The notes under the pieces were generated by a model. The model saw only the letters and a program-made list of their open reading frames with translations. It made no database searches and had not been told where the DNA came from. This document shows, piece after piece, positions 1 through 64,000 of a DNA stretch of 64,000 nt. Location: NCBI RefSeq assembly GCF_006517435.1, contig NZ_VHQG01000002.1, positions 350,732-414,731 on the forward strand, given 5' to 3'. The translations under genes and the position numbers were made by a program. Source of the DNA: Schumannella soli. GTDB lineage: Bacteria > Actinomycetota > Actinomycetes > Actinomycetales > Microbacteriaceae. How positions within the stretch are numbered: position 1 is the stretch's first letter; each line of letters begins with the position of its first letter.

Positions 1-1
1 T

Positions 2-1009
2 GCCGGGCTCGAGCAGTACGCGGAGAGACTCACGGAACAGTCCTTCACCGAACGCCACCAGGACGCCGCCCGCCAGCGCGCGGTGCGCCTGGTCCCGGGC
101 CGGGACGGGATGTGCGATGTCATCGCCACGGTCCCGACGGTCATCGGCGACGGCATCCTCGACCGCCTCACCCGCATGGCGCACGCGGTGCAGGACGCCG
201 ACGTCGCGCACGAGGGGATGACACCCTCGGTCGGCGCGGCGGGCACCGATCGTCGCACGGTCGATCAGATCCGCGCGGACGTGTTCGCGGATCTGATCCT
301 CGCCGGGGCGCCCGCGCTCGACCCGACCGTTCACGGTGACGGGGCGGGTGCGTTGGGCGCGATCCGCGCGCAGGTGCAGGTGACCGTCTCGGCGTTGACG
401 CTCCTCGGTGACAACGAGAACCCCGCCGACCTGATCGGCCGAAGCCCGATCGACGCCGGGACCGCGCGCTACCTCGCCGGCGAGACCTCGTCGTGGACGC
501 GACTGCTCACGAACCCGGTCGACGGCACCACGGTGGCGGTCGACCGGTACAGGCCGAGTCTCGAACAGCGCCGTCACCTGCGTGCCCGGGATCTGCACTG
601 CCGCTTCCCCGGATGCCGGCAGGCGGCGATCCGCTGCGAACTCGACCACACCGTCGACCACGCGCTCGGCGGCCCGACAGCTCTGACCAACCTGGCTCAC
701 CTGTGCCAGCGGCATCACTCGATGAAGCAGTTCACCCCCTGGCGGGTGGAACAACATCCCGGCGGGGTCCTGGAATGGACCTCCCCGACCGGACGCGTCT
801 ACCGCGAAGACACACCAGCGCCACCGGTCGCATTCGTGCCCCTCGGACACCCCATCCGAATATTCGCCCGCCTCGGACCGGCCGACCTGGATGACCCGCT
901 CGATCCGCCGGATCCATCCTGCGAACCGGACGGCGTGCCGGAACGGCCGGACCTCGTCGGCGACTCGTCGCGGCGAGCTGAGTACGACTTCGACCTCGCT
1001 CCGTTCTGA
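2..1009 (+). CDS. DUF222/HNH endonuclease domain protein, 5' partial
   Basis: The reading frame is already open at base 2, so the start lies outside the window and only the C-terminal 335 or so codons are present. The visible part carries the end of a DUF222-type helical region followed by an HNH nuclease module: a Cys pair in CRFPGCRQAA, the Asp-His pair in CELDHTVDH, and a distal HLCQRHH. These residues match the metal-binding and catalytic set of HNH nucleases. Such proteins occur in multiple copies in Microbacteriaceae and other actinobacteria and often flank mobile DNA; their role is unclear. The family call is secure, function is not. The ATG/GTG codons near base 83 are internal to the frame, not the start. 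Confidence 0.85.
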   Translation, partial: AGLEQYAERLTEQSFTERHQDAARQRAVRLVPGRDGMCDVIATVPTVIGDGILDRLTRMAHAVQDADVAHEGMTPSVGAAGTDRRTVDQIRADVFADLILAGAPALDPTVHGDGAGALGAIRAQVQVTVSALTLLGDNENPADLIGRSPIDAGTARYLAGETSSWTRLLTNPVDGTTVAVDRYRPSLEQRRHLRARDLHCRFPGCRQAAIRCELDHTVDHALGGPTALTNLAHLCQRHHSMKQFTPWRVEQHPGGVLEWTSPTGRVYREDTPAPPVAFVPLGHPIRIFARLGPADLDDPLDPPDPSCEPDGVPERPDLVGDSSRRAEYDFDLAPF

Positions 1010-1280
1010 TCGGACAGCGGCGGGACGCTCTGCCCTGCGCTCGGGTCGCCCTCGCTGACACCGTCGTCGTCGGACTCGGGCGACGAAGCCGGGCATCGCC
1101 GCTGGACTCGGGCGACGACGTGTGCGTCTCGATCGGACTCCATGGCCGATGCCGCCGCATCGCCAAGACCCCGCGACGGCGCCTGCAGCCTCCGGCACCG
1201 CTCGCCTTCCGCCCGCTCGCTGCAGAGCAACCCGTCCCGCGACGGCGCAACCCCGCCCGCGGCCCTACCCTGGGGAGGAC

Positions 1281-3161
<1,881 letters not shown>

Positions 3162-3245
3162 CATGACCATCGGCGAAGGCGGCGCCCGGACGGTCGCGCC
3201 CCTCCCGGTCAGCTGGGCAGGTGGCGGCGTGAGAGCATCGATGAG

Positions 3246-4166
3246 ATGAGGATCGCGGTCACCGGGGCGAGCGGCTTCGTCGGCGGAGCGGTCGCGACGG
3301 CGCTGGCCGATCGAGGCGACGAGGTCGTCGGCTTCGGGCGCACTCCGCGCGGCTGGACGCATCCGCGCGGGCGCTACCGCGTCTGGGACATCACGGCCGG
3401 ACAGATGGTCACCGACCAGGAGTTCGACGCCGTCGTGCACGCCGCCGCACTCGTCGACCCGGGCGCATCCCGTGAGGAGTCGATGCGGGTCAACCAGTTC
3501 GGCACCCGCAATGTCGTGCGCAGCTTCGTCGGCTCGCGCATCGTGCACCTCTCGACCACCGCCGTCTATGACCTCACGGTGCCGAGTGTCGACGTGCCCG
3601 AGTCGACCCCGCCCGCCCGCCGCTTCCTCAGCGGCTACTCCGCGTCGAAGCTCGCCGCCGAGCGCGAACTCGCCGGCGCCGACGCGGTGCTGCTGCGTCC
3701 GCACCTGATCTACGGCTCGGGGTCGCCGCTCGTCGGTGTGCTCCTGCGCGCGGCCCGCGCCGCCCGCGGCGCTCGGCTGCCGATGCCTTCTGGGGGACGC
3801 GTGCGTCACCGCCTCACCTCGATCGGCAACGTCGTGCACGCCGTCGAGCGCGCCCTGCGGCCCGACACCCCGCGCGGCACCTACAACATCGGCGACGCCA
3901 CCCCGGTCGAACTCAGCAGCGTCGTGACCGAGCTGCTGTCACGCCGCGGCGTCGACGTGCGCCTCGTCGACGTCGACGTCGATGCCGCCGCCCGCGCCGC
4001 CGCCACCCTCGAGTTCGCCGCGCGCACCGCGCGTCGGCGTCCGCTCATCACGCGTCATACCGTCAAGCTGCTCGGACTCGAGCGCACCTTCGACCTCGAC
4101 GCCGCGCGCGACCGCCTCGGCTTCCACCCGACGCCGACGACGCTCGACGGCGCCGAGGACTGGTAG
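3246..4166 (+). CDS. NAD-dependent epimerase/dehydratase (extended SDR)
   Basis: A 306-residue Rossmann-fold protein. The N-terminus MRIAVTGASGFVGGAV has the GxxGxxG dinucleotide-binding motif of extended short-chain dehydrogenases. The active site is visible as HLSTTAVYD (Ser/Thr) and YSASKLAAE (YxxxK). The C-terminal half, about residues 180-300, is the variable substrate-binding region, with a typical segment around TYNIGD. Members interconvert or reduce nucleotide sugars, sterols or flavonoid-like substrates, and the sequence does not tell which. It follows the ABC-F gene by 84 bases on the same strand, but nothing suggests a joint function. A 16-base palindrome (4176-4191) just after the stop is the only candidate terminator. 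Confidence 0.85.
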   Translation: MRIAVTGASGFVGGAVATALADRGDEVVGFGRTPRGWTHPRGRYRVWDITAGQMVTDQEFDAVVHAAALVDPGASREESMRVNQFGTRNVVRSFVGSRIVHLSTTAVYDLTVPSVDVPESTPPARRFLSGYSASKLAAERELAGADAVLLRPHLIYGSGSPLVGVLLRAARAARGARLPMPSGGRVRHRLTSIGNVVHAVERALRPDTPRGTYNIGDATPVELSSVVTELLSRRGVDVRLVDVDVDAAARAAATLEFAARTARRRPLITRHTVKLLGLERTFDLDAARDRLGFHPTPTTLDGAEDW

Positions 4167-4243
4167 GCGCTGTCAGGCGGCCGCGGCCGCCCCACGGACC
4201 GCATCCGTCGCCATCGTGACGCGGCCTCACTAGGGTCGACGCC

Positions 4244-4984
4244 ATGAGCGACGTGCGCGACCGTTCCGCCCGGCTGTTCCAGGCGGGCGAGGGAACCGAC
4301 CGCATCCAGTTCTTCAGCGACGCCGTCTTCGCGATCGCGCTGACGCTGCTCGTTCTCGACATCCGCCTGCCGACCGACCTGGGCGAGCATCCCGGCGCCG
4401 GCCGCGTCGCGAGCGCGCTCGTCGAGCTCTGGCCGCAGTTCTTCGGCTACCTGCTGAGCTTCGTCGTCATCGCGATCAACTGGGTCAACCACCACCGCAA
4501 GTTCCGGGTCATCGGCCGCTGGGATTCGGGACTGCTGATCGCGAACTTCGCGCTGCTCGCACTCGTCGCCTTCCTGCCCTTCCCGACGAGCGCACTCGCG
4601 GAGTACGGAGCGGTGACCCCGGTCGTCGTGCTGTACGCGGCGACTGTCGCGGCGCTCAACCTCGCCCAGCTCTGGCTGTGGGTGCACGCCCGGCGCCGCG
4701 GGCTCATGTCGCACTCGGTCGACGAGGGCGTCTACCGCTTCGTGATCGCGAACCTGCTGGCGATGCCCGTGATCTTCGGGCTCTCGATCGCGATCGCCTT
4801 CGTCTCGGCGAGCTGGGCGATGTACTTCTGGATCCTCACCGCGCCCGCCTCGGCGCTGGTCGTCGGCATGGCGCGGCGGCGCTACAGCCCGCTCAGGGCG
4901 GCGGCGCGCCCGAGCAGCGTCACGCCAGACGCGAGCGCGCCAGGCGCGAGCGCGTCAAACGAGAGCCCTGCCGACGAGTCCTAA
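4244..4984 (+). CDS. TMEM175-family (DUF1211) potassium channel-like membrane protein
   Basis: A 246-residue integral membrane protein. Its first membrane segment holds the family hallmark RIQFFSDAVFAIALTLLVLD, in which the conserved Phe-Ser-Asp segment lines the pore of TMEM175 channels. About six membrane segments are visible, ending near residue 215. A short Ser/Ala-rich, probably disordered tail follows. The bacterial members have a single six-segment repeat and work as tetrameric K+-permeable channels, so the length fits. The start ATG gives the motif near residue 25. The last four bases overlap the 3' end of the convergent MarR gene, so the two share a termination zone. Confidence 0.88.
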   Translation: MSDVRDRSARLFQAGEGTDRIQFFSDAVFAIALTLLVLDIRLPTDLGEHPGAGRVASALVELWPQFFGYLLSFVVIAINWVNHHRKFRVIGRWDSGLLIANFALLALVAFLPFPTSALAEYGAVTPVVVLYAATVAALNLAQLWLWVHARRRGLMSHSVDEGVYRFVIANLLAMPVIFGLSIAIAFVSASWAMYFWILTAPASALVVGMARRRYSPLRAAARPSSVTPDASAPGASASNESPADES

Positions 4985-5481
4985 GCCCCGGCGTCGAAGT
5001 CGAGACTCAGCTTGCGGAGCAGTCCCGACAGCCGCTCCTGATCGGCGGCGCTGAGCCCGGCGAGCAGGTCCCGCTCGGCATCCAGCAGCAGGCTGATCGC
5101 CCGGTCGACGCGCTCGCGCCCGAGAGCGGTCATGACGACGAGGATGCCGCGGCCGTCGTGCGGATCGGTGCGCCGCTCGACGACGCTGCGGGCGACGAGC
5201 CGGTCGATGCGGTTCGTCATGGTGCCGCTCGAGACGAGCGTCTGCTGCAGCAGCGCCTTAGGACTCAGCTGGTACGGCTCGCCGGCCCGGCGCAGCGCCG
5301 ACAGCACGTCGAACTCCCACGGCTCGAGGTCGCTCGCCGCGAAGGCCGCCTTGCGCTCGCGGTCGAGGTGCTTCGCCAGCCGCGAGACGCGCGAGAGCAC
5401 CTGCAGGGGAGTGAAGTCGAGATCGCCGCGCTCACGAGACCAGGCGTCGACGATGCGGTCGACTTCGTCGGAGGCGGGCAT
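4981..5481 (-). CDS. MarR-family transcriptional regulator
   Basis: A winged-helix regulator of 166 residues from ATG 5481; a GTG at 5520 would add 13 residues. I prefer 5481 because MPASDEVDRIVDAW is where the N-terminal dimerisation helix normally begins. The winged helix runs through EFDVLSALRRAG, the recognition helix region LLQQTLVSSGTMTNRIDRL and the wing RTDPHDGRGILV, which contains the characteristic D-x-R-G element. MarR proteins bind inverted repeats and release them on binding phenolic or oxidising ligands. It lies downstream of the MFS exporter gene on the same strand with a hairpin between, so it may be separately expressed. Whether it controls that exporter is unknown. Confidence 0.88.
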   Translation of the reverse strand: MPASDEVDRIVDAWSRERGDLDFTPLQVLSRVSRLAKHLDRERKAAFAASDLEPWEFDVLSALRRAGEPYQLSPKALLQQTLVSSGTMTNRIDRLVARSVVERRTDPHDGRGILVVMTALGRERVDRAISLLLDAERDLLAGLSAADQERLSGLLRKLSLDFDAGA

Positions 5482-5586
5482 CCGCCCATCATGGCACCCT
5501 GCACTCAGCGGCTCGCTCACGGGCTCGAACGCCGAGTCGATCGCGCCCGTCGGCCGCGGCGCGCTCGCTCACGCCCCGAACGACGA

Positions 5587-5622
5587 CGAGGGGGCGCACC
5601 GGTGTCGCGATGCGCCCCCTCG
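5587..5622 (-). terminator. Hairpin between MFS and MarR genes
   Basis: A perfect 12-bp stem (5587-5598 with 5611-5622) and a 12-base loop lie 43 bases after the MFS stop codon. There is no clear T-run, as is common for actinobacterial terminators. It would separate MFS transcription from the downstream MarR gene. Confidence 0.55.
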
Positions 5623-5664
5623 CGGGTGCGGCGGTCGGATGCGCGCATCCGGCCGCGGGCGGGA

Positions 5665-7104
5665 TCAGGCCGCCTCGGCCTCCGTCTCGAGCGTGAGCGG
5701 CGAGGTCAGCACGGCGAACTCGCGCTCGCTCGCCCGGCGCACGCGCCGCGCTCGCACGGCGAAGGCGATCACGGCCGCGACGCCGGCGAGGGCCGCCGCC
5801 GTGAGGAAGGCCTCCGTGTAGCCGGCCTCGAGGGGCAGGCCCGTCGCATCCGTGTTCGCGAAGACGATCACGGTCACGACCGAGCTCGCGATCGCGCCGC
5901 CGATCGTGCGCAGGTTCGCGTTGACGCCGGTCGCGATGCCGGTCTGGGTCGACGGCACGCTCTGCACGATGAGGCTGGTCATGGCGGCGTAGGAGATGCC
6001 GAGTCCGAGCCCGAACAGCCCCGCCTCGACGGCGACGAGCCAGGGCTGCGAGTGCAGCACGGCGAGTCCGACGGCCGAGAGGGCGAGCAGGGCGGCACCG
6101 CCGCCGAACTGCACCCGGAAGCTCACGATCTTGCCGATCGGTCCGCTGAGGAAGCCGGCGGCCGCCATCGTCACGAGCATCGGCAGCATGAGCAGCCCCG
6201 ACTGGGCGATCGTGGCGCCGAGGCCGTAGCCGGTCGAGGTCGGCGTCTGCACGAAGCGCGCGAAGAACGCGAACACGGCGAACATGGCGCCGCCGAGCAG
6301 CAGGCTGGCGAGGTTCGTGCTCCAGATGGCCGGGGCGCGCATGAGGCGCAGGTCGACGAGCGGCTCGACCGAGCGCAGCTCGACGGCGACCCAGGCCGCC
6401 ATCAGCACGAGGGCGAGCGCGAAGAGGCCGAGCACGAGCGGCGACGTCCAGCCCCAGGCGGCGCCGTTGCTCAGGGGCAGCAGCAGGGCGACGAGCCAGC
6501 CCGAGAGCAGGATGCCGGCCGGCACGTTGATGCGGCCGTGCTCGCGTTCGGTCGAGCGCGGGATCACGAGCAGGGTGAGGATGCCGCTGGCGACGACGAG
6601 CACGAACGGCAGCAGGAACAGTCCACGCCAGGTGAGCGCCCCGGCGAGCGGGCCGGCGATGACGGTGCCGAGTCCGGATCCGATCGCGATCACCGCCGAC
6701 ATGGCTCCGATCGCCGAGGCGATGCGCTCGCGCGGGAAGGTCTCGCGCAGCAGGCCGAAGGCGAGCGGGAACAGCGAGGCTCCGACGCCCTGCAGCACGC
6801 GGCCGATGAGCAGCACGCTGAGGTCGGGGGAGGCGAAGGCGATCAGGTCGCCCGCGGCGACGATCGCGACGACCACGATCATCGTGCGGCGGCGGCCGAA
6901 GAGGTCGCCGACCCGCCCGATCAGCGGCGTCGCGACGGCGGCGGCGATGAGCCAGGCGGTGAGCGTCCAGTTGACACCCGCCGGGGTGGTGGAGAGGTCG
7001 CGCTGCATCTCGGGCAGCACGGGGATGACGAGGGACTGCAGTGAGCTGAGGCTCGCGACGCCGAGGGCGAGCGCGAGGAACACGGTGAACGGTGAACGAG
7101 GCAC
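5665..7104 (-). CDS. MFS drug-efflux transporter, DHA2/EmrB-QacA type
   Basis: A 479-residue membrane protein with about 14 hydrophobic segments, the topology and length of the DHA2 (14-TMS) drug:proton antiporters. Motif A is visible between segments 2 and 3 as GRVGDLFGRRRTM, and the antiporter-type motif C region lies near IGSGLGTVIAGPLAGAL. The protein ends in a basic cytosolic tail. It is divergent from a TetR-family gene, and two near-identical palindromes lie in the shared control region, the classic layout of an efflux pump under local repression. The substrate cannot be read from sequence. The start ATG 7104 precedes a hydrophobic first segment after a short polar N-terminus. Confidence 0.9.
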   Translation of the reverse strand: MPRSPFTVFLALALGVASLSSLQSLVIPVLPEMQRDLSTTPAGVNWTLTAWLIAAAVATPLIGRVGDLFGRRRTMIVVVAIVAAGDLIAFASPDLSVLLIGRVLQGVGASLFPLAFGLLRETFPRERIASAIGAMSAVIAIGSGLGTVIAGPLAGALTWRGLFLLPFVLVVASGILTLLVIPRSTEREHGRINVPAGILLSGWLVALLLPLSNGAAWGWTSPLVLGLFALALVLMAAWVAVELRSVEPLVDLRLMRAPAIWSTNLASLLLGGAMFAVFAFFARFVQTPTSTGYGLGATIAQSGLLMLPMLVTMAAAGFLSGPIGKIVSFRVQFGGGAALLALSAVGLAVLHSQPWLVAVEAGLFGLGLGISYAAMTSLIVQSVPSTQTGIATGVNANLRTIGGAIASSVVTVIVFANTDATGLPLEAGYTEAFLTAAALAGVAAVIAFAVRARRVRRASEREFAVLTSPLTLETEAEAA

Positions 7105-7237
7105 GAGGCCTTCTTCCTTCTGGTGGTCCTGACGGTTCTGTCGTGGGGTGCCGGGGTCGGGAACGCGGGTCGAGCGGCGTGGGCCGGGCGACGTGCTTTC
7201 GGCGATGATGCGGCGTAGACTGGAGGCTGGCTCCGAT

Positions 7238-7252
7238 CGGAGGGAGCCTCCG
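7238..7252. promoter_or_regulatory. Candidate TetR operator 1
   Basis: The palindrome CGGAGG-GAG-CCTCCG is followed by CTT. It shares arms and 3-base spacer length with the second palindrome, whose centre lies 30 bases (about three helical turns) further on. Placed between divergent efflux and TetR genes, it is a likely operator. This is inference from symmetry and position. Confidence 0.6.
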
Positions 7253-7265
7253 CTTAAGAGAGATT

Positions 7266-7284
7266 AGCGGAGGGTGCCTCCGCT
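7266..7284. promoter_or_regulatory. Candidate TetR operator 2
   Basis: The perfect inverted repeat AGCGGAGG-GTG-CCTCCGCT has 8-bp arms and lies 26 bases upstream of the TetR GTG start. It is the better of the two copies. Binding here could block both divergent promoters. Confidence 0.65.
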
Positions 7285-7310
7285 TCGCAAGCCTCGATTG
7301 GAGATCCCTC

Positions 7311-7973
7311 GTGAGCACGTCTGCGAGCGCAGCCCCGGCGGCTGCCGCGACCGCCGCACCCGGCACCGTCCCGGCCGTCCACGCCCCCGGGACCGCCGCC
7401 GCACCGCTGCTCGATCAGCTCGCCGGCGTCGTCCAGCGTCCGAAGCGCGCGGATGCCGCCCGCAACTACGACGCGCTCGTCGCCGCGGCCCGCGAGATCT
7501 TCGCCCGCGACGGATCCGGCGCCTCGCTCGAGGAGATCGCGCGCAGCGCCGGCGTCGGCATCGGCACGCTCTACCGCAACTTCCCGACCCGCGACGACCT
7601 GATCGAAGCCGTCTACGTCGAGGAGGTGCAGTCGCTCGTGCTCGCCGCGCAGGCGACCGAGAGCCTGCCCTCCGAGAAGGCGCTCGGCGCCTGGCTCGAG
7701 CGCTTCCTCGAATACGTCGGCACGAAGCGCGCCCTGCTCGAAGGGCTCAACAACCGCGAGTCAACCGTCTTCGCCCAGTGCCGCAGCGTCATGTACGGCT
7801 CGGGCGAGCCCGTTCTGCAGCGGGCGCAGGCCGCCGGCGCGGTGCGCGGCGACGTCAGCATCTCGGATGTCGTGCGCCTCATCTCCGGCGTCGCCGGCGT
7901 GGTCGTCGACGACGATGCCCAGCGCGACCGCCTCATCCAGCTCGCGATGGACGGGCTTCGTCCCGTCGCCTGA
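7311..7973 (+). CDS. TetR/AcrR-family transcriptional regulator
   Basis: A 220-residue repressor-type protein starting at GTG 7311. An Ala/Pro-rich tail of about 40 residues comes first. The N-terminal DNA-binding domain follows (roughly 45-105), with helix-turn-helix residues in SLEEIARSAGVGIGTLYRNF and the usual F/Y-x-x-R/K-x-L end. The remaining 115 residues form the helical ligand and dimerisation domain, which is not conserved enough to name a ligand. It is divergent from the MFS gene, with two palindromes in between, so autoregulation plus control of the exporter is the simplest model. The long Ala-rich lead may be spurious if a later start is used, but no better ribosome site is visible. 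Confidence 0.9.
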   Translation: MSTSASAAPAAAATAAPGTVPAVHAPGTAAAPLLDQLAGVVQRPKRADAARNYDALVAAAREIFARDGSGASLEEIARSAGVGIGTLYRNFPTRDDLIEAVYVEEVQSLVLAAQATESLPSEKALGAWLERFLEYVGTKRALLEGLNNRESTVFAQCRSVMYGSGEPVLQRAQAAGAVRGDVSISDVVRLISGVAGVVVDDDAQRDRLIQLAMDGLRPVA

Positions 7974-8077
7974 TCCGCGCATCCGCGTCGCCGACGCTCG
8001 AGCCGCCGCCGCACCTCGCCCTCGCCGGGCTGGTGCGCATCCTCTGGCAGACTCGTCCTGCGCCGCACGCGGTGCGT

Positions 8078-8149
8078 TCCGCCGTGGTGTAACGGCAGCA
8101 CGACGGCCTTTGGAGCCGTGAGGTTCAGGTTCGAATCCTGGCGGCGGAG
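8078..8149 (+). tRNA. tRNA-Gln (anticodon UUG)
   Basis: The 72-base cloverleaf has a 7-bp acceptor stem (TCCGCCG with CGGCGGA), a D arm with the GGTGTAACGGCAGC pattern, a 5-bp anticodon stem (ACGGC/GCCGT) enclosing CTTTGGA with anticodon TTG, and a T arm with loop TTCGAAT. The discriminator base is G. The CCA end is not encoded. The UUG anticodon reads CAA and, by wobble, CAG. Confidence 0.95.
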
Positions 8150-8260
8150 CTGACGAGGTCTGTTCGCGCCTCTCGCCCGGGTCTCGTCATCGGCCGACAT
8201 CGCGTGACGGGTCTCGACCTGCCCTGGTTCTGCGGAGGCCGATGGCGGTAACGTCCAGGC

Positions 8261-9022
8261 ATGCTGGCCGCGGCTGCGCACGATCCCGCCGATATCGTCT
8301 ATCAGATCGTCCCGGTGCTCGTGATCGCGCTGGTGACCGCGGGGGCGGCCGGGATCCGTTGGCTCTTCTCGCCGACGCGGCGACTCGCGGAGTCGCTGAA
8401 GCGCGACCACGAAGTGCTTCTCCTGACCCCGACCGATCAGCCTCGGCACGCACAGCTCGCCGATCTGCTCGCCGCCGACACCGACGCATACATCCGGGTG
8501 CGCACCGCGGCCGTGCAGAGGTATCGCGTCCTCGAATCCTCGCGTGATCGCTGGCTGCGGCTGGCTATCCGCGGTGCGGGCGTCGCTCTGGCCGTCGTCG
8601 GACTCATCGGCAGCCTCGTTTTCGACGACGGCCTCGGAAGCGCGGCGGTGCTCGTGATGTTCCTCGGCACCGCGGTCGGCCTGTTCTCGCTCCTCCCGCT
8701 CGCGCTGACTCCGTCGGAACGTCATGAGCGAGCGCGGTTAGCCGCGCGGCAGAAGCGGTGGAAGGAGCTGGTGGAGAGCTGGCACGCCCGAGGCATGTCC
8801 GAGCCGATCTTCACCGACTCCTACCTCGATGGCGAATCAGCGGCGATCGCGGAGGGGCGGAGCGCGGCCGACTTCGAAGCCGAGTGGTTCTCGCGACCGG
8901 AATTCGACGTCACATCCCTGACGGGGCTCCGCGATGACGACCTCGCAGCAGGGGGCGCTCCCGAAGCACGGCCGGACGCACGTCCGGCCGGTCGGCCTGG
9001 AGACGGGGCCCAGCCGGGCTGA
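8261..9022 (+). CDS. Hypothetical membrane protein
   Basis: A 253-residue protein I do not recognise. It has a first membrane segment near residues 10-33, a charged cytosolic stretch of about 65 residues, then two further membrane segments (about 100-150, including GAGVALAVVGLIGSLVF). A hydrophilic C-terminal half of 100 residues is rich in Arg, Glu and Ser. A Pro/Gly/Ala-rich tail ends the protein. Translation starts at ATG 8261, 112 bases after the tRNA, with no strong ribosome site. The layout resembles small actinobacterial proteins with a cytosolic domain inserted between membrane segments, but I can assign no family or role. Confidence 0.7.
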   Translation: MLAAAAHDPADIVYQIVPVLVIALVTAGAAGIRWLFSPTRRLAESLKRDHEVLLLTPTDQPRHAQLADLLAADTDAYIRVRTAAVQRYRVLESSRDRWLRLAIRGAGVALAVVGLIGSLVFDDGLGSAAVLVMFLGTAVGLFSLLPLALTPSERHERARLAARQKRWKELVESWHARGMSEPIFTDSYLDGESAAIAEGRSAADFEAEWFSRPEFDVTSLTGLRDDDLAAGGAPEARPDARPAGRPGDGAQPG

Positions 9023-9149
9023 CGGGCGCTGGTCGGTCGGTGATCGCTACGCTGAAAACAGCTTCGAGGGGAACAGCGGATCCGTTGGCCGCAGCGTCAC
9101 CGCCCAGCGGATAGGTTCACGGCCGCGATGATCACGGGGAGGATCAGTC

Positions 9150-9974
9150 GTGACGACATCGCATCCCGCGCTCGAACCGCGGTACTTCGCCCGTATGGCG
9201 GCGGCGCTCGGCGACAAGGCGCGCGTGCTCGAGCACGTGCGATCGGGGCACGTGATCGACGCGGGCGCCGGCGGAGGAGAGCTGGCCGCGATGCTCGCGC
9301 GGCTTCCCGGTGTCGACGTCACGGCGCTCGACCTCGCCGAAGAGTCCCTCGCGCGGCTCCGCGACGACGGGACCTTCGCCGTGCAGCAGCGCGAGCTCGG
9401 CGCCGACCGCGACCCGCTGACCGCGCGACCGGCATCCACCATCGTGTTCAGCGCCGTGCTGCACGAGGTCTACTCCTACGCGACCGCGCCGTGGGCGGCG
9501 CACGAGCGCGCCCTCGCGCAGGCGCGGGCGACGCTCGCGCCCGGCGGCGTGGTCATCATCCGCGACGGCGTCATGCCCGAGCGACCCGACGAGCCGGCCG
9601 AGCTGCACGGACGGGACGACGCCCTCGTCGAGCGTTACCTCGCACTGTCGCCGTTCGCGGCATCCGAGACGCGGCTCGAGCGGACGCGGCCGGGCGTCTG
9701 GTCGGGAACGCGCCACGCCGTCTCCGAAGCGCTGTGCACCCTCACCTGGGGCGCCGCGTCGCTGCCCCGCGAAGCGCTCGAGCGTTTCGAGCTCGCGACC
9801 CTCGACGGCTACGCGACGCTGCTCGGCCGTGCCGGACTGCGCGTCATCCATCGGGAGGCGACGACGCAGCCCGGCTACCGCGAGCATCTGGATGCGGCGG
9901 GCTGGTCAGCCGACGGGCCGGACGGGCCGTGGTTCCCGCCGACGACCGGTCTCTGGGTCGCGCTCGTCGACTGA
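9150..9974 (+). CDS. Class I SAM-dependent methyltransferase
   Basis: A 274-residue protein starting at GTG 9150, with GGGGAGGA about nine bases upstream. Residues near 35-65 form methyltransferase motif I, HVIDAGAGGGELAAML, followed by the acidic end of strand 2 (VTALDLAEESL). A later VFSAVLHEVYSY segment matches the motif IV region. These bind S-adenosylmethionine. The rest, including a TPGGVVIIRDG-like post-motif region, is standard Rossmann-like fold. The substrate is unknown; the closest theme is the ubiquinone/small-molecule O- or C-methyltransferase group. It converges on a small membrane protein gene 10 bases downstream. Confidence 0.85.
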   Translation: MTTSHPALEPRYFARMAAALGDKARVLEHVRSGHVIDAGAGGGELAAMLARLPGVDVTALDLAEESLARLRDDGTFAVQQRELGADRDPLTARPASTIVFSAVLHEVYSYATAPWAAHERALAQARATLAPGGVVIIRDGVMPERPDEPAELHGRDDALVERYLALSPFAASETRLERTRPGVWSGTRHAVSEALCTLTWGAASLPREALERFELATLDGYATLLGRAGLRVIHREATTQPGYREHLDAAGWSADGPDGPWFPPTTGLWVALVD

Positions 9975-9984
9975 ACTTCGCGGT

Positions 9985-10143
9985 TCAGGCCGCGGGACGG
10001 CGCCGTCGGCGGCGCGCGATCACCGATTGCGCAAGGGCGATGATCGCCTCCGTCGCCGCGTTCGCCACCGTCTTCACCAGGATCACCCCGAGCACGAGCA
10101 CGGTGATCGCAGCGATCCCGCCGAAGAGAAGCAGCAGGAACAT
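9985..10143 (-). CDS. Small cationic membrane protein
   Basis: A 52-residue reading frame from ATG 10143 with one strong membrane segment (FLLLLFGGIAAITVLVLGVI), a short amphipathic stretch and a terminal RRRRRRPAA cluster. The positive C-terminus predicts an Nout-Cin orientation. The frame is open upstream with a plausible hydrophobic extension (LFENGGLILVPA), so a non-ATG start before 10143 is possible; no convincing ribosome site is visible for either. It converges with the methyltransferase and is divergent from the FMN oxidase. I recognise no family. The call rests on the compact hydrophobic-plus-basic pattern, so existence is probable, not certain. Confidence 0.45.
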   Translation of the reverse strand: MFLLLLFGGIAAITVLVLGVILVKTVANAATEAIIALAQSVIARRRRRRPAA

Positions 10144-10248
10144 CGCGGGGACGAGGATCAGGCCGCCGTTCTCGAACAGCGTGTGCTGAGCATCGCTCCG
10201 GCCGCGCGCGGCAGACTGGCGGGAATCCACGACACCGAGGAGGCCGTC

Positions 10249-11625
10249 ATGGCAGCGTCCGGCGGAGCATCGAGCAGCGTCGCTCCCGACGATCCGGCCG
10301 CCGCGCGCGGCATCGGGCGCCGGGCTCAGTCCGCGATCTTCCGGGCCGGCATCAGCGGATCGCGGCCGGCCGTGCCGGTGGATGCGGATGCCCTGGAACG
10401 CGCCGCCCGTCGCCGCCTCGGCGCCGAGGCCTTCGCCTACCTCGCGGGCGGTGCCGGAGCCGAGCGCACGATGGCGGCGAACCGCGCCGCGTTCGGCCGC
10501 TGGCAGCTCTGGCCGCGCCCGCTGCGCGACGTGAGCACGCGCGACCTGTCGATCGACTTCCTCGGGGCGCGGCGGCCGACTCCGCTGCTGCTCGCGCCGC
10601 TCGGCGTCATGGAGCTCGCGCACCGCGACGCCGACGGGGCCGTGGCTCGGGCCGCGGCATCCACCGGCGTGCCCCTCGTGCTCTCGAACCAGGCATCGGT
10701 CGCGATGGAGGACGTGGTCGCGGCGGCGCCGGGCGCCGCGCGTCTCTTCCAGCTGTACTGGTCGGCCTCCGACGAGCTCAACGCCTCGCTGCTGCGCCGG
10801 GCCGAGGCCGCGGGCGCTGAGGCCATCGTGGTTACGCTCGACACCCACCTGCTCGGCTGGCGCACCCGCGATCTCGACCTCGGCTTCCTGCCCTTCACGC
10901 GCGGGCTCGGTCTCGCGCAGTACACGAGCGATCCGGTGTTCCAGCAGCTGGTGCGCGATCGCGTGCTCGCCTCCCGCACGGCGCCGGCGACCGCCGACGG
11001 AATCGGCGGCGGCGATGCCGCCCCGCGCGTGCGCGTGACCCCGAAGACGGTCGCGGCCGGCGTCTCGATCGCGCGAAAGAGCGCCCCGCTCACCGGCGCC
11101 GGGCTGCGCGACAGCCTGCGTTCGCCGCTGCCGCGCGCCGCCGTCGAGACCTTCCTCGACGTGTTCTCGACGCCGGCGCTCACCTGGGAGGCGCTCGCGA
11201 AGGCCCGCGAGTGGACGAGCCTGCCGATCCTGCTCAAGGGCATCGTGCATCCCGACGACGCGGAGCGAGCGGTGGATGCCGGGCTCGATGGCGTCTGGGT
11301 CTCGAACCACGGCGGTCGTCAGATCGACCAGTCGGTTCCGACGCTCGCCGTGCTGCCCGAGGTCGCCGCGCGCGTCGCCGGGCGCATCCCGATCGTCGCC
11401 GACTCGGGCGTGCGGCAGGGCTCGGACGTCGCGATCGCCCTCGCACTCGGCGCGACCGCCGTCGCGATCGGCCGCCCCTACGCCTACGGCCTCGCCGTCG
11501 CGGGAGAACGCGGCGTCGCCGAGGTCGTTCGCAACCTGCTCGCCGAACTCGACATCACGCTCGGGCTCGCGGGGCACACCGCCATCGCCGAGCTCGGTGC
11601 GGATTCGCTCCGCGCCGCGGACTGA
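10249..11625 (+). CDS. FMN-dependent alpha-hydroxy acid oxidase (lactate oxidase/monooxygenase-like)
   Basis: A 458-residue protein with the complete FMN alpha-hydroxy acid dehydrogenase barrel. The N-terminal region has the YLAGGAGAERTMAANRAAF element that packs against FMN. Mid-protein is LLKGIVHPDDAERAVDAGLD, whose Lys contacts the flavin. The catalytic His and substrate-binding Arg lie in VSNHGGRQIDQSVPTL. The phosphate-binding end GVRQGSDVAIALALGATAVA is intact. Family members oxidise L-lactate, glycolate or mandelate; length and N-terminal extension favour the lactate 2-monooxygenase-like group. ATG 10249 is preferred because GAGGAGG lies six to ten bases upstream and the first 50 residues before the barrel are otherwise only a disordered lead. 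The alcohol dehydrogenase gene follows on the same strand. Confidence 0.9.
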   Translation: MAASGGASSSVAPDDPAAARGIGRRAQSAIFRAGISGSRPAVPVDADALERAARRRLGAEAFAYLAGGAGAERTMAANRAAFGRWQLWPRPLRDVSTRDLSIDFLGARRPTPLLLAPLGVMELAHRDADGAVARAAASTGVPLVLSNQASVAMEDVVAAAPGAARLFQLYWSASDELNASLLRRAEAAGAEAIVVTLDTHLLGWRTRDLDLGFLPFTRGLGLAQYTSDPVFQQLVRDRVLASRTAPATADGIGGGDAAPRVRVTPKTVAAGVSIARKSAPLTGAGLRDSLRSPLPRAAVETFLDVFSTPALTWEALAKAREWTSLPILLKGIVHPDDAERAVDAGLDGVWVSNHGGRQIDQSVPTLAVLPEVAARVAGRIPIVADSGVRQGSDVAIALALGATAVAIGRPYAYGLAVAGERGVAEVVRNLLAELDITLGLAGHTAIAELGADSLRAAD

Positions 11626-11729
11626 CGGCGCGGTACGCGACGACTGTCGGATAGGCGTACAGTCGGTCCGGACGCCCACCGGCGCCCGAACCCGACACCG
11701 GGCGGCGCGCCCGGAGGAAGAAGTCCGCC

Positions 11730-12761
11730 GTGAAGGCCCTGCAGTACCGCACCATCGGATCCCGCCCCGAGCTCGTCGAGATCGAGAAGCCCACGCCGGG
11801 GCCGAGCGAGATCCTGCTGCGGGTGACCGCCGCCGGCGCCTGCCACTCCGACGAGTTCATCATGGGCACCTCGGCCGAGGACTACTACTTCAAGCCGCTG
11901 CCGCTCACGCTCGGCCACGAGGTCGCCGGCGTCGTCGAGCAGATCGGCGACGGCGTGCACGACGTCGAGGTCGGCGAGTCGGTGCTCGTCTACGGACCGT
12001 GGGGCTGCGGCCGCTGCTATCAGTGCGCGCAGGGTCAGGAGAACAACTGCGAGAAGGGGATGCGCGCCCCCGGCATCTTCAGCGACGGCGGCATGGCCGA
12101 GTACATGATCGTCGACGACGCCCGCCACCTCGTTCCGCTGGGCGACCTCGACCCGGTGAAGAACGTGTCGTTGACGGATGCGGGTCTCACCCCGTACCGC
12201 GCCGTGAAGTCGGCGCTGCCGACCCTCGTGCCGGGCACCACCGCCGTCGTGATCGGCTCGGGCGGGCTCGGCCACGTCGCCATCCAGCTGCTCAAGGCGC
12301 TGACCCAGTCGACCGTCGTCGTGCTCGACGTCGCCGACGACCGCCTCGACTTCGCGCGCGAGGTCGGCGCCGACCACGCCTTCCTCTCGAACCCCGACGC
12401 GATCCCCGCCGTCAAGGAGCTGACCGGCGGTCACGGCGCGGATGTCGTGTTCGACTTCGTCGGCATCCAGCCCACCGCCGACCTCGCCGCCGGGATGATC
12501 CGCACCGCCGGGCACGTCGTCGTGGTGGGCGTCGCGAAGGGCGCGGTGCCGATCGGGCAGACGACGGTTCCGCTCGACGTCACCGGGCGGGCGATCAACT
12601 GGGGCTCGCGCACCGAGCTGATGGAGGTCGTCGAGCTGGCGAAGCGCGGCGCGATCTCGATCCACGTCGAGGAGTTCGGTCTCGAGAACGCGACCGAGGC
12701 CTACGACAGGCTGCACGCCGGAAAGGTGCGCGGCCGCGCCGTCATCGTCCCCGGCGCCTGA
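11730..12761 (+). CDS. Zinc-dependent NAD(P) alcohol dehydrogenase (MDR)
   Basis: A 343-residue medium-chain dehydrogenase starting at GTG 11730, with GGAGGAAGAA just upstream. The catalytic zinc ligands are C38 (GACHSDE) and the His of LTLGHEVAG. The structural zinc is held by the four Cys of CGRCYQCAQGQENNC. The Rossmann motif VVIGSGGLGHVAIQLL lies near residue 175, followed by VVLDVADDRL, an acidic residue at the end of strand 2 that favours NAD over NADP. Members oxidise primary or secondary alcohols. It lies 104 bases after the hydroxyacid oxidase, and both oxidise small hydroxylated carbon compounds, but joint control is not shown. The substrate is unknown. Confidence 0.92.
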   Translation: MKALQYRTIGSRPELVEIEKPTPGPSEILLRVTAAGACHSDEFIMGTSAEDYYFKPLPLTLGHEVAGVVEQIGDGVHDVEVGESVLVYGPWGCGRCYQCAQGQENNCEKGMRAPGIFSDGGMAEYMIVDDARHLVPLGDLDPVKNVSLTDAGLTPYRAVKSALPTLVPGTTAVVIGSGGLGHVAIQLLKALTQSTVVVLDVADDRLDFAREVGADHAFLSNPDAIPAVKELTGGHGADVVFDFVGIQPTADLAAGMIRTAGHVVVVGVAKGAVPIGQTTVPLDVTGRAINWGSRTELMEVVELAKRGAISIHVEEFGLENATEAYDRLHAGKVRGRAVIVPGA

Positions 12762-12884
12762 GCCCGGGCGCACGCCGTGGTCGGGCCCGCGGGCTCGGCC
12801 ACGGCGATCGCGCCCTGGCGATGACGCCCTGACCATCACCCGGGCGTTCACCCGCGTGTCGGAGGCGCACGTCAAGATGCCCGC

Positions 12885-13283
12885 ATGAGCGAAACCGCCG
12901 ACCGCCGCGTCAGTGTCCGCATCGACCGCTCCGTCGACGAGGTGTCGGCCTTCGCCGGCGACCCGGCGAAGCTGCCGCGCTGGGCCGCGGGCCTCGCGAC
13001 CGGCATCCGCCGGGAGGGCGAGCGCTGGATGGCCGACTCGCCGATGGGCGCGATCGAGGTGCGCTTCGTCTCCGACGAGCCGGGCGTGCTCGATCACGTC
13101 GTGGTCTTCCCCGACGGCACCGAGAACCTCAACCCGCTGCGGGTCCTGTCGGCCGACGACGGCGCCGGGACGGAGGTCGTCTTCACGGTGCTGCGCCGCG
13201 AGGGGATGAGCGACGAGCAGTTCGAGGCGGATGTCGCGGCCGTGCGGGCCGACCTCGAGAAGCTGCGCGAGCTGCTGAGCTGA
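12885..13283 (+). CDS. SRPBCC-like small protein
   Basis: A 132-residue soluble protein. The pattern VSVRIDRSVDEVSAFAGDPAKLPRW (read as an initial beta strand followed by the two short helices and the conserved Trp) and the later GTEVVFTVLRREGMSDEQFE, then a long C-terminal helix, fits the START/SRPBCC lipid-binding fold. Length is right for the single-domain polyketide cyclase/dehydrase-like group. The ligand is unknown. It stands alone between the alcohol dehydrogenase and the ATP-grasp gene, all on the plus strand. After the stop lies a GCTCGG-CCGAGC palindrome (13284-13295) and a run of GCCGAGC repeats that could act in termination. Confidence 0.7.
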   Translation: MSETADRRVSVRIDRSVDEVSAFAGDPAKLPRWAAGLATGIRREGERWMADSPMGAIEVRFVSDEPGVLDHVVVFPDGTENLNPLRVLSADDGAGTEVVFTVLRREGMSDEQFEADVAAVRADLEKLRELLS

Positions 13284-13418
13284 GCTCGGCCGAGCCCAGC
13301 TTGGCCGAGCCGAGCCGAGCATCCGCGTCCTCCGGTCGGTCTCACGATCGGCGTCACGCGAGGCAACACTGCCCGGCCGACCCGGCACGAGCTCGCGCGC
13401 TCGACCTGGCCTGGCCGC

Positions 13419-14366
13419 GTGACGATCGAACCCCGCGTGCATGTCATCCACGAGAATCCGGAGTGGTTCCCGCCGTTCCGGGCGGCCTTCGAGGCGGAGG
13501 GCGTCCCCGTCGAGGAGGTGCTGCTCACCGCCGGTTCGATCGATCTGGATGCCGAGCCGGCGCCCGGCGTCTGGTGGTCGCGCATGAGCGCCTCGGCCCA
13601 CACCCGCGGCAACACGCACTCGAAGGACTACACGCGCGCCGTGCTCGGCTGGCTCGAGGGCTGGGGCCGCACCGTCATCGGCGGCTCGAACGTGATCGAG
13701 CTCGAGGTGAGCAAGGTGCGCCAGCACGCGCTGCTGCGCCGAGCCGGATTCGACGTGCCGCGCACGGTCGCCGTGTTCGGTCGCGAGGGTCTGCCGGCCG
13801 CGGCACGCGACTTCACGGCGCCCTTCATCGCCAAGCACAACCAGGGCGGCAGAGGGCTCGGCGTGCGCCGCTTCGACAGTCACGACGACTTCGACGCCTA
13901 TGTTGCCGGCGCCGACTTCGAGCAGCCGGTCGACGGCATCACCCTGGTGCAGGAGCTGCTGGTCGCCCGCGAGCCCTTCATCACCCGCGCCGAGTTCGTC
14001 GGCGGCGAGTTCGTCTACGCGGTGCGCGTCGACACGAGCGCCGGCAGCTTCGAGCTGTGCCCGGCGGATGCGTGCGAGGTCGTGCCCGGTGCGGCGGAGC
14101 CGTTCCAGGTGCGCGAGGAGATCACCGGCGAGCATCCGCTGATCGTCGCCTACGGCCAGCTGCTGCGCTCGGCCGGCATCGACATCGCCGGCATCGAGTT
14201 CATCGAGACCGTCGACGGCCGTAGCGTCACCTACGACGTCAACACCAACACGAACTACAACCCCGCCGTCGAGGCGGCCGCGCCAGCGTCGGGTCCGCGC
14301 AGCATCGCGCGCTTCCTCGGGAGCCTGCTCGACCGCGAGCGGGCGACGGATCTCAGCCTGGTCTGA
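13419..14366 (+). CDS. ATP-grasp (RimK-like) domain protein
   Basis: A 315-residue protein from GTG 13419. The N-terminal third looks like a pre-ATP-grasp domain (VHVIHENPEWFPPF). The middle holds the ATP-grasp features: the lead-in KVRQHALLRRAGFDVPRT, the phosphate-binding FIAKHNQGGRGLGVRRF, the hinge LVQELL, and the metal-binding end VTYDVNTNTNYNP. This resembles RimK/CphA-type carboxylate-amine ligases, which couple ATP hydrolysis to formation of an amide or thioester bond via an acyl phosphate. The substrates are unknown. No amino acid or peptide biosynthesis genes adjoin it; glmU follows 67 bases on, so it could be co-transcribed with glmU-prs. Confidence 0.85.
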   Translation: MTIEPRVHVIHENPEWFPPFRAAFEAEGVPVEEVLLTAGSIDLDAEPAPGVWWSRMSASAHTRGNTHSKDYTRAVLGWLEGWGRTVIGGSNVIELEVSKVRQHALLRRAGFDVPRTVAVFGREGLPAAARDFTAPFIAKHNQGGRGLGVRRFDSHDDFDAYVAGADFEQPVDGITLVQELLVAREPFITRAEFVGGEFVYAVRVDTSAGSFELCPADACEVVPGAAEPFQVREEITGEHPLIVAYGQLLRSAGIDIAGIEFIETVDGRSVTYDVNTNTNYNPAVEAAAPASGPRSIARFLGSLLDRERATDLSLV

Positions 14367-14433
14367 CTCCGGACACGCTCCTGCCTGAACGCCGACGGGG
14401 AACGTCAGGCCCGCCGTCCACCATGATGGAGTC

Positions 14434-15882
14434 ATGAGCGATCCGCGTCTGGCCGTCGTCGTCCTCGCAGCCGGGGCGGGAACCCGCATGCGGTCGAAGA
14501 AGGCGAAGGTGCTGCATCCGATCGCCGGCGTGCCGATGATCGGCCACGTGCTCGCCACCGCGCGCGAACTCGACCCGGCTCACGTGCTGACGGTCGTGCG
14601 GCACCAGCGCGACGAGGTCTCGGCCGCGATCGCCGAGCTCAGCCCCGAGGCGATCGTCGTCGACCAGGATGACGTGCCGGGAACCGGCCGCGCGGTCGAG
14701 CAGGCCGTCTCCGCCCTGCCCGCCGACTTCGACGGCGAGGTCGTCGTCGTGTCGGGCGACGTGCCGCTGCTCGACGCCGCGACGCTCGCCGGCCTCGTCG
14801 CCGCCCACCGCGGCGCGGGCGCCGAAGCGACCCTGCTCAGCGCCGTGCTCGACGACGCCACCGGCTACGGCCGCATCGTGCGCGACGCCGACGGCGGCGT
14901 CGACCGCATCGTCGAGCACAAGGACGCGAGCGACGCCGAGCTCGCGATCGCCGAGATCAACTCCGGCAGCTACGTCTTCAGCGTCGCCGCGCTGCGCACC
15001 CACCTGCCGTCGCTGACGACCGAGAACGCGGCGGGGGAGAAGTACCTCACCGAGGTCGTCGGCTTGCTGCGCGCGGCCGGGCAGCCCGTCGCGGCCGTGC
15101 CGGTCGCCGAGCCGTGGATCGTCGGCGGCGTCAACGATCGCGCGCAGCTCTCCGAGCAGGCGCGCCGTCTCAACGCGATTATCGTGCGCGGCTGGCAGCT
15201 GGCGGGCGTCACGATCACCGACCCGGCGACGACCTGGATCGACCTGGCCGTCACGATCGGCGAGGACACCGAGATCCTGCCCGGCAGCCGCCTGCTCGGC
15301 GCGACGACCATCGACCGGGATGCCGTGATCGGCCCCGACACGACGCTCGTCGACTGCGAGGTCGGCGAGGGCGCATCCATCTCCCGCAGCGAGGCGACGC
15401 TCGCCGTGTTCAAGGCCTTCGCGACGGTCGGGCCGTTCTCGTTCATCCGCCCGGGCACCGAGCTCGGCGGCGGCGGCAAGATCGGCGCCTTCGTCGAGAC
15501 GAAGAACGCGAAGATCGGCCGCGGCACCAAGGTCCCGCACCTCAGCTACGTCGGCGACACCGAGGTCGGCGAGGAGTCGAACCTCGGCGCCGGCACCATC
15601 ACCTCGAACTACGACGGCGTGAACAAGCACCGCACGACGATCGGCCGGAACGTGAGGATCGCGTCGCACACCGTGCTCGTCGCCCCCGTTAGGATCGGGG
15701 ACGGCGCGTACACGGGAGCCGGCGCCGTGGTCCGCAAGGACGTCCCCGCGGGATCGCTGGCCCTCACCGTCGCACCGCAACGCAACATCGAGGGCTGGGT
15801 CGAGCAGAAGCGACCGGGGTCCGCGTCGGCGCAGGCCGCGGCGGACGCCGACGGTCAGACGCCCGCCGAGCCGACCGCCTGA
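14434..15882 (+). CDS. glmU: Bifunctional GlmU: GlcN-1-P acetyltransferase / GlcNAc-1-P uridyltransferase
   Basis: A 482-residue two-domain enzyme that makes UDP-GlcNAc for peptidoglycan. The N-terminal uridyltransferase domain begins with VVLAAGAGTRMRSKKAKVL (residues 9-27), holding the Gly-rich loop, Arg and Lys that contact UTP. EINSGSYVF and the GGVND segment complete it. The C-terminal left-handed beta helix has repeated hexapeptides and the acetyl-CoA segment VGEESNLGAGTITSNYDGVN. The last 30 residues are an Ala-rich tail, usual in actinobacterial GlmU. It is followed 17 bases later by prs, an old pair in actinobacteria. The length fits the family. Confidence 0.97.
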   Translation: MSDPRLAVVVLAAGAGTRMRSKKAKVLHPIAGVPMIGHVLATARELDPAHVLTVVRHQRDEVSAAIAELSPEAIVVDQDDVPGTGRAVEQAVSALPADFDGEVVVVSGDVPLLDAATLAGLVAAHRGAGAEATLLSAVLDDATGYGRIVRDADGGVDRIVEHKDASDAELAIAEINSGSYVFSVAALRTHLPSLTTENAAGEKYLTEVVGLLRAAGQPVAAVPVAEPWIVGGVNDRAQLSEQARRLNAIIVRGWQLAGVTITDPATTWIDLAVTIGEDTEILPGSRLLGATTIDRDAVIGPDTTLVDCEVGEGASISRSEATLAVFKAFATVGPFSFIRPGTELGGGGKIGAFVETKNAKIGRGTKVPHLSYVGDTEVGEESNLGAGTITSNYDGVNKHRTTIGRNVRIASHTVLVAPVRIGDGAYTGAGAVVRKDVPAGSLALTVAPQRNIEGWVEQKRPGSASAQAAADADGQTPAEPTA

Positions 15883-15899
15883 GGGCAGGAAGCGAGATC

Positions 15900-16877
15900 G
15901 TGGCCGCGATCAAGATCACCGGTGAGAAGAAGCTCGTCCTCGTCACGGGGCGTGCTCATCCGCAGCTGGCGAAGGACATCGCCGACGAGCTCGGATCGGA
16001 GCTGGTCGAGACCGACTCGCGCACCTTCGCCAACGGCGAGATCTACTCCCGCTTCGACGAGAGCGTCCGCGGCGCGGACATGTTCGTCATCCAGTCGCAC
16101 ACGAGCCCGATCAACGAGTGGCTCATGGAGCAGCTCATCATGGTGGATGCGGCCAAGCGCGCCAGCGCCAAGCGCATCACGGTCGTCGCCCCGTTCTATC
16201 CCTACTCGCGTCAGGACAAGAAGGGCCGCGGCCGCGAGCCGATCTCGGCCCGCCTGGTCGCCGACCTGTTCAAGGCCGCCGGCGCCGACCGCATCATGAG
16301 CGTCGACCTGCACGCCGCGCAGATCCAGGGCTTCTTCGACGGCCCCGTCGACCACCTCTTCGCGATGCCGGTGCTGCTCGAGCACTTCCAGGCGAAGCTC
16401 GACCCGTCGACCCTCACGGTCGTCAGCCCCGACATGGGCCGCGTGCGCGTCGCCGACATCTGGAGCGACAAGCTCGGCGCCCCGCTCGCCATCATCCACA
16501 AGCGCCGCGACCCGAAGGTCGCGAACCAGGTCACCGTGCACGAGATCGTCGGCCAGGTCGAGGGCCGCGTCTGCCTGCTCGTCGACGACCTCATCGACAC
16601 CGGCCGCACGATCGTCAAGGCCGCCGAGGCGCTCAAGGCGCAGGGAGCGCTCGGTGTCGTCGTCGCCGCGACGCACGCCGTCTTCAGCGACCCGGCCGTC
16701 GAGATCCTGCAGAGCGACTTCATCGACTCGGTCGTCGTCACTGACACGCTGCCGGTGCCGGAGGAGAAGCGCTGGGACCGCCTCGAGATCCTGCCGATCG
16801 CGCCGCTGATCGCCCGCGCCATCCACGAGGTCTTCGACGACGGCTCGGTCACGAGCATGTTCGACGGCGCCGCCTGA
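15900..16877 (+). CDS. prs: Ribose-phosphate pyrophosphokinase (PRPP synthetase)
   Basis: A 325-residue enzyme converting ribose 5-phosphate and ATP to PRPP for purine, pyrimidine, His, Trp and NAD synthesis. Visible class I motifs are the flexible-loop region FYPYSRQDKKGRGREPI, the SVDLHAAQIQGFF segment with metal-binding His, and the PRPP-binding VCLLVDDLIDTGRTIV. The start is GTG 15900, with AGGAAGCGAG upstream in the 17-base gap after glmU, which implies co-transcription. In many actinobacteria rplY and pth follow nearby; here unrelated genes start at 16925. Confidence 0.97.
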   Translation: MAAIKITGEKKLVLVTGRAHPQLAKDIADELGSELVETDSRTFANGEIYSRFDESVRGADMFVIQSHTSPINEWLMEQLIMVDAAKRASAKRITVVAPFYPYSRQDKKGRGREPISARLVADLFKAAGADRIMSVDLHAAQIQGFFDGPVDHLFAMPVLLEHFQAKLDPSTLTVVSPDMGRVRVADIWSDKLGAPLAIIHKRRDPKVANQVTVHEIVGQVEGRVCLLVDDLIDTGRTIVKAAEALKAQGALGVVVAATHAVFSDPAVEILQSDFIDSVVVTDTLPVPEEKRWDRLEILPIAPLIARAIHEVFDDGSVTSMFDGAA

Positions 16878-16924
16878 TCGTCGCCATCCGCCCCGATGCT
16901 CCTCGCGGCTGACCGCGCGACCTG

Positions 16925-18304
16925 ATGACGTCGCCGCAGCCGGTGCCGCGTTTCGCTGAGCACACGCCCGGACCGGCACGCCTGCTGGCCCTCGTCGTGC
17001 GCGACGTCGCGCTCGCGGTCGTCTACGCCGGTCTCGTCGGACTCGGCGCCGTGCTGCTCACCGCTCTCCTGGTCGAGGAGCTGCAGCCGTTCGGGCCGCT
17101 GCAGGCCGACGCGGATCGCATCGTGCGCGGGGCGCTCGCGTTCGTCTCGCTCGGATTCCTCGCGGCGGTCGTCGTCCGCTTCGTCGTCGCAACCCCGATC
17201 GAGAGGCTGCTGCTGGCGCGGCAGGAGCTGCGGCGCCGGCAGGATCAGCCCGATCTCGTGGCCCCGTTGCGGGATCGCACGGCGCTGACCGACGACAGCC
17301 TGCTCGGCGGGATCCGCGGGCTCGTCGCGGTGGTCGGCGGGGTCGGCGCCGTGCTGACGTTCTGCGCGATCGTGGCGTTCCTGATCGACCCCGACGACGA
17401 TCCCGAGTTCCTCGGCAGCATCCTGCTGATCCTGCTCGGGGTCACAGCCTTCTGCTTCGTCATGCTGAACACGTTCCGGCGCAGCGGCCCGTTCTGGTGG
17501 TGGCGTCTGCGTCGCACGGTCGGCGAGCTCTGGACGCCCGAGTTCCTCGCGACGGCGTCGCGGGCCGAGCGCGCTGCGCGCGCCGGGTTCCGCGGTGAGC
17601 GCATCGACCTGAACTCGGCACGCCATCGACGCTGGGGTCGTGCGATCGCGATCGTGCAGAGCGTCGCCGGCATCGCGTTCGCACTCAGCGGCATCACCTT
17701 GGTGATCGCGGCGAAGAGTCGACAGCCCTGCCGTGGATGCGCGCCGCGGGTCTTCGGCGCCGCCGGCGAATCGGCGATCGACGTGCTGGCGATGGCGGTG
17801 ATCGTCTTCGCGCTCGTCGCCCTGGCCGCTCTCGCCCTCGCGATGGTCGGCTGGATGCTGCGACGGCTGCTGCGCCGGGTCGAGCTCGCGCGCGCCGCGC
17901 GGGTTCCCGACAGCGGGGCGTCGCCGGACGACCTGGCGGAGGAGCTGAACCGCGTCTCGGTGTCAGTGCTGTTCGGCATGGGCGTGGTCACGATCGCCTC
18001 GGTCGTGGCCGCCTACCTGGCCACGGCGATGCTCGTCGCCGGCGACAGCGACATCCCCGGCGCAGAACAGCTGGTCGGCCCGCTCGGCTCAGCTCTGGCC
18101 GGGGTCGGCGCGATCGCCGCGGCCGCGATCATCGCGATCGCCGCCGGGCATCTCTCGGGTGTGCGCCATCGCAATCGACTGAGGGCGCGCTGGACTCCCG
18201 GCGATCCGCCCGCACCGGATACCCGACGCGTCCGCCGGACCCGTCGGCCGGCGCGACGTGCCCGCGGGAATGACGACCCACGGCCGAATCCCTACCTCGC
18301 CTGA
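16925..18304 (+). CDS. Hypothetical polytopic membrane protein
   Basis: A 459-residue protein of unknown family with about eight membrane segments in four pairs: near residues 22-50, 72-92, 122-148, 155-175, 235-260, 275-305, 345-370 and 380-405. Loops between pairs are basic (for example RQELRRRQDQ), and the C-terminal 45 residues are an Arg/Pro-rich cytosolic tail. A CRGCAPR segment in an extracytosolic loop has two Cys that could form a disulfide. It begins 47 bases after prs on the same strand and marks the left end of the accessory stretch between prs and rplY. Function cannot be inferred. Confidence 0.75.
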   Translation: MTSPQPVPRFAEHTPGPARLLALVVRDVALAVVYAGLVGLGAVLLTALLVEELQPFGPLQADADRIVRGALAFVSLGFLAAVVVRFVVATPIERLLLARQELRRRQDQPDLVAPLRDRTALTDDSLLGGIRGLVAVVGGVGAVLTFCAIVAFLIDPDDDPEFLGSILLILLGVTAFCFVMLNTFRRSGPFWWWRLRRTVGELWTPEFLATASRAERAARAGFRGERIDLNSARHRRWGRAIAIVQSVAGIAFALSGITLVIAAKSRQPCRGCAPRVFGAAGESAIDVLAMAVIVFALVALAALALAMVGWMLRRLLRRVELARAARVPDSGASPDDLAEELNRVSVSVLFGMGVVTIASVVAAYLATAMLVAGDSDIPGAEQLVGPLGSALAGVGAIAAAAIIAIAAGHLSGVRHRNRLRARWTPGDPPAPDTRRVRRTRRPARRARGNDDPRPNPYLA

Positions 18305-18349
18305 GACGCCGCGGAGGCGCCGTCCGGCGCAGCGTGCTCGAGTCCGACC

Positions 18350-18688
18350 TCAGCGGGTGCGCGCGTAGGGGATGAGGCCGAGCGCCGCGAACATCGTCTG
18401 CTCGCCGTCGAAGGCCTCGGCGTAGCAGTACCAGCCGGGTCCGTCGGCGCCGAGTTCGAAGCGCACGACCCCGCTGTACTGGCCGGCCGCACGCTCGACG
18501 ATGCTCGAGCAGGTGAACTCGGCCGTGCGCGCCTGCGTGAGGATCGTGCCGGCTGCGCCGGGAACGATGAGGGCGAGCACGGCGACGATGACGACGATCC
18601 GCAGGGCGCGACCGTAGCGGTGACCGCGCAGCGGGCGGTCGTTCGGCACGTACTCGGCCAGCTCCGGGTGGAACTCGTCACTCGACAC
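18350..18688 (-). CDS. Hypothetical single-pass membrane protein
   Basis: A 112-residue protein with an acidic N-terminus (MSSDEFHPELAEYVPNDRP), a basic patch, one membrane segment (RIVVIVAVLALIVPGAAG, about 30-48) and a 65-residue extracytosolic domain containing two Cys (TCSS and WYCYAEAFDG). The layout predicts a C-terminus outside the cell, where the Cys pair may form a disulfide. It converges with the preceding membrane protein gene (46-base gap) and is divergent from the CoA-transferase gene. I know no family for it. A longer frame in another phase covers the same span, but this one has the more protein-like composition. Confidence 0.65.
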   Translation of the reverse strand: MSSDEFHPELAEYVPNDRPLRGHRYGRALRIVVIVAVLALIVPGAAGTILTQARTAEFTCSSIVERAAGQYSGVVRFELGADGPGWYCYAEAFDGEQTMFAALGLIPYARTR

Positions 18689-18803
18689 GGCTCTATCGTC
18701 GCATCCGACGGCCTGAGGATGTGCCTCGATCTCGGTATCCGCGCGGGCCGCGGGCTCGCGTGCGGACCTTCCGACACCGCCCGCCGCGGGCTAGCGTCGC
18801 GAC

Positions 18804-20312
18804 ATGGATGCCGTCGGCGAACTCGGACTGTCGGTCGCCGCGCCCGACATCATCGGACCGACCGGGCTCGCCTCGGCCTACCCGGTGTCGGAGCTCGCCG
18901 TGCGCTCCGTCGGCGCGGCGGGAGCGGCCGTCGCGGAGCTGCTCGTCGCGCTGGGGCACCCTGCGCCGCACGTCACGGTGCGCCGCGAGCTCGCCGAGGC
19001 GTGGTTCCGCAGCCCGATCGTGCCGGTCGGCTGGACGCCGGCGCCGGCGTGGGATGCGCTCGCCGGCGACTATCGCGCCCGCGACGGCTGGCTGCGGCTG
19101 CACACGAACGCGCCGCACCATCGGGCGGCGGCGCTGCGGGCGCTCGGTCTGGCTCCGGTGCGAGATCGCGACGTCGTCGCCGGGTCCGCGACCGGCGCCA
19201 GCGCCGCGGTCGGATCTGACGCCGACGCCGATGCCGCACTGCGCGCCGAGGTCGAGCGGCGGGTCGCGGCGCGGGACGCCGGCGAGCTGGAGGCCGCCGT
19301 CGTCGCCGAGGGCGGGGCCGCAGCCCAGCTGCGCACCGCGGCGGAGTGGGCCGTGCATCCGCAGGGCGTCGCCGTCGCGGGGGAGCCGCTGGTCGCCCGC
19401 GTCGAGCTGCCGTCGCCGTCGCGCGCGACGCCCGCGACGCCGGTCCCGCCGACATCGCGCTGGGCGCCGAGCCGGTCTCATCCCCTCGCCGGTCTGCGCG
19501 TGCTCGACCTCACCCGGGTTCTCGCCGGACCGACCGCGACCCAGCTGCTCGCGGGGCTCGGCGCCGAGGTGCTGCGCATCGATCCGCCCGACTGGGATGA
19601 GCCGGGCGTGCTCCCGATCGTCATGTCGGGCAAGCGCAGCGCACGACTCGACGCCCGCACGCCGGAGGGCGCCGCGCGGCTGCGCGAGCTGCTCGCGGGC
19701 GCGGACGTGCTCGTGCACGGGCTGCGTCCCCGGGCGCTCGACGGGCTCGGCCTCGATCTGACGAGCCGACACCTCATCCGCCCCGGCCTCGTCGAGGTGC
19801 AGCTCGACGCCTACGGCTTCAACGGGCCGTGGGCCGGGCGCCGCGGCTTCGACAGCCTCGTGCAGCTCTCGACGGGCCTCGCCGAGACGGGGATGCGCGC
19901 CGCCGGCGCCACAGCGCCGGTCGCGCTGCCGGTGCAGGCGCTCGACGTCGCGACCGGCTACCTCGCCGCCGCGGCGGTGATGACCGGACTCGCCGAGCGC
20001 GTGCGCGGGCGTGCGTTCCGCGGACGCGATGAGACCGCTGCGCCGAGCGCGGGATCGCTGCGCCGCCTCTCGCTGGCACGCACCGCGCTCGAGCTCGAGC
20101 GGATGCGCGCCGCGGCGTCGGGTGCGTCGGCGCCGGCATCAAGCACGTCGTCCACCTCATCCGATCCCGCCGACCTCTCGAGCGTGCCCGTCTCGACCGG
20201 CTGGGGCCCGGCTCGCCGCCTCGCGCCGCCGATCGAGGTCGACGGCGTCACGCTCGACTGGCCCGTCGAACCGGGACCGCTCGGCCGGCATCCCGCGCGC
20301 TGGAGTTCGTGA
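18804..20312 (+). CDS. CaiB/BaiF (family III) CoA-transferase, with extra N-terminal half-domain
   Basis: A 502-residue protein. The C-terminal 270 residues (from about 228) form a typical family III CoA-transferase N-domain: LAGLRVLDLTRVLAGPTATQ, LGAEVLRIDPP, then GFNGPWAGRRGFDSLVQLSTG, whose Asp matches the catalytic aspartate that forms the CoA thioester-linked intermediate. The N-terminal 220 residues look like the other (linker/substrate) part of a CaiB protomer, including DGWLRLHTNAPHHRAAALR. The order is therefore unlike a simple 400-residue CaiB and suggests a fused or rearranged two-half protein. Such enzymes move CoA between carboxylic acids. No partner acyl-CoA genes adjoin it, so the substrate is unknown. 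Confidence 0.8.
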   Translation: MDAVGELGLSVAAPDIIGPTGLASAYPVSELAVRSVGAAGAAVAELLVALGHPAPHVTVRRELAEAWFRSPIVPVGWTPAPAWDALAGDYRARDGWLRLHTNAPHHRAAALRALGLAPVRDRDVVAGSATGASAAVGSDADADAALRAEVERRVAARDAGELEAAVVAEGGAAAQLRTAAEWAVHPQGVAVAGEPLVARVELPSPSRATPATPVPPTSRWAPSRSHPLAGLRVLDLTRVLAGPTATQLLAGLGAEVLRIDPPDWDEPGVLPIVMSGKRSARLDARTPEGAARLRELLAGADVLVHGLRPRALDGLGLDLTSRHLIRPGLVEVQLDAYGFNGPWAGRRGFDSLVQLSTGLAETGMRAAGATAPVALPVQALDVATGYLAAAAVMTGLAERVRGRAFRGRDETAAPSAGSLRRLSLARTALELERMRAAASGASAPASSTSSTSSDPADLSSVPVSTGWGPARRLAPPIEVDGVTLDWPVEPGPLGRHPARWSS

Positions 20313-20341
20313 CACCGCCCGTCGTCGCGTGACGCCGCATG

Positions 20342-20396
20342 ACATCCGACGACCGGATGTGACGCCCTGAGACCGTCGTGTGACGCCTCACGACGG
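20342..20396. promoter_or_regulatory. Two adjacent small hairpins in upstream region
   Basis: ACATCCG-ACGAC-CGGATGT (20342-20360) and CCGTCGTG-TGACGCCT-CACGACGG (20373-20396) are perfect inverted repeats in the 186-base gap between the CoA-transferase and the first gene of the transport operon. TGACGCC recurs three times around them. They could terminate the upstream gene or serve as regulator sites for the operon. Confidence 0.4.
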
Positions 20397-20498
20397 CCCG
20401 CGACGCGCTCGCTGGACGGTGCTCGACCCGGCTCCTAGTTTCGGCTCACGGCGCCCGCCCCGGGCGTCGCACCGACACCCGAGCCGCTGGGAGACACG

Positions 20499-21044
20499 AT
20501 GTCGATCACCGCATCCGAGACGTCGGCCGTGCTCGTGCACACGACGCCCGACGACCCGCGCTCGCGTCCCGTGCTCGCCGACCTCGAGCGCGAGTACGAC
20601 ACGCGCTACCGCGGCTACTTCCCCGACGATCAGCCCGCCTCGACCGAGATCAACCGCTATCCGGCGAGCGAGTTCAGCGCCCCCGACGGCACCTTCCTGC
20701 TGCTGCTCGACGGCGACTCCGAAGCCGGTGGCACCGAAGCCGGTGGCACCGCCGTCTCGGCCGGCGCCTTCAAGCGGATCGACGCCGACACGGTCGAGCT
20801 CAAGCGCATCTGGACCCGCGCCGACCAGCGCGGCCGCGGCCTCGCCCGCGTCGTCGTGCGCGAGCTCGAAGCCGAGGCCGAGCGCCGCGGTCACCGCCGC
20901 GTCGTGCTCAGCACCGGCCCGCGCCAGCCCGAGGCCGTGCGCCTCTACCTCGGCCTCGGCTACACCCCGCTGTTCGACGTGGATGCGGACCCCGAGACCA
21001 TCGGCATCCACTACTTCGAGAAGAACCTGGAGACCCGCGCATGA
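20499..21044 (+). CDS. GNAT-family N-acetyltransferase
   Basis: A 181-residue acetyltransferase and first gene of a rightward operon. The acetyl-CoA site is IWTRADQRGRGLARVVVREL (about 108-127), with the RxxGxG/A motif as QRGRGLA, followed by the core strand RRVVLSTG and the C-terminal RLYLGLGYTPLF segment. A tandem 15-bp repeat in the gene (20721-20750) produces EAGGTEAGGT in a surface region. Its stop overlaps the permease start by four bases, so it is translated with the transporter. In the Bacillus ytm operon a comparable acetyltransferase modifies S-alkylated cysteine; the same role here is inferred from context only. Confidence 0.85.
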   Translation: MSITASETSAVLVHTTPDDPRSRPVLADLEREYDTRYRGYFPDDQPASTEINRYPASEFSAPDGTFLLLLDGDSEAGGTEAGGTAVSAGAFKRIDADTVELKRIWTRADQRGRGLARVVVRELEAEAERRGHRRVVLSTGPRQPEAVRLYLGLGYTPLFDVDADPETIGIHYFEKNLETRA

Positions 21045-22129
21045 GCGTCGCCGACGACACCACGACCCGTCCGGCCGACGGCGGCGCGAACGCCGAACAG
21101 GGCGCGACCGCATCCACTGCGCCCGCGGCGAACCGCAACCGCGACCGGGTCGACCTCAGCGCCGTCAAGGTCGTGCCGACCCGGCACTGGTTCCGCTGGG
21201 TCTTCGGTGCCGTCGTCGTGTTCGTCGTCGCGCAGCTGATCTGGACGCTGTTCACGAACGACAAATACGACTGGGGCACCTTCGGCCAGTACTTCTTCTC
21301 GGAGACGGTCGTGAACGGTCTCGTGCTGACCCTGCAGCTCACCGTCGGGGCGACCGTGATCGGCTTCGGCCTCGGCATCCTGCTCGCCGCCGGGCGCCTG
21401 TCGAAGTCGTGGATCCTCAGTTCGGCATCGTGGGCGTACATCTGGTTCTTCCGCTCGGTTCCCCTCGTCGTGCAGCTGGTCGTCTGGTACAACCTCGGCT
21501 ACCTGTTCCCGCAGATCGGGCTCGGAACCCCGTTCACCTACGACTTCTGGATCGTCCAGGTCGACACGGTCACCCTGATCAGCCAGATGGCCGCCGCCTT
21601 CCTCGGCCTCGGTCTGCACCAGGCCGCGTACTCGGCCGAGATCATCCGCGGTGGGCTGCTGTCGGTCGACTCCGGCCAGCTCGAGGCCGCCGGCGCGCTC
21701 GGGCTGCCGCGGCGAGTGCGCTTCTTCCGCATCGTGCTGCCGCAGGCCGCCCGCTCGATCATCCCCAACGCGGCGAACGAGGTCATCAGCCTCGTCAAGG
21801 GCGCCTCCGTCGTGTTCGTGATCGCGCTGCCGGAGCTGTTCTACGCCGTGCAGGTCATCTACAACCGCAACAGCCGCGTCATCCCGCTGCTCATCGTCGC
21901 GGTCGTCTGGTACACGATCGTCGTCACCCTGCTGAGCATCGGCCAGTACTACCTCGAGCGGCACTACGCCAAGGGCAGCGTGCGCGTGCTGCCGCCGACG
22001 CCGCTGCAGCGCGCCCGGCACTGGACCCGCGTGCAGTGGGCGCGTCTCGGCGACGGCGATCCGGCGGCCGTCCCCGCGACCACGTCGACCCCTGACCCCA
22101 CCCGATCGACCGACAGGAGAGCACGATGA
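21041..22129 (+). CDS. Polar amino acid ABC transporter permease
   Basis: A 362-residue inner membrane component of the His/Glu/Gln/Arg/opine (HisM-type) family. An N-terminal polar tail of about 40 residues precedes the first membrane segment. The ABC permease core spans about 85-310. The cytosolic coupling loop is EAAGALGLPRRVRFFRIVLP, the EAA motif that docks the ATPase. This single permease probably homodimerises, since no second permease gene is present. The C-terminal 45 residues are basic and Pro/Thr-rich. It overlaps the acetyltransferase gene and the ATPase gene by four bases on each side, giving strong translational coupling. Confidence 0.93.
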   Translation: MSVADDTTTRPADGGANAEQGATASTAPAANRNRDRVDLSAVKVVPTRHWFRWVFGAVVVFVVAQLIWTLFTNDKYDWGTFGQYFFSETVVNGLVLTLQLTVGATVIGFGLGILLAAGRLSKSWILSSASWAYIWFFRSVPLVVQLVVWYNLGYLFPQIGLGTPFTYDFWIVQVDTVTLISQMAAAFLGLGLHQAAYSAEIIRGGLLSVDSGQLEAAGALGLPRRVRFFRIVLPQAARSIIPNAANEVISLVKGASVVFVIALPELFYAVQVIYNRNSRVIPLLIVAVVWYTIVVTLLSIGQYYLERHYAKGSVRVLPPTPLQRARHWTRVQWARLGDGDPAAVPATTSTPDPTRSTDRRAR

Positions 22130-22950
22130 GCATCACCCTGGAGCGCCCGGAGACCACCGAGAAGGATGCGACGCCGATCGCGGTCCGGCCCGGCCGCGTC
22201 GAGATCCACGACGTGTGGAAGAGCTACGCCGGCGTGCCCGTGCTGCGCGGCGTCAGCCTCGACATCGAGCCGGGCGAGGTCGTCGCGATCCTCGGGCCGT
22301 CCGGCTCGGGCAAGTCGACCCTGCTGCGCACGATCAACCACCTCGAGACGATCGACCGGGGCTCGGTCACGGTCGACGGCGAGTTCATCGGCTACGCCCG
22401 CCGCGGCGACCGCCTGCATGAGCTGCGCGAAAGCGAGGTGCTCAAGCGTCGCACCAGCGTCGGGGTGGTCTTCCAGAACTTCAACCTGTTCCCGCACCTG
22501 ACCGCGCTCGAGAACATCACCGCGGCGCCGCTCGCCCTGCGTCGCGCCACGAAGGCGGAGGCTCGCGAGCAGGCCCAGGCGCTGCTCGAGCGCGTCGGCC
22601 TCGGCGACAAGGGCGCCCGCTACCCGCGTCAGCTGTCGGGCGGCCAGCAGCAGCGCGTCGCCATCGCCCGCGCTCTCGCGCTCGACCCGCAGGTGCTGCT
22701 CTTCGACGAGCCCACCAGCGCGCTCGACCCCGAGCTCGTCGGCGAGGTGCTCAGCGTCATCCGCGACCTCGCCGACTCCGGCCGCACCCTCGTGATCGTC
22801 ACCCACGAGATCGGCTTCGCCCGCGAGGTCGCCGACCGGGTCGTCTTCCTCGACGAGGGCGAGCTGCTCGAGCAGGGCCCGCCGAGCGAGGTGCTCGTGA
22901 ACCCGCGTCACCCGCGCACCCAGGAGTTCCTGGCGAAGGTGCTCGCCTGA
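22126..22950 (+). CDS. Polar amino acid ABC transporter ATP-binding protein
   Basis: A 274-residue ATPase of the GlnQ/HisP group. Walker A is GPSGSGKST (about 57-65), the Q-loop is in VFQNFNLFPH, the signature LSGGQQQR, Walker B VLLFDEPTSALD, and the switch His in VTHEIGFA. An unusual internal stretch before the Q-loop (RRGDRLHELRE) is typical of the polar amino acid group. It energises the permease encoded just upstream (4-base overlap). The binding-protein gene follows after a 147-base gap with five short direct repeats. Confidence 0.95.
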   Translation: MSITLERPETTEKDATPIAVRPGRVEIHDVWKSYAGVPVLRGVSLDIEPGEVVAILGPSGSGKSTLLRTINHLETIDRGSVTVDGEFIGYARRGDRLHELRESEVLKRRTSVGVVFQNFNLFPHLTALENITAAPLALRRATKAEAREQAQALLERVGLGDKGARYPRQLSGGQQQRVAIARALALDPQVLLFDEPTSALDPELVGEVLSVIRDLADSGRTLVIVTHEIGFAREVADRVVFLDEGELLEQGPPSEVLVNPRHPRTQEFLAKVLA

Positions 22951-22980
22951 GCGACATCCCGCCGGGGCGGTCGGTCGATC

Positions 22981-23053
22981 CGACACAGCAGCACCCGACA
23001 CAGCACTAGCCCGACACAGCACCGACCCGACACAGCACCAACCCGACACAGCA
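22981..23053 (+). repeat. Five direct repeats of CGACACAGCA upstream of the binding-protein gene
   Basis: CGACACAGCA occurs at 22981, 22996, 23012, 23028 and 23044, a 15-16 base period, with CC before four of the copies and variable A/C/T spacers. The array fills the gap between the ATPase stop and the binding-protein start, ending 44 bases before the ATG. Period and unit length do not fit CRISPR. It could be a slippage-prone array, an RNA-binding site or a set of same-face protein sites. Confidence 0.8.
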
Positions 23054-23097
23054 GTCGCCCGTCAGGGCGCAGACCGAGACCGAAAGAGGCACAGAAC

Positions 23098-24084
23098 ATG
23101 GCAGTGAGCAAGAAGCAGGTGGGGGTGATCGTCGCGGGCGTGGCGATCGTCGCGATCGTCGGCGGCGTGATCGCCGGCGTCGTCGCGAACCAGCCGACGG
23201 GCGCGGATGCCGCCGCGGGCGACAAGACCCAGAACGCCTCGGCGGAGAAGATCCTGCCGGTCGTGACCCACGACGAGGTGCCCGAGGCGATCGCCGCCCT
23301 GAAGGCGAGCGGATTCACACCCGTCGAGCCGGGCAAGCTGACGGTCGCGACGAGCGTGTACCTGCCGCCGCTCGGCTATCAGCCGGAGGGCTCGAAGGAG
23401 CCCGCGGGCACCGAGCCGAACTTCGGCAAGCTCATCGCCGATGGCCTCGGCCTCGAGTACAACCCGAAGGTCGTCGCCTGGGCCGACTGGCCCCTCGGCA
23501 TCCAGTCGGGCAAGTACGACCTCATCACCTCGAACGTCACCGTCACCGAGGAGCGCAAGGAGCTCTACGACTTCGCCAGCTACCGCAACGACCTGCTCGG
23601 CTTCTACGTGAAGAAGGACAGCAAGATCAGCTCGATCACGGAGCCCAAGGACATCTCGGGTCTCAAGATCATCGTCGGGTCGGGCACCAACCAGGAGTCG
23701 GTCCTGCTCGAGTGGAACAAGGAGCTCGAGGCCGCGGGCGAGAAGCCGGCCGAGCTCGTCTACTACGACGACAACGCCGCGGGCGTGCTCGCGATCCAGT
23801 CGGGTCGGGCGGATGCGACCCTCGGGCCGAACGCCACCGCCGCCTGGTCGGCGAAGGAGACCGGCGACACCAAGCTGGTCGGCACCCTCTCGGGCGGATG
23901 GCCGCTGACGGCGCAGATCGCCGCCGGCACCAAGAAGGGCAACGGCCTCATCGAGCCCGTCAACATCGTGCTCAACAAGCTCATCGAGGACGGCACCTAC
24001 GACAAGCTCCTGAAGGAATGGGGCCTCGAGAGCGAGGGCATCCAGAAGTCGGAGATCAACCCTCCCGGCCTGCCCAAGTCCTGA
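23098..24084 (+). CDS. Polar amino acid ABC transporter substrate-binding protein (family 3)
   Basis: A 328-residue extracytosolic binding protein. A membrane-spanning or signal segment (VGVIVAGVAIVAIVGGVIAGVV, residues 8-29, given here in parts) follows a short basic N-terminus. The SBP family 3 fold covers about 80-310, with lobe landmarks DLITSNVTVTEERKELYDF and GLKIIVGSGTNQ. It has no cysteine, so there is no lipobox, unlike most Gram-positive binding proteins; it must be released by signal peptidase I (a site after ADA near 40 is possible) or stay anchored by its N-terminus. It would deliver an amino acid or derivative to the permease encoded upstream. Confidence 0.92.
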   Translation: MAVSKKQVGVIVAGVAIVAIVGGVIAGVVANQPTGADAAAGDKTQNASAEKILPVVTHDEVPEAIAALKASGFTPVEPGKLTVATSVYLPPLGYQPEGSKEPAGTEPNFGKLIADGLGLEYNPKVVAWADWPLGIQSGKYDLITSNVTVTEERKELYDFASYRNDLLGFYVKKDSKISSITEPKDISGLKIIVGSGTNQESVLLEWNKELEAAGEKPAELVYYDDNAAGVLAIQSGRADATLGPNATAAWSAKETGDTKLVGTLSGGWPLTAQIAAGTKKGNGLIEPVNIVLNKLIEDGTYDKLLKEWGLESEGIQKSEINPPGLPKS

Positions 24085-24089
24085 CCCGC

Positions 24090-24130
24090 GGCGACCCCGG
24101 CGAGATCCACTCCCTCTCGCCGGGGTCGCC
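24090..24130 (+). terminator. Strong hairpin after the binding-protein gene
   Basis: A perfect 15-bp stem (24090-24104 with 24116-24130) and an 11-base loop begin five bases after the stop codon. A second 8-bp hairpin follows at 24139-24158. The stem is long and GC-rich with no T-run. It probably terminates or attenuates transcription, lowering the monooxygenase genes relative to the binding protein. Confidence 0.7.
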
Positions 24131-24198
24131 TCGGCGTTCCCGGCGCCGCTGCGCCGGGGCATCCCCGCTCGACCAGTACGTCCCGTGATCGGAGAACC

Positions 24199-25392
24199 AT
24201 GAGCCCGCGCGTCCCCCTCTCAGTCCTCGACCTCGCACCCTTCGGCTCGGGTCGCACCGCCCGCGACGGGCTGCTCGAGACGATCGACCTCGCGCGGCAC
24301 GCCGAGAGCTGGGGCTTCGCGCGTCACTGGCTCGCCGAGCACCACGGCAACCCGGGCATCTCGGGGTCCGCACCGCACGTGCTGCTCGCCGCGATCGCCG
24401 CGCAGACCGAGTCGATCCGCCTCGGCACGGCCGCGACGATCATCGGCAACTCGACGCCGCTGCAGGTCGCCGAGTCGATCGGCACCGTCGCCGCACTGCA
24501 CCCCGGTCGCGTCGACCTCGGCATCGGCCGCTCCGGTACGCCGCGCCGGAAGCCGGGCGACACCGGCCCCGAGATCGTCGGCCCCGACCCGGGCGCCGCC
24601 GCCGGGCCGCGCGAGAACCGCGTCGTCGACGGCCTCGTCATCCCGCCGCCGCATCGCTTCGTCGCGGGGGAGCGCTTCCGGCTGCAGGCGGGGCTGCTCG
24701 GCCGCACTCCGGGGGATGCCGACTCCTTCGAGCAGGACGTCGCCGACATCCGCGCCTTCCTCGCCGGCGCCTACGTCTCGCCCGAGGGACTGCCCTTCGA
24801 AGCCGCCCCCGCCGCCGGCTCGGACGTCGAGGTCTGGATCCACGGCTCGAGCGCCGGGCCGAGCGCCCGCCTCGCCGGACAGCTGGGCCTGCCCTTCGGC
24901 AGCAACTACCACGTGCTCCCGTCGTTCGTGCTCGACGCCGTCGCCGAGTACCGCACCGCCTTCGTGCCGAACGCCGAGCGCGACCGCCCGCACGTGATCG
25001 TCTCGGCCGACGTCGTCGTCGCCGACAGCGACGCGCAAGCGCGCGAGCTCGCGGCGGGATACGGTGCCTGGGTGCTGAGCATCCGGGAATCGCGTGGAGC
25101 GATTCCGTTCCCGACCCCCTCCGACGCCGCCGCGAACCCGCTGACCCCCGCACAGCTGGCCGTCGTGCAAGACCGTCTCGACACCCAGTTCGTCGGCTCG
25201 CCGGCGACGGTCGTCGAGCGCCTCGAGACCCTGCGCCGCGCGACCGGCGCCGACGAGCTGCTGATCACGACCGCCGTGCACGACCACGCCGACCGGCTGC
25301 GCTCCTACGAGCTGCTCGCCGACGCGTGGGCCGGCGTCGGTGCCGGTCGGTCGTCCGCCACGGCGGATCATGGCGCCGGGGTCGCCGCGTGA
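24199..25392 (+). CDS. LLM-class flavin-dependent oxidoreductase, CmoO/MsnO8-like
   Basis: A 397-residue luciferase-like monooxygenase. The N-terminal SVLDLAPFGSGRTARDGL, then HWLAEHHGNPGISGSAP and the flavin-phosphate region AALHPGRVDLGIGRSG, are characteristic of the group that includes MsnO8 and the B. subtilis CmoO. These enzymes use FMNH2 and O2 supplied by a reductase. A 50-residue insertion follows (KPGDTGPEIVGP), before the C-terminal barrel strands near GSPATVVERL. It sits in the same direction as, and 114 bases after, the amino acid transporter, with hairpins between. Context suggests oxidation of an imported sulfur-containing amino acid derivative; not proven. The next gene overlaps by four bases. 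Confidence 0.88.
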   Translation: MSPRVPLSVLDLAPFGSGRTARDGLLETIDLARHAESWGFARHWLAEHHGNPGISGSAPHVLLAAIAAQTESIRLGTAATIIGNSTPLQVAESIGTVAALHPGRVDLGIGRSGTPRRKPGDTGPEIVGPDPGAAAGPRENRVVDGLVIPPPHRFVAGERFRLQAGLLGRTPGDADSFEQDVADIRAFLAGAYVSPEGLPFEAAPAAGSDVEVWIHGSSAGPSARLAGQLGLPFGSNYHVLPSFVLDAVAEYRTAFVPNAERDRPHVIVSADVVVADSDAQARELAAGYGAWVLSIRESRGAIPFPTPSDAAANPLTPAQLAVVQDRLDTQFVGSPATVVERLETLRRATGADELLITTAVHDHADRLRSYELLADAWAGVGAGRSSATADHGAGVAA

Positions 25393-26432
25393 GCGTCGAG
25401 ATCCGCGCAGCACGTCCCGAGGAGTTCGACGAGATCGGCGAGCTGACGGTCCGCGGCTTCCTCGCCGGTCCCTATGGCCACCTGCCGCGCAGCGCGTCGC
25501 GGCTCGCCCTCGAGCGGGATGCGGCGGGTCGCGCCCGCGACGGCGCCCTGCTCGTCGCGGTCGACGGCGACGGCCGCCTCGTCGGCACCGCGAGCGTGCT
25601 GCGCGCCGGCACGCCCTACGCCCGCCTCGCCGCGGAGGGATCCGACGAAGCCGAGCTGCGTCTCATCGTCGTCGCACCGGAGACGCGGGCGACCGGCGTC
25701 TCGGATGCGCTCGTCGCCGCGTCCCTCGAGACGGCTCGCGGGTGGGGCGTCGGCGCCCTCGTGCTCGACACCGGCGCTCGCAACGAGCGCGCCCAGCGGC
25801 TGTACCGCCGCGCCGGGTTCCAGCGCGCGACCGAGCGGGAGCACGACGAGCCCGGCATCGGCGGCATCCACGTCTACCGTTTCGGTTTCGGGGCCGACGA
25901 GGGCGCGCTGCTCATCCGCCTCGTTCATCACGACGAGCTCGAGGCGGTCGGCCGGCTCACGGCCGCCGCGTACACGAGCGATTACCCCGACCTGCCCGCC
26001 GACTACCTCGCCTCGCTCATCGACGTCGCCGGACGCGCCGCGCGCGATGAGGTCTGGGTCGCCGAGCGACGCAGCGACCGCGCGCTCGTCGGCACCGTCT
26101 GGACGCCGCGCGAGGGCCAGACGATCTCGGCCGTCGCGCGGCCGGGCGAGCTCGATTTCCGGCTGCTCGCGACGGCTCCCGACGCCCGCGGGCTCGGCGT
26201 CGGCGCGGCGCTCACGCGGCACGTGCTGCAGCTCGGGCGCGAGCGCGGCGTCAGCCAGGTCGTCATGAACAGCGGGCCCGAGATGCTCGGCGCCCATGCG
26301 CTCTACGCCAAGCTCGGCTTCGCGCGGCTGAGTGAGCGCGAGGGGCCGATCGAGGTCGCACCCGGTCGGTTCATCGAGATCTACGCCTTCGGGTACCCGC
26401 TCGGCGCGGCCTCGTCGATCTCGGCCGCCTGA
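25389..26432 (+). CDS. Tandem GNAT acetyltransferase
   Basis: A 347-residue protein with two acetyltransferase folds. Domain 1 (about 1-170) has the acetyl-CoA loop as VVAPETRATGVSDALVAASL and the RLYRRAGF end. Domain 2 (about 178-335) has APDARGLGVGAALTRHVL and ALYAKLGFARL. Domain 1 lacks the canonical Gly-x-Gly/Ala spacing (ATGVSD), so it may be degenerate and domain 2 the active half. GTG 25389 is chosen because it overlaps the preceding stop by four bases and matches the start of domain 1; the open frame before it runs inside the monooxygenase gene. It ends the rightward operon, converging on the MFS gene after 35 bases. Confidence 0.87.
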   Translation: MSVEIRAARPEEFDEIGELTVRGFLAGPYGHLPRSASRLALERDAAGRARDGALLVAVDGDGRLVGTASVLRAGTPYARLAAEGSDEAELRLIVVAPETRATGVSDALVAASLETARGWGVGALVLDTGARNERAQRLYRRAGFQRATEREHDEPGIGGIHVYRFGFGADEGALLIRLVHHDELEAVGRLTAAAYTSDYPDLPADYLASLIDVAGRAARDEVWVAERRSDRALVGTVWTPREGQTISAVARPGELDFRLLATAPDARGLGVGAALTRHVLQLGRERGVSQVVMNSGPEMLGAHALYAKLGFARLSEREGPIEVAPGRFIEIYAFGYPLGAASSISAA

Positions 26433-26467
26433 CGCGCTTCCGCAGCGGCTGCGTGTGCCGCCGCTGC

Positions 26468-27967
26468 TCACGCCGGGGTGCGCGACGAGACTTCCGTCGC
26501 GCTCGAGTCGCGTCGCAGCACCGGCAGCAGCGCGATCAGGAGCGCCCCGCCGAGCAGCCCGGTGCACACCGCGAGCGCCGCCGTGAGGCCCTCGCGGGAT
26601 ACCGTCGCCACGCCCGCTCCCGCCGAGCCGGCGAGCAGCAGCCCACTGACCAGGGCGACGCAGAAGGTCGCCGAGAAACGCTGCGTCAGCTGCAGGAACG
26701 AGGCCGCCGAACCGTGCAGCGCCGCGGGAGCGAAGCCGAGCGTGATCGCGCGCAGCGGCGGCTCGAGCAGACCGGTCGCGATGCCGCTCACCGCCTCGGC
26801 GGCGACGACCACGACGAGCAGACCCGTCAGAGGAGCGTCGCCGCCGAGCGCCGCGAGGATGCCGAGGCTCGCGAGGATCTGCAGGCCGAGTCCCAGCGCG
26901 ACGACCACGCCGCCGATGCGGGCGTGCGCGCGGGCGCTCAGCAGCGAGGCGGCGATGCGCACGAGCGCTGCGGGCACGAGCAGCAGTGCGGTCAGCGGCG
27001 CGCCCAGCGCGGCCCCCTGCAGCAGGAACAGCGTGACGGCCGAGGAGTGCGCGAGCACCGAGCCGAACCAGAGAGCCGCGACGGCGTTGCCGCTCACGAA
27101 TCCGACCGAGCGGATGAGAGCCGGCGCGAACAGCGGCACGCGTCGGCGCCGCGCCTCCCGCGTCTCCCACAGCACGAGCGCGACGATGACCAGGATTCCG
27201 CCGGCGGCCACGGCGGGTACCCCGGAGCTGGCGACGCCCGGGTCGATCACCGGCAGCGTCGCGAGCAGCACGAGCGTGCCCAGCAGGGCGACACCCGGGA
27301 GGTCGAGCGAGAGCCGGCCGCGGGCTCGGGATCGGAGCGGGTCGTCCGAGCGCGGTGATCGCGGTGCGCGGGGCAGCCGCCGCAGCGCCACGACCAGCGT
27401 GGCGAGTGAGAACGGCGCGCTGATGCCGAGCACCGCACGCCATCCCAGCCACTCCGGCAGCAGCGTCAGCAGGCCGGCGGCCACGGCCGGGCCGAGCACG
27501 GCCGCCGTCGCTCCCGCCGCCGTGTAGGCCGCGAACGCCCGCACGCGGGCCGGTCCGTGGAAGCCGTCCTGGATGAGCCCCATCACCTGCGCGCTGATGA
27601 GCCCCGCACCCAGACCCTGCACGACCCGTCCGCCGACCGCCGCCGCGACGACGGGCGCGAGAGCGCACGCGAGCGCGCCGAGCAGGAACAGCGCCAGGCC
27701 GACGACAAGCGGACCCCGGCGCCCCAGCGCATCCCCGAGCCGCCCTGCGGGCACGAGCCCGAGCCCGAACGTCAGGGAGTACGACGCCAGGAACCACTGG
27801 ATCGCGGCCGTGTCGGCGCCGAGCTCGCGCGTCACCGCGGGCGCCGTGTAGTTCACGACGGCGGAGTCGATGAGCGTCGCGAGTCCCGCGCCGAGCGCGA
27901 TGACAAGCACCACCCGCGCCGAGGGGCAGGGCGTCACGTCGTCGGCGGCCGCGGCCGCCGCGCTCAC
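26468..27967 (-). CDS. MFS transporter, DHA2-type
   Basis: A 499-residue protein with about 14 membrane segments. Motif A reads GRLGDALGRRGPL. Arg/Ser-rich cytosolic loops occur near residues 195-210 (PRAPRSPRSDDPLRSR). It is the last gene of a leftward operon that starts at 36164, and its start overlaps the M20 hydrolase stop by four bases. This suggests it moves a substrate or product of that pathway, import or efflux, rather than acting as a drug pump, but motif evidence alone would say drug:proton antiporter-like. No own regulator adjoins it. Confidence 0.88.
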   Translation of the reverse strand: MSAAAAAADDVTPCPSARVVLVIALGAGLATLIDSAVVNYTAPAVTRELGADTAAIQWFLASYSLTFGLGLVPAGRLGDALGRRGPLVVGLALFLLGALACALAPVVAAAVGGRVVQGLGAGLISAQVMGLIQDGFHGPARVRAFAAYTAAGATAAVLGPAVAAGLLTLLPEWLGWRAVLGISAPFSLATLVVALRRLPRAPRSPRSDDPLRSRARGRLSLDLPGVALLGTLVLLATLPVIDPGVASSGVPAVAAGGILVIVALVLWETREARRRRVPLFAPALIRSVGFVSGNAVAALWFGSVLAHSSAVTLFLLQGAALGAPLTALLLVPAALVRIAASLLSARAHARIGGVVVALGLGLQILASLGILAALGGDAPLTGLLVVVVAAEAVSGIATGLLEPPLRAITLGFAPAALHGSAASFLQLTQRFSATFCVALVSGLLLAGSAGAGVATVSREGLTAALAVCTGLLGGALLIALLPVLRRDSSATEVSSRTPA

Positions 27968-29445
27968 GCGCGACTCAGCACGTCGGCGAGAACGCGCGCC
28001 CCGAAGGCGATCGACTCGACCGGCACCCGCTCGTCGGCCGCATGGAAGAGACCCAGCACATCCACGTCGGCGGGCACCCGCAGCGGCGTGAAGCCGTAGC
28101 CGCGGATTCCGAGCGCGGCCACGTGCTTGTTGTCGGTCGACGCGGGCATCAGGTACGGCACGACCGTGCCGTCCGGGTCCTCGGCGCGGATCGACTCCTG
28201 CAGCACGGTCAGCAGCGGGCTGTCGGCGGGGGAGTCGATCGGCGGGATCCAGCTGGCCTTGTCGATCTCGATTCCGGGCCCGGCGAGTCGGTCGAGCTCG
28301 GCGAAGAAGGCCTCCTCGTGCCCGGGAAGGATGCGGCAGTCGATGCGGGCGGACGCCTCGCCCGGGATGACGTTGCTCTTGTAGCCGGCCTGCAGGATCG
28401 TCGGCGACGCCGTGTGCCGCAGCGAGGGCGCGACGACCGTGCCGAGCAGTCCGAGCCCGGCGAGCCGGGCCTCGAGCGCGTCGTCGTCGAGCGCCGTCAG
28501 ATCCTCGCCGAGCGCCGCGCCGACCGTGGCGAGCAGCGCCTCGACCGAGGGCGTGCGCACCACGGGGAAGCGGTGGTCGGCGATGCGCGCGACCGCCCGG
28601 GCGAGCCGAGTCACGGCGTTGTCGGCGCTCGGTCGCGAGCCGTGCCCGGCCGGGCCGCGAGCGGTCAGCACGATCGAGCTGACGCCCTTCTCCGCGGTCG
28701 AGACGAGGTAGGCCCGGTGAGCGCCGGGGGTTCCCGCGCTGCCGTCCTGGTCCGATGGTGGCGCGAGCGGCAGCGAGAAGCCGCCGACCTCGCCCAGAGC
28801 CTCAGTCGCGCCCGCCAGCCATTCGGGATGCTCGGCCACGACCCAGCGCGCGCCCCAGACGCCGCCGGCCTCCTCATCGGCGAAGAACGCGAGCACGAGC
28901 TCGCGCCGCGGCTGCACGCCCTCGCGGGCGAAGGCGCGCACGACGGCGACGACGGTGCCCACGAAACCCTTCATGTCGACGACGCCGCGCCCGTAGAGCA
29001 GCCCGTCGGCGATCTCGGCGGCGAAGGGCGGATGCGTCCAATCGTCGGCGTCGGCCGGCACGACATCCAGGTGCCCGTGCACGAGCAGGGCCGGCGCCTC
29101 GGGGTCGGCGCCCGGGATGCGCGCGACGAGGTTGCCGCGCCCGGGCCGGGACTCGGCGAACTCGCTCGCGATGCCGACCTCGGTCAGCAGCTCGCGGATC
29201 AGCAGCGCCGCCCGGGTCTCCCCGTCGCCGATGCCGGGTTCGCCCGTGTTGCTCGAGTCGATGCGCACGAGCTGCCGGGCGATGTCGAGCGCCTCGCGTT
29301 CGAGCAGTGCGACCGCGGCCTCCGACAGTCCCGCCGGAGCGGTCGCCGACGACGACTCCGCGGGCGCCGACGCCGAGGGCGCTGCCGTCGAGGGCGCTGC
29401 CGTGGGCTCGGCCGGGGACGCTGCCGAGGCCGCGGTCGCCGTCAT
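27964..29445 (-). CDS. M20-family metallohydrolase (ArgE/DapE/SndA-like deacylase)
   Basis: A 493-residue zinc hydrolase. The metal ligands are all visible: H125 in LLVHGHLDVVP, bridging D157 in GRGVVDMKG, then the catalytic/ligand glutamates in FADEEAGG near 191, and a later His in the lid-proximal C-terminal half. A dimerisation (lid) domain is inserted from about 230 to 350. The first 40 residues are an Ala/Ser/Pro-rich lead and may not be needed. M20 enzymes remove acyl groups from amino acids or cut dipeptides. Beside acetyltransferase, transporter and monooxygenase genes it most resembles the N-acetyl-(S-alkyl)cysteine deacetylases of the Bacillus ytm/ytn system; that role is inference. 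Its start abuts the stop of the binding-protein gene. Confidence 0.9.
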   Translation of the reverse strand: MTATAASAASPAEPTAAPSTAAPSASAPAESSSATAPAGLSEAAVALLEREALDIARQLVRIDSSNTGEPGIGDGETRAALLIRELLTEVGIASEFAESRPGRGNLVARIPGADPEAPALLVHGHLDVVPADADDWTHPPFAAEIADGLLYGRGVVDMKGFVGTVVAVVRAFAREGVQPRRELVLAFFADEEAGGVWGARWVVAEHPEWLAGATEALGEVGGFSLPLAPPSDQDGSAGTPGAHRAYLVSTAEKGVSSIVLTARGPAGHGSRPSADNAVTRLARAVARIADHRFPVVRTPSVEALLATVGAALGEDLTALDDDALEARLAGLGLLGTVVAPSLRHTASPTILQAGYKSNVIPGEASARIDCRILPGHEEAFFAELDRLAGPGIEIDKASWIPPIDSPADSPLLTVLQESIRAEDPDGTVVPYLMPASTDNKHVAALGIRGYGFTPLRVPADVDVLGLFHAADERVPVESIAFGARVLADVLSRA

Positions 29446-31106
29446 CTACTCGCCGTCCTTCCAGGCCGCCGTGAGCAGATCCAGTCGCGAATCCGCGCCG
29501 AAGCTCACATCGTGCACGCTCTGCTGCGTGCCGAGGATGCTCGTCAGCTCGTGGATCGGCACGTGGTAGTACTGCGTCGCGAGCCGGTCCTGCACCTCTC
29601 CGAGGATCTTGTCACGCGCATCCGCGTCGCCGGTGGCCAGCTGCTGCTGCAGCAGCGTCTCAAGTTCGGGGTCGTCGATGCGGTAGTAGTTCGTACCGGC
29701 GCTGGAGAATGCGGTGCGCAGGATGTCGCCGTCGGCACGCGACTGGTTGCCCCAGGCGATGTCGAAGTCGCCCGACTGCTGCTTCGCGAGGAAGTCGGGC
29801 ACCACGGCGCCGCCGTCGAGGGTGAGCTTGATGCCGACCTTCTTGAGCTGCTGCTGGATGAGCTCGAGCGAGGTCTGGTTGGGGCCGAAGTTCGAGATCC
29901 AGATGAGGGTGAGCTCGAGCGGCTCGCCGTCCTTCTCGCGCACGCCGTCGGAGCCGAGCTTCCAACCGGCCTCGTCGAGCAGCTTCGCGGCCTTCTTCGC
30001 GTCGTGACCGAAGTGCGCGCTCTCGTCCTTGTAGCCGGGGGTCGTCTTCGCGAGCGAGCTGGTGCCGACCGCGAAGAGGTCGTTGAGGGCGGTGTCGCGC
30101 ACCTCGTCGTGATCGACGGCGCGGGCGATGGCCTCGCGCACGCGCACGTCGCCGAGCTTGGTGCTCTTCTCGTTGAAGCCGAGGCCGAAAGCGACGCCGG
30201 GGTTGGCGCGGGAGACGACCGGCAGGTCGGACGACTTCAGGGTCTGCACGTCGTTCGGCTGCACGCCGCCGATGACATCTGATCGGAGCTGAGGCTGCCG
30301 GTGCGCACGCTCGCCTCGGGTACGACCTGGAAGGTGACGCTGTCGAGGTGCGCGGCCTTCCCCGCGTTGAGGGAGGCCGGACCCCAGGCGTAGTCGTCGC
30401 GCTTCTCGAGTACCGTCTCGACATCCTTCGTGTACTTCTTCAGCACGAAGGGACCGCTGCCGTAGACGCCGTCGCCGGTGGCCCGGTCGGCGTAGGGGAT
30501 CTTCAGCCCCGCGGCGGAGACGATGCCGAGGCCGACCTGCGAGGTCGAACTCGGGAAGGCGGCGTTCGGCTTCGAGAACGTCACGACAGCGGTGTGCTCG
30601 TCGGGGGTCTCGGTGCCGCTGTAGCCCAGGAAGGCGCTGACCACGGTGCTCTTGGCCCCGGCGGCGACGATGTCGTCGAAGGTGCCCTTGACCTCGGCCG
30701 AGGTCAGCGCGGTGCCGTCGCTGAAGGTCACCCCGTCGCGCAGGTGGAAGGTGTACCGGGTCGCGTCGGCGTTCGCCTCCCAGCTCGAGGCGAGCCAGGG
30801 CTTCAGCGAGCCGTCCTTCGGGCTCTGGTAGAGCAGCGAGTCGAAGAGCTGACGGGTGACGTAGAGGGTGTCGTTGCCCGATCCGGTGCCGGAGGGGTTG
30901 AGCGAGATCGGGTCGTTCGCGATGGCGAAGCTGAGATCGCCGCCATCGACGGGCTTCGACGCGTCGCCGGCGTCGGCGCCGCTGCCCGCGCCGCCGGCGC
31001 AGGCGCTGAGCGCGAGGCTGACGGCCGCGGTGACGGCGAGGGCGCCGGCCAGACGGGGGAGTCGGAGGCGGCCGCGCGCGGGGCGCGGAGGTCGGGCTGC
31101 GGTCAT
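29446..31106 (-). pseudogene. Peptide-type ABC substrate-binding protein (family 5), frameshifted
   Basis: Two frames make one SBP family 5 lipoprotein. The N-terminal part (31106 down to about 30280) has a signal peptide and lipobox ending LSACAGG, then GGDLSFAIANDPISLNPSG. The C-terminal part continues in another frame from about 30282 with DVIGGVQPNDVQTL through to 29446. The two halves join at RTGSLSSDQ / DVIGG, where the family normally reads like S-G-Q-V-D-V-I, so one or four bases appear lost near 30276-30284. Intact, it would be about 550 residues and feed the permeases and ATPase encoded upstream. It could be a real disabling mutation or a sequencing error. Downstream genes still have their own starts. 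Confidence 0.88.
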
Positions 31107-33049
31107 CGGGATGCTCCTGGGGTGTCGGACGCCGGGATGGCGTCGGGCGGGGTGGCGTGGGAAGGGCTGGTGCCGGACGGGCCGGTGCCGGACGGGCCGG
31201 TGCCGGACCGGCTGCTGCCGTCGGCGGGGCCGGCGAATCGGGTGCCGGGAATCGCGGCGAGCAGCTCGCGTGTGTAGTCGGCCACGGGTGAGCTGAAGAC
31301 GGTGTCGACGTCGCCCTGCTCGACAAGGCGCCCGCGCTGCAGCACAGCGACCGTGTCGGCGATCTGCCGCACGACGGCGAGGTCGTGGGAGATGAACAGG
31401 TAGCTGACGCCGAGCTCGGCCTGCAGGTCGGCGAGCAGCGCGAGCACCTGCGCCTGGATCGAGACGTCGAGCGCCGAGACGGGCTCGTCGAGCACGAGGA
31501 GCTCGGGTCCGAGCGCGAGCGCGCGGGCGATCGCGACGCGTTGGCGCTGGCCGCCCGAGAGCTCGGCAGCGCGCCGGGTGAGCGCGCGGCTCGGCAGGGC
31601 GACGGCGTCGAGCAGCGCCGCCGCTCGGTCACGACGCTGGCGGCGGGTGCCGAGTCCGTGTGCCGCGAGCGGATCGGTCACGATCGTCTCGACGCTCCAT
31701 CGGGGGTTCAGCGCGGCGTAGGGGTTCTGATGCACGAGCTGCACGCGCCGGCGCAGCCGGCGCAGCTCACCTCCGCGCGCCGCGCTCACGTCGACGCCGT
31801 CGAGCAGCACCCGCCCCGCGTCCGCCGGCTCGAGCCGGAGCGCGATCCGTGCCGTCGTCGACTTGCCCGATCCGCTCTCGCCGACGATCGCGAGGGTGCC
31901 GGCGCGGGGCACCGCGAGGGTCACGTCATCGACTGCGAGCTGCTCCCCGCCGCCGAGCGACCGCGGCAGCGGAAAGGCCTTGGTGACGCCCTCGAGGCGC
32001 AGGATCTCGTCGAAGCCGGCTGCGGCATCCGCACCCGGGGCGCCCTCGTGGCGCGGCTCGCCGGGGCGTTCGCTCGCTCGTGCGCCCGTCCGCTCCACGA
32101 AGGGATCGCCGACCCCGCCCGTCGTCAACGCCGCGAGCGTCGCGACCGGCAGCCGGTGCCGTTCGAGGCCGCTGCCACGCTGCGCGGCGATGCTCGGTGC
32201 GGCGGCGATGAGGCGGCGGGTGTACTCGTGGCGCGGGGAGCCGAGGATCTGCGCGGGGGAGCCCTCTTCGACGACGCGCCCCTCCGAGAGTACGAGGATG
32301 CGGTCGGCCCGGTCCGCCGCGACGCCCAGATCGTGCGTGATCAGCAGCAGGGCGGTGCCCGCGGCGCGCAGCCGGTCCAGCTGGTCGAGGATCTGGCGCT
32401 GCACCGTGACGTCGAGGGCGCTGGTGGGCTCGTCGGCGACGATGAGCGGCGGCTCGGCGGCGATCGCGATCGCGATGAGCACGCGCTGACGCATGCCGCC
32501 GGAGAGCTCGTGCGGGTAGCGCGTCGCCTGCAGTTCGGGGTCGGGAAGCCCGGCGCGGCCGAGCGACTCGACGGCGCGAGCGGGCGCGCTGCGGCGGTCG
32601 GCGAGGCCGTGGATGAGCAGGGTCTCGGCGACCTGCGCGCCGATCCGCTTCACCGGGTCGAGCGACACGGTCGGATCCTGCGGCACGAAGCCGATGCCGA
32701 CGCCGCGCAGCTGCCGCAGCCGGCGGCGCGAGGCGGTCGCGAGGTCCTCGCCGCGGAATCGCAGGGAGCCGGCGGCGATGCGAGCGCCGGGCGCGAGCAG
32801 CTGCACGATCGCCTGCGCCGTGGTCGACTTGCCCGATCCGCTCTCGCCGACGACCGCGAGGGTCTCGCCGGGGGCGATGCTCAGCGACACCTCGCGCACG
32901 GCCTCGATCACGCCGCCGTCGCGACCGCGGTAGTGCACGGCGAGACGATCGACCTCGAGCAGGGGCGCGGAGGCGGTGTCTGCGACGTCGGCGCTCGCTT
33001 CTGAGCCGGTCGAGATGCCGGCGAGGTCCTGCTGCGTGGTGGCGCTCAT
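31103..33049 (-). CDS. Peptide-type ABC transporter, fused dual ATP-binding protein (DppD-DppF)
   Basis: A 648-residue protein with two complete ATPase domains, equal to OppD plus OppF joined. Both have Walker A GESGSGKST (about 67-75 and near 400), signatures LSGGMRQR and LSGGQRQR, and Walker B segments LIVADEPTSALD and LLVLDEPVSALD. Fused versions are common in actinobacteria. ATG 33049 is chosen because it overlaps the permease stop by four bases; the frame is open to 33193 inside the permease gene. The C-terminus is a repeated Ser/Gly/Thr/Pro tail encoded by tandem 15-bp repeats (31171-31211). It powers import through the two permeases encoded upstream. Confidence 0.93.
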   Translation of the reverse strand: MSATTQQDLAGISTGSEASADVADTASAPLLEVDRLAVHYRGRDGGVIEAVREVSLSIAPGETLAVVGESGSGKSTTAQAIVQLLAPGARIAAGSLRFRGEDLATASRRRLRQLRGVGIGFVPQDPTVSLDPVKRIGAQVAETLLIHGLADRRSAPARAVESLGRAGLPDPELQATRYPHELSGGMRQRVLIAIAIAAEPPLIVADEPTSALDVTVQRQILDQLDRLRAAGTALLLITHDLGVAADRADRILVLSEGRVVEEGSPAQILGSPRHEYTRRLIAAAPSIAAQRGSGLERHRLPVATLAALTTGGVGDPFVERTGARASERPGEPRHEGAPGADAAAGFDEILRLEGVTKAFPLPRSLGGGEQLAVDDVTLAVPRAGTLAIVGESGSGKSTTARIALRLEPADAGRVLLDGVDVSAARGGELRRLRRRVQLVHQNPYAALNPRWSVETIVTDPLAAHGLGTRRQRRDRAAALLDAVALPSRALTRRAAELSGGQRQRVAIARALALGPELLVLDEPVSALDVSIQAQVLALLADLQAELGVSYLFISHDLAVVRQIADTVAVLQRGRLVEQGDVDTVFSSPVADYTRELLAAIPGTRFAGPADGSSRSGTGPSGTGPSGTSPSHATPPDAIPASDTPGASR

Positions 33050-33993
33050 CGCGTCCTCCGTCCTTCGGCGTCGACCGCGCGGGCGAGCCGGTTCGCCGCC
33101 AGCACGGTCAGCGCGATCACGAGCCCCGGCAGCGTCGTCAGCCACCAGGCCCCCTGCAGGTAGTCGCGCCCGGTCGATACGAGCGAGCCCCACTCCGGCG
33201 TCGGCGGCACGGCGCCGTAGCCGAGGAAGCTCAGTGACGAGATCGCCAGCACGGCCGTGCCGAGCTCGAGCGTCGCGAGCGCGATGACCGGCCCGGTCGA
33301 GTTCGGCAGCACGTGGCGCAGCAGCACCCGCAGCGGGTGGTTGCCGGCGACGACAGCCGCCTCGACGTAGGTCGAGGTGCGCACCTTCACGACCTCGGCG
33401 CGCAGCACGCGGGCGATGCCGGCGGCGCTCGCCAGCCCGACCGCGATGGCGACGTTAGTGGTGCCGAAGCCGAGTGCGGTGATGAGCGCGAGCGACAGCA
33501 GCAGGCTCGGGATCGCGAGCAGCACATCCGTCACCCGCATGACGACGTCGTCGACCCACCGGCCGACGTAGCCGGCTAGGACTCCGAGCACGGCGCCCGA
33601 CGCCAGGCCGATGCCGATCGCGAGCACCGCCGAGCGGAGGGTGAGCCTGGTGCCGTGCACGACCCGGGTGAACAGGTCGCGGCCGAGCTGGTCGGTGCCG
33701 AAGAGGTGCGCCGCGCTCGGGCCCTGCAGCTTCTCGCGCGGGATCCCGGCGAGCCGGTCGCCGGCGGCGATGACCTGCGGCAGCACGGCCGCGACGAGCA
33801 CGAGCAGCAGCCAGACGGCGGCGAGGATCGCGTCGAGCGGCAGGGCGCGCAGCAGGCGTCGGACGCGGCCCACGGGGCCGATGGAGCCGCGGCGCGACGC
33901 CTCGGCGTCGGCGAAGCGGTCGGCGGCGGTCGTGGCGAAGGTGTCGCCGGGCGCCGCCGCCCGGGCGGAGGGGTCGAGGGTGGGCGCGCTCAC
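33046..33993 (-). CDS. Peptide-type ABC transporter permease (DppC-like)
   Basis: A 315-residue permease of the OppC/DppC type. A 35-residue cytosolic lead precedes the first membrane segment (AILAAVWLLLVLVAAVLP), followed by the conserved extracytosolic HLFGTDQLGRDLFTRVVHGT. Five further membrane segments surround the EAA-type coupling loop (VEAAVVAGNHPLRVLLRHVL). It pairs with the DppB-like permease to form the channel. Overlaps of four bases on both sides (with the DppB-like and ATPase genes) show translational coupling. Related systems import di- and oligopeptides, nickel or opines; given the neighbours, a small peptide or conjugate is likely but not shown. Confidence 0.93.
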   Translation of the reverse strand: MSAPTLDPSARAAAPGDTFATTAADRFADAEASRRGSIGPVGRVRRLLRALPLDAILAAVWLLLVLVAAVLPQVIAAGDRLAGIPREKLQGPSAAHLFGTDQLGRDLFTRVVHGTRLTLRSAVLAIGIGLASGAVLGVLAGYVGRWVDDVVMRVTDVLLAIPSLLLSLALITALGFGTTNVAIAVGLASAAGIARVLRAEVVKVRTSTYVEAAVVAGNHPLRVLLRHVLPNSTGPVIALATLELGTAVLAISSLSFLGYGAVPPTPEWGSLVSTGRDYLQGAWWLTTLPGLVIALTVLAANRLARAVDAEGRRTR

Positions 33994-35039
33994 GGGCGGA
34001 CTCCCGTCGTCTCGAGTTCAGTGTGGGAATGCGCGGCGCGGGCCGACGAGGGGGCGGATGCCGAACCCCGGGCGCCCGCGGCGGCGCGGGCCCGGTCGCG
34101 GGAGCGCTGCCCGGCGAGTCGGATGCGCGGATCGAGCAGCGGGTACAGCAGATCGACGACGAGGCTCACCACGACGAACACGAGCGCCGCGAACAGCACC
34201 ACCCCCTGCACGATCGGGATGTCCTGCGCCGTCACGGCGGTCGCGGTCAGCCGGCCGATCCCGGACCGCGAGAACACCGTCTCGGTCACGACCGTGCCCG
34301 AGAGCAGGCCGCCCACGATCACGCCCGTGTAGGTCAGCGCGGGCAGGGCGGCGTTGCGCAGCGCGTGCGCGAAGTGCACCCGGAACCGCCCGGCGCCCTT
34401 GGCCCACACCGCATCCACGTAGGGCTCGCGCAGCGTCGTCGCGAGGCTCTTCGACAGCAGCTGCGCGATCGCGGCCCCGCTCGGCAGGGCGAGCGCGATC
34501 GACGGCAGGATCGCGGCCGTCCAGGTCTTGTCGCCGAGCGCCGGCAGCCAGCGCAGCTGGAACGAGAACCACTGGATGAGCAGCAGCCCGAACCAGAAGC
34601 CGGGCACCGCGACGCCGACCGGCGGCAGCGCCAGCAGCACCCGCGCGAGCACCCGGCTGCGGGTGAGCGTCGCCGCGATCGCGACGCCGGTGCCGCCGAG
34701 GACCGCGAGCACGATGCCGAGCGCGGTGATCTGCAGCGTCGACGGCAGCGCCGCGGCGAGGAGGTCGGCGACGGGGCGCCCCGACCCGATCGAGCGACCG
34801 AGGTCGCCGCGCAGCACCTGGCCGATGCCGTCGACGTACTGCAGCCAGAGCGGCCGGTCGAGGCCGAGCTCGTGCCGCAGCGCATCGAGCTGGGCGTCGC
34901 TGAGATCGGTCGCGTCGGATCCGGCGAGGATGCGCACCGGGTCGCCCGGCAGCGCCCACAGAATCAGGAAGGTCGCCGTGTAGGCGGCCCAGAGCACCCC
35001 GACCGCCTGCAGCAGCCGGCGCAGCAGATAGCGCGTCAC
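33990..35039 (-). CDS. Peptide-type ABC transporter permease (DppB-like)
   Basis: A 349-residue permease of the OppB/DppB type. It starts with MTRYLLRRLLQAVGVLW, the usual N-terminal helix, then shows LWALPGDPVRIL, the YVDGIGQVLRGDLGRSI segment before the permease core, and the coupling loop YVDAVWAKGAGRFRVHFAHA. Six membrane segments are visible. The C-terminal 50 residues after YPLLDPRIR are a basic, Ala/Ser-rich extension longer than usual. It heads the transporter set and overlaps the DppC-like gene by four bases. A 21-base gap separates it from the upstream monooxygenase gene. Confidence 0.93.
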   Translation of the reverse strand: MTRYLLRRLLQAVGVLWAAYTATFLILWALPGDPVRILAGSDATDLSDAQLDALRHELGLDRPLWLQYVDGIGQVLRGDLGRSIGSGRPVADLLAAALPSTLQITALGIVLAVLGGTGVAIAATLTRSRVLARVLLALPPVGVAVPGFWFGLLLIQWFSFQLRWLPALGDKTWTAAILPSIALALPSGAAIAQLLSKSLATTLREPYVDAVWAKGAGRFRVHFAHALRNAALPALTYTGVIVGGLLSGTVVTETVFSRSGIGRLTATAVTAQDIPIVQGVVLFAALVFVVVSLVVDLLYPLLDPRIRLAGQRSRDRARAAAGARGSASAPSSARAAHSHTELETTGVRP

Positions 35040-35060
35040 GGTCGTCCCCGCCGCGTCGGG

Positions 35061-36164
35061 TCAGTTCGCCGCGACGACGCGGGCGTCGAACGAGGGGTCG
35101 GCGGCGGCGACGCGCGAGTTCCAGCCGAGCCGCGGCGCGACCAGCCCGACGACGTCGGCGAGGATCTGCTCGTAGTCGTCCTGCGAGAACTCGTAGGGCA
35201 GTTCGAGCCGCAGCTCGTCGACCTGGGCGAGCAGCGGATCGGCGAGCAGCCGGGCCACGATCTCCTCGGCCGAGCCGACGAGGTCGGGCGCGAAGAGCGT
35301 GTTCTTCGGTCCGTGTCCGCGACCCAACCGCGGCAGGCGGGCGCGCGCGTAGTCGCGGTAGCGCTCGCGCGCCGCACGATCGGCGCCGTCGATCGGCACG
35401 ATCACCCGGCCCAGCGCGACCCGGCGTGATGCGGCCGTCGGCGCATCCACGACGCCCTCCTCCGCCGCGGCGGCGAGCGTCGTGCGGTAGCGGGCGAGCA
35501 GCGCAGTCTGGGCCGAGATGAAGTCGTCGGTGCCCTCGCCGCTGATGACGTTGCCGATGAGGATGCTGCGCCCCGCGCGGGCCGCCCACTCGATCGACGC
35601 GAGCGACCCGCCGCCGTACCAGACGCGGTCGGCGAGGCCGGGGCTGAAGGGCTGCACGCGCGGCCGCTGCACGTTGCCGGGGGAGTGGATCACGGTATCG
35701 GCGTCGCCGAAGAAGGCGCCGGAGAGGTGGTGGATGAGCCGCTCGGCCCGCCCGTGCGAGAAGTCCCAGCTGCGCCAGTCGCCCTCGAAGACCTCGTCGC
35801 CGATCAGCTCGGCGTGCGGCGGGAGACCCGCGCTCACCCCGATCTGGAGGCGACCGCCCGAGAGCACGTCGGCGACCGCGAGATCCTCGGCGAGCCGGAA
35901 CGGCGTCTCGTAGCCGAGCGGGATCACGGCGGTGCCGAGCTGGATGCGGCGGGTGCGCTGCCCTGCGGCGGCCAGGAAGACGGCCGCGCTCGAGACCCCG
36001 TGCTCGAGATGACGCTGCCGGATCCAGGCGCCGTCGAGTCCGAGGCTCTCGCCGAACTCGAACAGGCGCAGCGTCGCCTCGAGTCCCTCACGCGGCCGGT
36101 CGTCGTCGAAGTTGCCGGGGGTGAGGAAGTGCAGGGCCTGGAGGGAGGGCCGGTCGGAGGTCAT
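35061..36164 (-). CDS. LLM-class flavin-dependent oxidoreductase
   Basis: A 367-residue luciferase-like protein and first gene of the leftward operon. The barrel start QALHFLTPGNFDDDRP, then IRQRHLEHGVSSAAVFLAAA, the QLGTAVIPLGYETPFRLAED segment and the flavin-phosphate region LSGGRLQIGVSAG are standard for the family, placing it with the bacterial luciferase-like group. It requires reduced FMN from a separate reductase; no dedicated reductase gene is visible in the cluster. It shares a 196-base divergent control region with another LLM gene at 36361. Being co-transcribed with a peptide-type importer and an M20 deacylase, it probably oxidises an imported substrate. Confidence 0.9.
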   Translation of the reverse strand: MTSDRPSLQALHFLTPGNFDDDRPREGLEATLRLFEFGESLGLDGAWIRQRHLEHGVSSAAVFLAAAGQRTRRIQLGTAVIPLGYETPFRLAEDLAVADVLSGGRLQIGVSAGLPPHAELIGDEVFEGDWRSWDFSHGRAERLIHHLSGAFFGDADTVIHSPGNVQRPRVQPFSPGLADRVWYGGGSLASIEWAARAGRSILIGNVISGEGTDDFISAQTALLARYRTTLAAAAEEGVVDAPTAASRRVALGRVIVPIDGADRAARERYRDYARARLPRLGRGHGPKNTLFAPDLVGSAEEIVARLLADPLLAQVDELRLELPYEFSQDDYEQILADVVGLVAPRLGWNSRVAAADPSFDARVVAAN

Positions 36165-36213
36165 GGCGGCACGGTAGTTGCGCGCCGTGCCGCACCCCAG
36201 AACGGGTGACCGT

Positions 36214-36233
36214 GTTCGACGCCGTTCGACGCC
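36214..36233. repeat. Tandem 10-bp repeat in divergent control region
   Basis: GTTCGACGCC occurs twice head to tail between the divergent monooxygenase genes, next to GCGTGACGTCG. Two helical turns in total, it may be a regulator site for both operons. The whole 196-base gap (36165-36360) has no other gene. Confidence 0.5.
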
Positions 36234-36360
36234 GCGTGACGTCGTGCGTCGTCATCTGACGCTCTCTGACCGACTGTTACGCCGACCGGTTGGCGCGCCG
36301 CGACGACGGGGACAGGGTGAGAGGCCCGACCGCCGTTTCACGAGAGCACGAGGAGCGCAC

Positions 36361-37599
36361 ATGCCCCGACCACTGCACCTGGGCGTCGCCCTCGACGGCG
36401 CCGGCTGGCATCCGCAGGCGTGGCGCACGAGCGACCTCGCCGCCGGCGAGCTGTTCACCGCCGCTTACTGGACCCGGCTCGCCCGCCGAGCCGACGAGGC
36501 CCGGCTCGACCTGCTGACGATCGAGGACGCCTTCGCGCAGCAGACCGCGGCGCCGTTCACGCCCGATGACCGCCGCGATCAGGTGCGCGGCCGGCTCGAC
36601 GCCGGCATCATCGCCTCCTTCCTCGCGCCGCTGACCCGCTCGATCGGTCTCGTGCCGACGCTGAGCACGACCCACAGCGAGCCCTTCCACCTCGCCACCG
36701 CGGTGCAGACGCTCGACTACGCCAGCCGGGGGAGGGCCGGGTGGCGCCCCAAGGTCTCCGCCGACCCGCGCGAGGCACGCCAGTTCGGCCGCCGCGACAT
36801 CCCGGCGCCCGACTTCGCGCGCTTCCAGGATCCGACGAACCCGCTGCTGCTCGAGCTCTTCGGCGAGGCCGCCGAGGTGATCGAGGCCGGGCGACAGCTC
36901 TGGGACAGCTGGCAGGACGACGCGATCATCCGCGACGTCGCCACCGGCCGGTTCATCGACCGCGACCGCGTGCACCGCATCGGCTTCGAGGGCGAGCACT
37001 TCAGCGTCGAGAGCGCGTCGATCATGCCGCGCTCGCCGCAGGGCCAGCCGCTCGTCACCGTGCTCGCCCACGCCCGCATCCCCTACGAGCTCGCCGCCGG
37101 CGGCGCCGACGTGGTCTACGTCACGCCGCACGACGAGGCGGATGCGGTGCGCATCCTCGGCGAGGTCCGCGAGGCCGAGCGCGCGGTCGGCCGCGCGGAC
37201 CGCATCCACCTCGACCGTCCCCTCGAGGTGTGGGCGGATGCGGTGGTGCTGCTCGACGACAGCGTCGACGCCGCGCGCGCCGCCCTCGCCGAGCTGGAGC
37301 AGTTCGACGGCGCCGCCTTCACCTCCGACGCGCTCATCCACGCCGGGACCGCCGAGAGCCTCGCCGAGCAGCTGCTCGCGTGGCAGCGGCTCGGCTACGA
37401 CGGCGTCCGCCTGCGTCCGGCCCGTCTTCCCGCCGACCTCGACCGCATCGCCGACGACCTCGTGCCGCTGCTGCGCGACGCCGGCGTGCTCGATCGGCCC
37501 GACGCCACGACCCTGCGCGGCCGGCTCGGCCTGTCGCGTCCCGCCAGCCGCTACGCGACCGACCACAGTTCCCCCGAGCTCGAGGAGCAGTCCGCATGA
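36361..37599 (+). CDS. LLM-class flavin-dependent oxidoreductase
   Basis: A 412-residue luciferase-like enzyme opening a rightward operon. ATG 36361 is preferred: GAGCACGAGGAG lies upstream and the barrel starts at once with LHLGVALDGAGWHPQAW. Later landmarks are LDLLTIEDAFAQQTAAPF, LVPTLSTTHSEPFHLATAVQ, and the flavin-binding YASRGRAGWRPKVS. The extended insertion region, including LWDSWQDDAIIRD, is shared with NtaA/DszA-type monooxygenases, which oxidise sulfur- or nitrogen-bearing carbon compounds with FMNH2. Its stop overlaps the start of another family member by four bases, so the two are co-translated and may work on successive or related substrates. Confidence 0.88.
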   Translation: MPRPLHLGVALDGAGWHPQAWRTSDLAAGELFTAAYWTRLARRADEARLDLLTIEDAFAQQTAAPFTPDDRRDQVRGRLDAGIIASFLAPLTRSIGLVPTLSTTHSEPFHLATAVQTLDYASRGRAGWRPKVSADPREARQFGRRDIPAPDFARFQDPTNPLLLELFGEAAEVIEAGRQLWDSWQDDAIIRDVATGRFIDRDRVHRIGFEGEHFSVESASIMPRSPQGQPLVTVLAHARIPYELAAGGADVVYVTPHDEADAVRILGEVREAERAVGRADRIHLDRPLEVWADAVVLLDDSVDAARAALAELEQFDGAAFTSDALIHAGTAESLAEQLLAWQRLGYDGVRLRPARLPADLDRIADDLVPLLRDAGVLDRPDATTLRGRLGLSRPASRYATDHSSPELEEQSA

Positions 37600-38966
37600 C
37601 CGCCGAACGCCGCCAGGTGCACCTCGCCGCCCACTTCCCGGGCGTCAACTCGACGACCGTCTGGAGCGATCCGACCGCGCAGAGCCAGGTCGAGTTCTCG
37701 TCGTTCGAGCACTTCGCCCGCACCGCTGAGCGCGGCTTCTTCGACTACCTCTTCCTCGCCGAGGGGCTGCGGCTGCGTGAGCACCGGGGCGAGATCCACG
37801 ACCTCGACGTCGTCGGCCGGCCGAACACGCTCGGCATCCTCGCCGCTGTCGCCGCCGTGACCCGCCACATCGGCGTCGTCGGCACGCTCAGCTCCACGTT
37901 CAACGAGCCGGCCGAGCTCGCCCGCCAGCTCGCGACGCTCGACCACCTCTCCGGCGGTCGCGCCGGCTGGAACGTCGTGACGAGCTCCGACGCCTTCCAC
38001 GGCGGCAACTTCCGTCGCGGGGGCTTCCTGCCGCATCCCGAGCGCTACGAGCGGGCGAGCGAGTTCGTCGCCCTCGCGAAGAAGCTCTGGGACAGCTGGG
38101 ATGACGACGCCGTGCTCGGCGACGCCGCGGCAGGCGAGTTCCTGCGTGCGGGCGCCGTGCACGACGTGCGGCATCGCGGCAAGCACTTCGACGTCGACGC
38201 GCGGTCGACCGTGCCGCGCAGCCCGCAGGGGCGTCCGATCATCGTGCAGGCCGGCGATTCGCCCGACGGCCGCGACTTCGCCGCCGAGCACGCCGAGGTG
38301 ATCTTCTCCCGTCACGCCGAGTTCGACGACGGGCGGCGGTTCTACTCCGACGTCAAGGGCCGCCTAGCCGGGCGCGGACGCAGCGAGGACTCGCTGCTCA
38401 TCCTGCCTGCCGTGTCGTTCGTGCTCGGCGACAGCCCGGCCGATGCCGAGGAGAAGGCCCGCGAGATCTCGCTGCAGCAGATCAGCAAGCCGACCGCGAT
38501 CACCTTCCTCGAGCAGGTCTGGAACCGCGACCTCAGCGCCTACGACGCCGACGGCCCGCTGCCCGAGGTCGACCCCGACCCGGGCGAGCAGATCACCCGC
38601 GGATGGGCGCGCGCCTTCGAGGAGAACCAAGCCAAGATCGCCGCGTGGCGGGCCAAGGCCGACGCCGAGAAGCTCAGCATCCGCCAGCTCGTCATCGCCG
38701 TCGCCAACCGGCACGGCTTCGTCGGCACGGCGGCGCACGTCGCCAGCGAGATCGACCGCTACGTGCAGAACCGCGCCAGCGACGGCTTCGTCGTGGTCGG
38801 GCACCTCACCCCGCACGGCCTCGACGAGTTCGCCGACGCCGTCATCCCCGAGCTGCAGGAGCGCGGCGTCTACCGCACCGAATACGCCGAGGGCGCGACC
38901 CTGCGCGAGAACCTCGGGCTGCCGGCTCCCCACCGCCTGACCGATCAGATCGGAGCCACCGCATGA
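37596..38966 (+). CDS. NtaA/SnaA/DszA-family FMN-dependent monooxygenase (CmoJ-like)
   Basis: A 456-residue member of the nitrilotriacetate/DszA/CmoJ group, whose usual length is about 440-460. Hallmarks are HLAAHFPGVNSTTVW at the N-terminus, FDYLFLAEGLRLREHRGE, STFNEPAELARQLATLDHLS, then RAGWNVVTSSDAFHGGNF and the signature ERYERASEFVALAKKLWDSW. These bind FMNH2 and place an oxidisable substrate over the flavin. In Bacillus, CmoJ oxygenates N-acetylated S-alkyl cysteines; DszA opens dibenzothiophene sulfone. The context here favours the former, by inference. ATG 37596 overlaps the preceding stop by four bases. Confidence 0.92.
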   Translation: MTAERRQVHLAAHFPGVNSTTVWSDPTAQSQVEFSSFEHFARTAERGFFDYLFLAEGLRLREHRGEIHDLDVVGRPNTLGILAAVAAVTRHIGVVGTLSSTFNEPAELARQLATLDHLSGGRAGWNVVTSSDAFHGGNFRRGGFLPHPERYERASEFVALAKKLWDSWDDDAVLGDAAAGEFLRAGAVHDVRHRGKHFDVDARSTVPRSPQGRPIIVQAGDSPDGRDFAAEHAEVIFSRHAEFDDGRRFYSDVKGRLAGRGRSEDSLLILPAVSFVLGDSPADAEEKAREISLQQISKPTAITFLEQVWNRDLSAYDADGPLPEVDPDPGEQITRGWARAFEENQAKIAAWRAKADAEKLSIRQLVIAVANRHGFVGTAAHVASEIDRYVQNRASDGFVVVGHLTPHGLDEFADAVIPELQERGVYRTEYAEGATLRENLGLPAPHRLTDQIGATA

Positions 38967-39832
38967 CCATCACCGAGCCCACCCCCGCCGTCGCCGCGGC
39001 CACGCCGACCTCGGCCGGCTTCGACCGCCGCGCGATCGACCGCGCCGGCTTCGCCCGCGAGTGGGCCGACTGGCACGCCGCGCACGAGGCTCAGCGGGCG
39101 AGCGAGCACGGCTTCCTCGCGGTGACGGGACTGCATTGGCTGGGCGCCGAACCGCAGCGGATCGACGGGATCCCCGGTCGCTGGAGCACCTCCGACGCCG
39201 GTCCGGTCGTCGAGCTCGCCGACGGCGAGACGCTGCAGCGCGACGGCGCCACCGTCAGCGGTCGCGTCGAGCTCGGCCCGCTCGCCGAGCGCACCGGCGT
39301 CGACCTCGTTCACGGCGACATCGTGATCGAGGTTGCCCGCCGTGGCGGCAACGACATCGTGCGCCCGCGCGACCCCGCCTACCCGCTGCGCGTGAACCAC
39401 GCCGGCACCCCTGTCTACCCGCCGAACCCGCGCTGGCTCGCCGCCGGGCGCTTCGTCGCCTACGACGCCCCGCGCGAGGTCACCGTCGGCGCCGCCGTCG
39501 AAGGACTCGAGCACGTCGACGCCGCGCCGGGAGAGATCGAGTTCGAGCTGCAGGGCGAGACCTTCCGGCTCGTGGCCTTCGACGGCAAGTCGCCCGGCGA
39601 CCTGCTCGTGCTGTTCACGGATGCGACCAGCGGCATCACGACCTACGCCGCCAACCGCTCGCTCGCGGTCGCCGCGCCCGACGCCGAAGGCCGCGTGCTG
39701 CTCGACTTCAACCGGGCCGTCAACCTGCCCTGCGCCTACACCGACTTCGCGACGTGTCCGCTGCCGCCCGCCGGCAACCGCCTCCCCGTCGGCGTCGAAG
39801 CCGGTGAGAAGACCCCGACAGAGCGGGGCTGA
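38963..39832 (+). CDS. DUF1684 domain protein
   Basis: A 289-residue soluble protein. The strongest evidence is near the C-terminus, where DFNRAVNLPCAYTDFATC and the end NRLPVGVEAGEKTP match the conserved DUF1684 block; the N-terminal EWADWHAAHEAQRASEHGFL and GLHWLG also fit. DUF1684 has no established activity. The conserved Cys, Asp and Asn could form an active site, but this is unproven. It overlaps the NtaA-type monooxygenase gene by four bases and precedes another LLM gene by one base, so it is embedded in the oxidation operon and probably acts with it, perhaps as hydrolase or chaperone of a sulfur intermediate. Confidence 0.87.
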   Translation: MTITEPTPAVAAATPTSAGFDRRAIDRAGFAREWADWHAAHEAQRASEHGFLAVTGLHWLGAEPQRIDGIPGRWSTSDAGPVVELADGETLQRDGATVSGRVELGPLAERTGVDLVHGDIVIEVARRGGNDIVRPRDPAYPLRVNHAGTPVYPPNPRWLAAGRFVAYDAPREVTVGAAVEGLEHVDAAPGEIEFELQGETFRLVAFDGKSPGDLLVLFTDATSGITTYAANRSLAVAAPDAEGRVLLDFNRAVNLPCAYTDFATCPLPPAGNRLPVGVEAGEKTPTERG

Positions 39833-39833
39833 C

Positions 39834-40913
39834 GTGCGCTTCCAGGTTCTCGACATCGTCCCCTACCGCCCCGACCCGATCACCGGCCGGCAGTCGACTC
39901 CCGCCGACCGGCTCGACGAGACGCTGCAGGTCGCCGTCGCGGCCGAGCGGCTCGGCTTCGACTCCGTCGCCGTAGGGGAACGGCACGCCGGACCGTTCCT
40001 CTCCTCCTCGCCGACCGTGCTGCTCGGAGCGATCGCCGCATCCACCTCGACCATCCGGCTGCAGACCGGAGTGACCGTGCTGCCGGTGCTCGACCCGGTG
40101 CGCGTCGCCGAGGACTACGCCACGATCGACCAGCTCAGCCGCGGCCGGCTCGAGCTGACGATCGGCAAGGGCAACGAGCTGCAGCAGTTCCCACTGTTCG
40201 GGCTCGAGATCGACGATCAGTGGGAGCTGCTCGCCGAGAAGTACACGGTGCTGAGACGGCTCTGGGGTGACGAGGAGGTGACGATCCCCGCGGGCGAGTT
40301 CGTGCGCGAGCTGCGTGGCGTCACCACGCTGCCGCGCCCCTACGCCGGCGCCCCGCGCATCTGGCACGGCTCGGCGACGACCCTGTTCTCGTCCGGCCTC
40401 GCGGCCAAGCACGGCGATCCGCTGTTCAGCGCCAACGCGATCCAGCCGCTGCGCAACTACGCCGTGCTCATCGAGCACTACCGCAGCGAGTTCGCGCGGC
40501 ACGGGCACGACCCCGCCGGCGCCTACGTCGGCGCCGGGGCCGGAGCGCTGTTCATCGCCGACACGACGCAGCAGGCGCGCGACCTCTACGGTCCGGTCTA
40601 CGAGGCGATCGTCGCCGCGTCGAACGTGCCCGGCAACACGACGCCGTTCCGCGACATCGATCACGCGATCGCCGAGGGGCCCGCGCTGGTCGGCAGCCCG
40701 CAGCAGGTGGTCGACAAGATCGCGCGGTTCCACGAGCTGTACCGCCACGACCTGCAGTCGATCGGCATCCCGACCGCCGTCGAGTTCCCGCATCAGCTCG
40801 AGATCCTCGGGCGCTTCGCGACCGAGGTCATCCCGGCGCTGCGCGACCGCTTCCCGACCACTCTCTGGTCGTCGGCCGACGCGGGCGCCCGCCGGCATCT
40901 CGCCGCCGCCTGA
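39834..40913 (+). CDS. LLM-class flavin-dependent oxidoreductase
   Basis: A 359-residue protein from GTG 39834, one base after the DUF1684 stop. It begins FQVLDIVPYRPDPITGR and shows FDSVAVGERHAGPFLSSSP, VLPVLDPVRVAEDYATID and LSRGRLELTIGKGNELQQF, then the C-terminal GSPQQVVDKIARFHELY. These match the F420/FMN luciferase-like group near alkanal monooxygenases and N5,N10-methylene-H4MPT reductase-like proteins. Flavin versus F420 cannot be settled from sequence. It is the fifth member of this superfamily in a 17-kb stretch, all apparently in transport-linked operons. An amine oxidase gene follows after 104 bases. Confidence 0.88.
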   Translation: MRFQVLDIVPYRPDPITGRQSTPADRLDETLQVAVAAERLGFDSVAVGERHAGPFLSSSPTVLLGAIAASTSTIRLQTGVTVLPVLDPVRVAEDYATIDQLSRGRLELTIGKGNELQQFPLFGLEIDDQWELLAEKYTVLRRLWGDEEVTIPAGEFVRELRGVTTLPRPYAGAPRIWHGSATTLFSSGLAAKHGDPLFSANAIQPLRNYAVLIEHYRSEFARHGHDPAGAYVGAGAGALFIADTTQQARDLYGPVYEAIVAASNVPGNTTPFRDIDHAIAEGPALVGSPQQVVDKIARFHELYRHDLQSIGIPTAVEFPHQLEILGRFATEVIPALRDRFPTTLWSSADAGARRHLAAA

Positions 40914-41017
40914 CCCCGCGCCCCGGCACGACGGCGGCGCGAAGAACCGGCAGCGCGTCCACCCCTACGGTTGAACAGGATGCGCGACCCGAGCGCATGC
41001 GGAAGGAGCGCGCGAGC

Positions 41018-42136
41018 GTGAGTCAGGTCGATGTCGTCGTGATCGGTGCCGGGGCGATGGGCTCCGCGACCGCGTGGAACCTCGCCAGGGCCGGACGCTC
41101 GGTGATCGTGCTCGAGCAGCACCCCGTCGGCCACACGCTCGGCGCTTCGCACGGCGCGACGCGCAACATCAGCGCCGCGTACCCGCAGGCCGACTATCAG
41201 GCGCTGCTCACCGAGACCCGTGAGCTGTGGACCGAGCTCGAGCAGCAGTCGGACACGCAGCTGATCGACTGGGTCGGCGTCGTGCAGCACGGCGGAGCGG
41301 AGACCGACCTCATGGCGCTGCGCGAGGTGCAGCACGCGAACGGCGTGCGCAGCGAGATCCTCGCGCCCGACGAGGCGGCGGCGCGCTGGCGCGGACTGCG
41401 CTTCACGAGCCCGGTGCTGCACACGCTCGACGCCGGCCGGGTGCGCGCGGCCGAGGCGCTGCGAGTGCTGCGCGAGCAGGCCGAGGCGCTGGGCGCCGAG
41501 TTCCGGTATGACACCCCCGTGCGCGCGCTCGAGCTCGACGCGACCGGAGCCCCGGTCATCCACACGGATGCGGAGATCCTCCGGCCGGCGCAGGTCGTCG
41601 TGACCGCCGGCGCCTGGACGTCGACGATCGTGCCCGCCGCGCTCGCTGACGCTCTGCCTCCGCTGCGCGTCACCCAGGAGCAGCCCGCTCATTTCGCCGT
41701 GCGCGCCGATTTCGCCGACGCCGTCTGGCCGAGCTTCATGCAGCAGCCGCAGCCGGGGGAGCGCGACGCCTTCTGGTACTCGCCGATCTACGGCATGCTC
41801 ACGCCGGGCGAGGGCATCAAGGTCGGCTGGCACGGCGTCGGCGCCGAGGTCGACCCCGACCGCCGCGACTTCCTCGCCGAGCCGGTGCAGCTGGATGCGC
41901 TGCGCCGCTATGTGCGCGAGTGGATCCCGGGTGCCGATCCCGACGACCTCGTCGCGATCAGCTGCACCTACACGACGACGCCGAGCGAGGACTTCGTGCT
42001 GGATCGCCGCGGCGCCGTCACGATCGGCGCCGGCTTCTCAGGCCACGGCTTCAAGTTCACGCCCGCGATCGGCCGCGTGCTCGCCGACCTCACCCGCGGC
42101 ATCCCCGCTCCCGAGCGCTTCCGCCTACCCGCCTGA
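41018..42136 (+). CDS. FAD-dependent amino acid oxidase (SolA/monomeric sarcosine oxidase-like)
   Basis: A 372-residue flavoprotein. The dinucleotide site is VDVVVIGAGAMGSATAWNL. A second landmark is SHGATRNISAAYP, the region beside the flavin. Near the C-terminus ISCTYTTTPSEDFVLDRR carries the Cys that covalently holds FAD in monomeric sarcosine oxidase and N-methyltryptophan oxidase, followed by the GAGFSGHGFKFTPAIG block. These enzymes oxidise secondary N-methyl or cyclic amino acids to an imine plus H2O2. GTG 41018 is preferred over ATG 40997 because GGAAGGAG lies ten bases before it. Its place after the monooxygenases suggests a final amino acid oxidation step, but the link is only positional. 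Confidence 0.9.
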   Translation: MSQVDVVVIGAGAMGSATAWNLARAGRSVIVLEQHPVGHTLGASHGATRNISAAYPQADYQALLTETRELWTELEQQSDTQLIDWVGVVQHGGAETDLMALREVQHANGVRSEILAPDEAAARWRGLRFTSPVLHTLDAGRVRAAEALRVLREQAEALGAEFRYDTPVRALELDATGAPVIHTDAEILRPAQVVVTAGAWTSTIVPAALADALPPLRVTQEQPAHFAVRADFADAVWPSFMQQPQPGERDAFWYSPIYGMLTPGEGIKVGWHGVGAEVDPDRRDFLAEPVQLDALRRYVREWIPGADPDDLVAISCTYTTTPSEDFVLDRRGAVTIGAGFSGHGFKFTPAIGRVLADLTRGIPAPERFRLPA

Positions 42137-42181
42137 CTCGCCGCTCGCGCCCGATCCCCGCCACGCGTCGGCGGGGTGCTC

Positions 42182-42237
42182 GAGTTGCCCACTTCCGCGG
42201 TGTGTCACCGGCGGCACGCCGCGGAAGTGGGCGACTC
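42182..42237. terminator. Long imperfect-free hairpin between convergent genes
   Basis: A 23-bp stem (42182-42204 with 42215-42237, two G-T wobbles) and a 10-base loop lie between the amine oxidase and gnd stops. It would serve both strands. There is no T-run, and the arms are longer than typical terminators, so a repeat element is an alternative. Confidence 0.65.
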
Positions 42238-42335
42238 ACCGCACCGCAGCGACGAATGACGCGGGTGCAGGAGACGCAGAAGGCCGAGACATCCCGGAGG
42301 ACGCCGCGGCCTTCAGCGCGCGGGTGCGAGCGCGA

Positions 42336-43787
42336 TCAGTGCGCGTCGACCGCCGAGATCTCGCTCCGGTCGCCCGACCACAGGGTGTGGAAGGTGCCGT
42401 CCTTATCGATGCGCTTGTACGTGTGCGCGCCAAAGAAGTCGCGCTGGCCCTGGATCAGCGCGGCCGGCAGGCGGTCGGCGCGGATGCCGTCGTAGTAGGC
42501 GAGCGACGACGAGAACGCCGGCGTCGGGATGCCCGCCTGCACGGCGTGCACGACGACGCGACGCCAGGCCTCCTGCGCACCCTCGACCGCATCGCGGAAG
42601 TACGGCGCGAGCACGAGCGCTACGAGGGAGGAGTCCTCCTCGTAGGCGTCGGAGATGCGGTTGAGGAACTGGGCGCGGATGATGCAGCCCGCGCGCCAGA
42701 TCTTCGCGATGTCGCCCTTCTTGATGTCCCAGCCGTACTGCTCGGCGCCGGCGACGATCGCGTCGAAGCCCTGGCTGTAGGCGATGATCTTCGAGGCGTA
42801 GAGCGCGCGGCGCACGTCCTCGATGAAGGCGGCTTCGTCATCCACCGACACGGTCGTCGACGGGCCCGGCAGCGACGACGCGCCGGCGCGCTGCGCAGGC
42901 TTCGACGACAGCGAGCGGGCGAACACGGCCTCGGCGATGCCCGAGACGGGGATGCCCAGGTCGAGCGCCGTCTGCACGGTCCAGGCGCCGGTGCCCTTGG
43001 CTCCGGCGGCGTCGAGGATGACGTCGACGAGCGGCGTGCCGGTCTCGGCGTCGTTCTGGCGCAGCACCTCGGCGGTGATCTCGATGAGGTACGACTCGAG
43101 CTCGCCGGTGTTCCACTCGGCGAAGATGTCGGCGATCTCGGCCGGGCTCTTGCCGGTGCCGCGGCGGATGAGGTCGTACGCCTCGCCGATCAGCTGCATG
43201 TCGACGTACTCGATGCCGTTGTGGATCATCTTGACGAAGTGGCCGGCGCCGTCGTGGCCGACGTGGGTGACGCAGGGCTCGCCCTCGGCGACCGCGGCGA
43301 TCGACTTGAGGATCGGGCCGAGGGTGACCCAGGACTCGTCCGAGCCGCCGGGCATGATCGAGGGGCCGTTGAGGGCGCCCTCCTCGCCGCCGGAGATGCC
43401 CGCGCCGACGAAGTTGATGCCGGTCTCGCGCACGGCCTTCTCGCGACGGATCGTGTCGGTGAAGAGCGCGTTGCCGCCGTCGACGATGATGTCGCCGGGC
43501 TCGAAGACCTTGACGAGCTCGTCGATCACGGCGTCGGTGCCGCGACCGGCCTGCACCATGATGATCGCGGCGCGCGGCTTCTGCAGCGACGCGGCGAACT
43601 CCTCGTAGGTCGAAGCGGGCACGAAGCCGGCTTCGGGGTGCTCGTCGAGCACGGTCTGCGTCTTCTCGTACGAGCGGTTGAAGATCGCGACGGTGTTGCC
43701 CTCGCGGCTGGCCAGGTTGCGGGCGAGGTTCGATCCCATCACCGCCATCCCGACGACTCCGATGTTGGCCTGGGGGCTGTCCGACAC
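42336..43787 (-). CDS. gnd: 6-phosphogluconate dehydrogenase (decarboxylating)
   Basis: A 483-residue enzyme of the oxidative pentose phosphate pathway converting 6-phosphogluconate and NADP to ribulose 5-phosphate, CO2 and NADPH. The coenzyme site is IGVVGMAVMGSNLARNLASR. The substrate-binding GISGGEEGALNGPSIMPGG, the catalytic Lys in GHFVKMIHNGIEY, and the C-terminal tail segment RDFFGAHTYKRID are all present. The length matches the long, homodimeric bacterial type. The upstream context on the minus strand gives a good ribosome site (AGGAGAAG before the ATG at 43787). It is divergent from the hydroxyacid dehydrogenase gene and not tied to the flanking accessory operons. Confidence 0.97.
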   Translation of the reverse strand: MSDSPQANIGVVGMAVMGSNLARNLASREGNTVAIFNRSYEKTQTVLDEHPEAGFVPASTYEEFAASLQKPRAAIIMVQAGRGTDAVIDELVKVFEPGDIIVDGGNALFTDTIRREKAVRETGINFVGAGISGGEEGALNGPSIMPGGSDESWVTLGPILKSIAAVAEGEPCVTHVGHDGAGHFVKMIHNGIEYVDMQLIGEAYDLIRRGTGKSPAEIADIFAEWNTGELESYLIEITAEVLRQNDAETGTPLVDVILDAAGAKGTGAWTVQTALDLGIPVSGIAEAVFARSLSSKPAQRAGASSLPGPSTTVSVDDEAAFIEDVRRALYASKIIAYSQGFDAIVAGAEQYGWDIKKGDIAKIWRAGCIIRAQFLNRISDAYEEDSSLVALVLAPYFRDAVEGAQEAWRRVVVHAVQAGIPTPAFSSSLAYYDGIRADRLPAALIQGQRDFFGAHTYKRIDKDGTFHTLWSGDRSEISAVDAH

Positions 43788-43960
43788 GTGCTTCTCCTGT
43801 GTTCGACGAGGGGGTTGCTCCCAGGTTATCGCTCACGGCGCGTCGCCTGCCGCGCGCGGACGAGGCTCGCATCCGGCGCTCGGCGGCGCCCGTCGTGGCG
43901 CCCCTCGTGGCGGCTGCTCCCGCTCGGCGGCGCACAGCGCCCGGCTGGCAGGATCGACGC

Positions 43961-45001
43961 GTGACCCAGAGCCTCCGCGTCGTCATCGCCACTCCGCTCA
44001 GCGACGAGAACGTCGCCCTGCTGCGTCGTCTCGAGCCGCGACTCGAGATCGCGCACCGCCCCGAGCTGATGGCGCCGGCGACGGCCGACTGGATGGTGCG
44101 GCTCGACCGCGACGCCGCGCAGCAGCGGGAGTACGACGCCTACCTCGACGGCGGCGAGGCCTTCTTCGGCGTGCCCGACCAGTCGGGCACGGCCCTGCGC
44201 GCGGCGATCGAGCGCAACCCGCGGCTGCGCTGGGTGCACACGATCCCGGCCGGCGGCGGCGCGCAGATCAAGTCGGCGAAGCTCGACGACGCCGCGCTCG
44301 GGCGGCTGACCTTCACGACCTCCGCCGGCGTGCACGCGCAGCCGCTCGCCGAGTTCGCGCTGTTCGGCGTGCTGGCCGGCACGAAGCAGCTCAGCCGCCT
44401 GCGGGCGGCGCAGAGCCGACACGAGTGGGCCGGGCGCGAGGCCATGCGACTCAACTCCGAGACGACCGTCGCGGTCGTCGGCCTCGGCTCGATCGGCCGC
44501 CGCACCGCCGAGCTGCTCGCGGGCCTCGGCATGACCGTGATCGGCGTGCACCGCCGAGAGGTCGACGCGCCCGGCGTGAGCCGCATCGAGCCGGTCGAGA
44601 ACCTGGCCGCGGTGCTGGCCGAGGTGGATGCGGTGGTGCTCGCCCTGCCCGGCACGGAGCAGACGGCCGGGATGCTGAGCCGCGCCGCGCTCGACGCCGC
44701 GAAGCCGGGGCTGATCGTCGTCAACGTCGGCCGCGGCACGACCGTCGACGAGCCGGCGCTGATCGACCATCTGGGCGAGGGCGGCAACGTCGGCGCCGCG
44801 GTGCTGGATGTGACCGCGGTCGAGCCGCTGCCCGCATCCAGCCCGCTGTGGGATCTCGAGAACGTGGTGATCGCGCCGCACACGGCCGCGATCAACGAGA
44901 ACGAGCCGCGCCTGATCACGGAGCTCTTCGCCGAGAACGCCCGCCGTCTGCTCGACGGCGAGCCCCTGCTCAACGTCGTCAACACGCACGAGTTCTACTG
45001 A
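43961..45001 (+). CDS. D-isomer-specific 2-hydroxyacid dehydrogenase
   Basis: A 346-residue NAD(P)-dependent oxidoreductase. The Rossmann motif is VAVVGLGSIGRRTAELLAGL. The catalytic Arg lies in LIVVNVGRGTTVDE, the Glu in VLDVTAVEPLPASSPLW, and the His in VVIAPHTAAINENE, the standard triad that reduces 2-ketoacids. The N-terminal substrate domain has an unusual insertion (DRDAAQQREYDAYLDGGEAFF). GTG 43961 is chosen because the open frame before it (to 43799) is low-complexity and overlaps the gnd promoter region. Substrate (glyoxylate, hydroxypyruvate, phosphoglycerate or other) is not resolved. Downstream hairpins separate it from the convergent glycosidase gene. Confidence 0.9.
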   Translation: MTQSLRVVIATPLSDENVALLRRLEPRLEIAHRPELMAPATADWMVRLDRDAAQQREYDAYLDGGEAFFGVPDQSGTALRAAIERNPRLRWVHTIPAGGGAQIKSAKLDDAALGRLTFTTSAGVHAQPLAEFALFGVLAGTKQLSRLRAAQSRHEWAGREAMRLNSETTVAVVGLGSIGRRTAELLAGLGMTVIGVHRREVDAPGVSRIEPVENLAAVLAEVDAVVLALPGTEQTAGMLSRAALDAAKPGLIVVNVGRGTTVDEPALIDHLGEGGNVGAAVLDVTAVEPLPASSPLWDLENVVIAPHTAAINENEPRLITELFAENARRLLDGEPLLNVVNTHEFY

Positions 45002-45035
45002 CCGAACGGCTGCAGGATCGCGGCGATCTTCGCGG

Positions 45036-45057
45036 CGCCGCGCGATATCGCGCGGCG
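45036..45057. repeat. Perfect 22-bp palindrome
   Basis: CGCCGCGCGAT and its exact complement ATCGCGCGGCG meet without a spacer just after the dehydrogenase gene. A further hairpin, AGGATCGC-CGC-GCGATCCT, follows near 45063-45081. The pair may aid termination or be a protein-binding dyad. Confidence 0.6.
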
Positions 45058-45112
45058 AGACCAGGATCGCCGCGCGATCCTCCGCTCACGCTGGAGTCCA
45101 GCGCACGCAGAA

Positions 45113-45154
45113 CGGCGGGGCCGCGACCGGAGTCATCCGATCGCGGCCCCGCCG
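45113..45154. terminator. Hairpin between convergent dehydrogenase and glycosidase genes
   Basis: A perfect 14-bp stem (45113-45126 with 45141-45154) with a 14-base loop lies between convergent stops, 54 bases from the glycosidase stop. Position and strength fit a bidirectional terminator. Confidence 0.7.
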
Positions 45155-45207
45155 CCGTGTTCGGGATGCGCGGAGCCACCCGAAGAGTCCCGCGCATCCC
45201 AGCCGGT

Positions 45208-47754
45208 TCAGCCCTTCGCGAGCTGCGCCACCTCGTCGGCCGACAGTGCGCGGTCGAAGACGCGCACGCCGTCCACGGCTCCGTCGAGGTAGTCGACGGG
45301 CTTGCCGTCGTACTTGCCCCGGCCGATCTGCAGACCGCCGGTCGCGGTGTCGCTGTTGCCGAGCACCGAGACCGAGCCGGCGGCGGCGCCGTCGACGTAG
45401 ATCGTCAGCTTCGACGCGGTGATGTCGCGCACGCCGACCAGGTGGTACCAGCGGTTCGCCTCGACGTTCACGCCGGTGGCGAGAGCGCGCGCTCCGGCGA
45501 AGGAGAACGCGAGCTTCTTGTCAGCACCGGAGTACTGCAGGAAGAACGAGCTCACCGTGTCGCCGTCTTCGCTCACGACCGTCTGGAACGCATCCCCGAC
45601 CTGGTCGAACTTGACCCACGCCGAGACCGAGTAGTTGCGGTCGGTCGTCTTCAGCACGGTCTTGGCGGTGTCGGCCCACTGGGTCGATCCGTCGAGTTGC
45701 AGCGCGGTGCCGGTGGCTCCGTCACGAGCCGGGACCCGGGTGGCGTCGCCGTGGATCGTCAGCGGGTTCTTGCCCACCGAGTCTGCCGCGGTCGTGCCGG
45801 AGGCCTCGTCGAAGCCCCAGGCGCCGACGCCGGCGAGTCCGGGCGTGCCGGCCGGGGGAGCGGGCGGGGTCTTGTCGCCCGCCGCGATCACTTGCTGGTT
45901 GATCTCCCGAACGCGCTGCTCGTTCACCTTCTCGACCTTGCGGTCGTAGGTGAAGAAGCCGTTCTGCTCGCCCTCGACATCCGTGATCTGGGTGTAGACG
46001 GCGCCCGACAGGCCGTAGGGGGCTCCCTGGTCGCGCAGCACCTTCGTGTTGGCGACGTAGCCGTCGTTCAGCTCCTTCTTGTCCTTGACCGAGCCGTAGG
46101 GGTTGATCGGGGCGCCGGGCCAGGTGTGGCCCTCGATGGTCAGCGTCAGACCGCCGTGCTCGCCGTCGATGGATGCGCGCTTCGCGTCCGGTGCGGGAAG
46201 CGCCGGTCCCTGGTACTGGTGCCAGTCGATGATGTCGCCCGTGCCCGGGTCACCGGGGGTGTCGCAGCAGTTCGCACCCGAGCGATCGTTGACGAGTCGC
46301 GTCGGGTCCTGCGCCTTCACCTGCGCGCCGACCTCCGAGGCGGCCTGCACGCTCCACTGACCCCATCCCTCGTTGAAGGGGATCCAGCCGATGATCGACG
46401 TGACGTTCTTGTGCTGGTCGATCATGCGCGCGGTCTCGGCGCGGAAGTTCGCCTTGTCGGCGTCGCTGAGGTTCGCGTTGCGTCCCGTCGGCAGCGCCGG
46501 CGAATCCTGCCAGACCATCATCCCGAGCTTGTCGGCCCAGTAGTACCAGCGGGCCGGCTCGACCTTGATGTGTTTGCGGATGGTGTTGAAGCCGAGGTCC
46601 TTGGTCTTCTGGATGTCGAACTTCAGCGCGTCGTCGGTCGGCGCCGTGTAGATGCCGTCGGGCCAGTAGCCCTGGTCGAGCGTCGACAGCAGGAACGTCG
46701 CCTTGTGGTTGAGCGTGATGCGCTGCTTGCCATTGACGTTCTCGACCGCGATCTCGCGCAGGCCCGCGTAGCTCTCGACCTTGTCGGTCTTCCCGTTCAC
46801 CGTGAGCTTCGCCTGGAAGGTGTAGAGGAACGGGTCCTCCGGCGACCACAGGCGCGGCTTGGGCACCGAGATCGTCATGGGCCCGCCCGCGGCGCCCGTC
46901 GCGCTGGCGACCTTCTTGCCGTCGGCGAGCACATCCACCTTGAGCTTGCCGCCGACGGCGTCGCCGTTGAAGCCCGCCGTGATGGCGAACGACGAGGTGT
47001 CGACGTCGGGGGTGGCGGTGAAGCTGGCGATGCTGGCCGGCTGCACCGACTCGAGCCACACGGTCTGCCAGATGCCCGACGCGGCCGTGTAGAAGATGCC
47101 GCCGGGCTCGTTGCGCTGCTTGCCGACGGGGATGTTCGCCGAGTCCACGGGGGAGTGGACGGCGACGATGATCTCCTGCGGTCCCGACTTCTCCAGCGCG
47201 CTGGTGATGTCGATGCTGAAGGCGTCGTAGCCGCCGAGGTGGCGTCCGACCTGGCGGCCGTTGACGTAGACCGTGGCGTCGTAGTTGACGGCGCCGAAGT
47301 TGATGTTGACGTGCTTGCCGCCGTTGGTGAGGTTCTTGGGCACCTCGACCGTGCGGCGGTAGAACATGAACTCGGAGTGCTTCTGCACGCCCGAGAGCGC
47401 CGACTCGGTCGGGTACGGCACGAGGATCTGCCCGGTCAGGTCCTTGCCGATGGGCGGGGCGCTGTAGCCGTCGGTTCCGGCGTACTGCCACAGTCCGTTG
47501 AGATTGACCCACTCCGGGTTCGCGGCGGTGGGGCGCGCGAGCTGCGGTCGGGGGTAGTCGGGCAGCGCGTTCGTGGGCGACACCTTGTCGGTCCACGGCG
47601 TGCTGAGCGGCGGGGTGATGCCGCTCCAGGTCTTCGTCGGGGCGGCGTCCGCGGCGATGGCCGGAAGCCCGGCCAGTCCGATGGCGATGCCGGCGGTCAC
47701 GAGTGCGCCGAGCGCGCGTGCGCCCCGCCCTCGCCTGTCGTTGGTGCGTCTCAC
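45208..47754 (-). CDS. Secreted glycoside hydrolase family 2 protein with LamG domain
   Basis: An 848-residue exported enzyme. Residues 1-38 are a signal peptide (basic start, hydrophobic AGIAIGLAGL, cut near ADA-APT). The GH2 sugar-binding domain (about 75-235), immunoglobulin-like domain (about 240-340) and TIM barrel (about 345-625) follow. The acid/base Glu is E462 in GWIPFNEGWGQW; the nucleophile is probably E532 in IDGEHGG. A C-terminal LamG/concanavalin-like domain (about 640-845) should bind glycan or the wall. GH2 covers beta-galactosidase, beta-mannosidase and beta-glucuronidase; the exact bond is unknown. Two operator-like dyads lie upstream. No transporter for the released sugar adjoins it. 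Confidence 0.9.
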   Translation of the reverse strand: MRRTNDRRGRGARALGALVTAGIAIGLAGLPAIAADAAPTKTWSGITPPLSTPWTDKVSPTNALPDYPRPQLARPTAANPEWVNLNGLWQYAGTDGYSAPPIGKDLTGQILVPYPTESALSGVQKHSEFMFYRRTVEVPKNLTNGGKHVNINFGAVNYDATVYVNGRQVGRHLGGYDAFSIDITSALEKSGPQEIIVAVHSPVDSANIPVGKQRNEPGGIFYTAASGIWQTVWLESVQPASIASFTATPDVDTSSFAITAGFNGDAVGGKLKVDVLADGKKVASATGAAGGPMTISVPKPRLWSPEDPFLYTFQAKLTVNGKTDKVESYAGLREIAVENVNGKQRITLNHKATFLLSTLDQGYWPDGIYTAPTDDALKFDIQKTKDLGFNTIRKHIKVEPARWYYWADKLGMMVWQDSPALPTGRNANLSDADKANFRAETARMIDQHKNVTSIIGWIPFNEGWGQWSVQAASEVGAQVKAQDPTRLVNDRSGANCCDTPGDPGTGDIIDWHQYQGPALPAPDAKRASIDGEHGGLTLTIEGHTWPGAPINPYGSVKDKKELNDGYVANTKVLRDQGAPYGLSGAVYTQITDVEGEQNGFFTYDRKVEKVNEQRVREINQQVIAAGDKTPPAPPAGTPGLAGVGAWGFDEASGTTAADSVGKNPLTIHGDATRVPARDGATGTALQLDGSTQWADTAKTVLKTTDRNYSVSAWVKFDQVGDAFQTVVSEDGDTVSSFFLQYSGADKKLAFSFAGARALATGVNVEANRWYHLVGVRDITASKLTIYVDGAAAGSVSVLGNSDTATGGLQIGRGKYDGKPVDYLDGAVDGVRVFDRALSADEVAQLAKG

Positions 47755-47855
47755 TGCGATCTCCCTCGTCGTCGAGTGCGATGCGGCGACGGGGCGGCGA
47801 GCGGGATCGGGGGTCGACTCTCGCGCGGTCTCGCCCTCGACACCGCGTGATCATC

Positions 47856-47898
47856 GTTTCAAAAACCTGTCCGAAAAGCCAGGATCAGTTTCGAAAAC
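47856..47898 (-). promoter_or_regulatory. Paired operator-like sites upstream of the GH2 gene
   Basis: GTTTCAAAAAC (47856-47866) and GTTTCGAAAAC (47888-47898) share a TTTCGAAA-like dyad with centres 32 bases apart, in an otherwise GC-rich 241-base gap between the divergent GH2 and membrane protein genes. Local LacI-type repression of a glycosidase is plausible; no regulator gene adjoins. Confidence 0.5.
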
Positions 47899-47995
47899 GC
47901 GCGATTCTGATTCATCGTGACAGATTCCACCCCCGAATGGGGCACATGCGGCACAGTAGGCGCATGCTCGTCCACCGCCGGATAGGTCGCTGATC

Positions 47996-49090
47996 ATGGC
48001 TCGATCACTGTCGTTGCTCATCGCCGCCGTCGCCTCGCTCGGCGGCGCGGCCCTCGCCCTGAGTCAGGGCGGAGTCGCCTACCGCACGCTCGTCACCTCG
48101 TTCGGCGGCGCCGGCACCGTGCCGTTCGGCGTGCTCGCCGTGGCCCTCACCCTCGTCGCCATCGGGGCGCTGCTGCACCTCGTCGCCTCCGCGACCGCCG
48201 GATGGTCGTCGCTCGGCGTCGTGGTCGTCGGCATCGTGCAGACCCTCGTCGGCCTGGCCGCCGTCGTGCTGCCGGCGCGGTTCGGCGGCCTCGACGGGCC
48301 GGCCAGTCCGGTGCAGGTGGCGGTGGGATGGATCTACGGCGTGCTGCCCGACCTCGGAACCGGGCTCTATCTCGCCCTGCCGACGGGACTCGTGCTCGTG
48401 ATCGGGCTGGCGAACATCCTTCTCGGCATCGTCGCGACGCGCCGCCGTCGCGGCACGATCGCCTCGCCCGCTGTCGCCCGCATCGTCGCGGTCCTGCTCG
48501 CCCTGTTCGTCGCGCTCCCCGCCGCCGGACTCGTCGCCGCGGGCGGCTTCGCGAACTACGTGCAGACGCTCCAGGCGCTGCGCGGGCCGAGCCCCTGGGG
48601 CATCGCGCTGCTGACGGCGGGCGCCGCGCTCATCCTGGTCATCGTGCTCGCCGTGCGCTGGAGCTCGCTCGCGGCACTTCTCGGCGGCTTCCTGCTCATC
48701 GGCGCGAGCATCGCCTACCTGCTGCTGCCCGTCGGCATGCTCGCCCCGATCACCGCGCAACGGGGACTCCGCGACGCGGTCAGCGGCATCCAGACCTTCG
48801 CCTGGTCTGGCGCGTTCCTCATCCTCGGCTGCCTGCTGATCGGCGCCGGCATCGCCGGACGCGTCGCCGGGCGGGTCGGGGCGCGGCGCAGCAACTTCGT
48901 CGCCGCGCGTCCGGGCGCCGAAGGGGACGCACCGGCGCGACCGTGGGCGACCCCGGGCTACACGCCGATCGACGGCGGCGGGGCGGGCGGCGCTGCCGTC
49001 GCGGCGCCGGGGTACACGCCCGTCGACGGCGGCAGCCCGGACGCGCCGACCGCCGTCATCCTGCCCGGCGAGACCTCCGGTTCGCGATGA
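47996..49090 (+). CDS. Hypothetical polytopic membrane protein with repeat tail
   Basis: A 364-residue protein of unknown family. About eight membrane segments are visible, the first right at the N-terminus (LSLLIAAVASLGGAALAL) and the last near residue 285. The C-terminal 70 residues are cytosolic and contain two near-identical units, PGYTPIDGGG and PGYTPVDGGS, in an Ala/Gly-rich background. Such short Tyr/Pro repeats occur in actinobacterial membrane proteins, where they may bind partners, but no function is known. It is divergent from the GH2 gene and is the last accessory gene before rplY. ATG 47996 lies directly before the first membrane segment. Confidence 0.78.
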   Translation: MARSLSLLIAAVASLGGAALALSQGGVAYRTLVTSFGGAGTVPFGVLAVALTLVAIGALLHLVASATAGWSSLGVVVVGIVQTLVGLAAVVLPARFGGLDGPASPVQVAVGWIYGVLPDLGTGLYLALPTGLVLVIGLANILLGIVATRRRRGTIASPAVARIVAVLLALFVALPAAGLVAAGGFANYVQTLQALRGPSPWGIALLTAGAALILVIVLAVRWSSLAALLGGFLLIGASIAYLLLPVGMLAPITAQRGLRDAVSGIQTFAWSGAFLILGCLLIGAGIAGRVAGRVGARRSNFVAARPGAEGDAPARPWATPGYTPIDGGGAGGAAVAAPGYTPVDGGSPDAPTAVILPGETSGSR

Positions 49091-49274
49091 TCCCGAGCCC
49101 CGGCTAGACTCCTGCGAGACCTCGGCGAGGGATGCGCGCATATGCCCGCATCCGTGATCGACGCGGTGAGCAAGGCCCCGGGCGCGACCCGCTGTGTTCT
49201 TCCTCACGTTGTCCTGCGTTCGAGTTGAAACCGCACACGATTCGGGTGAGAGCCCGATAAGGAGAACAACAGCC

Positions 49275-49928
49275 ATGGCTGACGACAACAACAAGCTGGT
49301 CGCCGAAGAGCGCACCGAGTTCGGCAAGGGCGCTGCCCGCCGCATCCGCGCCGCCCACAAGATCCCCGCCGTGATCTACGGCCACGGCACCGAGCCGCGC
49401 CACATCAACCTGCCCGGTCACGAGACGGCGCTGATCCTGCGCAAGGCCAACGCCATCCTCGACCTCGACATCAACGGCGAGAGCCAGCTCGCCCTGGTCA
49501 AGGACGTGCAGAAGGACCCGGTGCGCCAGCTCGTCGAGCACATCGACCTCATCGTCGTGCGCCGTGGTGAGAAGGTCACCGTGGATGTGCCCGTGCACGT
49601 CGACGGCGAGTCGGCCCCCGGCACGATCATCGCGCTCGACGCGACCACCCTGTCGGTCGAGGTCGAGGCCACGCACATCCCCGAGAACCTGCACGTCAGC
49701 GCCGAAGGCCTCGAGGAGGGCACGCAGATCCTCGCGAAGGACGTCGAGCTGCCGAAGGGCGCGACGCTGCTCACCGACCCCGAGGTGCTCGTGGTCAACA
49801 TCACGGTTCCCGCCGTCGTCGACCTGCCCGAGCCGGGCGAGGGCGAGGAGGGCGAGGCCGCTGAGGGCGACGCCGAGTCGACCGAGGGCGACGACGCCGC
49901 CGAGGCCGCCGAGGGCGACGCCGAGTAA
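49275..49928 (+). CDS. rplY: 50S ribosomal protein L25/general stress protein Ctc
   Basis: A 217-residue, two-domain (CTC-type) L25 that binds 5S rRNA. The N-terminal L25 domain (about 6-95) holds EFGKGAARRIRAAHKIPAVI and YGHGTEPRHI. The TL5/Ctc beta domain (about 98-180) follows. The end is a long acidic Glu/Ala/Gly tail (EGEEGEAAEGDAES...). ATG 49275 is chosen because GGAGAACAACAGCC precedes it and the family begins there. The acidic tail is common in actinobacterial L25. A hairpin overlaps its stop. In many actinobacteria this gene lies close to glmU-prs; here 32 kb intervenes. Confidence 0.95.
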   Translation: MADDNNKLVAEERTEFGKGAARRIRAAHKIPAVIYGHGTEPRHINLPGHETALILRKANAILDLDINGESQLALVKDVQKDPVRQLVEHIDLIVVRRGEKVTVDVPVHVDGESAPGTIIALDATTLSVEVEATHIPENLHVSAEGLEEGTQILAKDVELPKGATLLTDPEVLVVNITVPAVVDLPEPGEGEEGEAAEGDAESTEGDDAAEAAEGDAE

Positions 49929-49944
49929 GAGGCTCGCGCCTCTT
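49927..49944 (+). terminator. Short hairpin overlapping the rplY stop
   Basis: AAGAGGC-TCGC-GCCTCTT is a perfect 7-bp stem with a 4-base loop that begins in the rplY stop codon. It may end most rplY transcripts or attenuate read-through into pth, which starts 26 bases later. Confidence 0.55.
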
Positions 49945-49969
49945 CTCGCGTCTCGCGAAACAGTTCCGC

Positions 49970-50554
49970 ATGAGTGATGCGTGGCTCGTGGTCGGGCTCG
50001 GCAACCCCGGGCCCGCCTACGCGGCCACGCGTCACAATGTGGGGCAGATGGCGGTCGACGACCTCGCCGACCGCATCGGCGCGAAGTTCTCGCGCCACAA
50101 GACCAACAGCGTCGTCGCCGAGGGATGGATTCGTCCCGGCGCGGCCAAGCTCATCGTGGCCAAGCCGCTGAGCTTCATGAACAACTCGGGCGGGCCGGTC
50201 TCGCAGCTGGCGAAGTTCTACTCGCTGCCCGCTGAGCGCGTCGTCGTGCTGCACGACGAGCTCGACCTGCCGTTCGACACCGTGCGCCTCAAGCAGGGCG
50301 GCGGTCACGGCGGGCACAACGGCCTGCGCGACATCATCTCGGCCCTCGGCACCCCTGAGTTTCTGCGCGTGCGCATCGGCATCGGCCGCCCGCCCGGCCG
50401 CCAGGACTCGGCCGACTTCGTGCTCAAGCCCTTCGCCTCGACCGAGCGCGCGTCCCTGCCGTCGCTGCTGACGGACGCGGTGGATGCGACCGAGCAGCTC
50501 GTCGACGACGGCCTGCTCGCCGCGCAGCAGCGCTGGCACGCGCCGCGCGCCTGA
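49970..50554 (+). CDS. pth: Peptidyl-tRNA hydrolase
   Basis: A 194-residue enzyme that frees stalled peptidyl-tRNAs by cutting the ester bond. The N-terminal WLVVGLGNPGPAYAATRHNV carries catalytic H22 and N12; mid-protein, VVVLHDELDLPFDTVRLK has the catalytic Asp, and GGGHGGHNGLRDI the tRNA-binding loop. Length is normal. It follows rplY by 41 bases, the common rplY-pth order, with a small hairpin between. mfd follows after 72 bases. Confidence 0.97.
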   Translation: MSDAWLVVGLGNPGPAYAATRHNVGQMAVDDLADRIGAKFSRHKTNSVVAEGWIRPGAAKLIVAKPLSFMNNSGGPVSQLAKFYSLPAERVVVLHDELDLPFDTVRLKQGGGHGGHNGLRDIISALGTPEFLRVRIGIGRPPGRQDSADFVLKPFASTERASLPSLLTDAVDATEQLVDDGLLAAQQRWHAPRA

Positions 50555-50613
50555 GCGCCGCTTCGCAGCTGAGCGCGAGCTCGTCGCCGTCGGCCAGTGT
50601 CGGCGGTGCCGCC

Positions 50614-50619
50614 TAAACT
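50614..50619 (+). promoter_or_regulatory. Candidate -10 element for mfd (leaderless start)
   Basis: TAAACT fits the actinobacterial TANNNT -10 consensus. It lies seven bases before GTG 50627, so transcription would begin at or next to the start codon. No ribosome-binding sequence is visible there, in keeping with a leaderless mRNA. Confidence 0.5.
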
Positions 50620-50626
50620 CGAACGA

Positions 50627-53600
50627 GTGGGTCTGCACGGTGTGATTCCGGCGCTTCAGCGCGCCCGTGGTTCGGCGTATCCGGTTTCGGATGCGGATCT
50701 CTCGCTCGTCGACGGCCTGCGCGCTCCGGTGCTCGGCGGCATCCTCGACCAGCTGTCGGCGGAGGGAGACCCGGGCAGCGGCGCGGCTAACGGCGCGACC
50801 GGCCCCGGCCGCGCGCTCCTCGCGATCACCGCGACGAGCCGCGAGTCCGAGCAGCTGCGCGCCGCGCTCGCGAGCTACCTGCCCGACGCCGAGATCCTGC
50901 CGTTCCCGGCCTGGGAGACGCTGCCGCACGAGCGCCTCAGTCCCAGCGCCGAGACGGTCGGAACCCGCCTCGCCTCGCTGCGCCGCATCCACCGCTGGGA
51001 TCGCTCGCAGCACCTGATCCTCGTCGCGAGCGTGCGCGCCGCACTGCAGCCGCTCGCCCCGGGCCTCGACGTGCTCGAGCCGATCGTCCTCGAGCCGGGC
51101 GCCCGTGGCTTCGAGCTCAATCGGCTCTCGGCGCAGCTCGTCGAGCTCGCCTACAGCCGCGTCGATATGGTCACGCGCCGTGGCGAATTCGCCGTGCGCG
51201 GCGGCATCCTCGACGTCTTCCCGCCGGATGCCGACCACCCGCTGCGCGCGGAGTTCTTCGGCGACGAGGTCGAGCAGCTGCGCCTGTTCTCGGTCGCCGA
51301 CCAGCGCTCGCTCGCCGAGAAGGTCGATCGCGTCGAGCTCGGCGCCGGCCGCGAGCTGCTGCTCACCGAGGATGTGCGGCAGCGGGCGCGCGAGCTCGAG
51401 CACGAGTTCCCGACCCTCGCGCCGATCCTGTCGAAGCTGGGGGAGGGTATCCCGGCCGAGGGCATGGAGGCGCTCGCCCCCGCGCTGCTGCCGAAGCTGC
51501 TCCCTCTGACCGACTACCTGCCGGCGGAGGCGACGGTCGCCGTGCTCTCGCCCGAGCGCATCGCGAGTCGTGCGAAAGACCTCGTCGACACGGATCGCGA
51601 GTTCCTCGACGCGGCCTGGAGCGCCGCGACCGCGGGCGCCGACGCTCCGATCGATCTCGGCCGGGCGTTCCGCGACGACCTCGCCGCGGGCAGCTTCCTC
51701 ACCGTGAACGGCCTGCGCGAGGCCGCGGGCGCCGGTCGTCAGTGGCTGACGATCAGCCCCTTCGACGCGAACGACGACGAGGTGGTGCGCATCGCGGCGG
51801 ATGCCGTGCCGAGCTTCGCCGGTCAGGCCACGGGCGCGGTCGAGCATGTCGCGGGCCTGCTGCGCGACGGCTGGCGCGTCGTGGTCGTCGCGGGCGGGCA
51901 GGGCCTGCTCGAGCGCGCCGCCGACGTGCTCGGTGAGGCGGGCGCGGCCGCGCGCATCCTCGACGCCGTCGACCCCGACCTCGAGACCGGCGTCGCGCAG
52001 CTCGTGCGCGGCTCGGTCGAGTCCGGCTTCCAGCTGCCCGACGCCAAGTTCGCGGTGATCGGAGAGGCCGAGTTCTACGGCCGCGCCGTCGGCATCGACT
52101 CCGGCCGCCCGCGCAAGCTCGCCGCCCGCCGCAAGGCCGTCGTCGACCCGCTGCAGCTGAAGCCCGGCGATTACGTCGTGCACGAGACGCACGGCATCGG
52201 CCGCTTCGTCGAGCTCATCCAGCGCGAGGTCGCCAGCGGCGTGCGCACCCCGCGCGGTCCGCTCGGCACGAGCGTCACGAACGCCAAGGTCAAGCGCGAG
52301 TACCTGGTGATCGAGTACGCGCCGTCGAAGCGCGGCCACCCCGGCGACCGGCTCAGCGTGCCCACCGATCAGCTCGACCAGCTCACCCGCTACGTCGGCG
52401 GCGAGGCGCCCGCGCTGAGCAAGATGGGCGGATCCGACTGGGCCGCCGCCAAGGGCAAGGCGCGCAAGGCCGTGCGCGACATCGCCGTCGAGCTGGTCAA
52501 GCTCTACAGCGCGCGCATGGCATCCAAGGGTCACGCCTTCGGCCCCGACACCCCGTGGCAGCACGAGCTCGAGGAGGCGTTCCCCTACATGGAGACGCCC
52601 GATCAGCTGAACGTGATCGACGAGGTCAAGGCCGACATGCGCCGCGAGATCCCGATGGACCGCCTCATCTCGGGCGACGTCGGCTACGGCAAGACCGAGA
52701 TCGCGATCCGCGCCGCCTTCAAGGCCGTGCAAGACGGCAAGCAGGTCGCGATGCTCGTGCCGACCACGCTGCTCGTGCGTCAGCACATGGAGACCTTCGC
52801 GGAGCGCTTCGCCGGCTTCCCCGTGCACCTGCGGGCGCTGAGTCGCTTCCAGAGCGACAAGGAGACGAAGGAGACCATCGACGGCCTCCTCACCGGCGAG
52901 GTGGATGTCGTCATCGGCACCCACCGCATCCTCGGCGACAGCGTCAAGTTCAAGGATCTCGGCCTCGTCATCATCGACGAGGAGCAGCGCTTCGGCGTCG
53001 AGCACAAGGATGCGCTGAAGAAGCTCAAGACGAACGTCGACATCCTCGCGATGAGCGCCACGCCCATCCCGCGCACGCTCGAGATGGCGGTGACCGGCAT
53101 CCGCGAGATGTCGACGCTCGCGACCCCGCCGGAGGATCGGCACCCGATCCTCACCTACGTCGGCGCGTACAGCGACAAGCAGGTCGCGGCCGCGATCCGC
53201 CGCGAGATGCTGCGCGAGGGCCAGGTCTTCTACGTGCACAACCGCGTGAAGTCGATCACCGGGCAGGCGGCGAAGATCGCCGAGCTCGTGCCCGAGGCGC
53301 GCATCGGCGTCGCCCACGGCCAGATGAGCGAGAGCCAGCTCGAGCAGGTCATCGTCGACTTCTGGGAGCGCAAGTACGACGTGCTCGTCACGACGACGAT
53401 CATCGAGACCGGCATCGACATCGCCAACGCGAACACCCTGATCATCGACAAGGCCGACAAGTACGGGCTCTCGCAGCTGCACCAGATCCGCGGGCGCGTC
53501 GGCCGCGGCCGCGAGCGCGCCTACGCCTACTTCCTCTACGACGAGACGAAGCCGCTCAGTGAGACCGCGCAAGACCGGCTCGAGACGATCGCCGCGAACA

Positions 53601-54238
53601 ACGAGCTCGGCGGCGGCATGCAGATCGCCCTGAAGGATCTAGAGATGCGCGGCGCCGGCAACCTGCTCGGCGGCGAGCAGTCGGGTCACATCGCGGGTGT
53701 CGGCTTCGACCTCTACCTGCGCATGATCGGCGAGGCGGTGTCGACCTTCCGCGGCGATGTCGCCGAGGGTCAGACCGAGCTGCGCCTCGAGCTGCCGGTG
53801 GATGCGCACATCCCCGAGACCTATGTCGAGAGCGAGCGCCTGCGTCTCGAGGCGTACCAGAAGCTGTCGACCGCGTCGGCGCCGGCTTCACCGGACGACG
53901 CGCTCGACACGGTCATCGAGGAGCTGACCGACCGCTACGGCGAGCCGCCCGCGGTCGTGCAGACGCTCGTCGCCGTGTCGCGCCTGCGCCGCGCCGCGCA
54001 GAAGGCCGGATTGTCGGATGTCGTCGCGATGGGCGGCAACCTGCGCATCGCCCCCGCCGATCTGCCCGACTCGCTGCAGGTGCGCCTGCAGCGCATGTAC
54101 CCGGGCGCGCGGCTGTTCGCGGCGCAGCACGCGGTGTCGGTGCCGATGCCGGCGGACACGGTGGATGCCGACCTGGTCGCCTGGGTCGGCGCGCTGCTCG
54201 GCGCGATCTTCCCGCCGAAGTCGGGAGATGACGCATAG
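50627..54238 (+). CDS. mfd: Transcription-repair coupling factor
   Basis: A 1203-residue protein that removes stalled RNA polymerase from damaged DNA and recruits UvrA. The N-terminal UvrB-like part shows FPAWETLPHERLSPSAETVG and RGGILDVFPPDADHPLRAEF. The polymerase-interacting domain begins near LKPGDYVVHETHGIGRF. The RecG-like motor shows Walker A GDVGYGKTE (about residue 685), DEEQ near 785, SATPIPRTLEM, and the GRVGRGRERAYAYF motif VI. The C-terminal D7 domain ends the protein. GTG 50627 matches the family start; upstream frame is open to 50597 but has no support. Confidence 0.97.
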   Translation: MGLHGVIPALQRARGSAYPVSDADLSLVDGLRAPVLGGILDQLSAEGDPGSGAANGATGPGRALLAITATSRESEQLRAALASYLPDAEILPFPAWETLPHERLSPSAETVGTRLASLRRIHRWDRSQHLILVASVRAALQPLAPGLDVLEPIVLEPGARGFELNRLSAQLVELAYSRVDMVTRRGEFAVRGGILDVFPPDADHPLRAEFFGDEVEQLRLFSVADQRSLAEKVDRVELGAGRELLLTEDVRQRARELEHEFPTLAPILSKLGEGIPAEGMEALAPALLPKLLPLTDYLPAEATVAVLSPERIASRAKDLVDTDREFLDAAWSAATAGADAPIDLGRAFRDDLAAGSFLTVNGLREAAGAGRQWLTISPFDANDDEVVRIAADAVPSFAGQATGAVEHVAGLLRDGWRVVVVAGGQGLLERAADVLGEAGAAARILDAVDPDLETGVAQLVRGSVESGFQLPDAKFAVIGEAEFYGRAVGIDSGRPRKLAARRKAVVDPLQLKPGDYVVHETHGIGRFVELIQREVASGVRTPRGPLGTSVTNAKVKREYLVIEYAPSKRGHPGDRLSVPTDQLDQLTRYVGGEAPALSKMGGSDWAAAKGKARKAVRDIAVELVKLYSARMASKGHAFGPDTPWQHELEEAFPYMETPDQLNVIDEVKADMRREIPMDRLISGDVGYGKTEIAIRAAFKAVQDGKQVAMLVPTTLLVRQHMETFAERFAGFPVHLRALSRFQSDKETKETIDGLLTGEVDVVIGTHRILGDSVKFKDLGLVIIDEEQRFGVEHKDALKKLKTNVDILAMSATPIPRTLEMAVTGIREMSTLATPPEDRHPILTYVGAYSDKQVAAAIRREMLREGQVFYVHNRVKSITGQAAKIAELVPEARIGVAHGQMSESQLEQVIVDFWERKYDVLVTTTIIETGIDIANANTLIIDKADKYGLSQLHQIRGRVGRGRERAYAYFLYDETKPLSETAQDRLETIAANNELGGGMQIALKDLEMRGAGNLLGGEQSGHIAGVGFDLYLRMIGEAVSTFRGDVAEGQTELRLELPVDAHIPETYVESERLRLEAYQKLSTASAPASPDDALDTVIEELTDRYGEPPAVVQTLVAVSRLRRAAQKAGLSDVVAMGGNLRIAPADLPDSLQVRLQRMYPGARLFAAQHAVSVPMPADTVDADLVAWVGALLGAIFPPKSGDDA

Positions 54239-54295
54239 CGGGTCGCGCGAGAGCCGTCGGCCCGGTACGCGCAGCTGGCGGCTGAGCCCGTTCGC

Positions 54296-56419
54296 TCAGG
54301 CGCGCAGCGCGAGCGCGAACGGCATCACAGCCTCGGCGCCGGCATGCCGCAGCAGCCGCGCGGCGACGGTGAACGTCCAGCGCGAGTCGGCGACATCATC
54401 CACGAGCAGCACCGGGCCCGGATGCCCCTCCAGCTGCTCGCTCAGCGCCGCGCCGACCTGGAACGACGACCACACGCCGGCGAGTCGGAACGCGCTCGCT
54501 CCGCCGGCGCCGCTCGGCGGCGCTTCCGGCACGGCGTCGAGCTCGCCGAGGATCGGCAGCCGTCCGACGCGCGACAGCCCTTCCGCGAGCGAGCGGATCA
54601 GCTGCGGGCGTGAACGACTCGGCATCGTGACGATCCCGACGGGGCGGGCAGCCCATCCCCATTCCGCAAGCACCGACACGGCAGCGTCGAGCAGGGCCGG
54701 CGGCACCGGCGCATCCTCGTGCCCCGGCGCGAAGAGCTCGCGCAGCGGGCCGCCCCAGCCGAGGTCGGTGAGTCGGGCGACCGCGCGCCCCTCGTCGGGA
54801 CGCTCCGCCGGGGCGATGTTGCCGCGCACGGGGATACCGCGCTCGCTCGCGCCGACCGGCCACTGCTTGCGCGGTTCGAGCGCGACGCCGGCGCGGCGCA
54901 GCGCGGCGTCGGCGGTCGATCGTCCGTCGCCGGCGACCTCGGCCGGGTACCAGGCGCCGGCGCAGAGGTCGCAGCGTCCGCAGGGCACCGCGCTGTCGTC
55001 GTCGAGGGCGTTCTGCAGGAATTCCATGCGGCAGCGGATCTGCTCGCTCACGCCCCGCGACTCGTAGGTCAACATGCTGTTCTGCTCGGCCTGCCGGGCT
55101 TCGGCGATGCGCCGGTAGCGTTCCTCGTCGTAGACCCAGGGGGAGCCCGTCGACACCCATCCGCCGCGCACACGGCGGACGGCGCCATCCACGTCGAGAA
55201 CTTTCAACAGCAGTTCGAGTCGGCTGCGCTTCACGTCGACGAGCGCTTCGAGCGCGGGTGTGGAGGTCGGCTCGTCGAGCCGCAGTTCGGCCAGCACCGC
55301 TTCGGCGCGCTCGCGTGTAGGCATGCTGGTGGTGGCGAAGTACTCCCAGATCGCGCGGTCTTCGCTGCCGGGCAGCAGCAGCACGTCGGCGGAGTCGGTG
55401 GCGCGCCCGGCGCGTCCGACCTGCTGGTAGTAGGCGACGGGCGAACTGGGCGCGCCGAGGTGCAGCACGAAACCGAGGTCGGGCTTGTCGAAGCCCATGC
55501 CGAGCGCGCTGGTGGCGACGAGCGCCTTCACCTGGTTGTCCTTGAGCGCGGCCTCAGCCTGCTGCCGCTCGGCGGTCTCGGTCTGCCCGGTGTAGGCGAG
55601 CACCTCGTGCCCGGCCTGGCGCAGCAGCCGCGCGGTGTCCTCGGCGGCGGAGACCGTGAGCGTGTAGATGATGCCCGAGCCGGGCAGGTCGCCGAGGTGC
55701 TCGAGCAGCCAGCCGAGCCGGGTGGCCTGGTCGGGCAGCTCGAGCACGCCGAGCCGCAGCGAGCGGCGCGCGAGCGGTCCGCGGATGGTGAGCACGTCAT
55801 CCGCCCCGCCCAGCTGCTCGACGACGTCGGTGACGACGCGCGAATTGGCGGTCGCGGTCGTCGCGAGCGCGGGGATGGATGCGGGCAGCTCGGCGACGAG
55901 GTCGCGCAGCCGCCGGTAGTCGGGCCGGAAGTCGTGCCCCCAGTCGGAGATGCAGTGCGCCTCGTCGATCACGAGCAGGCCGGTGCGCTCGATCAGCTGC
56001 GGCAGCTGCTCTTCGCGGAACTGCGGGTTGTTGAGCCGCTCGGGCGACACCAGCAGCACGTCGATGTCGTCGGCCGCGAGCCGCGCGCGCACGTCATCCC
56101 ATTCGTGCTGATTGCTGGAGTCGATGGATGCGGCGCGAACCCCGGCCCGAGCCGCCGCCGCGACCTGGTCGCGCATCAGCGCCAAGAGAGGGGAGACGAG
56201 GATGGTCGGCCCGGCCCCGCGGCGCCGCAGCAGCAGCGTCGACACGAAGTACACGGCCGACTTGCCCCACCCGGTGCGCTGCACGACGAGCGCCCGCCGC
56301 CGATCGTCGACGAGCGCCGAGATCGCCTCGAACTGCCCCTCGTGGAAGTCGGCGTCATCCCGCTGCACCAGCTCCCGCAGCGCGTCGAGGGCGGCCCCGC
56401 GTGTCGTCGTCTCCGTCAT
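54296..56419 (-). CDS. RecQ-family ATP-dependent DNA helicase with C-terminal PRTase-like segment
   Basis: A 707-residue SF2 helicase. Walker A is RTGWGKSAVYF (about 48-58), motif II DEAH at 152-155 in LLVIDEAHCISDWGHDF, and motif VI QQVGRAGRATDS. A zinc-type Cys cluster follows (CRMEFLQNALDD through CGRCDLC), as in RecQ-Ct. The last 200 residues are not the usual HRDC domain; they contain LLVDDVADSRWTFTVAARLL, close to the PRPP-binding motif of phosphoribosyltransferases such as ComFC. Related fusions occur in actinobacteria, with unknown purpose. The gene converges on mfd (57-base gap), and its start faces the defence-like operon, 120 bases away. Confidence 0.9.
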   Translation of the reverse strand: MTETTTRGAALDALRELVQRDDADFHEGQFEAISALVDDRRRALVVQRTGWGKSAVYFVSTLLLRRRGAGPTILVSPLLALMRDQVAAAARAGVRAASIDSSNQHEWDDVRARLAADDIDVLLVSPERLNNPQFREEQLPQLIERTGLLVIDEAHCISDWGHDFRPDYRRLRDLVAELPASIPALATTATANSRVVTDVVEQLGGADDVLTIRGPLARRSLRLGVLELPDQATRLGWLLEHLGDLPGSGIIYTLTVSAAEDTARLLRQAGHEVLAYTGQTETAERQQAEAALKDNQVKALVATSALGMGFDKPDLGFVLHLGAPSSPVAYYQQVGRAGRATDSADVLLLPGSEDRAIWEYFATTSMPTRERAEAVLAELRLDEPTSTPALEALVDVKRSRLELLLKVLDVDGAVRRVRGGWVSTGSPWVYDEERYRRIAEARQAEQNSMLTYESRGVSEQIRCRMEFLQNALDDDSAVPCGRCDLCAGAWYPAEVAGDGRSTADAALRRAGVALEPRKQWPVGASERGIPVRGNIAPAERPDEGRAVARLTDLGWGGPLRELFAPGHEDAPVPPALLDAAVSVLAEWGWAARPVGIVTMPSRSRPQLIRSLAEGLSRVGRLPILGELDAVPEAPPSGAGGASAFRLAGVWSSFQVGAALSEQLEGHPGPVLLVDDVADSRWTFTVAARLLRHAGAEAVMPFALALRA

Positions 56420-56539
56420 GCCCCCAACGATGTCAGCACCGACCGACAGGGGCGCGCAGCGTCCCAGGCGGAGTCGAGCCGCGCGGCGCTCAAGGCGCGC
56501 CTACTGAGGATCGATTCGTTTGTCGGCGATGATCGCAGC

Positions 56540-56770
56540 ATGGCCCGGATTCGATCGATCGAGCATGGAACCCAGAACGTCAAGGCTCATCCATCCGAGG
56601 TCGACTGCTTCGTTCAGGATTTCGAGGCCGCGGACGGAACTAAGCTGCTTCACCTGTCGACTTTCGGATCTTCCGATCGAGCGAGCCAGCCGAAGAGCAG
56701 TCAATCGATCCAGCTCGATCGGGAGCAGGCCATGGTCCTGCGCGACTGGATCGACAACGTGTTCGGGTGA
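56540..56770 (+). CDS. Small conserved-looking protein heading the methyltransferase operon
   Basis: A 76-residue soluble protein starting at ATG 56540. It reads MARIRSIEHGTQNVKAHPSE at the start, has the middle DGTKLLHLSTFGSSDR, and the end QLDREQAMVLRDWIDNVFG. The pattern of beta strands followed by a final helix, without low-complexity, suggests a real folded domain of about one repeat. I recall similar short proteins next to DNA methyltransferase genes but cannot name a family. It is the first gene of the island, 120 bases from the divergent helicase, and 79 bases before the methyltransferase start. It may be a regulator, a DNA-binding adaptor or an inhibitor of the system; no function is shown. 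Confidence 0.72.
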   Translation: MARIRSIEHGTQNVKAHPSEVDCFVQDFEAADGTKLLHLSTFGSSDRASQPKSSQSIQLDREQAMVLRDWIDNVFG

Positions 56771-56774
56771 GGCG

Positions 56775-56852
56775 ATGTCGCCGGGTCGAACTAGTGTTCG
56801 GATCAAGAAGAGAGTCGGCGTTCTCGCCAGCAAGTCGAAGGGCCACAAGTGA
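56775..56852 (+). CDS. Candidate 25-residue basic leader peptide
   Basis: A tiny frame fills the gap between the 76-residue protein and the methyltransferase. It encodes MSPGRTSVRIKKRVGV plus LASKSKGHK, with eight Lys/Arg. It starts four bases after the preceding stop, and its TGA overlaps the methyltransferase GTG as GTGA, the same coupling used elsewhere in this operon. A leader peptide that couples translation is possible; a chance frame is also possible. Confidence 0.35.
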   Translation: MSPGRTSVRIKKRVGVLASKSKGHK

Positions 56853-57958
56853 CTGATCTCACGTTCCGCATGGGCGAACTTTTCTGTGGTCCGGGAGGCA
56901 TGGCCAAGGGTGCACACAACGCAGCCGAGTCGGTCGGCGTCACTCTGCAGCACGCTTGGGCCAACGACTACGACGCGGATACCTGCGCGACTTATCGGCA
57001 CAACATCATCGGCGCGACCGACGAGAGCGTGATTCACCAGGACGTCAAGGAGCTGGCCATCGAGCAGCTCAGCGGCATCGATGGCTTCGCGTTCGGCTTC
57101 CCCTGCAACGACTATTCGCTGGTCGGCGAGTGGCGGGGGCTCGACGGCAAGTACGGGCCGCTCTACTCCTACGGTGTCCGTGTTCTGGAGGCGCACAAGC
57201 CCCGGTGGTTCGTGGCGGAGAACGTCTCCGGCCTGCAGAGCGCGAACGAGGGAAAGGCGTTTCAGAAGATCCTCGACGAGCTGTCGGCGGCGGGCGAGCA
57301 CGGCTACAAGCTGTACCCCCACCTCTACAGCTTCGATCAGTACGGCGTTCCGCAGCGCCGGCGCCGAATCATCGTCGTCGGCATCCGCGGCGATCTCGAC
57401 GTCGACTTCAAGGTGCCTTCACCGGAGATCTACGCGGACCGGCCGGTCACGGCTCGCCACGCGTTGACCGTTCCGCCGATGACGGGATCGATGCTCAACC
57501 ACGAGCGCACGCGTCAGTCATCGACCGTCGTCGAGCGTCTCGATTACATCGCGCCGGGGGAGAACGCATTCAATGCCCCCGGCATGCCGGATCGTCTTCG
57601 ACTGAAGGTCAAGGGTGCCACGATCAGTCAGATCTACCGCCGCCTTCACCCTGACCAGCCGGCGTACACCGTGACCGGGTCCGGTGGTGGCGGAACTCAC
57701 GTCTATCACTGGGACGAGTCCCGCGCGCTTACGAATCGTGAGCGCGCTCGGCTGCAGTCTTTCCCCGATGACTACGAGTTCATCGGCCAGAAGGAGAGCG
57801 TGCGGAAGCAGGTCGGCATGGCCGTGCCAGTCAAGGGCGCTGAGGCCGTCTTCACCGCGCTGTTCAATTCGTTCAAGGGCGTCGGTTACCCGTCGATCGC
57901 CCCCAGTCTGGGGTACGTGCCCGCCAAGTGTCGTTCAGATGTCGGAGGCGATCAGTAA
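56849..57958 (+). CDS. DNA (cytosine-5-)-methyltransferase
   Basis: A 369-residue C5 methyltransferase with all core motifs: I, FCGPGGMAKG (12-21) for SAM; IV, GFPCNDYS with catalytic C86; VI, FVAENVSGL (E124-N125-V126); VIII, QYGVPQRRRRI (164-174); IX, RALTNRERARLQSFPD (292-307); X, QVGMAVPVKGAEA (321-333). Motif IV reads PCN in place of the common PCQ. The target-recognition region between VIII and IX is only about 110 residues. It transfers methyl groups to cytosine in an unknown short DNA site, presumably marking self DNA for the ATPase and nuclease genes downstream. GTG 56849 gives MTDLTFRMGELF; ATG a few codons later would also keep motif I. Confidence 0.95.
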   Translation: MTDLTFRMGELFCGPGGMAKGAHNAAESVGVTLQHAWANDYDADTCATYRHNIIGATDESVIHQDVKELAIEQLSGIDGFAFGFPCNDYSLVGEWRGLDGKYGPLYSYGVRVLEAHKPRWFVAENVSGLQSANEGKAFQKILDELSAAGEHGYKLYPHLYSFDQYGVPQRRRRIIVVGIRGDLDVDFKVPSPEIYADRPVTARHALTVPPMTGSMLNHERTRQSSTVVERLDYIAPGENAFNAPGMPDRLRLKVKGATISQIYRRLHPDQPAYTVTGSGGGGTHVYHWDESRALTNRERARLQSFPDDYEFIGQKESVRKQVGMAVPVKGAEAVFTALFNSFKGVGYPSIAPSLGYVPAKCRSDVGGDQ

Positions 57959-59468
57959 GGTCTTCTCAAAGTCGCCGCCTGGCGATCAGAAGAGGGACCT
58001 GAACTTGCAAGACGAGATCGTCGAACCTGGCGTCGATCTGCTCGAGTCGATGCGCTCTGTCGGCTATTCGCTCGATGCAGCGCTGGCGGATCTGATCGAC
58101 AACAGCATCACCGCGGACGCGAAGACAATCGACATCGACGCGGACGTCGTCGACGGAAGTTTCGTCGCGATCCTCGACGACGGCACCGGTATGAGCCCAA
58201 CAAGAGCGCGAGAGGCGTTGCGTTTGGCCGGCTCAGTCGACTCGAGGTCCACCGCTGACCTTGGGCGCTTCGGGCTCGGGCTCAAGACCGCATCACTATC
58301 GCAGGCGCGATGCCTGACCGTCGTCACCAAGTCCGATGGCGTTACTACCGCTTTGCGCTGGGACATCGATCATGTTCGCGAATCACGCCAGTGGAGCCTG
58401 CTGGTTCTGTCCGAGCCTGAGATTCAGGGGTTGCCCCTCGTGTCCGCCCTCCAAAGTCAGCAATCAGGAACCCTTGTCGTCTGGGAGTACTTGGATCTGC
58501 TCATCGGCGATGCTGCGGATCGTGGAGCCTTCCTCCGAGAACGAGTTCTGGATGCCGCGGGCGCTCTGGCGCTTGTCTTTCATCGCTTTCTCGCGGGTCC
58601 GGGAAGGATCGTCATCCGAGTCAACGGGGCGAAGCTGTCCCCGATCGATCCGTTCGTCACGTCTAACACTCGGACCCAGATCAGTCCGACCGACGAACTG
58701 ACGATTGCCGGTGAGAAGGTGTCGGTCACGGCGTACACACTTCCCCACCCGAGTGGAATGACCCCGGCTGAGCGAGCGCGCACCGACCTGTCGACAGGCA
58801 TGCGCGAGGCCCAAGGCTTCTACATCTATCGCAACCAGCGACTGATTTCCCGGGGCAACTGGTTCGGCCTCGCGTCCCGGAGTGAGCTGACCAAACAGAC
58901 GCGAATCCAAGTCGACCTCCCGAACACCGTCGACAGTCTCTGGCAACTCGATATCAAGAAGTCTCGGGCGGAGCCGCCCGCGTCGTTCAAGGCTCACCTC
59001 AAGCGGATCATCGATCCGCTGCTCGACAAGGGACGTCGGGTGCATACATACCGCGGCCGCAAGACGAGTGAAGCTGAGATCGTACGAGGGTGGAACAAGC
59101 TCGACGTGCGCGGGAACGTGCAGTACGTCGTCAACGAGGACCATCCATTGCTCGTGTTGCTGAAGAGCCGAATTGGCGAGGAAGAGCGAGACCTCCTTGA
59201 GAGTGTCATCGGACTTCTATCAGACACCTACCCGACTCATGACCTCTACGCCGAGATGGCTGCGAGCAAGGTTGCCGGTGTCGCTCTGCCCGATATCGAT
59301 GGAGCCAGGGTGAAGCTCCAGCTGCTCCAAGACGCGGGGATGCTGGGCACCAGTGCCGAAGAGGCTACGGCTCGCCTCGTGGAGATCGAGCCGTTCAATG
59401 CCGTACCCGATCTTCTCGAGCTGATCCGCGCCGTGATGATGGAGAGCCCCGATGCAACTGAGTCCTGA
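57939..59468 (+). CDS. GHKL ATPase of the prokaryotic MORC/MutL-like group
   Basis: A 509-residue protein from ATG 57939 (20-base overlap with the methyltransferase); TTG 58005, seven bases after AGAGGGA, would give 487. The Bergerat ATP fold is clear: N motif LDAALADLIDNSI (45-57), G1 AILDDGTGMS (78-86), G2 LGRFGLGLKTASLS (108-121). The usual catalytic Glu of the N motif is Asp here (D51), as I recall for this subfamily. Residues about 260-400 resemble the S5 transducer domain, including GFYIYRNQRLISRGNWF. The C-terminal third is helical and unassigned. Such ATPases dimerise on ATP binding and clamp DNA; here it probably senses or remodels foreign DNA for the neighbouring nuclease. Confidence 0.9.
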   Translation: MSEAISKVFSKSPPGDQKRDLNLQDEIVEPGVDLLESMRSVGYSLDAALADLIDNSITADAKTIDIDADVVDGSFVAILDDGTGMSPTRAREALRLAGSVDSRSTADLGRFGLGLKTASLSQARCLTVVTKSDGVTTALRWDIDHVRESRQWSLLVLSEPEIQGLPLVSALQSQQSGTLVVWEYLDLLIGDAADRGAFLRERVLDAAGALALVFHRFLAGPGRIVIRVNGAKLSPIDPFVTSNTRTQISPTDELTIAGEKVSVTAYTLPHPSGMTPAERARTDLSTGMREAQGFYIYRNQRLISRGNWFGLASRSELTKQTRIQVDLPNTVDSLWQLDIKKSRAEPPASFKAHLKRIIDPLLDKGRRVHTYRGRKTSEAEIVRGWNKLDVRGNVQYVVNEDHPLLVLLKSRIGEEERDLLESVIGLLSDTYPTHDLYAEMAASKVAGVALPDIDGARVKLQLLQDAGMLGTSAEEATARLVEIEPFNAVPDLLELIRAVMMESPDATES

Positions 59469-62184
59469 CCAGAAGTCCGTCGAGGCCCAACTCACGACGT
59501 GGGTTCTCGGTGAAAATCAGCGGGGTCGGTCCGTTGATCTTGCGGCCCTTGAAGAGAAGGCCGGCCTCGTCGCTTCGATCTTCAGTCCCGACCTTACCGA
59601 ACACGAGATCGCACAGGTCGTCGTCGTGGTGACGACCAAGGGAGATGTGAAACAAGCCGCTGACGTAGGAGTAGTCGGGGCCGATTTCGAAGAATGGATT
59701 CAGGCACGCAAAGCCGAGGTCGAGGAGAGTCGCTGGGAGGCCTACAAAGGTCTCCTGATCTCGCGCGGCTTTGCTCCCGCAGTGATCGATGCTCTCGGCC
59801 GTCAAACAGATGCCGTGGTCGAACTAATGGGTGACCCTCATCGGACTGGTCCGTGGGCGCGCCGCGGCCTACTCATGGGAGAGGTGCAATCTGGCAAGAC
59901 CGCCACATACCTCGGGGTCTTGAACAAGGCCATCGATCACGGATATCGCGTGATCGTGATTCTCGGAGGTCACACGAACGATCTGCGCAGTCAGACCCAA
60001 CGTCGTGTCGACACTGATCTCACGGGAACCAACTCGACGTTCCTTGAAGACAACATATCGGTGGCCGGGGAACAGATCCGGATCGGCATCGGTCTTGTAA
60101 ATCCGACTCTGACGGCGAACAGCATGACCACGGTTCGCCGCGACTTCAGTGCCGAGTCGAAGCTCGCGGGGATGGTCTGGGTCTCTTCTGGCATGCCGAC
60201 GGTCTTTGTGGTGAAGAAGAACGTCAAGATGCTTGAGAACGTGCGGAAGTACATTGCCGCTCAGGCCGGACCGGATGGCCTGGACCTTCCACTCGTTGTG
60301 GTAGACGATGAAGCTGACTGGGGCAGTCCCAATACCAACGACCCGGATACGGATCCCACGCGGGTGAACAAGGCCGTTCGCAGTCTGCTGGACGTGTCGT
60401 CTCGGAACACCTACGTCGGGATCACAGCGACGCCGTTCGCTAACGTGCTGATCGATCACACGATCGAGGACGATCTCTTCCCGAGCGACTACATCCGCGC
60501 GCTGGGAGCACCGAGCAACTACTCCGGTGTCGACACGTATTTCGGAGCTGGAAGTTCTGCAATCCGAACGGATGTGGACGATTGTCTCGCGGTCCTTCCG
60601 CTCAAGCACAAGAAGGATCATCAGCTCGCGTCGCTGCCGTCGAGCCTTGAAGACGCGCTGATCGCCTTCTTCCTGGGCACGGCGATTCGCAGGATCCGTG
60701 ACGGCGCGACCGTGCCCGCTTCGATGATGGTGAACGTCTCTCGATTCAATCTCGTTCAGATCGTTGTGAGCCGACTCGTGAAGGACTTTGTCTCGGAGGT
60801 CGCGGGTGTCATCGCCACCGAGTTCGAGCGCATCGGCGGCACACGACGAAGCCAGCTGGCCGAGCGGATCGAACGTTCGATGGCGCAGCTGTATCCGTTG
60901 GATTCGAACTGGTCTGAGATCGAGCGCGAGCTGATCGACGTCGCTCGGGAGATGCGCGTAGAAGTGGTCAACAATCAGACCGCGGCCGAGCGCGCCAAGA
61001 CGCGTCGACTGATGTCGCATGAACAACGCGTCGCTGAGGACCTGAAGCCAGTGATTCTCATCGGAGGCGACGTGCTGTCGCGCGGACTGACGCTCGAGGG
61101 TCTGCAGGTGAGCTATTTCGTTCGTCAGCCGGGATCTGCCGACACGCTGCTCCAGATGGGGCGATGGTTCGGATATCGCCCCGGCTACGAAGATCTCGTC
61201 AGAATCTGGATTCCCCGAAAGGTTGTAGAAATATTCGGGAACGTGGCGGCGATGAACCGCGATCTTCGCGAAGACCTCATGGAGATGCAGGCGAATGAGC
61301 TGACGCCGCGGCAGTTCGGGCTCAAGATCCGTTTGATCCCAGAGATCGCGATTGTTGCTGCGAACAAGCGTCGCGCCGCCGAAGTTGCGGAAGTGAGGGT
61401 CAGTCTTCACGGGCAGATTCGTCAGTCGGTCGACCTGTCAAGCGACGTGGGGGTTCGCAATGCCAACGCCGAGGCTGTCGACAGGTTGGCCAGGCGACTT
61501 GAGGTGTCCGGTATCCGATTCAAGCCGTCGGGCCATGAATATGGGTGGCACGGCGTTCCGCTCGAGGCCGTGACCGAATTCATCGCCTCGTTCCAGGGCC
61601 ATTCGATTGATCCCTTCTTTTCACGATCAGGTCGCGACGGCCGTCCCCAGATCGCGAAGTTCCTACCTGAAGCCCGAAACAGCGACGGATGGGATGTCGT
61701 GTTCGTCAGTGGAGGCGGCAGGAGTGTGATGATCCCGCATATAGGTGACGCTTCCCGGGCGAGCGTGAGAAATGAGCTGAGGTACATCGCGAGCGACAGC
61801 CAACTGCATTTCCAAAACCGGCAGATCGCGAGCCCGTCTGACGTGCGAGGTGCTCTTGAAGAGAGCGAGGTCGTGCGCATCAAGGCGTCGGCGCCTGAGG
61901 GCGCCAAGCTGAATGAGGGCGAGTATCTTCGCCATTACATCGAACGCCCGATTCTGATGTTGTACGCGGTCACGCGCGAGGACAAGGGTGACGGCCTCGT
62001 CATCGATGAATCCGACCCGCTGTGGGCGGTTCGTGTCGCCTTCCCGAGGCTGACGCCGGAGGAAGAGCAGGACTACATCGCCGCCGGCGGCGGAGTCAAG
62101 ATCCTGGTCAACACCGTCTGGCAGGAGCAGTTCTTCGGCACGGACCAGGAATCTGACGACTACAACGAGGAGCTCGACGGATGA
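59452..62184 (+). CDS. Z1-domain SF2-like ATPase
   Basis: A 910-residue protein. Helicase-like motifs are present but divergent: Walker A GEVQSGKT (143-150), Walker B VVDDEADWG (283-291), motif III ITATPFANVL (324-333), then the Z1 signature SRGLTLEGL (543-551) and QMGRWFGYR (568-576), matching motifs V and VI. Residues about 360-530 are a helical insertion between the RecA-like lobes. The N-terminal 130 and C-terminal 250 residues are unassigned. Z1 proteins are known from computed restriction-type neighbourhoods and are predicted DNA motors; no nuclease motif is seen in this protein. ATG 59452 overlaps the GHKL gene by 17 bases, and the next gene overlaps by four. Confidence 0.92.
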   Translation: MQLSPDQKSVEAQLTTWVLGENQRGRSVDLAALEEKAGLVASIFSPDLTEHEIAQVVVVVTTKGDVKQAADVGVVGADFEEWIQARKAEVEESRWEAYKGLLISRGFAPAVIDALGRQTDAVVELMGDPHRTGPWARRGLLMGEVQSGKTATYLGVLNKAIDHGYRVIVILGGHTNDLRSQTQRRVDTDLTGTNSTFLEDNISVAGEQIRIGIGLVNPTLTANSMTTVRRDFSAESKLAGMVWVSSGMPTVFVVKKNVKMLENVRKYIAAQAGPDGLDLPLVVVDDEADWGSPNTNDPDTDPTRVNKAVRSLLDVSSRNTYVGITATPFANVLIDHTIEDDLFPSDYIRALGAPSNYSGVDTYFGAGSSAIRTDVDDCLAVLPLKHKKDHQLASLPSSLEDALIAFFLGTAIRRIRDGATVPASMMVNVSRFNLVQIVVSRLVKDFVSEVAGVIATEFERIGGTRRSQLAERIERSMAQLYPLDSNWSEIERELIDVAREMRVEVVNNQTAAERAKTRRLMSHEQRVAEDLKPVILIGGDVLSRGLTLEGLQVSYFVRQPGSADTLLQMGRWFGYRPGYEDLVRIWIPRKVVEIFGNVAAMNRDLREDLMEMQANELTPRQFGLKIRLIPEIAIVAANKRRAAEVAEVRVSLHGQIRQSVDLSSDVGVRNANAEAVDRLARRLEVSGIRFKPSGHEYGWHGVPLEAVTEFIASFQGHSIDPFFSRSGRDGRPQIAKFLPEARNSDGWDVVFVSGGGRSVMIPHIGDASRASVRNELRYIASDSQLHFQNRQIASPSDVRGALEESEVVRIKASAPEGAKLNEGEYLRHYIERPILMLYAVTREDKGDGLVIDESDPLWAVRVAFPRLTPEEEQDYIAAGGGVKILVNTVWQEQFFGTDQESDDYNEELDG

Positions 62185-63140
62185 TCGCGACAGCGATCGA
62201 AACAGCAATGGGGGGTGTACCGGGTCGCACGGTTGGCCTGGTCGACCACCCGCATCTGTCGATGTGGGCGCAGAATCTGGGTGATCGCCCCGGTCTGCTG
62301 GTGGATGTCACCCTGCCAGCGGGCGTCGTCATCGAAGATGGTCGCGGTTTCGACGTCGCCCCGGTCGCACGAAATGGGAAGTCGTCGCTGCTCATCAAGC
62401 CGACCATTCCGGGCGATCCGTCCGCGGCGTTCGTCGGGCTCGTCGAATATCTCTATCGGCAGACCGCGGGCGTGGACACGCCGCCGGCTGCGGTCGTGGC
62501 CCTGGTGGATTCGATTCAAGAGTTTCGGCGGTTCTTCGGGCGCAAGTCCGAACGGCTCAGCGAGGCCGAAGTCCGCGGGCTCTTCAGCGAGCTCTTGCTC
62601 TTGGTCGAGCTCATGGACGCAGGTAGGTCGCCGAATACGGCGCTCGCGGCATGGTCGGGCCCATGGGGAGCAGCTGATTTTCGGTTCGCCGACGACAGCG
62701 CAATCGAGGTGAAGTGTGTGCGCCCTTCTGCGACGGGTGTTCGCGTGTCGTCGGAGTATCAGCTCGAGGTGCCTTCCGGAGGCATGCACCTCTTCGTTCT
62801 TCCGCTAGCTGACGCCGACCCCGCTGCGACTGGATCCGCCAGGCTCATGGACCTCGTCGGCGAAGTCTCCGCGCGCGTTGCGGGAGACCCGCTGGCGCTT
62901 CGCCGGTGGTTCGAAGCGCTCGACACACTCGGGTTCGATACATCGGACGTCTACTACGAGCAATGGAGCTTCGTCCCTGAGTCATGGGTGGCGTTCGAAG
63001 TGACCGATGAATTCCCTGCCCTGCGCGTCAGGGATCTGCCAGCGGGGGTGTCGGGGGTGGGCTACTCGATCGCGTTGGCGGCTGCCGAGGCTTTCGAAGT
63101 GGATGCGTCGCGGGCGATCGCGTCAGGAGGCGCCAAATGA
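62181..63140 (+). CDS. PD-(D/E)XK nuclease-like protein (DUF4420-like)
   Basis: A 319-residue protein with the residues of a PD-(D/E)XK nuclease core: an upstream helix Glu in VRGLFSELLLLVEL (E137), then GAADFRFADDSAIEVKCVRP holding D166 and the E176-V-K178 motif. These would bind Mg2+ and cut DNA. The arrangement and length fit the DUF4420 family. The N-terminal 110 residues form a separate beta-rich part, maybe for DNA or partner binding, and the C-terminal 130 residues end in an Ala-rich helix. It is the only clear nuclease candidate in the operon. Four-base overlaps with the Z1 gene and with the AIPR gene imply a fixed protein ratio. Confidence 0.88.
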   Translation: MIATAIETAMGGVPGRTVGLVDHPHLSMWAQNLGDRPGLLVDVTLPAGVVIEDGRGFDVAPVARNGKSSLLIKPTIPGDPSAAFVGLVEYLYRQTAGVDTPPAAVVALVDSIQEFRRFFGRKSERLSEAEVRGLFSELLLLVELMDAGRSPNTALAAWSGPWGAADFRFADDSAIEVKCVRPSATGVRVSSEYQLEVPSGGMHLFVLPLADADPAATGSARLMDLVGEVSARVAGDPLALRRWFEALDTLGFDTSDVYYEQWSFVPESWVAFEVTDEFPALRVRDLPAGVSGVGYSIALAAAEAFEVDASRAIASGGAK

Positions 63141-64000
63141 CCGAGGCCAATCAACTTGACGATCTTCGAAACGAGATCAGCCTTCAAGCCGCGGGCAGCG
63201 CAGGCTTCGAGATCGAGGCCTTCGCGCGCGTGTATGCAACTCGCCTCGAAGAGGCCGAGCAGGTCTATGACCTCAACGTCGAGGTTCTGCGGTGCTCTGG
63301 ACCGCGTGGTCGGAGGGTCGAACTGCTCGGCTACGCGGAAGACGAGACTGACGGCACGTTGACGATCCTGGCGGGAAAGTACTTCGGCACCGATGAGACC
63401 TTGCGACTATCCGATGCCACCGAGGTCTTCAAGCGCTCTGCGGAGTTCCTGGAGCTCGCCGTCAGCGGTTGGGTGCGCGACAACCTCGAGGCGTCGTCGC
63501 GCGAGGCCGAGTACGCGGAATACTTCGCGGGTCAGTTCCGGCGAGGCAAGGTGTCGCGCATTCGCGCCGTTCTGATCACCGACGGGGTGATGAGCGACCG
63601 GATCCGCTCGATCGAGACCGGAACTCTCTGCGGCGCGAAGATCACATATGAGATCTGGGATCAGCGACGCCTGACCGCTGCTGCTCGCCCATCTGTCGGG
63701 AGCGAGGACATCCGAGTCGACTTCACCCGCTGGATGAAGCGAGGCCTGCCGTGTCTGCCTGCCGAATCCGGAGAGGACGGCACGCAGACCTACATCGCGG
63801 TGATCCCGGGACGAGTGCTCGCCGATGTGTTCGAGGAATACGGCAGTCTCCTCCTCGAATCCAACGTGCGAACGTTCCTGAGCGCGCGTGGTGCGGTCAA
63901 CAAAGGCATCCAGTCGACGCTGGCGAATGCTCCACAACGCTTCCTCGCCTACAACAACGGGCTGACGACGACCGGGATCGATGCCGTCGTTTCCGACGAG
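63137..64000 (+). CDS. AIPR-family protein, 3' partial
   Basis: The frame opens at ATG 63137 (four-base overlap with the nuclease gene) and stays open for 288 codons to the window edge, so the gene is incomplete. The AIPR (abortive infection phage resistance) signature is plain at residues 238-280: LLLESNVRTFLSAR, then AVNKGIQSTLANAPQRFLAYNNGLTTTG. The N-terminal 220 residues contain TILAGKYFGTDETLRLSDA and a charged helix pair typical of the family. AIPR proteins were named from a lactococcal plasmid phage-resistance gene and recur in restriction-type islands; their activity is unresolved. Full-length members are usually 550-700 residues, so about half is visible. More genes of the island may lie beyond. 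Confidence 0.93.
   Translation, partial: MTEANQLDDLRNEISLQAAGSAGFEIEAFARVYATRLEEAEQVYDLNVEVLRCSGPRGRRVELLGYAEDETDGTLTILAGKYFGTDETLRLSDATEVFKRSAEFLELAVSGWVRDNLEASSREAEYAEYFAGQFRRGKVSRIRAVLITDGVMSDRIRSIETGTLCGAKITYEIWDQRRLTAAARPSVGSEDIRVDFTRWMKRGLPCLPAESGEDGTQTYIAVIPGRVLADVFEEYGSLLLESNVRTFLSARGAVNKGIQSTLANAPQRFLAYNNGLTTTGIDAVVSDE

Follow-up and report, generated by a model that had tools for sequence, protein, structure and literature searches.

A methyltransferase-associated MORC-Z1-DUF4420-AIPR operon of a previously described kind in a low-GC island of Schumannella soli

The locus and its proteins

In the window, a 64,000-nucleotide stretch of Schumannella soli DNA, positions 56540-64000 hold six consecutive plus-strand genes for P76, a C5-cytosine DNA methyltransferase (MTase), a GHKL ATPase, a Z1 protein, a DUF4420 protein and an AIPR protein (Table 1). 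The original prediction had placed six consecutive same-strand genes here, and all of them were recovered where it put them, with overlaps of 20, 17, 4 and 4 bases from the MTase gene through to the AIPR gene and a gap of 78 bases between P76 and the MTase gene. Its domain assignments also held, five of the six proteins exceeding curated Pfam cut-offs and P76 alone having no family. As it had stated for HsdR, Pfam matches of the HsdR/Res, HsdS or Mod type were absent from the six operon proteins. A scan of 56380-57000 for promoters of the sigma-70 types found none. Past the end of the window, the next gene after vsr encodes a VTT-domain (DedA-like) protein and is followed by a protein kinase gene.

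Table 1. Features of the operon and the surrounding island
Feature	Position	Strand	Evidence
P76, 76 aa, unnamed small family	56540..56770	+	iterated HMM homologues; no named family
C5-cytosine DNA methyltransferase, 369 aa	56849..57958	+	PF00145 228 bits; TIGR00675; PDB 1dct
MORC-type GHKL ATPase, 509 aa, MzaB-like	57939..59468	+	HATPase_c_3 112 bits; PDB MORC2
Z1-domain SF2-type ATPase, 910 aa, MzaC-like	59452..62184	+	Z1 PF10593 208 bits
DUF4420 PD-(D/E)XK nuclease (putative), 319 aa, MzaD-like	62181..63140	+	PF14390 129 bits; D166, E176, K178
AIPR, 695 aa, MzaE-like	63137..65224 (window stops at 64000)	+	PF10592 284 bits; AIPR_N 82 bits (full-length gene)
vsr, convergent to the operon, past the window end	65221-65685	-	Vsr 65 bits; TIGR00632 129 bits (cut-off 98)
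Low-GC island	56451..65697 (window part to 64000)	.	GC; comparison with same-genus G601

The operon, P76 included, lies in an island with a GC content of 61.8%, against about 72.3% in the flanks. Two comparisons with the same-genus genome G601 gave the island's boundaries, the left flank matching up to 56450 (96.7% over 479 bases and 96.4% over 1181) and the right flank resuming at 65698 (92% over 2167 bases and 95% over 1541). The island is absent from G601; in its place that genome carries a stretch of about 1.0 kb that includes an HNH_2 gene. In a further same-genus genome, G602, the region between the mfd-like and VTT genes encodes a C5-MTase together with a GHKL protein whose TIR_2 match stays below threshold (17 vs 28 bits); this slot is not exactly equivalent, because the recQ-like gene is missing between those two genes there (the names mfd and recQ were read from translations alone). 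A close VTT relative (>=92% identity) was found in three of the five same-genus genomes searched, S. soli itself included, and the slot comparison left out G599 and G600, whose VTT relatives are distant. The slot beside the VTT gene is variable, since two relatives have different genes there, for nucleases or methyltransferases.

The closest solved structure to the MTase is M.HaeIII (PDB 1dct, E 2e-27). Its Pro-Cys, ENV and QxRxR residues are invariant in 80 aligned MTases; the present copy reads PCN, and PCQ is found in 76 of the 80. The Z1 protein, for which a PDB sequence search returned no match, has the residues of QSGKT, DDE..D, TATP and Q-M-.-RWFGYR invariant in 80 loci. Within it, the motif DThhQXuRhFG appears as DTLLQMGRWFG at 564-574, with D, Q, R, F and the last G kept in 80 of 80 loci and T in 77. 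The catalytic D166, E176 and K178 of the DUF4420 protein are likewise kept in all 80.

Human MORC2 is the nearest PDB match of the GHKL protein (E 2e-8), and the MORC-specific S5 motif GhXhhpXXRhl is matched by GFYIYRNQRLI at 293-303, with G293 and R301 present in 80 of 80 loci. A weak similarity to MutL was also seen. In GHKL ATPases the N-box glutamate acts as the general base. The residue aligned here to the MORC2 glutamate is Asp51, and aspartate stands at this position in all 80 aligned loci and in 103 of 105 close GHKL copies, the remaining two beginning at a contig edge. Among 13 more distant GHKL matches, five have glutamate (all from other Z1 loci), one fragment has aspartate and seven are off-pattern. 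For VcSduA, another GHKL defence protein, the published study reports loss of activity in E27A, a variant designed to impair ATP hydrolysis (PMC12137116). The conserved aspartate suggests that ATP hydrolysis in this family may be slow or specially gated.

The AIPR protein had no match in a PDB sequence search and was examined through a predicted model (mean pLDDT 89.9), whose N-terminal region consists of a helix, three strands and a helix. Such a succession is the arrangement of the PD-(D/E)XK fold. The best Foldseek matches, all weak, were MspJI (probability 0.90, E 0.41) and AF1548 (0.89, E 0.59), with a further weak match to a pNOB8-like ParB-N domain (0.47, E 0.73). The alignment took in 65 of the 88 distinct sequences found among 90 rows, most of the others being left out by choice. 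A conserved D...ExK was not seen in the N-domain in every third of the 65 aligned rows, and the present copy has Leu where many copies have Asp. The 28 invariant columns all lie outside the N-domain, 23 of them within 243-401, where they include NNG 273-275, N304, G305 and QTT 307-309. Because no conserved D...ExK was seen and the invariant columns lie elsewhere, the N-domain is read as degenerate; on these weak fold matches, AIPR would combine a degenerate nuclease-like N-domain with a ParB-like, possibly NTP-binding core and would not be a second nuclease.

The MspJI match bears on a different reading of the whole locus, since MspJI is a modification-dependent nuclease: the operon could act in a type IV-like manner, attacking foreign-modified DNA, with the MTase as a decoy or threshold-setting partner. 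This seems improbable, as the match is weak, the AIPR N-domain shows no conserved active site in the rows viewed, and a co-encoded 5-methylcytosine MTase would create self-targets for a nuclease dependent on that mark.

The P76 family

Homologues of P76 were found by iterated HMM searches at 62-123 bits and share the motif TYG/TFG..R....K.SQS.Q.D. Of 18 sequences listed, 17 were aligned, leaving out a 53-aa copy at locus L128, and G43, R47, S54, Q55, Q58 and A64 are invariant among them. The window P76 matched nothing in Pfam, NCBIfam or PADLOC, and the 17 members matched nothing in NCBIfam. Across the family there were single-member weak matches only, to PDC-S18 in PADLOC (E 0.005), in Pfam (best E 0.085) and in PHROGs (best E 0.018), while the P76 profile gave two chance-level matches in the PDB.

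The P76 model (pLDDT 88.5) shows three strands and a C-terminal helix, a predicted beta3-alpha fold. By Foldseek probability its top match was Borrelia Pur-alpha (3nm7; 0.96, TM 0.56), but with an E value of 0.41; the list also held the ssDNA-binding Rim1, a PC4 homologue and human PURA, together with the unrelated kinesin MKLP1 and cystatin, all at E >0.3. A profile comparison with only three DUF3276 sequences gave no sign of kinship with DUF3276/Pur at the sequence level, so that a weak likeness of fold is what remains. Nucleic-acid binding by P76 is a plausible guess and not a finding, because every fold match has E >0.3 and unrelated folds are among them.

At seven loci (L099, L128, L134, L138, L156, L159, L161) a P76 homologue overlaps or lies within 100 bases of a gene of the same system as that described here, and at two (L066, L068) it adjoins other Z1 systems. 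Elsewhere, its neighbours include Mrr and type I restriction genes (L077), HNH_2 and NERD-UvrD (L079), UvrD and SNF2-type helicases (L076), GmrSD_N (L082), a C5-MTase with Vsr (L083) and a C5-MTase 2-4 kb off (L078, L174). The Pfam scan of neighbours left out L081, L175 and L176, and at L080 it covered a DUF6551 protein only. P76 thus looks like a member of an unnamed family that recurs, in an uncontrolled comparison, beside the present and other nuclease systems, and it could be an accessory common to several defence systems. A role as a core gene was rejected because P76 stands beside so few Z1 places, adjoining 7 of 83 in the named set (best 80 of 575 relatives, see below) and 3 of 41 in the class sample. 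It was not found in three closely related loci (L084, L085, L204), of which L084 and L085 lie on contigs that end within 0.8 kb upstream. P76 is present in 11 of 394 class genomes, in 3 of 196 genomes from the class to which a Ruminococcus locus belongs (query genome included) and in one plasmid record, and had no match among phages. It is single-copy in the five P76-bearing genomes searched.

Distribution, gene order and earlier descriptions

In the class sample of 394 genomes, Z1 was found in 42 (47 places), DUF4420 in 31 and AIPR in 45. All 31 DUF4420 genomes are also Z1 genomes, with about 3 expected if the two were independent; their co-occurrence in the class exceeds chance. AIPR is found also without Z1 and is therefore not specific to the system. 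To annotate the class places, the window proteins served as the starting point for iterated profiles, counting the 41 Z1 places above 300 bits and dropping six at 98-263 bits. AIPR is present at 10 of the 41, and all 10 are ordered GHKL, Z1, DUF4420, AIPR and have an MTase, which is upstream on the same strand in the present window only. The other 31 lack AIPR within 8 kb, and three of these lack any other system gene.

A second set consisted of named loci, the best 80 of 575 relatives, whose record titles point to many phyla. It was picked on Z1 similarity alone and is for that reason biased to the present Z1 subfamily. In this best-80-of-575 set the same-strand order GHKL, Z1, DUF4420, AIPR is found at 74 of 83 Z1 places; of the nine others, some sit on cut contigs. 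A C5-MTase lies within 8 kb at 71 of these 74 ordered places, 57 have MTase and Vsr together, and the MTase is upstream on the same strand at 32. Over all 83 places of the same best 80 of 575, an MTase within 8 kb was counted at 77 and Vsr at 58. The original prediction would have fallen had the homologues not co-occurred in other genomes, and it survived this comparison. The closest named Z1 relative among the matches listed, from a Microbacteriaceae bacterium, matches at 61%.

A search of 72,556 plasmid records found Z1 relatives in 41. The conjugative plasmid pASPHE302 carries the MTase, GHKL, Z1, DUF4420 and AIPR genes in the order found here, with 35-62% identity to the present operon, and there, as in the window, the MTase gene shares the strand of the GHKL gene and lies immediately upstream of it. 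Six records of the phage collection also hold Z1 relatives, all of them labelled Bacteriophage sp. and from human faecal samples.

An operon of this kind has been described computationally before, and the present copy is well supported as a real and coherent one. Iyer, Abhiman and Aravind described in 2008, with motifs, a third type of MORC operon that combines a MORC GHKL ATPase, an SFII helicase with a C-terminal DThhQXuRhFG, an RE-fold protein with E-D-ExK and, frequently nearby, a cytosine methylase and Vsr (PMC2292703). The S5 motif, DThhQXuRhFG, D...ExK and a nearby MTase and Vsr are all found here. A figure legend of that paper lists AIPR as commonly encoded by RM operons; its sections on this operon make no mention of P76 or of the N-box aspartate, both present here (PMC2292703). 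The part of Miller et al. 2022 on related systems names this gene set putative defence system type II and likens it to mzaABCDE, which has been validated; it lists a Z1 protein of about 925 aa, a PD-(D/E)XK protein (printed DUF4220), a cytosine MTase, AIPR and an association with a MORC-annotated protein (PMC9523054). The same content is found here, the match being one of described gene content. That text further mentions a putative transcriptional regulator, relates type II to mzaBCDE at about 20% identity, finds the MzaA sigma factor in only a few type II systems and states that the gene set needs further investigation (PMC9523054).

The anti-phage system MZA itself (mzaABCDE; Gao et al. 2020) was compared as Miller et al. 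describe it and as modelled in NCBIfam and PADLOC. The core four proteins (GHKL, Z1, DUF4420 and AIPR) best match MzaB, MzaC, MzaD and MzaE in both collections, with scores of 291, 372, 59 and 285 bits against NCBIfam equivalog cut-offs of 850, 1500, 420 and 1050, and these scores rule out membership in MZA proper. At three other loci of the set, five proteins of the Z1 or GHKL kind likewise stay under the MZA equivalog cut-offs. The locus further differs from MZA in having an MTase, and no sigma-factor match was found by Pfam in the seven island proteins. The CglI and NgoAVII restriction-modification systems share with the present one an MTase, a Z1-bearing ATPase and a separate nuclease, and their Z1-bearing N-proteins are DNA-dependent ATPases required for cleavage (PMC4267653). 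Theirs is a PLD-type nuclease with a B3 recognition domain, in three genes without GHKL or AIPR (PMC4267653); neither a PLD nor a B3 Pfam match was found in the six operon proteins. The suggestion that the genes form a new class of multi-subunit system was abandoned, the operon type having been known since 2008 (PMC2292703), the gene set since 2022 (PMC9523054), and the core being MZA-like. The set, which includes a bacterial relative of eukaryotic MORC ATPases, has thus been predicted twice before, and what is new here is the P76 family, the fixed MORC aspartate, the loosely coupled MTase, the proposed reading of AIPR and the variable slot. No experimental test of the MTase-MORC-Z1-DUF4420-AIPR set was found in the literature searched, a scope outside which most subscription journals and preprints fell.

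The presence of vsr and of a weakly MutL-like GHKL protein beside an MTase would also suit an epigenetic or repair locus with no part in defence. This we consider very improbable, given how patchily the genes are spread (Z1 is found in 42 of the 394 class genomes), the low-GC island, the occurrence on a conjugative plasmid, the other nuclease or methyltransferase genes that relatives have in the corresponding slot and the resemblance to MZA.

Co-inheritance and proposed function

Correlations of pairwise distances were computed for 80 of the 82 loci that have all five genes. The GHKL, Z1, DUF4420 and AIPR proteins correlate with one another at 0.75-0.87 and the MTase with these four at 0.42-0.47; in all ten comparisons the observed correlation lay above every one of 500 permutations. 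Removing the average over the other core proteins left residual correlations of 0.03-0.12 for the MTase, values so small that no single core protein is singled out as the reader of the MTase's site. The MTase appears loosely coupled to the core, which fits an exchangeable MTase and would also fit a merely frequent neighbour.

Because its position and strand vary and its co-inheritance is moderate, the MTase may have a separate function. The locus could then hold two systems side by side, a methylation-blind, MZA-like abortive or nucleolytic system of GHKL, Z1, DUF4420 and AIPR and a separate MTase-Vsr pair. The MTase is found on either side of the core and on either strand, with a core correlation of just 0.42-0.47, and in Miller et al. 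mzaA is a sigma factor while the related components are mzaBCDE (PMC9523054), which allows that MZA, the relative of the present system, may work without an MTase. Such independence is harder to reconcile with an MTase within 8 kb at 77 of the 83 named places (best 80 of 575) and at each of the 10 class places that have AIPR, with each MTase-core correlation exceeding all 500 permutations, and with the same-strand MTase gene that directly precedes GHKL in both the window and pASPHE302. Two separate systems are, on this evidence, unlikely while still carrying appreciable weight.

The reading that we favour, with a probability of roughly 0.7, is that of a horizontally acquired restriction-type defence operon, a sister of MZA, in which the MTase would mark self and the core four would attack unmarked DNA. 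It draws support from the domains, the gene order, the co-inheritance, the invariant residues, the island, the slot genes, pASPHE302 and the Z1 ATPases of CglI and NgoAVII, and is weakened by the variable MTase, the sub-cut-off MZA scores, the weak AIPR and P76 fold matches (E >0.3, with unrelated folds among those of both proteins) and the want of a promoter-like site.

Under the restriction-type reading, the C5-methyltransferase would methylate host DNA and the core four would form one effector acting on unmarked DNA, with the Z1 protein as a putative ATP-driven DNA motor, the MORC-type protein as an ATP-gated clamp and the DUF4420 protein as the nuclease. AIPR, its own nuclease-like N-domain presumably degenerate, may serve as a scaffold or NTP-sensing regulator, and P76 may be an optional, possibly nucleic-acid-binding accessory. 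Vsr proteins function in T:G mismatch repair, and the one encoded here would repair mismatches left by 5-methylcytosine deamination.

A bolder version, which we hold to be doubtful, would make the core four an all-purpose engine for attacking DNA, its sequence specificity supplied by whatever MTase is plugged in beside it. A slow, Asp-type MORC clamp would keep hold of DNA until firing of the Z1 motor, and P76 would be a small single-strand-binding adaptor common to several otherwise unrelated nuclease systems. Such a supply of specificity by the adjoining MTase would account for MTases being swapped more freely than any core gene. Among the proteins compared, the mean distance is highest for DUF4420, at 0.74 vs 0.63-0.65 for the others.

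The slot beside the VTT gene

The slot adjoining the VTT gene, the DedA-like gene to the right of the low-GC island, differs in gene content among three genomes of the same genus, that of the window and those of comparison loci L178 and L203.

Coordinates of the slot and of variant arrangements (each locus in its own numbering; the window slot runs past the window end)
Feature	Locus	Coordinates	Content or source
Slot	Window	56451-65697	MTase-GHKL-Z1-DUF4420-AIPR operon
Slot	L178	534-1427	HNH_2 gene
Slot	L203	7002-10313	C5-MTase and GHKL protein with weak TIR match
Z1-AIPR-Z1-DUF4420	L101	9764-18423	Arthrobacter
Z1-AIPR-Z1-DUF4420	L105	6939-15809	Arthrobacter
MTase-adjoining GHKL	L036	1679-5298	
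MTase-adjoining GHKL	L038	15237-18487	
MTase-adjoining GHKL	L055	15691-19096	

Gene order and the GHKL protein

In the two Arthrobacter loci a Z1 gene stands on either side of AIPR, and only the second Z1 is followed by DUF4420. At three others, the MTase has as its immediate neighbour, on the opposite strand, a gene of the operon's GHKL family, either in addition to the copy next to Z1 or in its place. The distant GHKL protein of the AIPR-less Z1 loci L065, L066, L067, L068 and L069 has the usual N-box Glu.

P76 and Z1 relatives elsewhere

In L076, L077, L079, L082, L083 and L174, homologues of P76, the 76-aa protein of the operon, have other genes for restriction, helicases, nucleases or methyltransferases close by, which suggests that P76 may serve defence loci more widely as an accessory. 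Relatives of Z1 were found in six phage-collection records (MT836482.1, MT835895.1 and four others), filed, by label only, as Bacteriophage sp. from human faeces.
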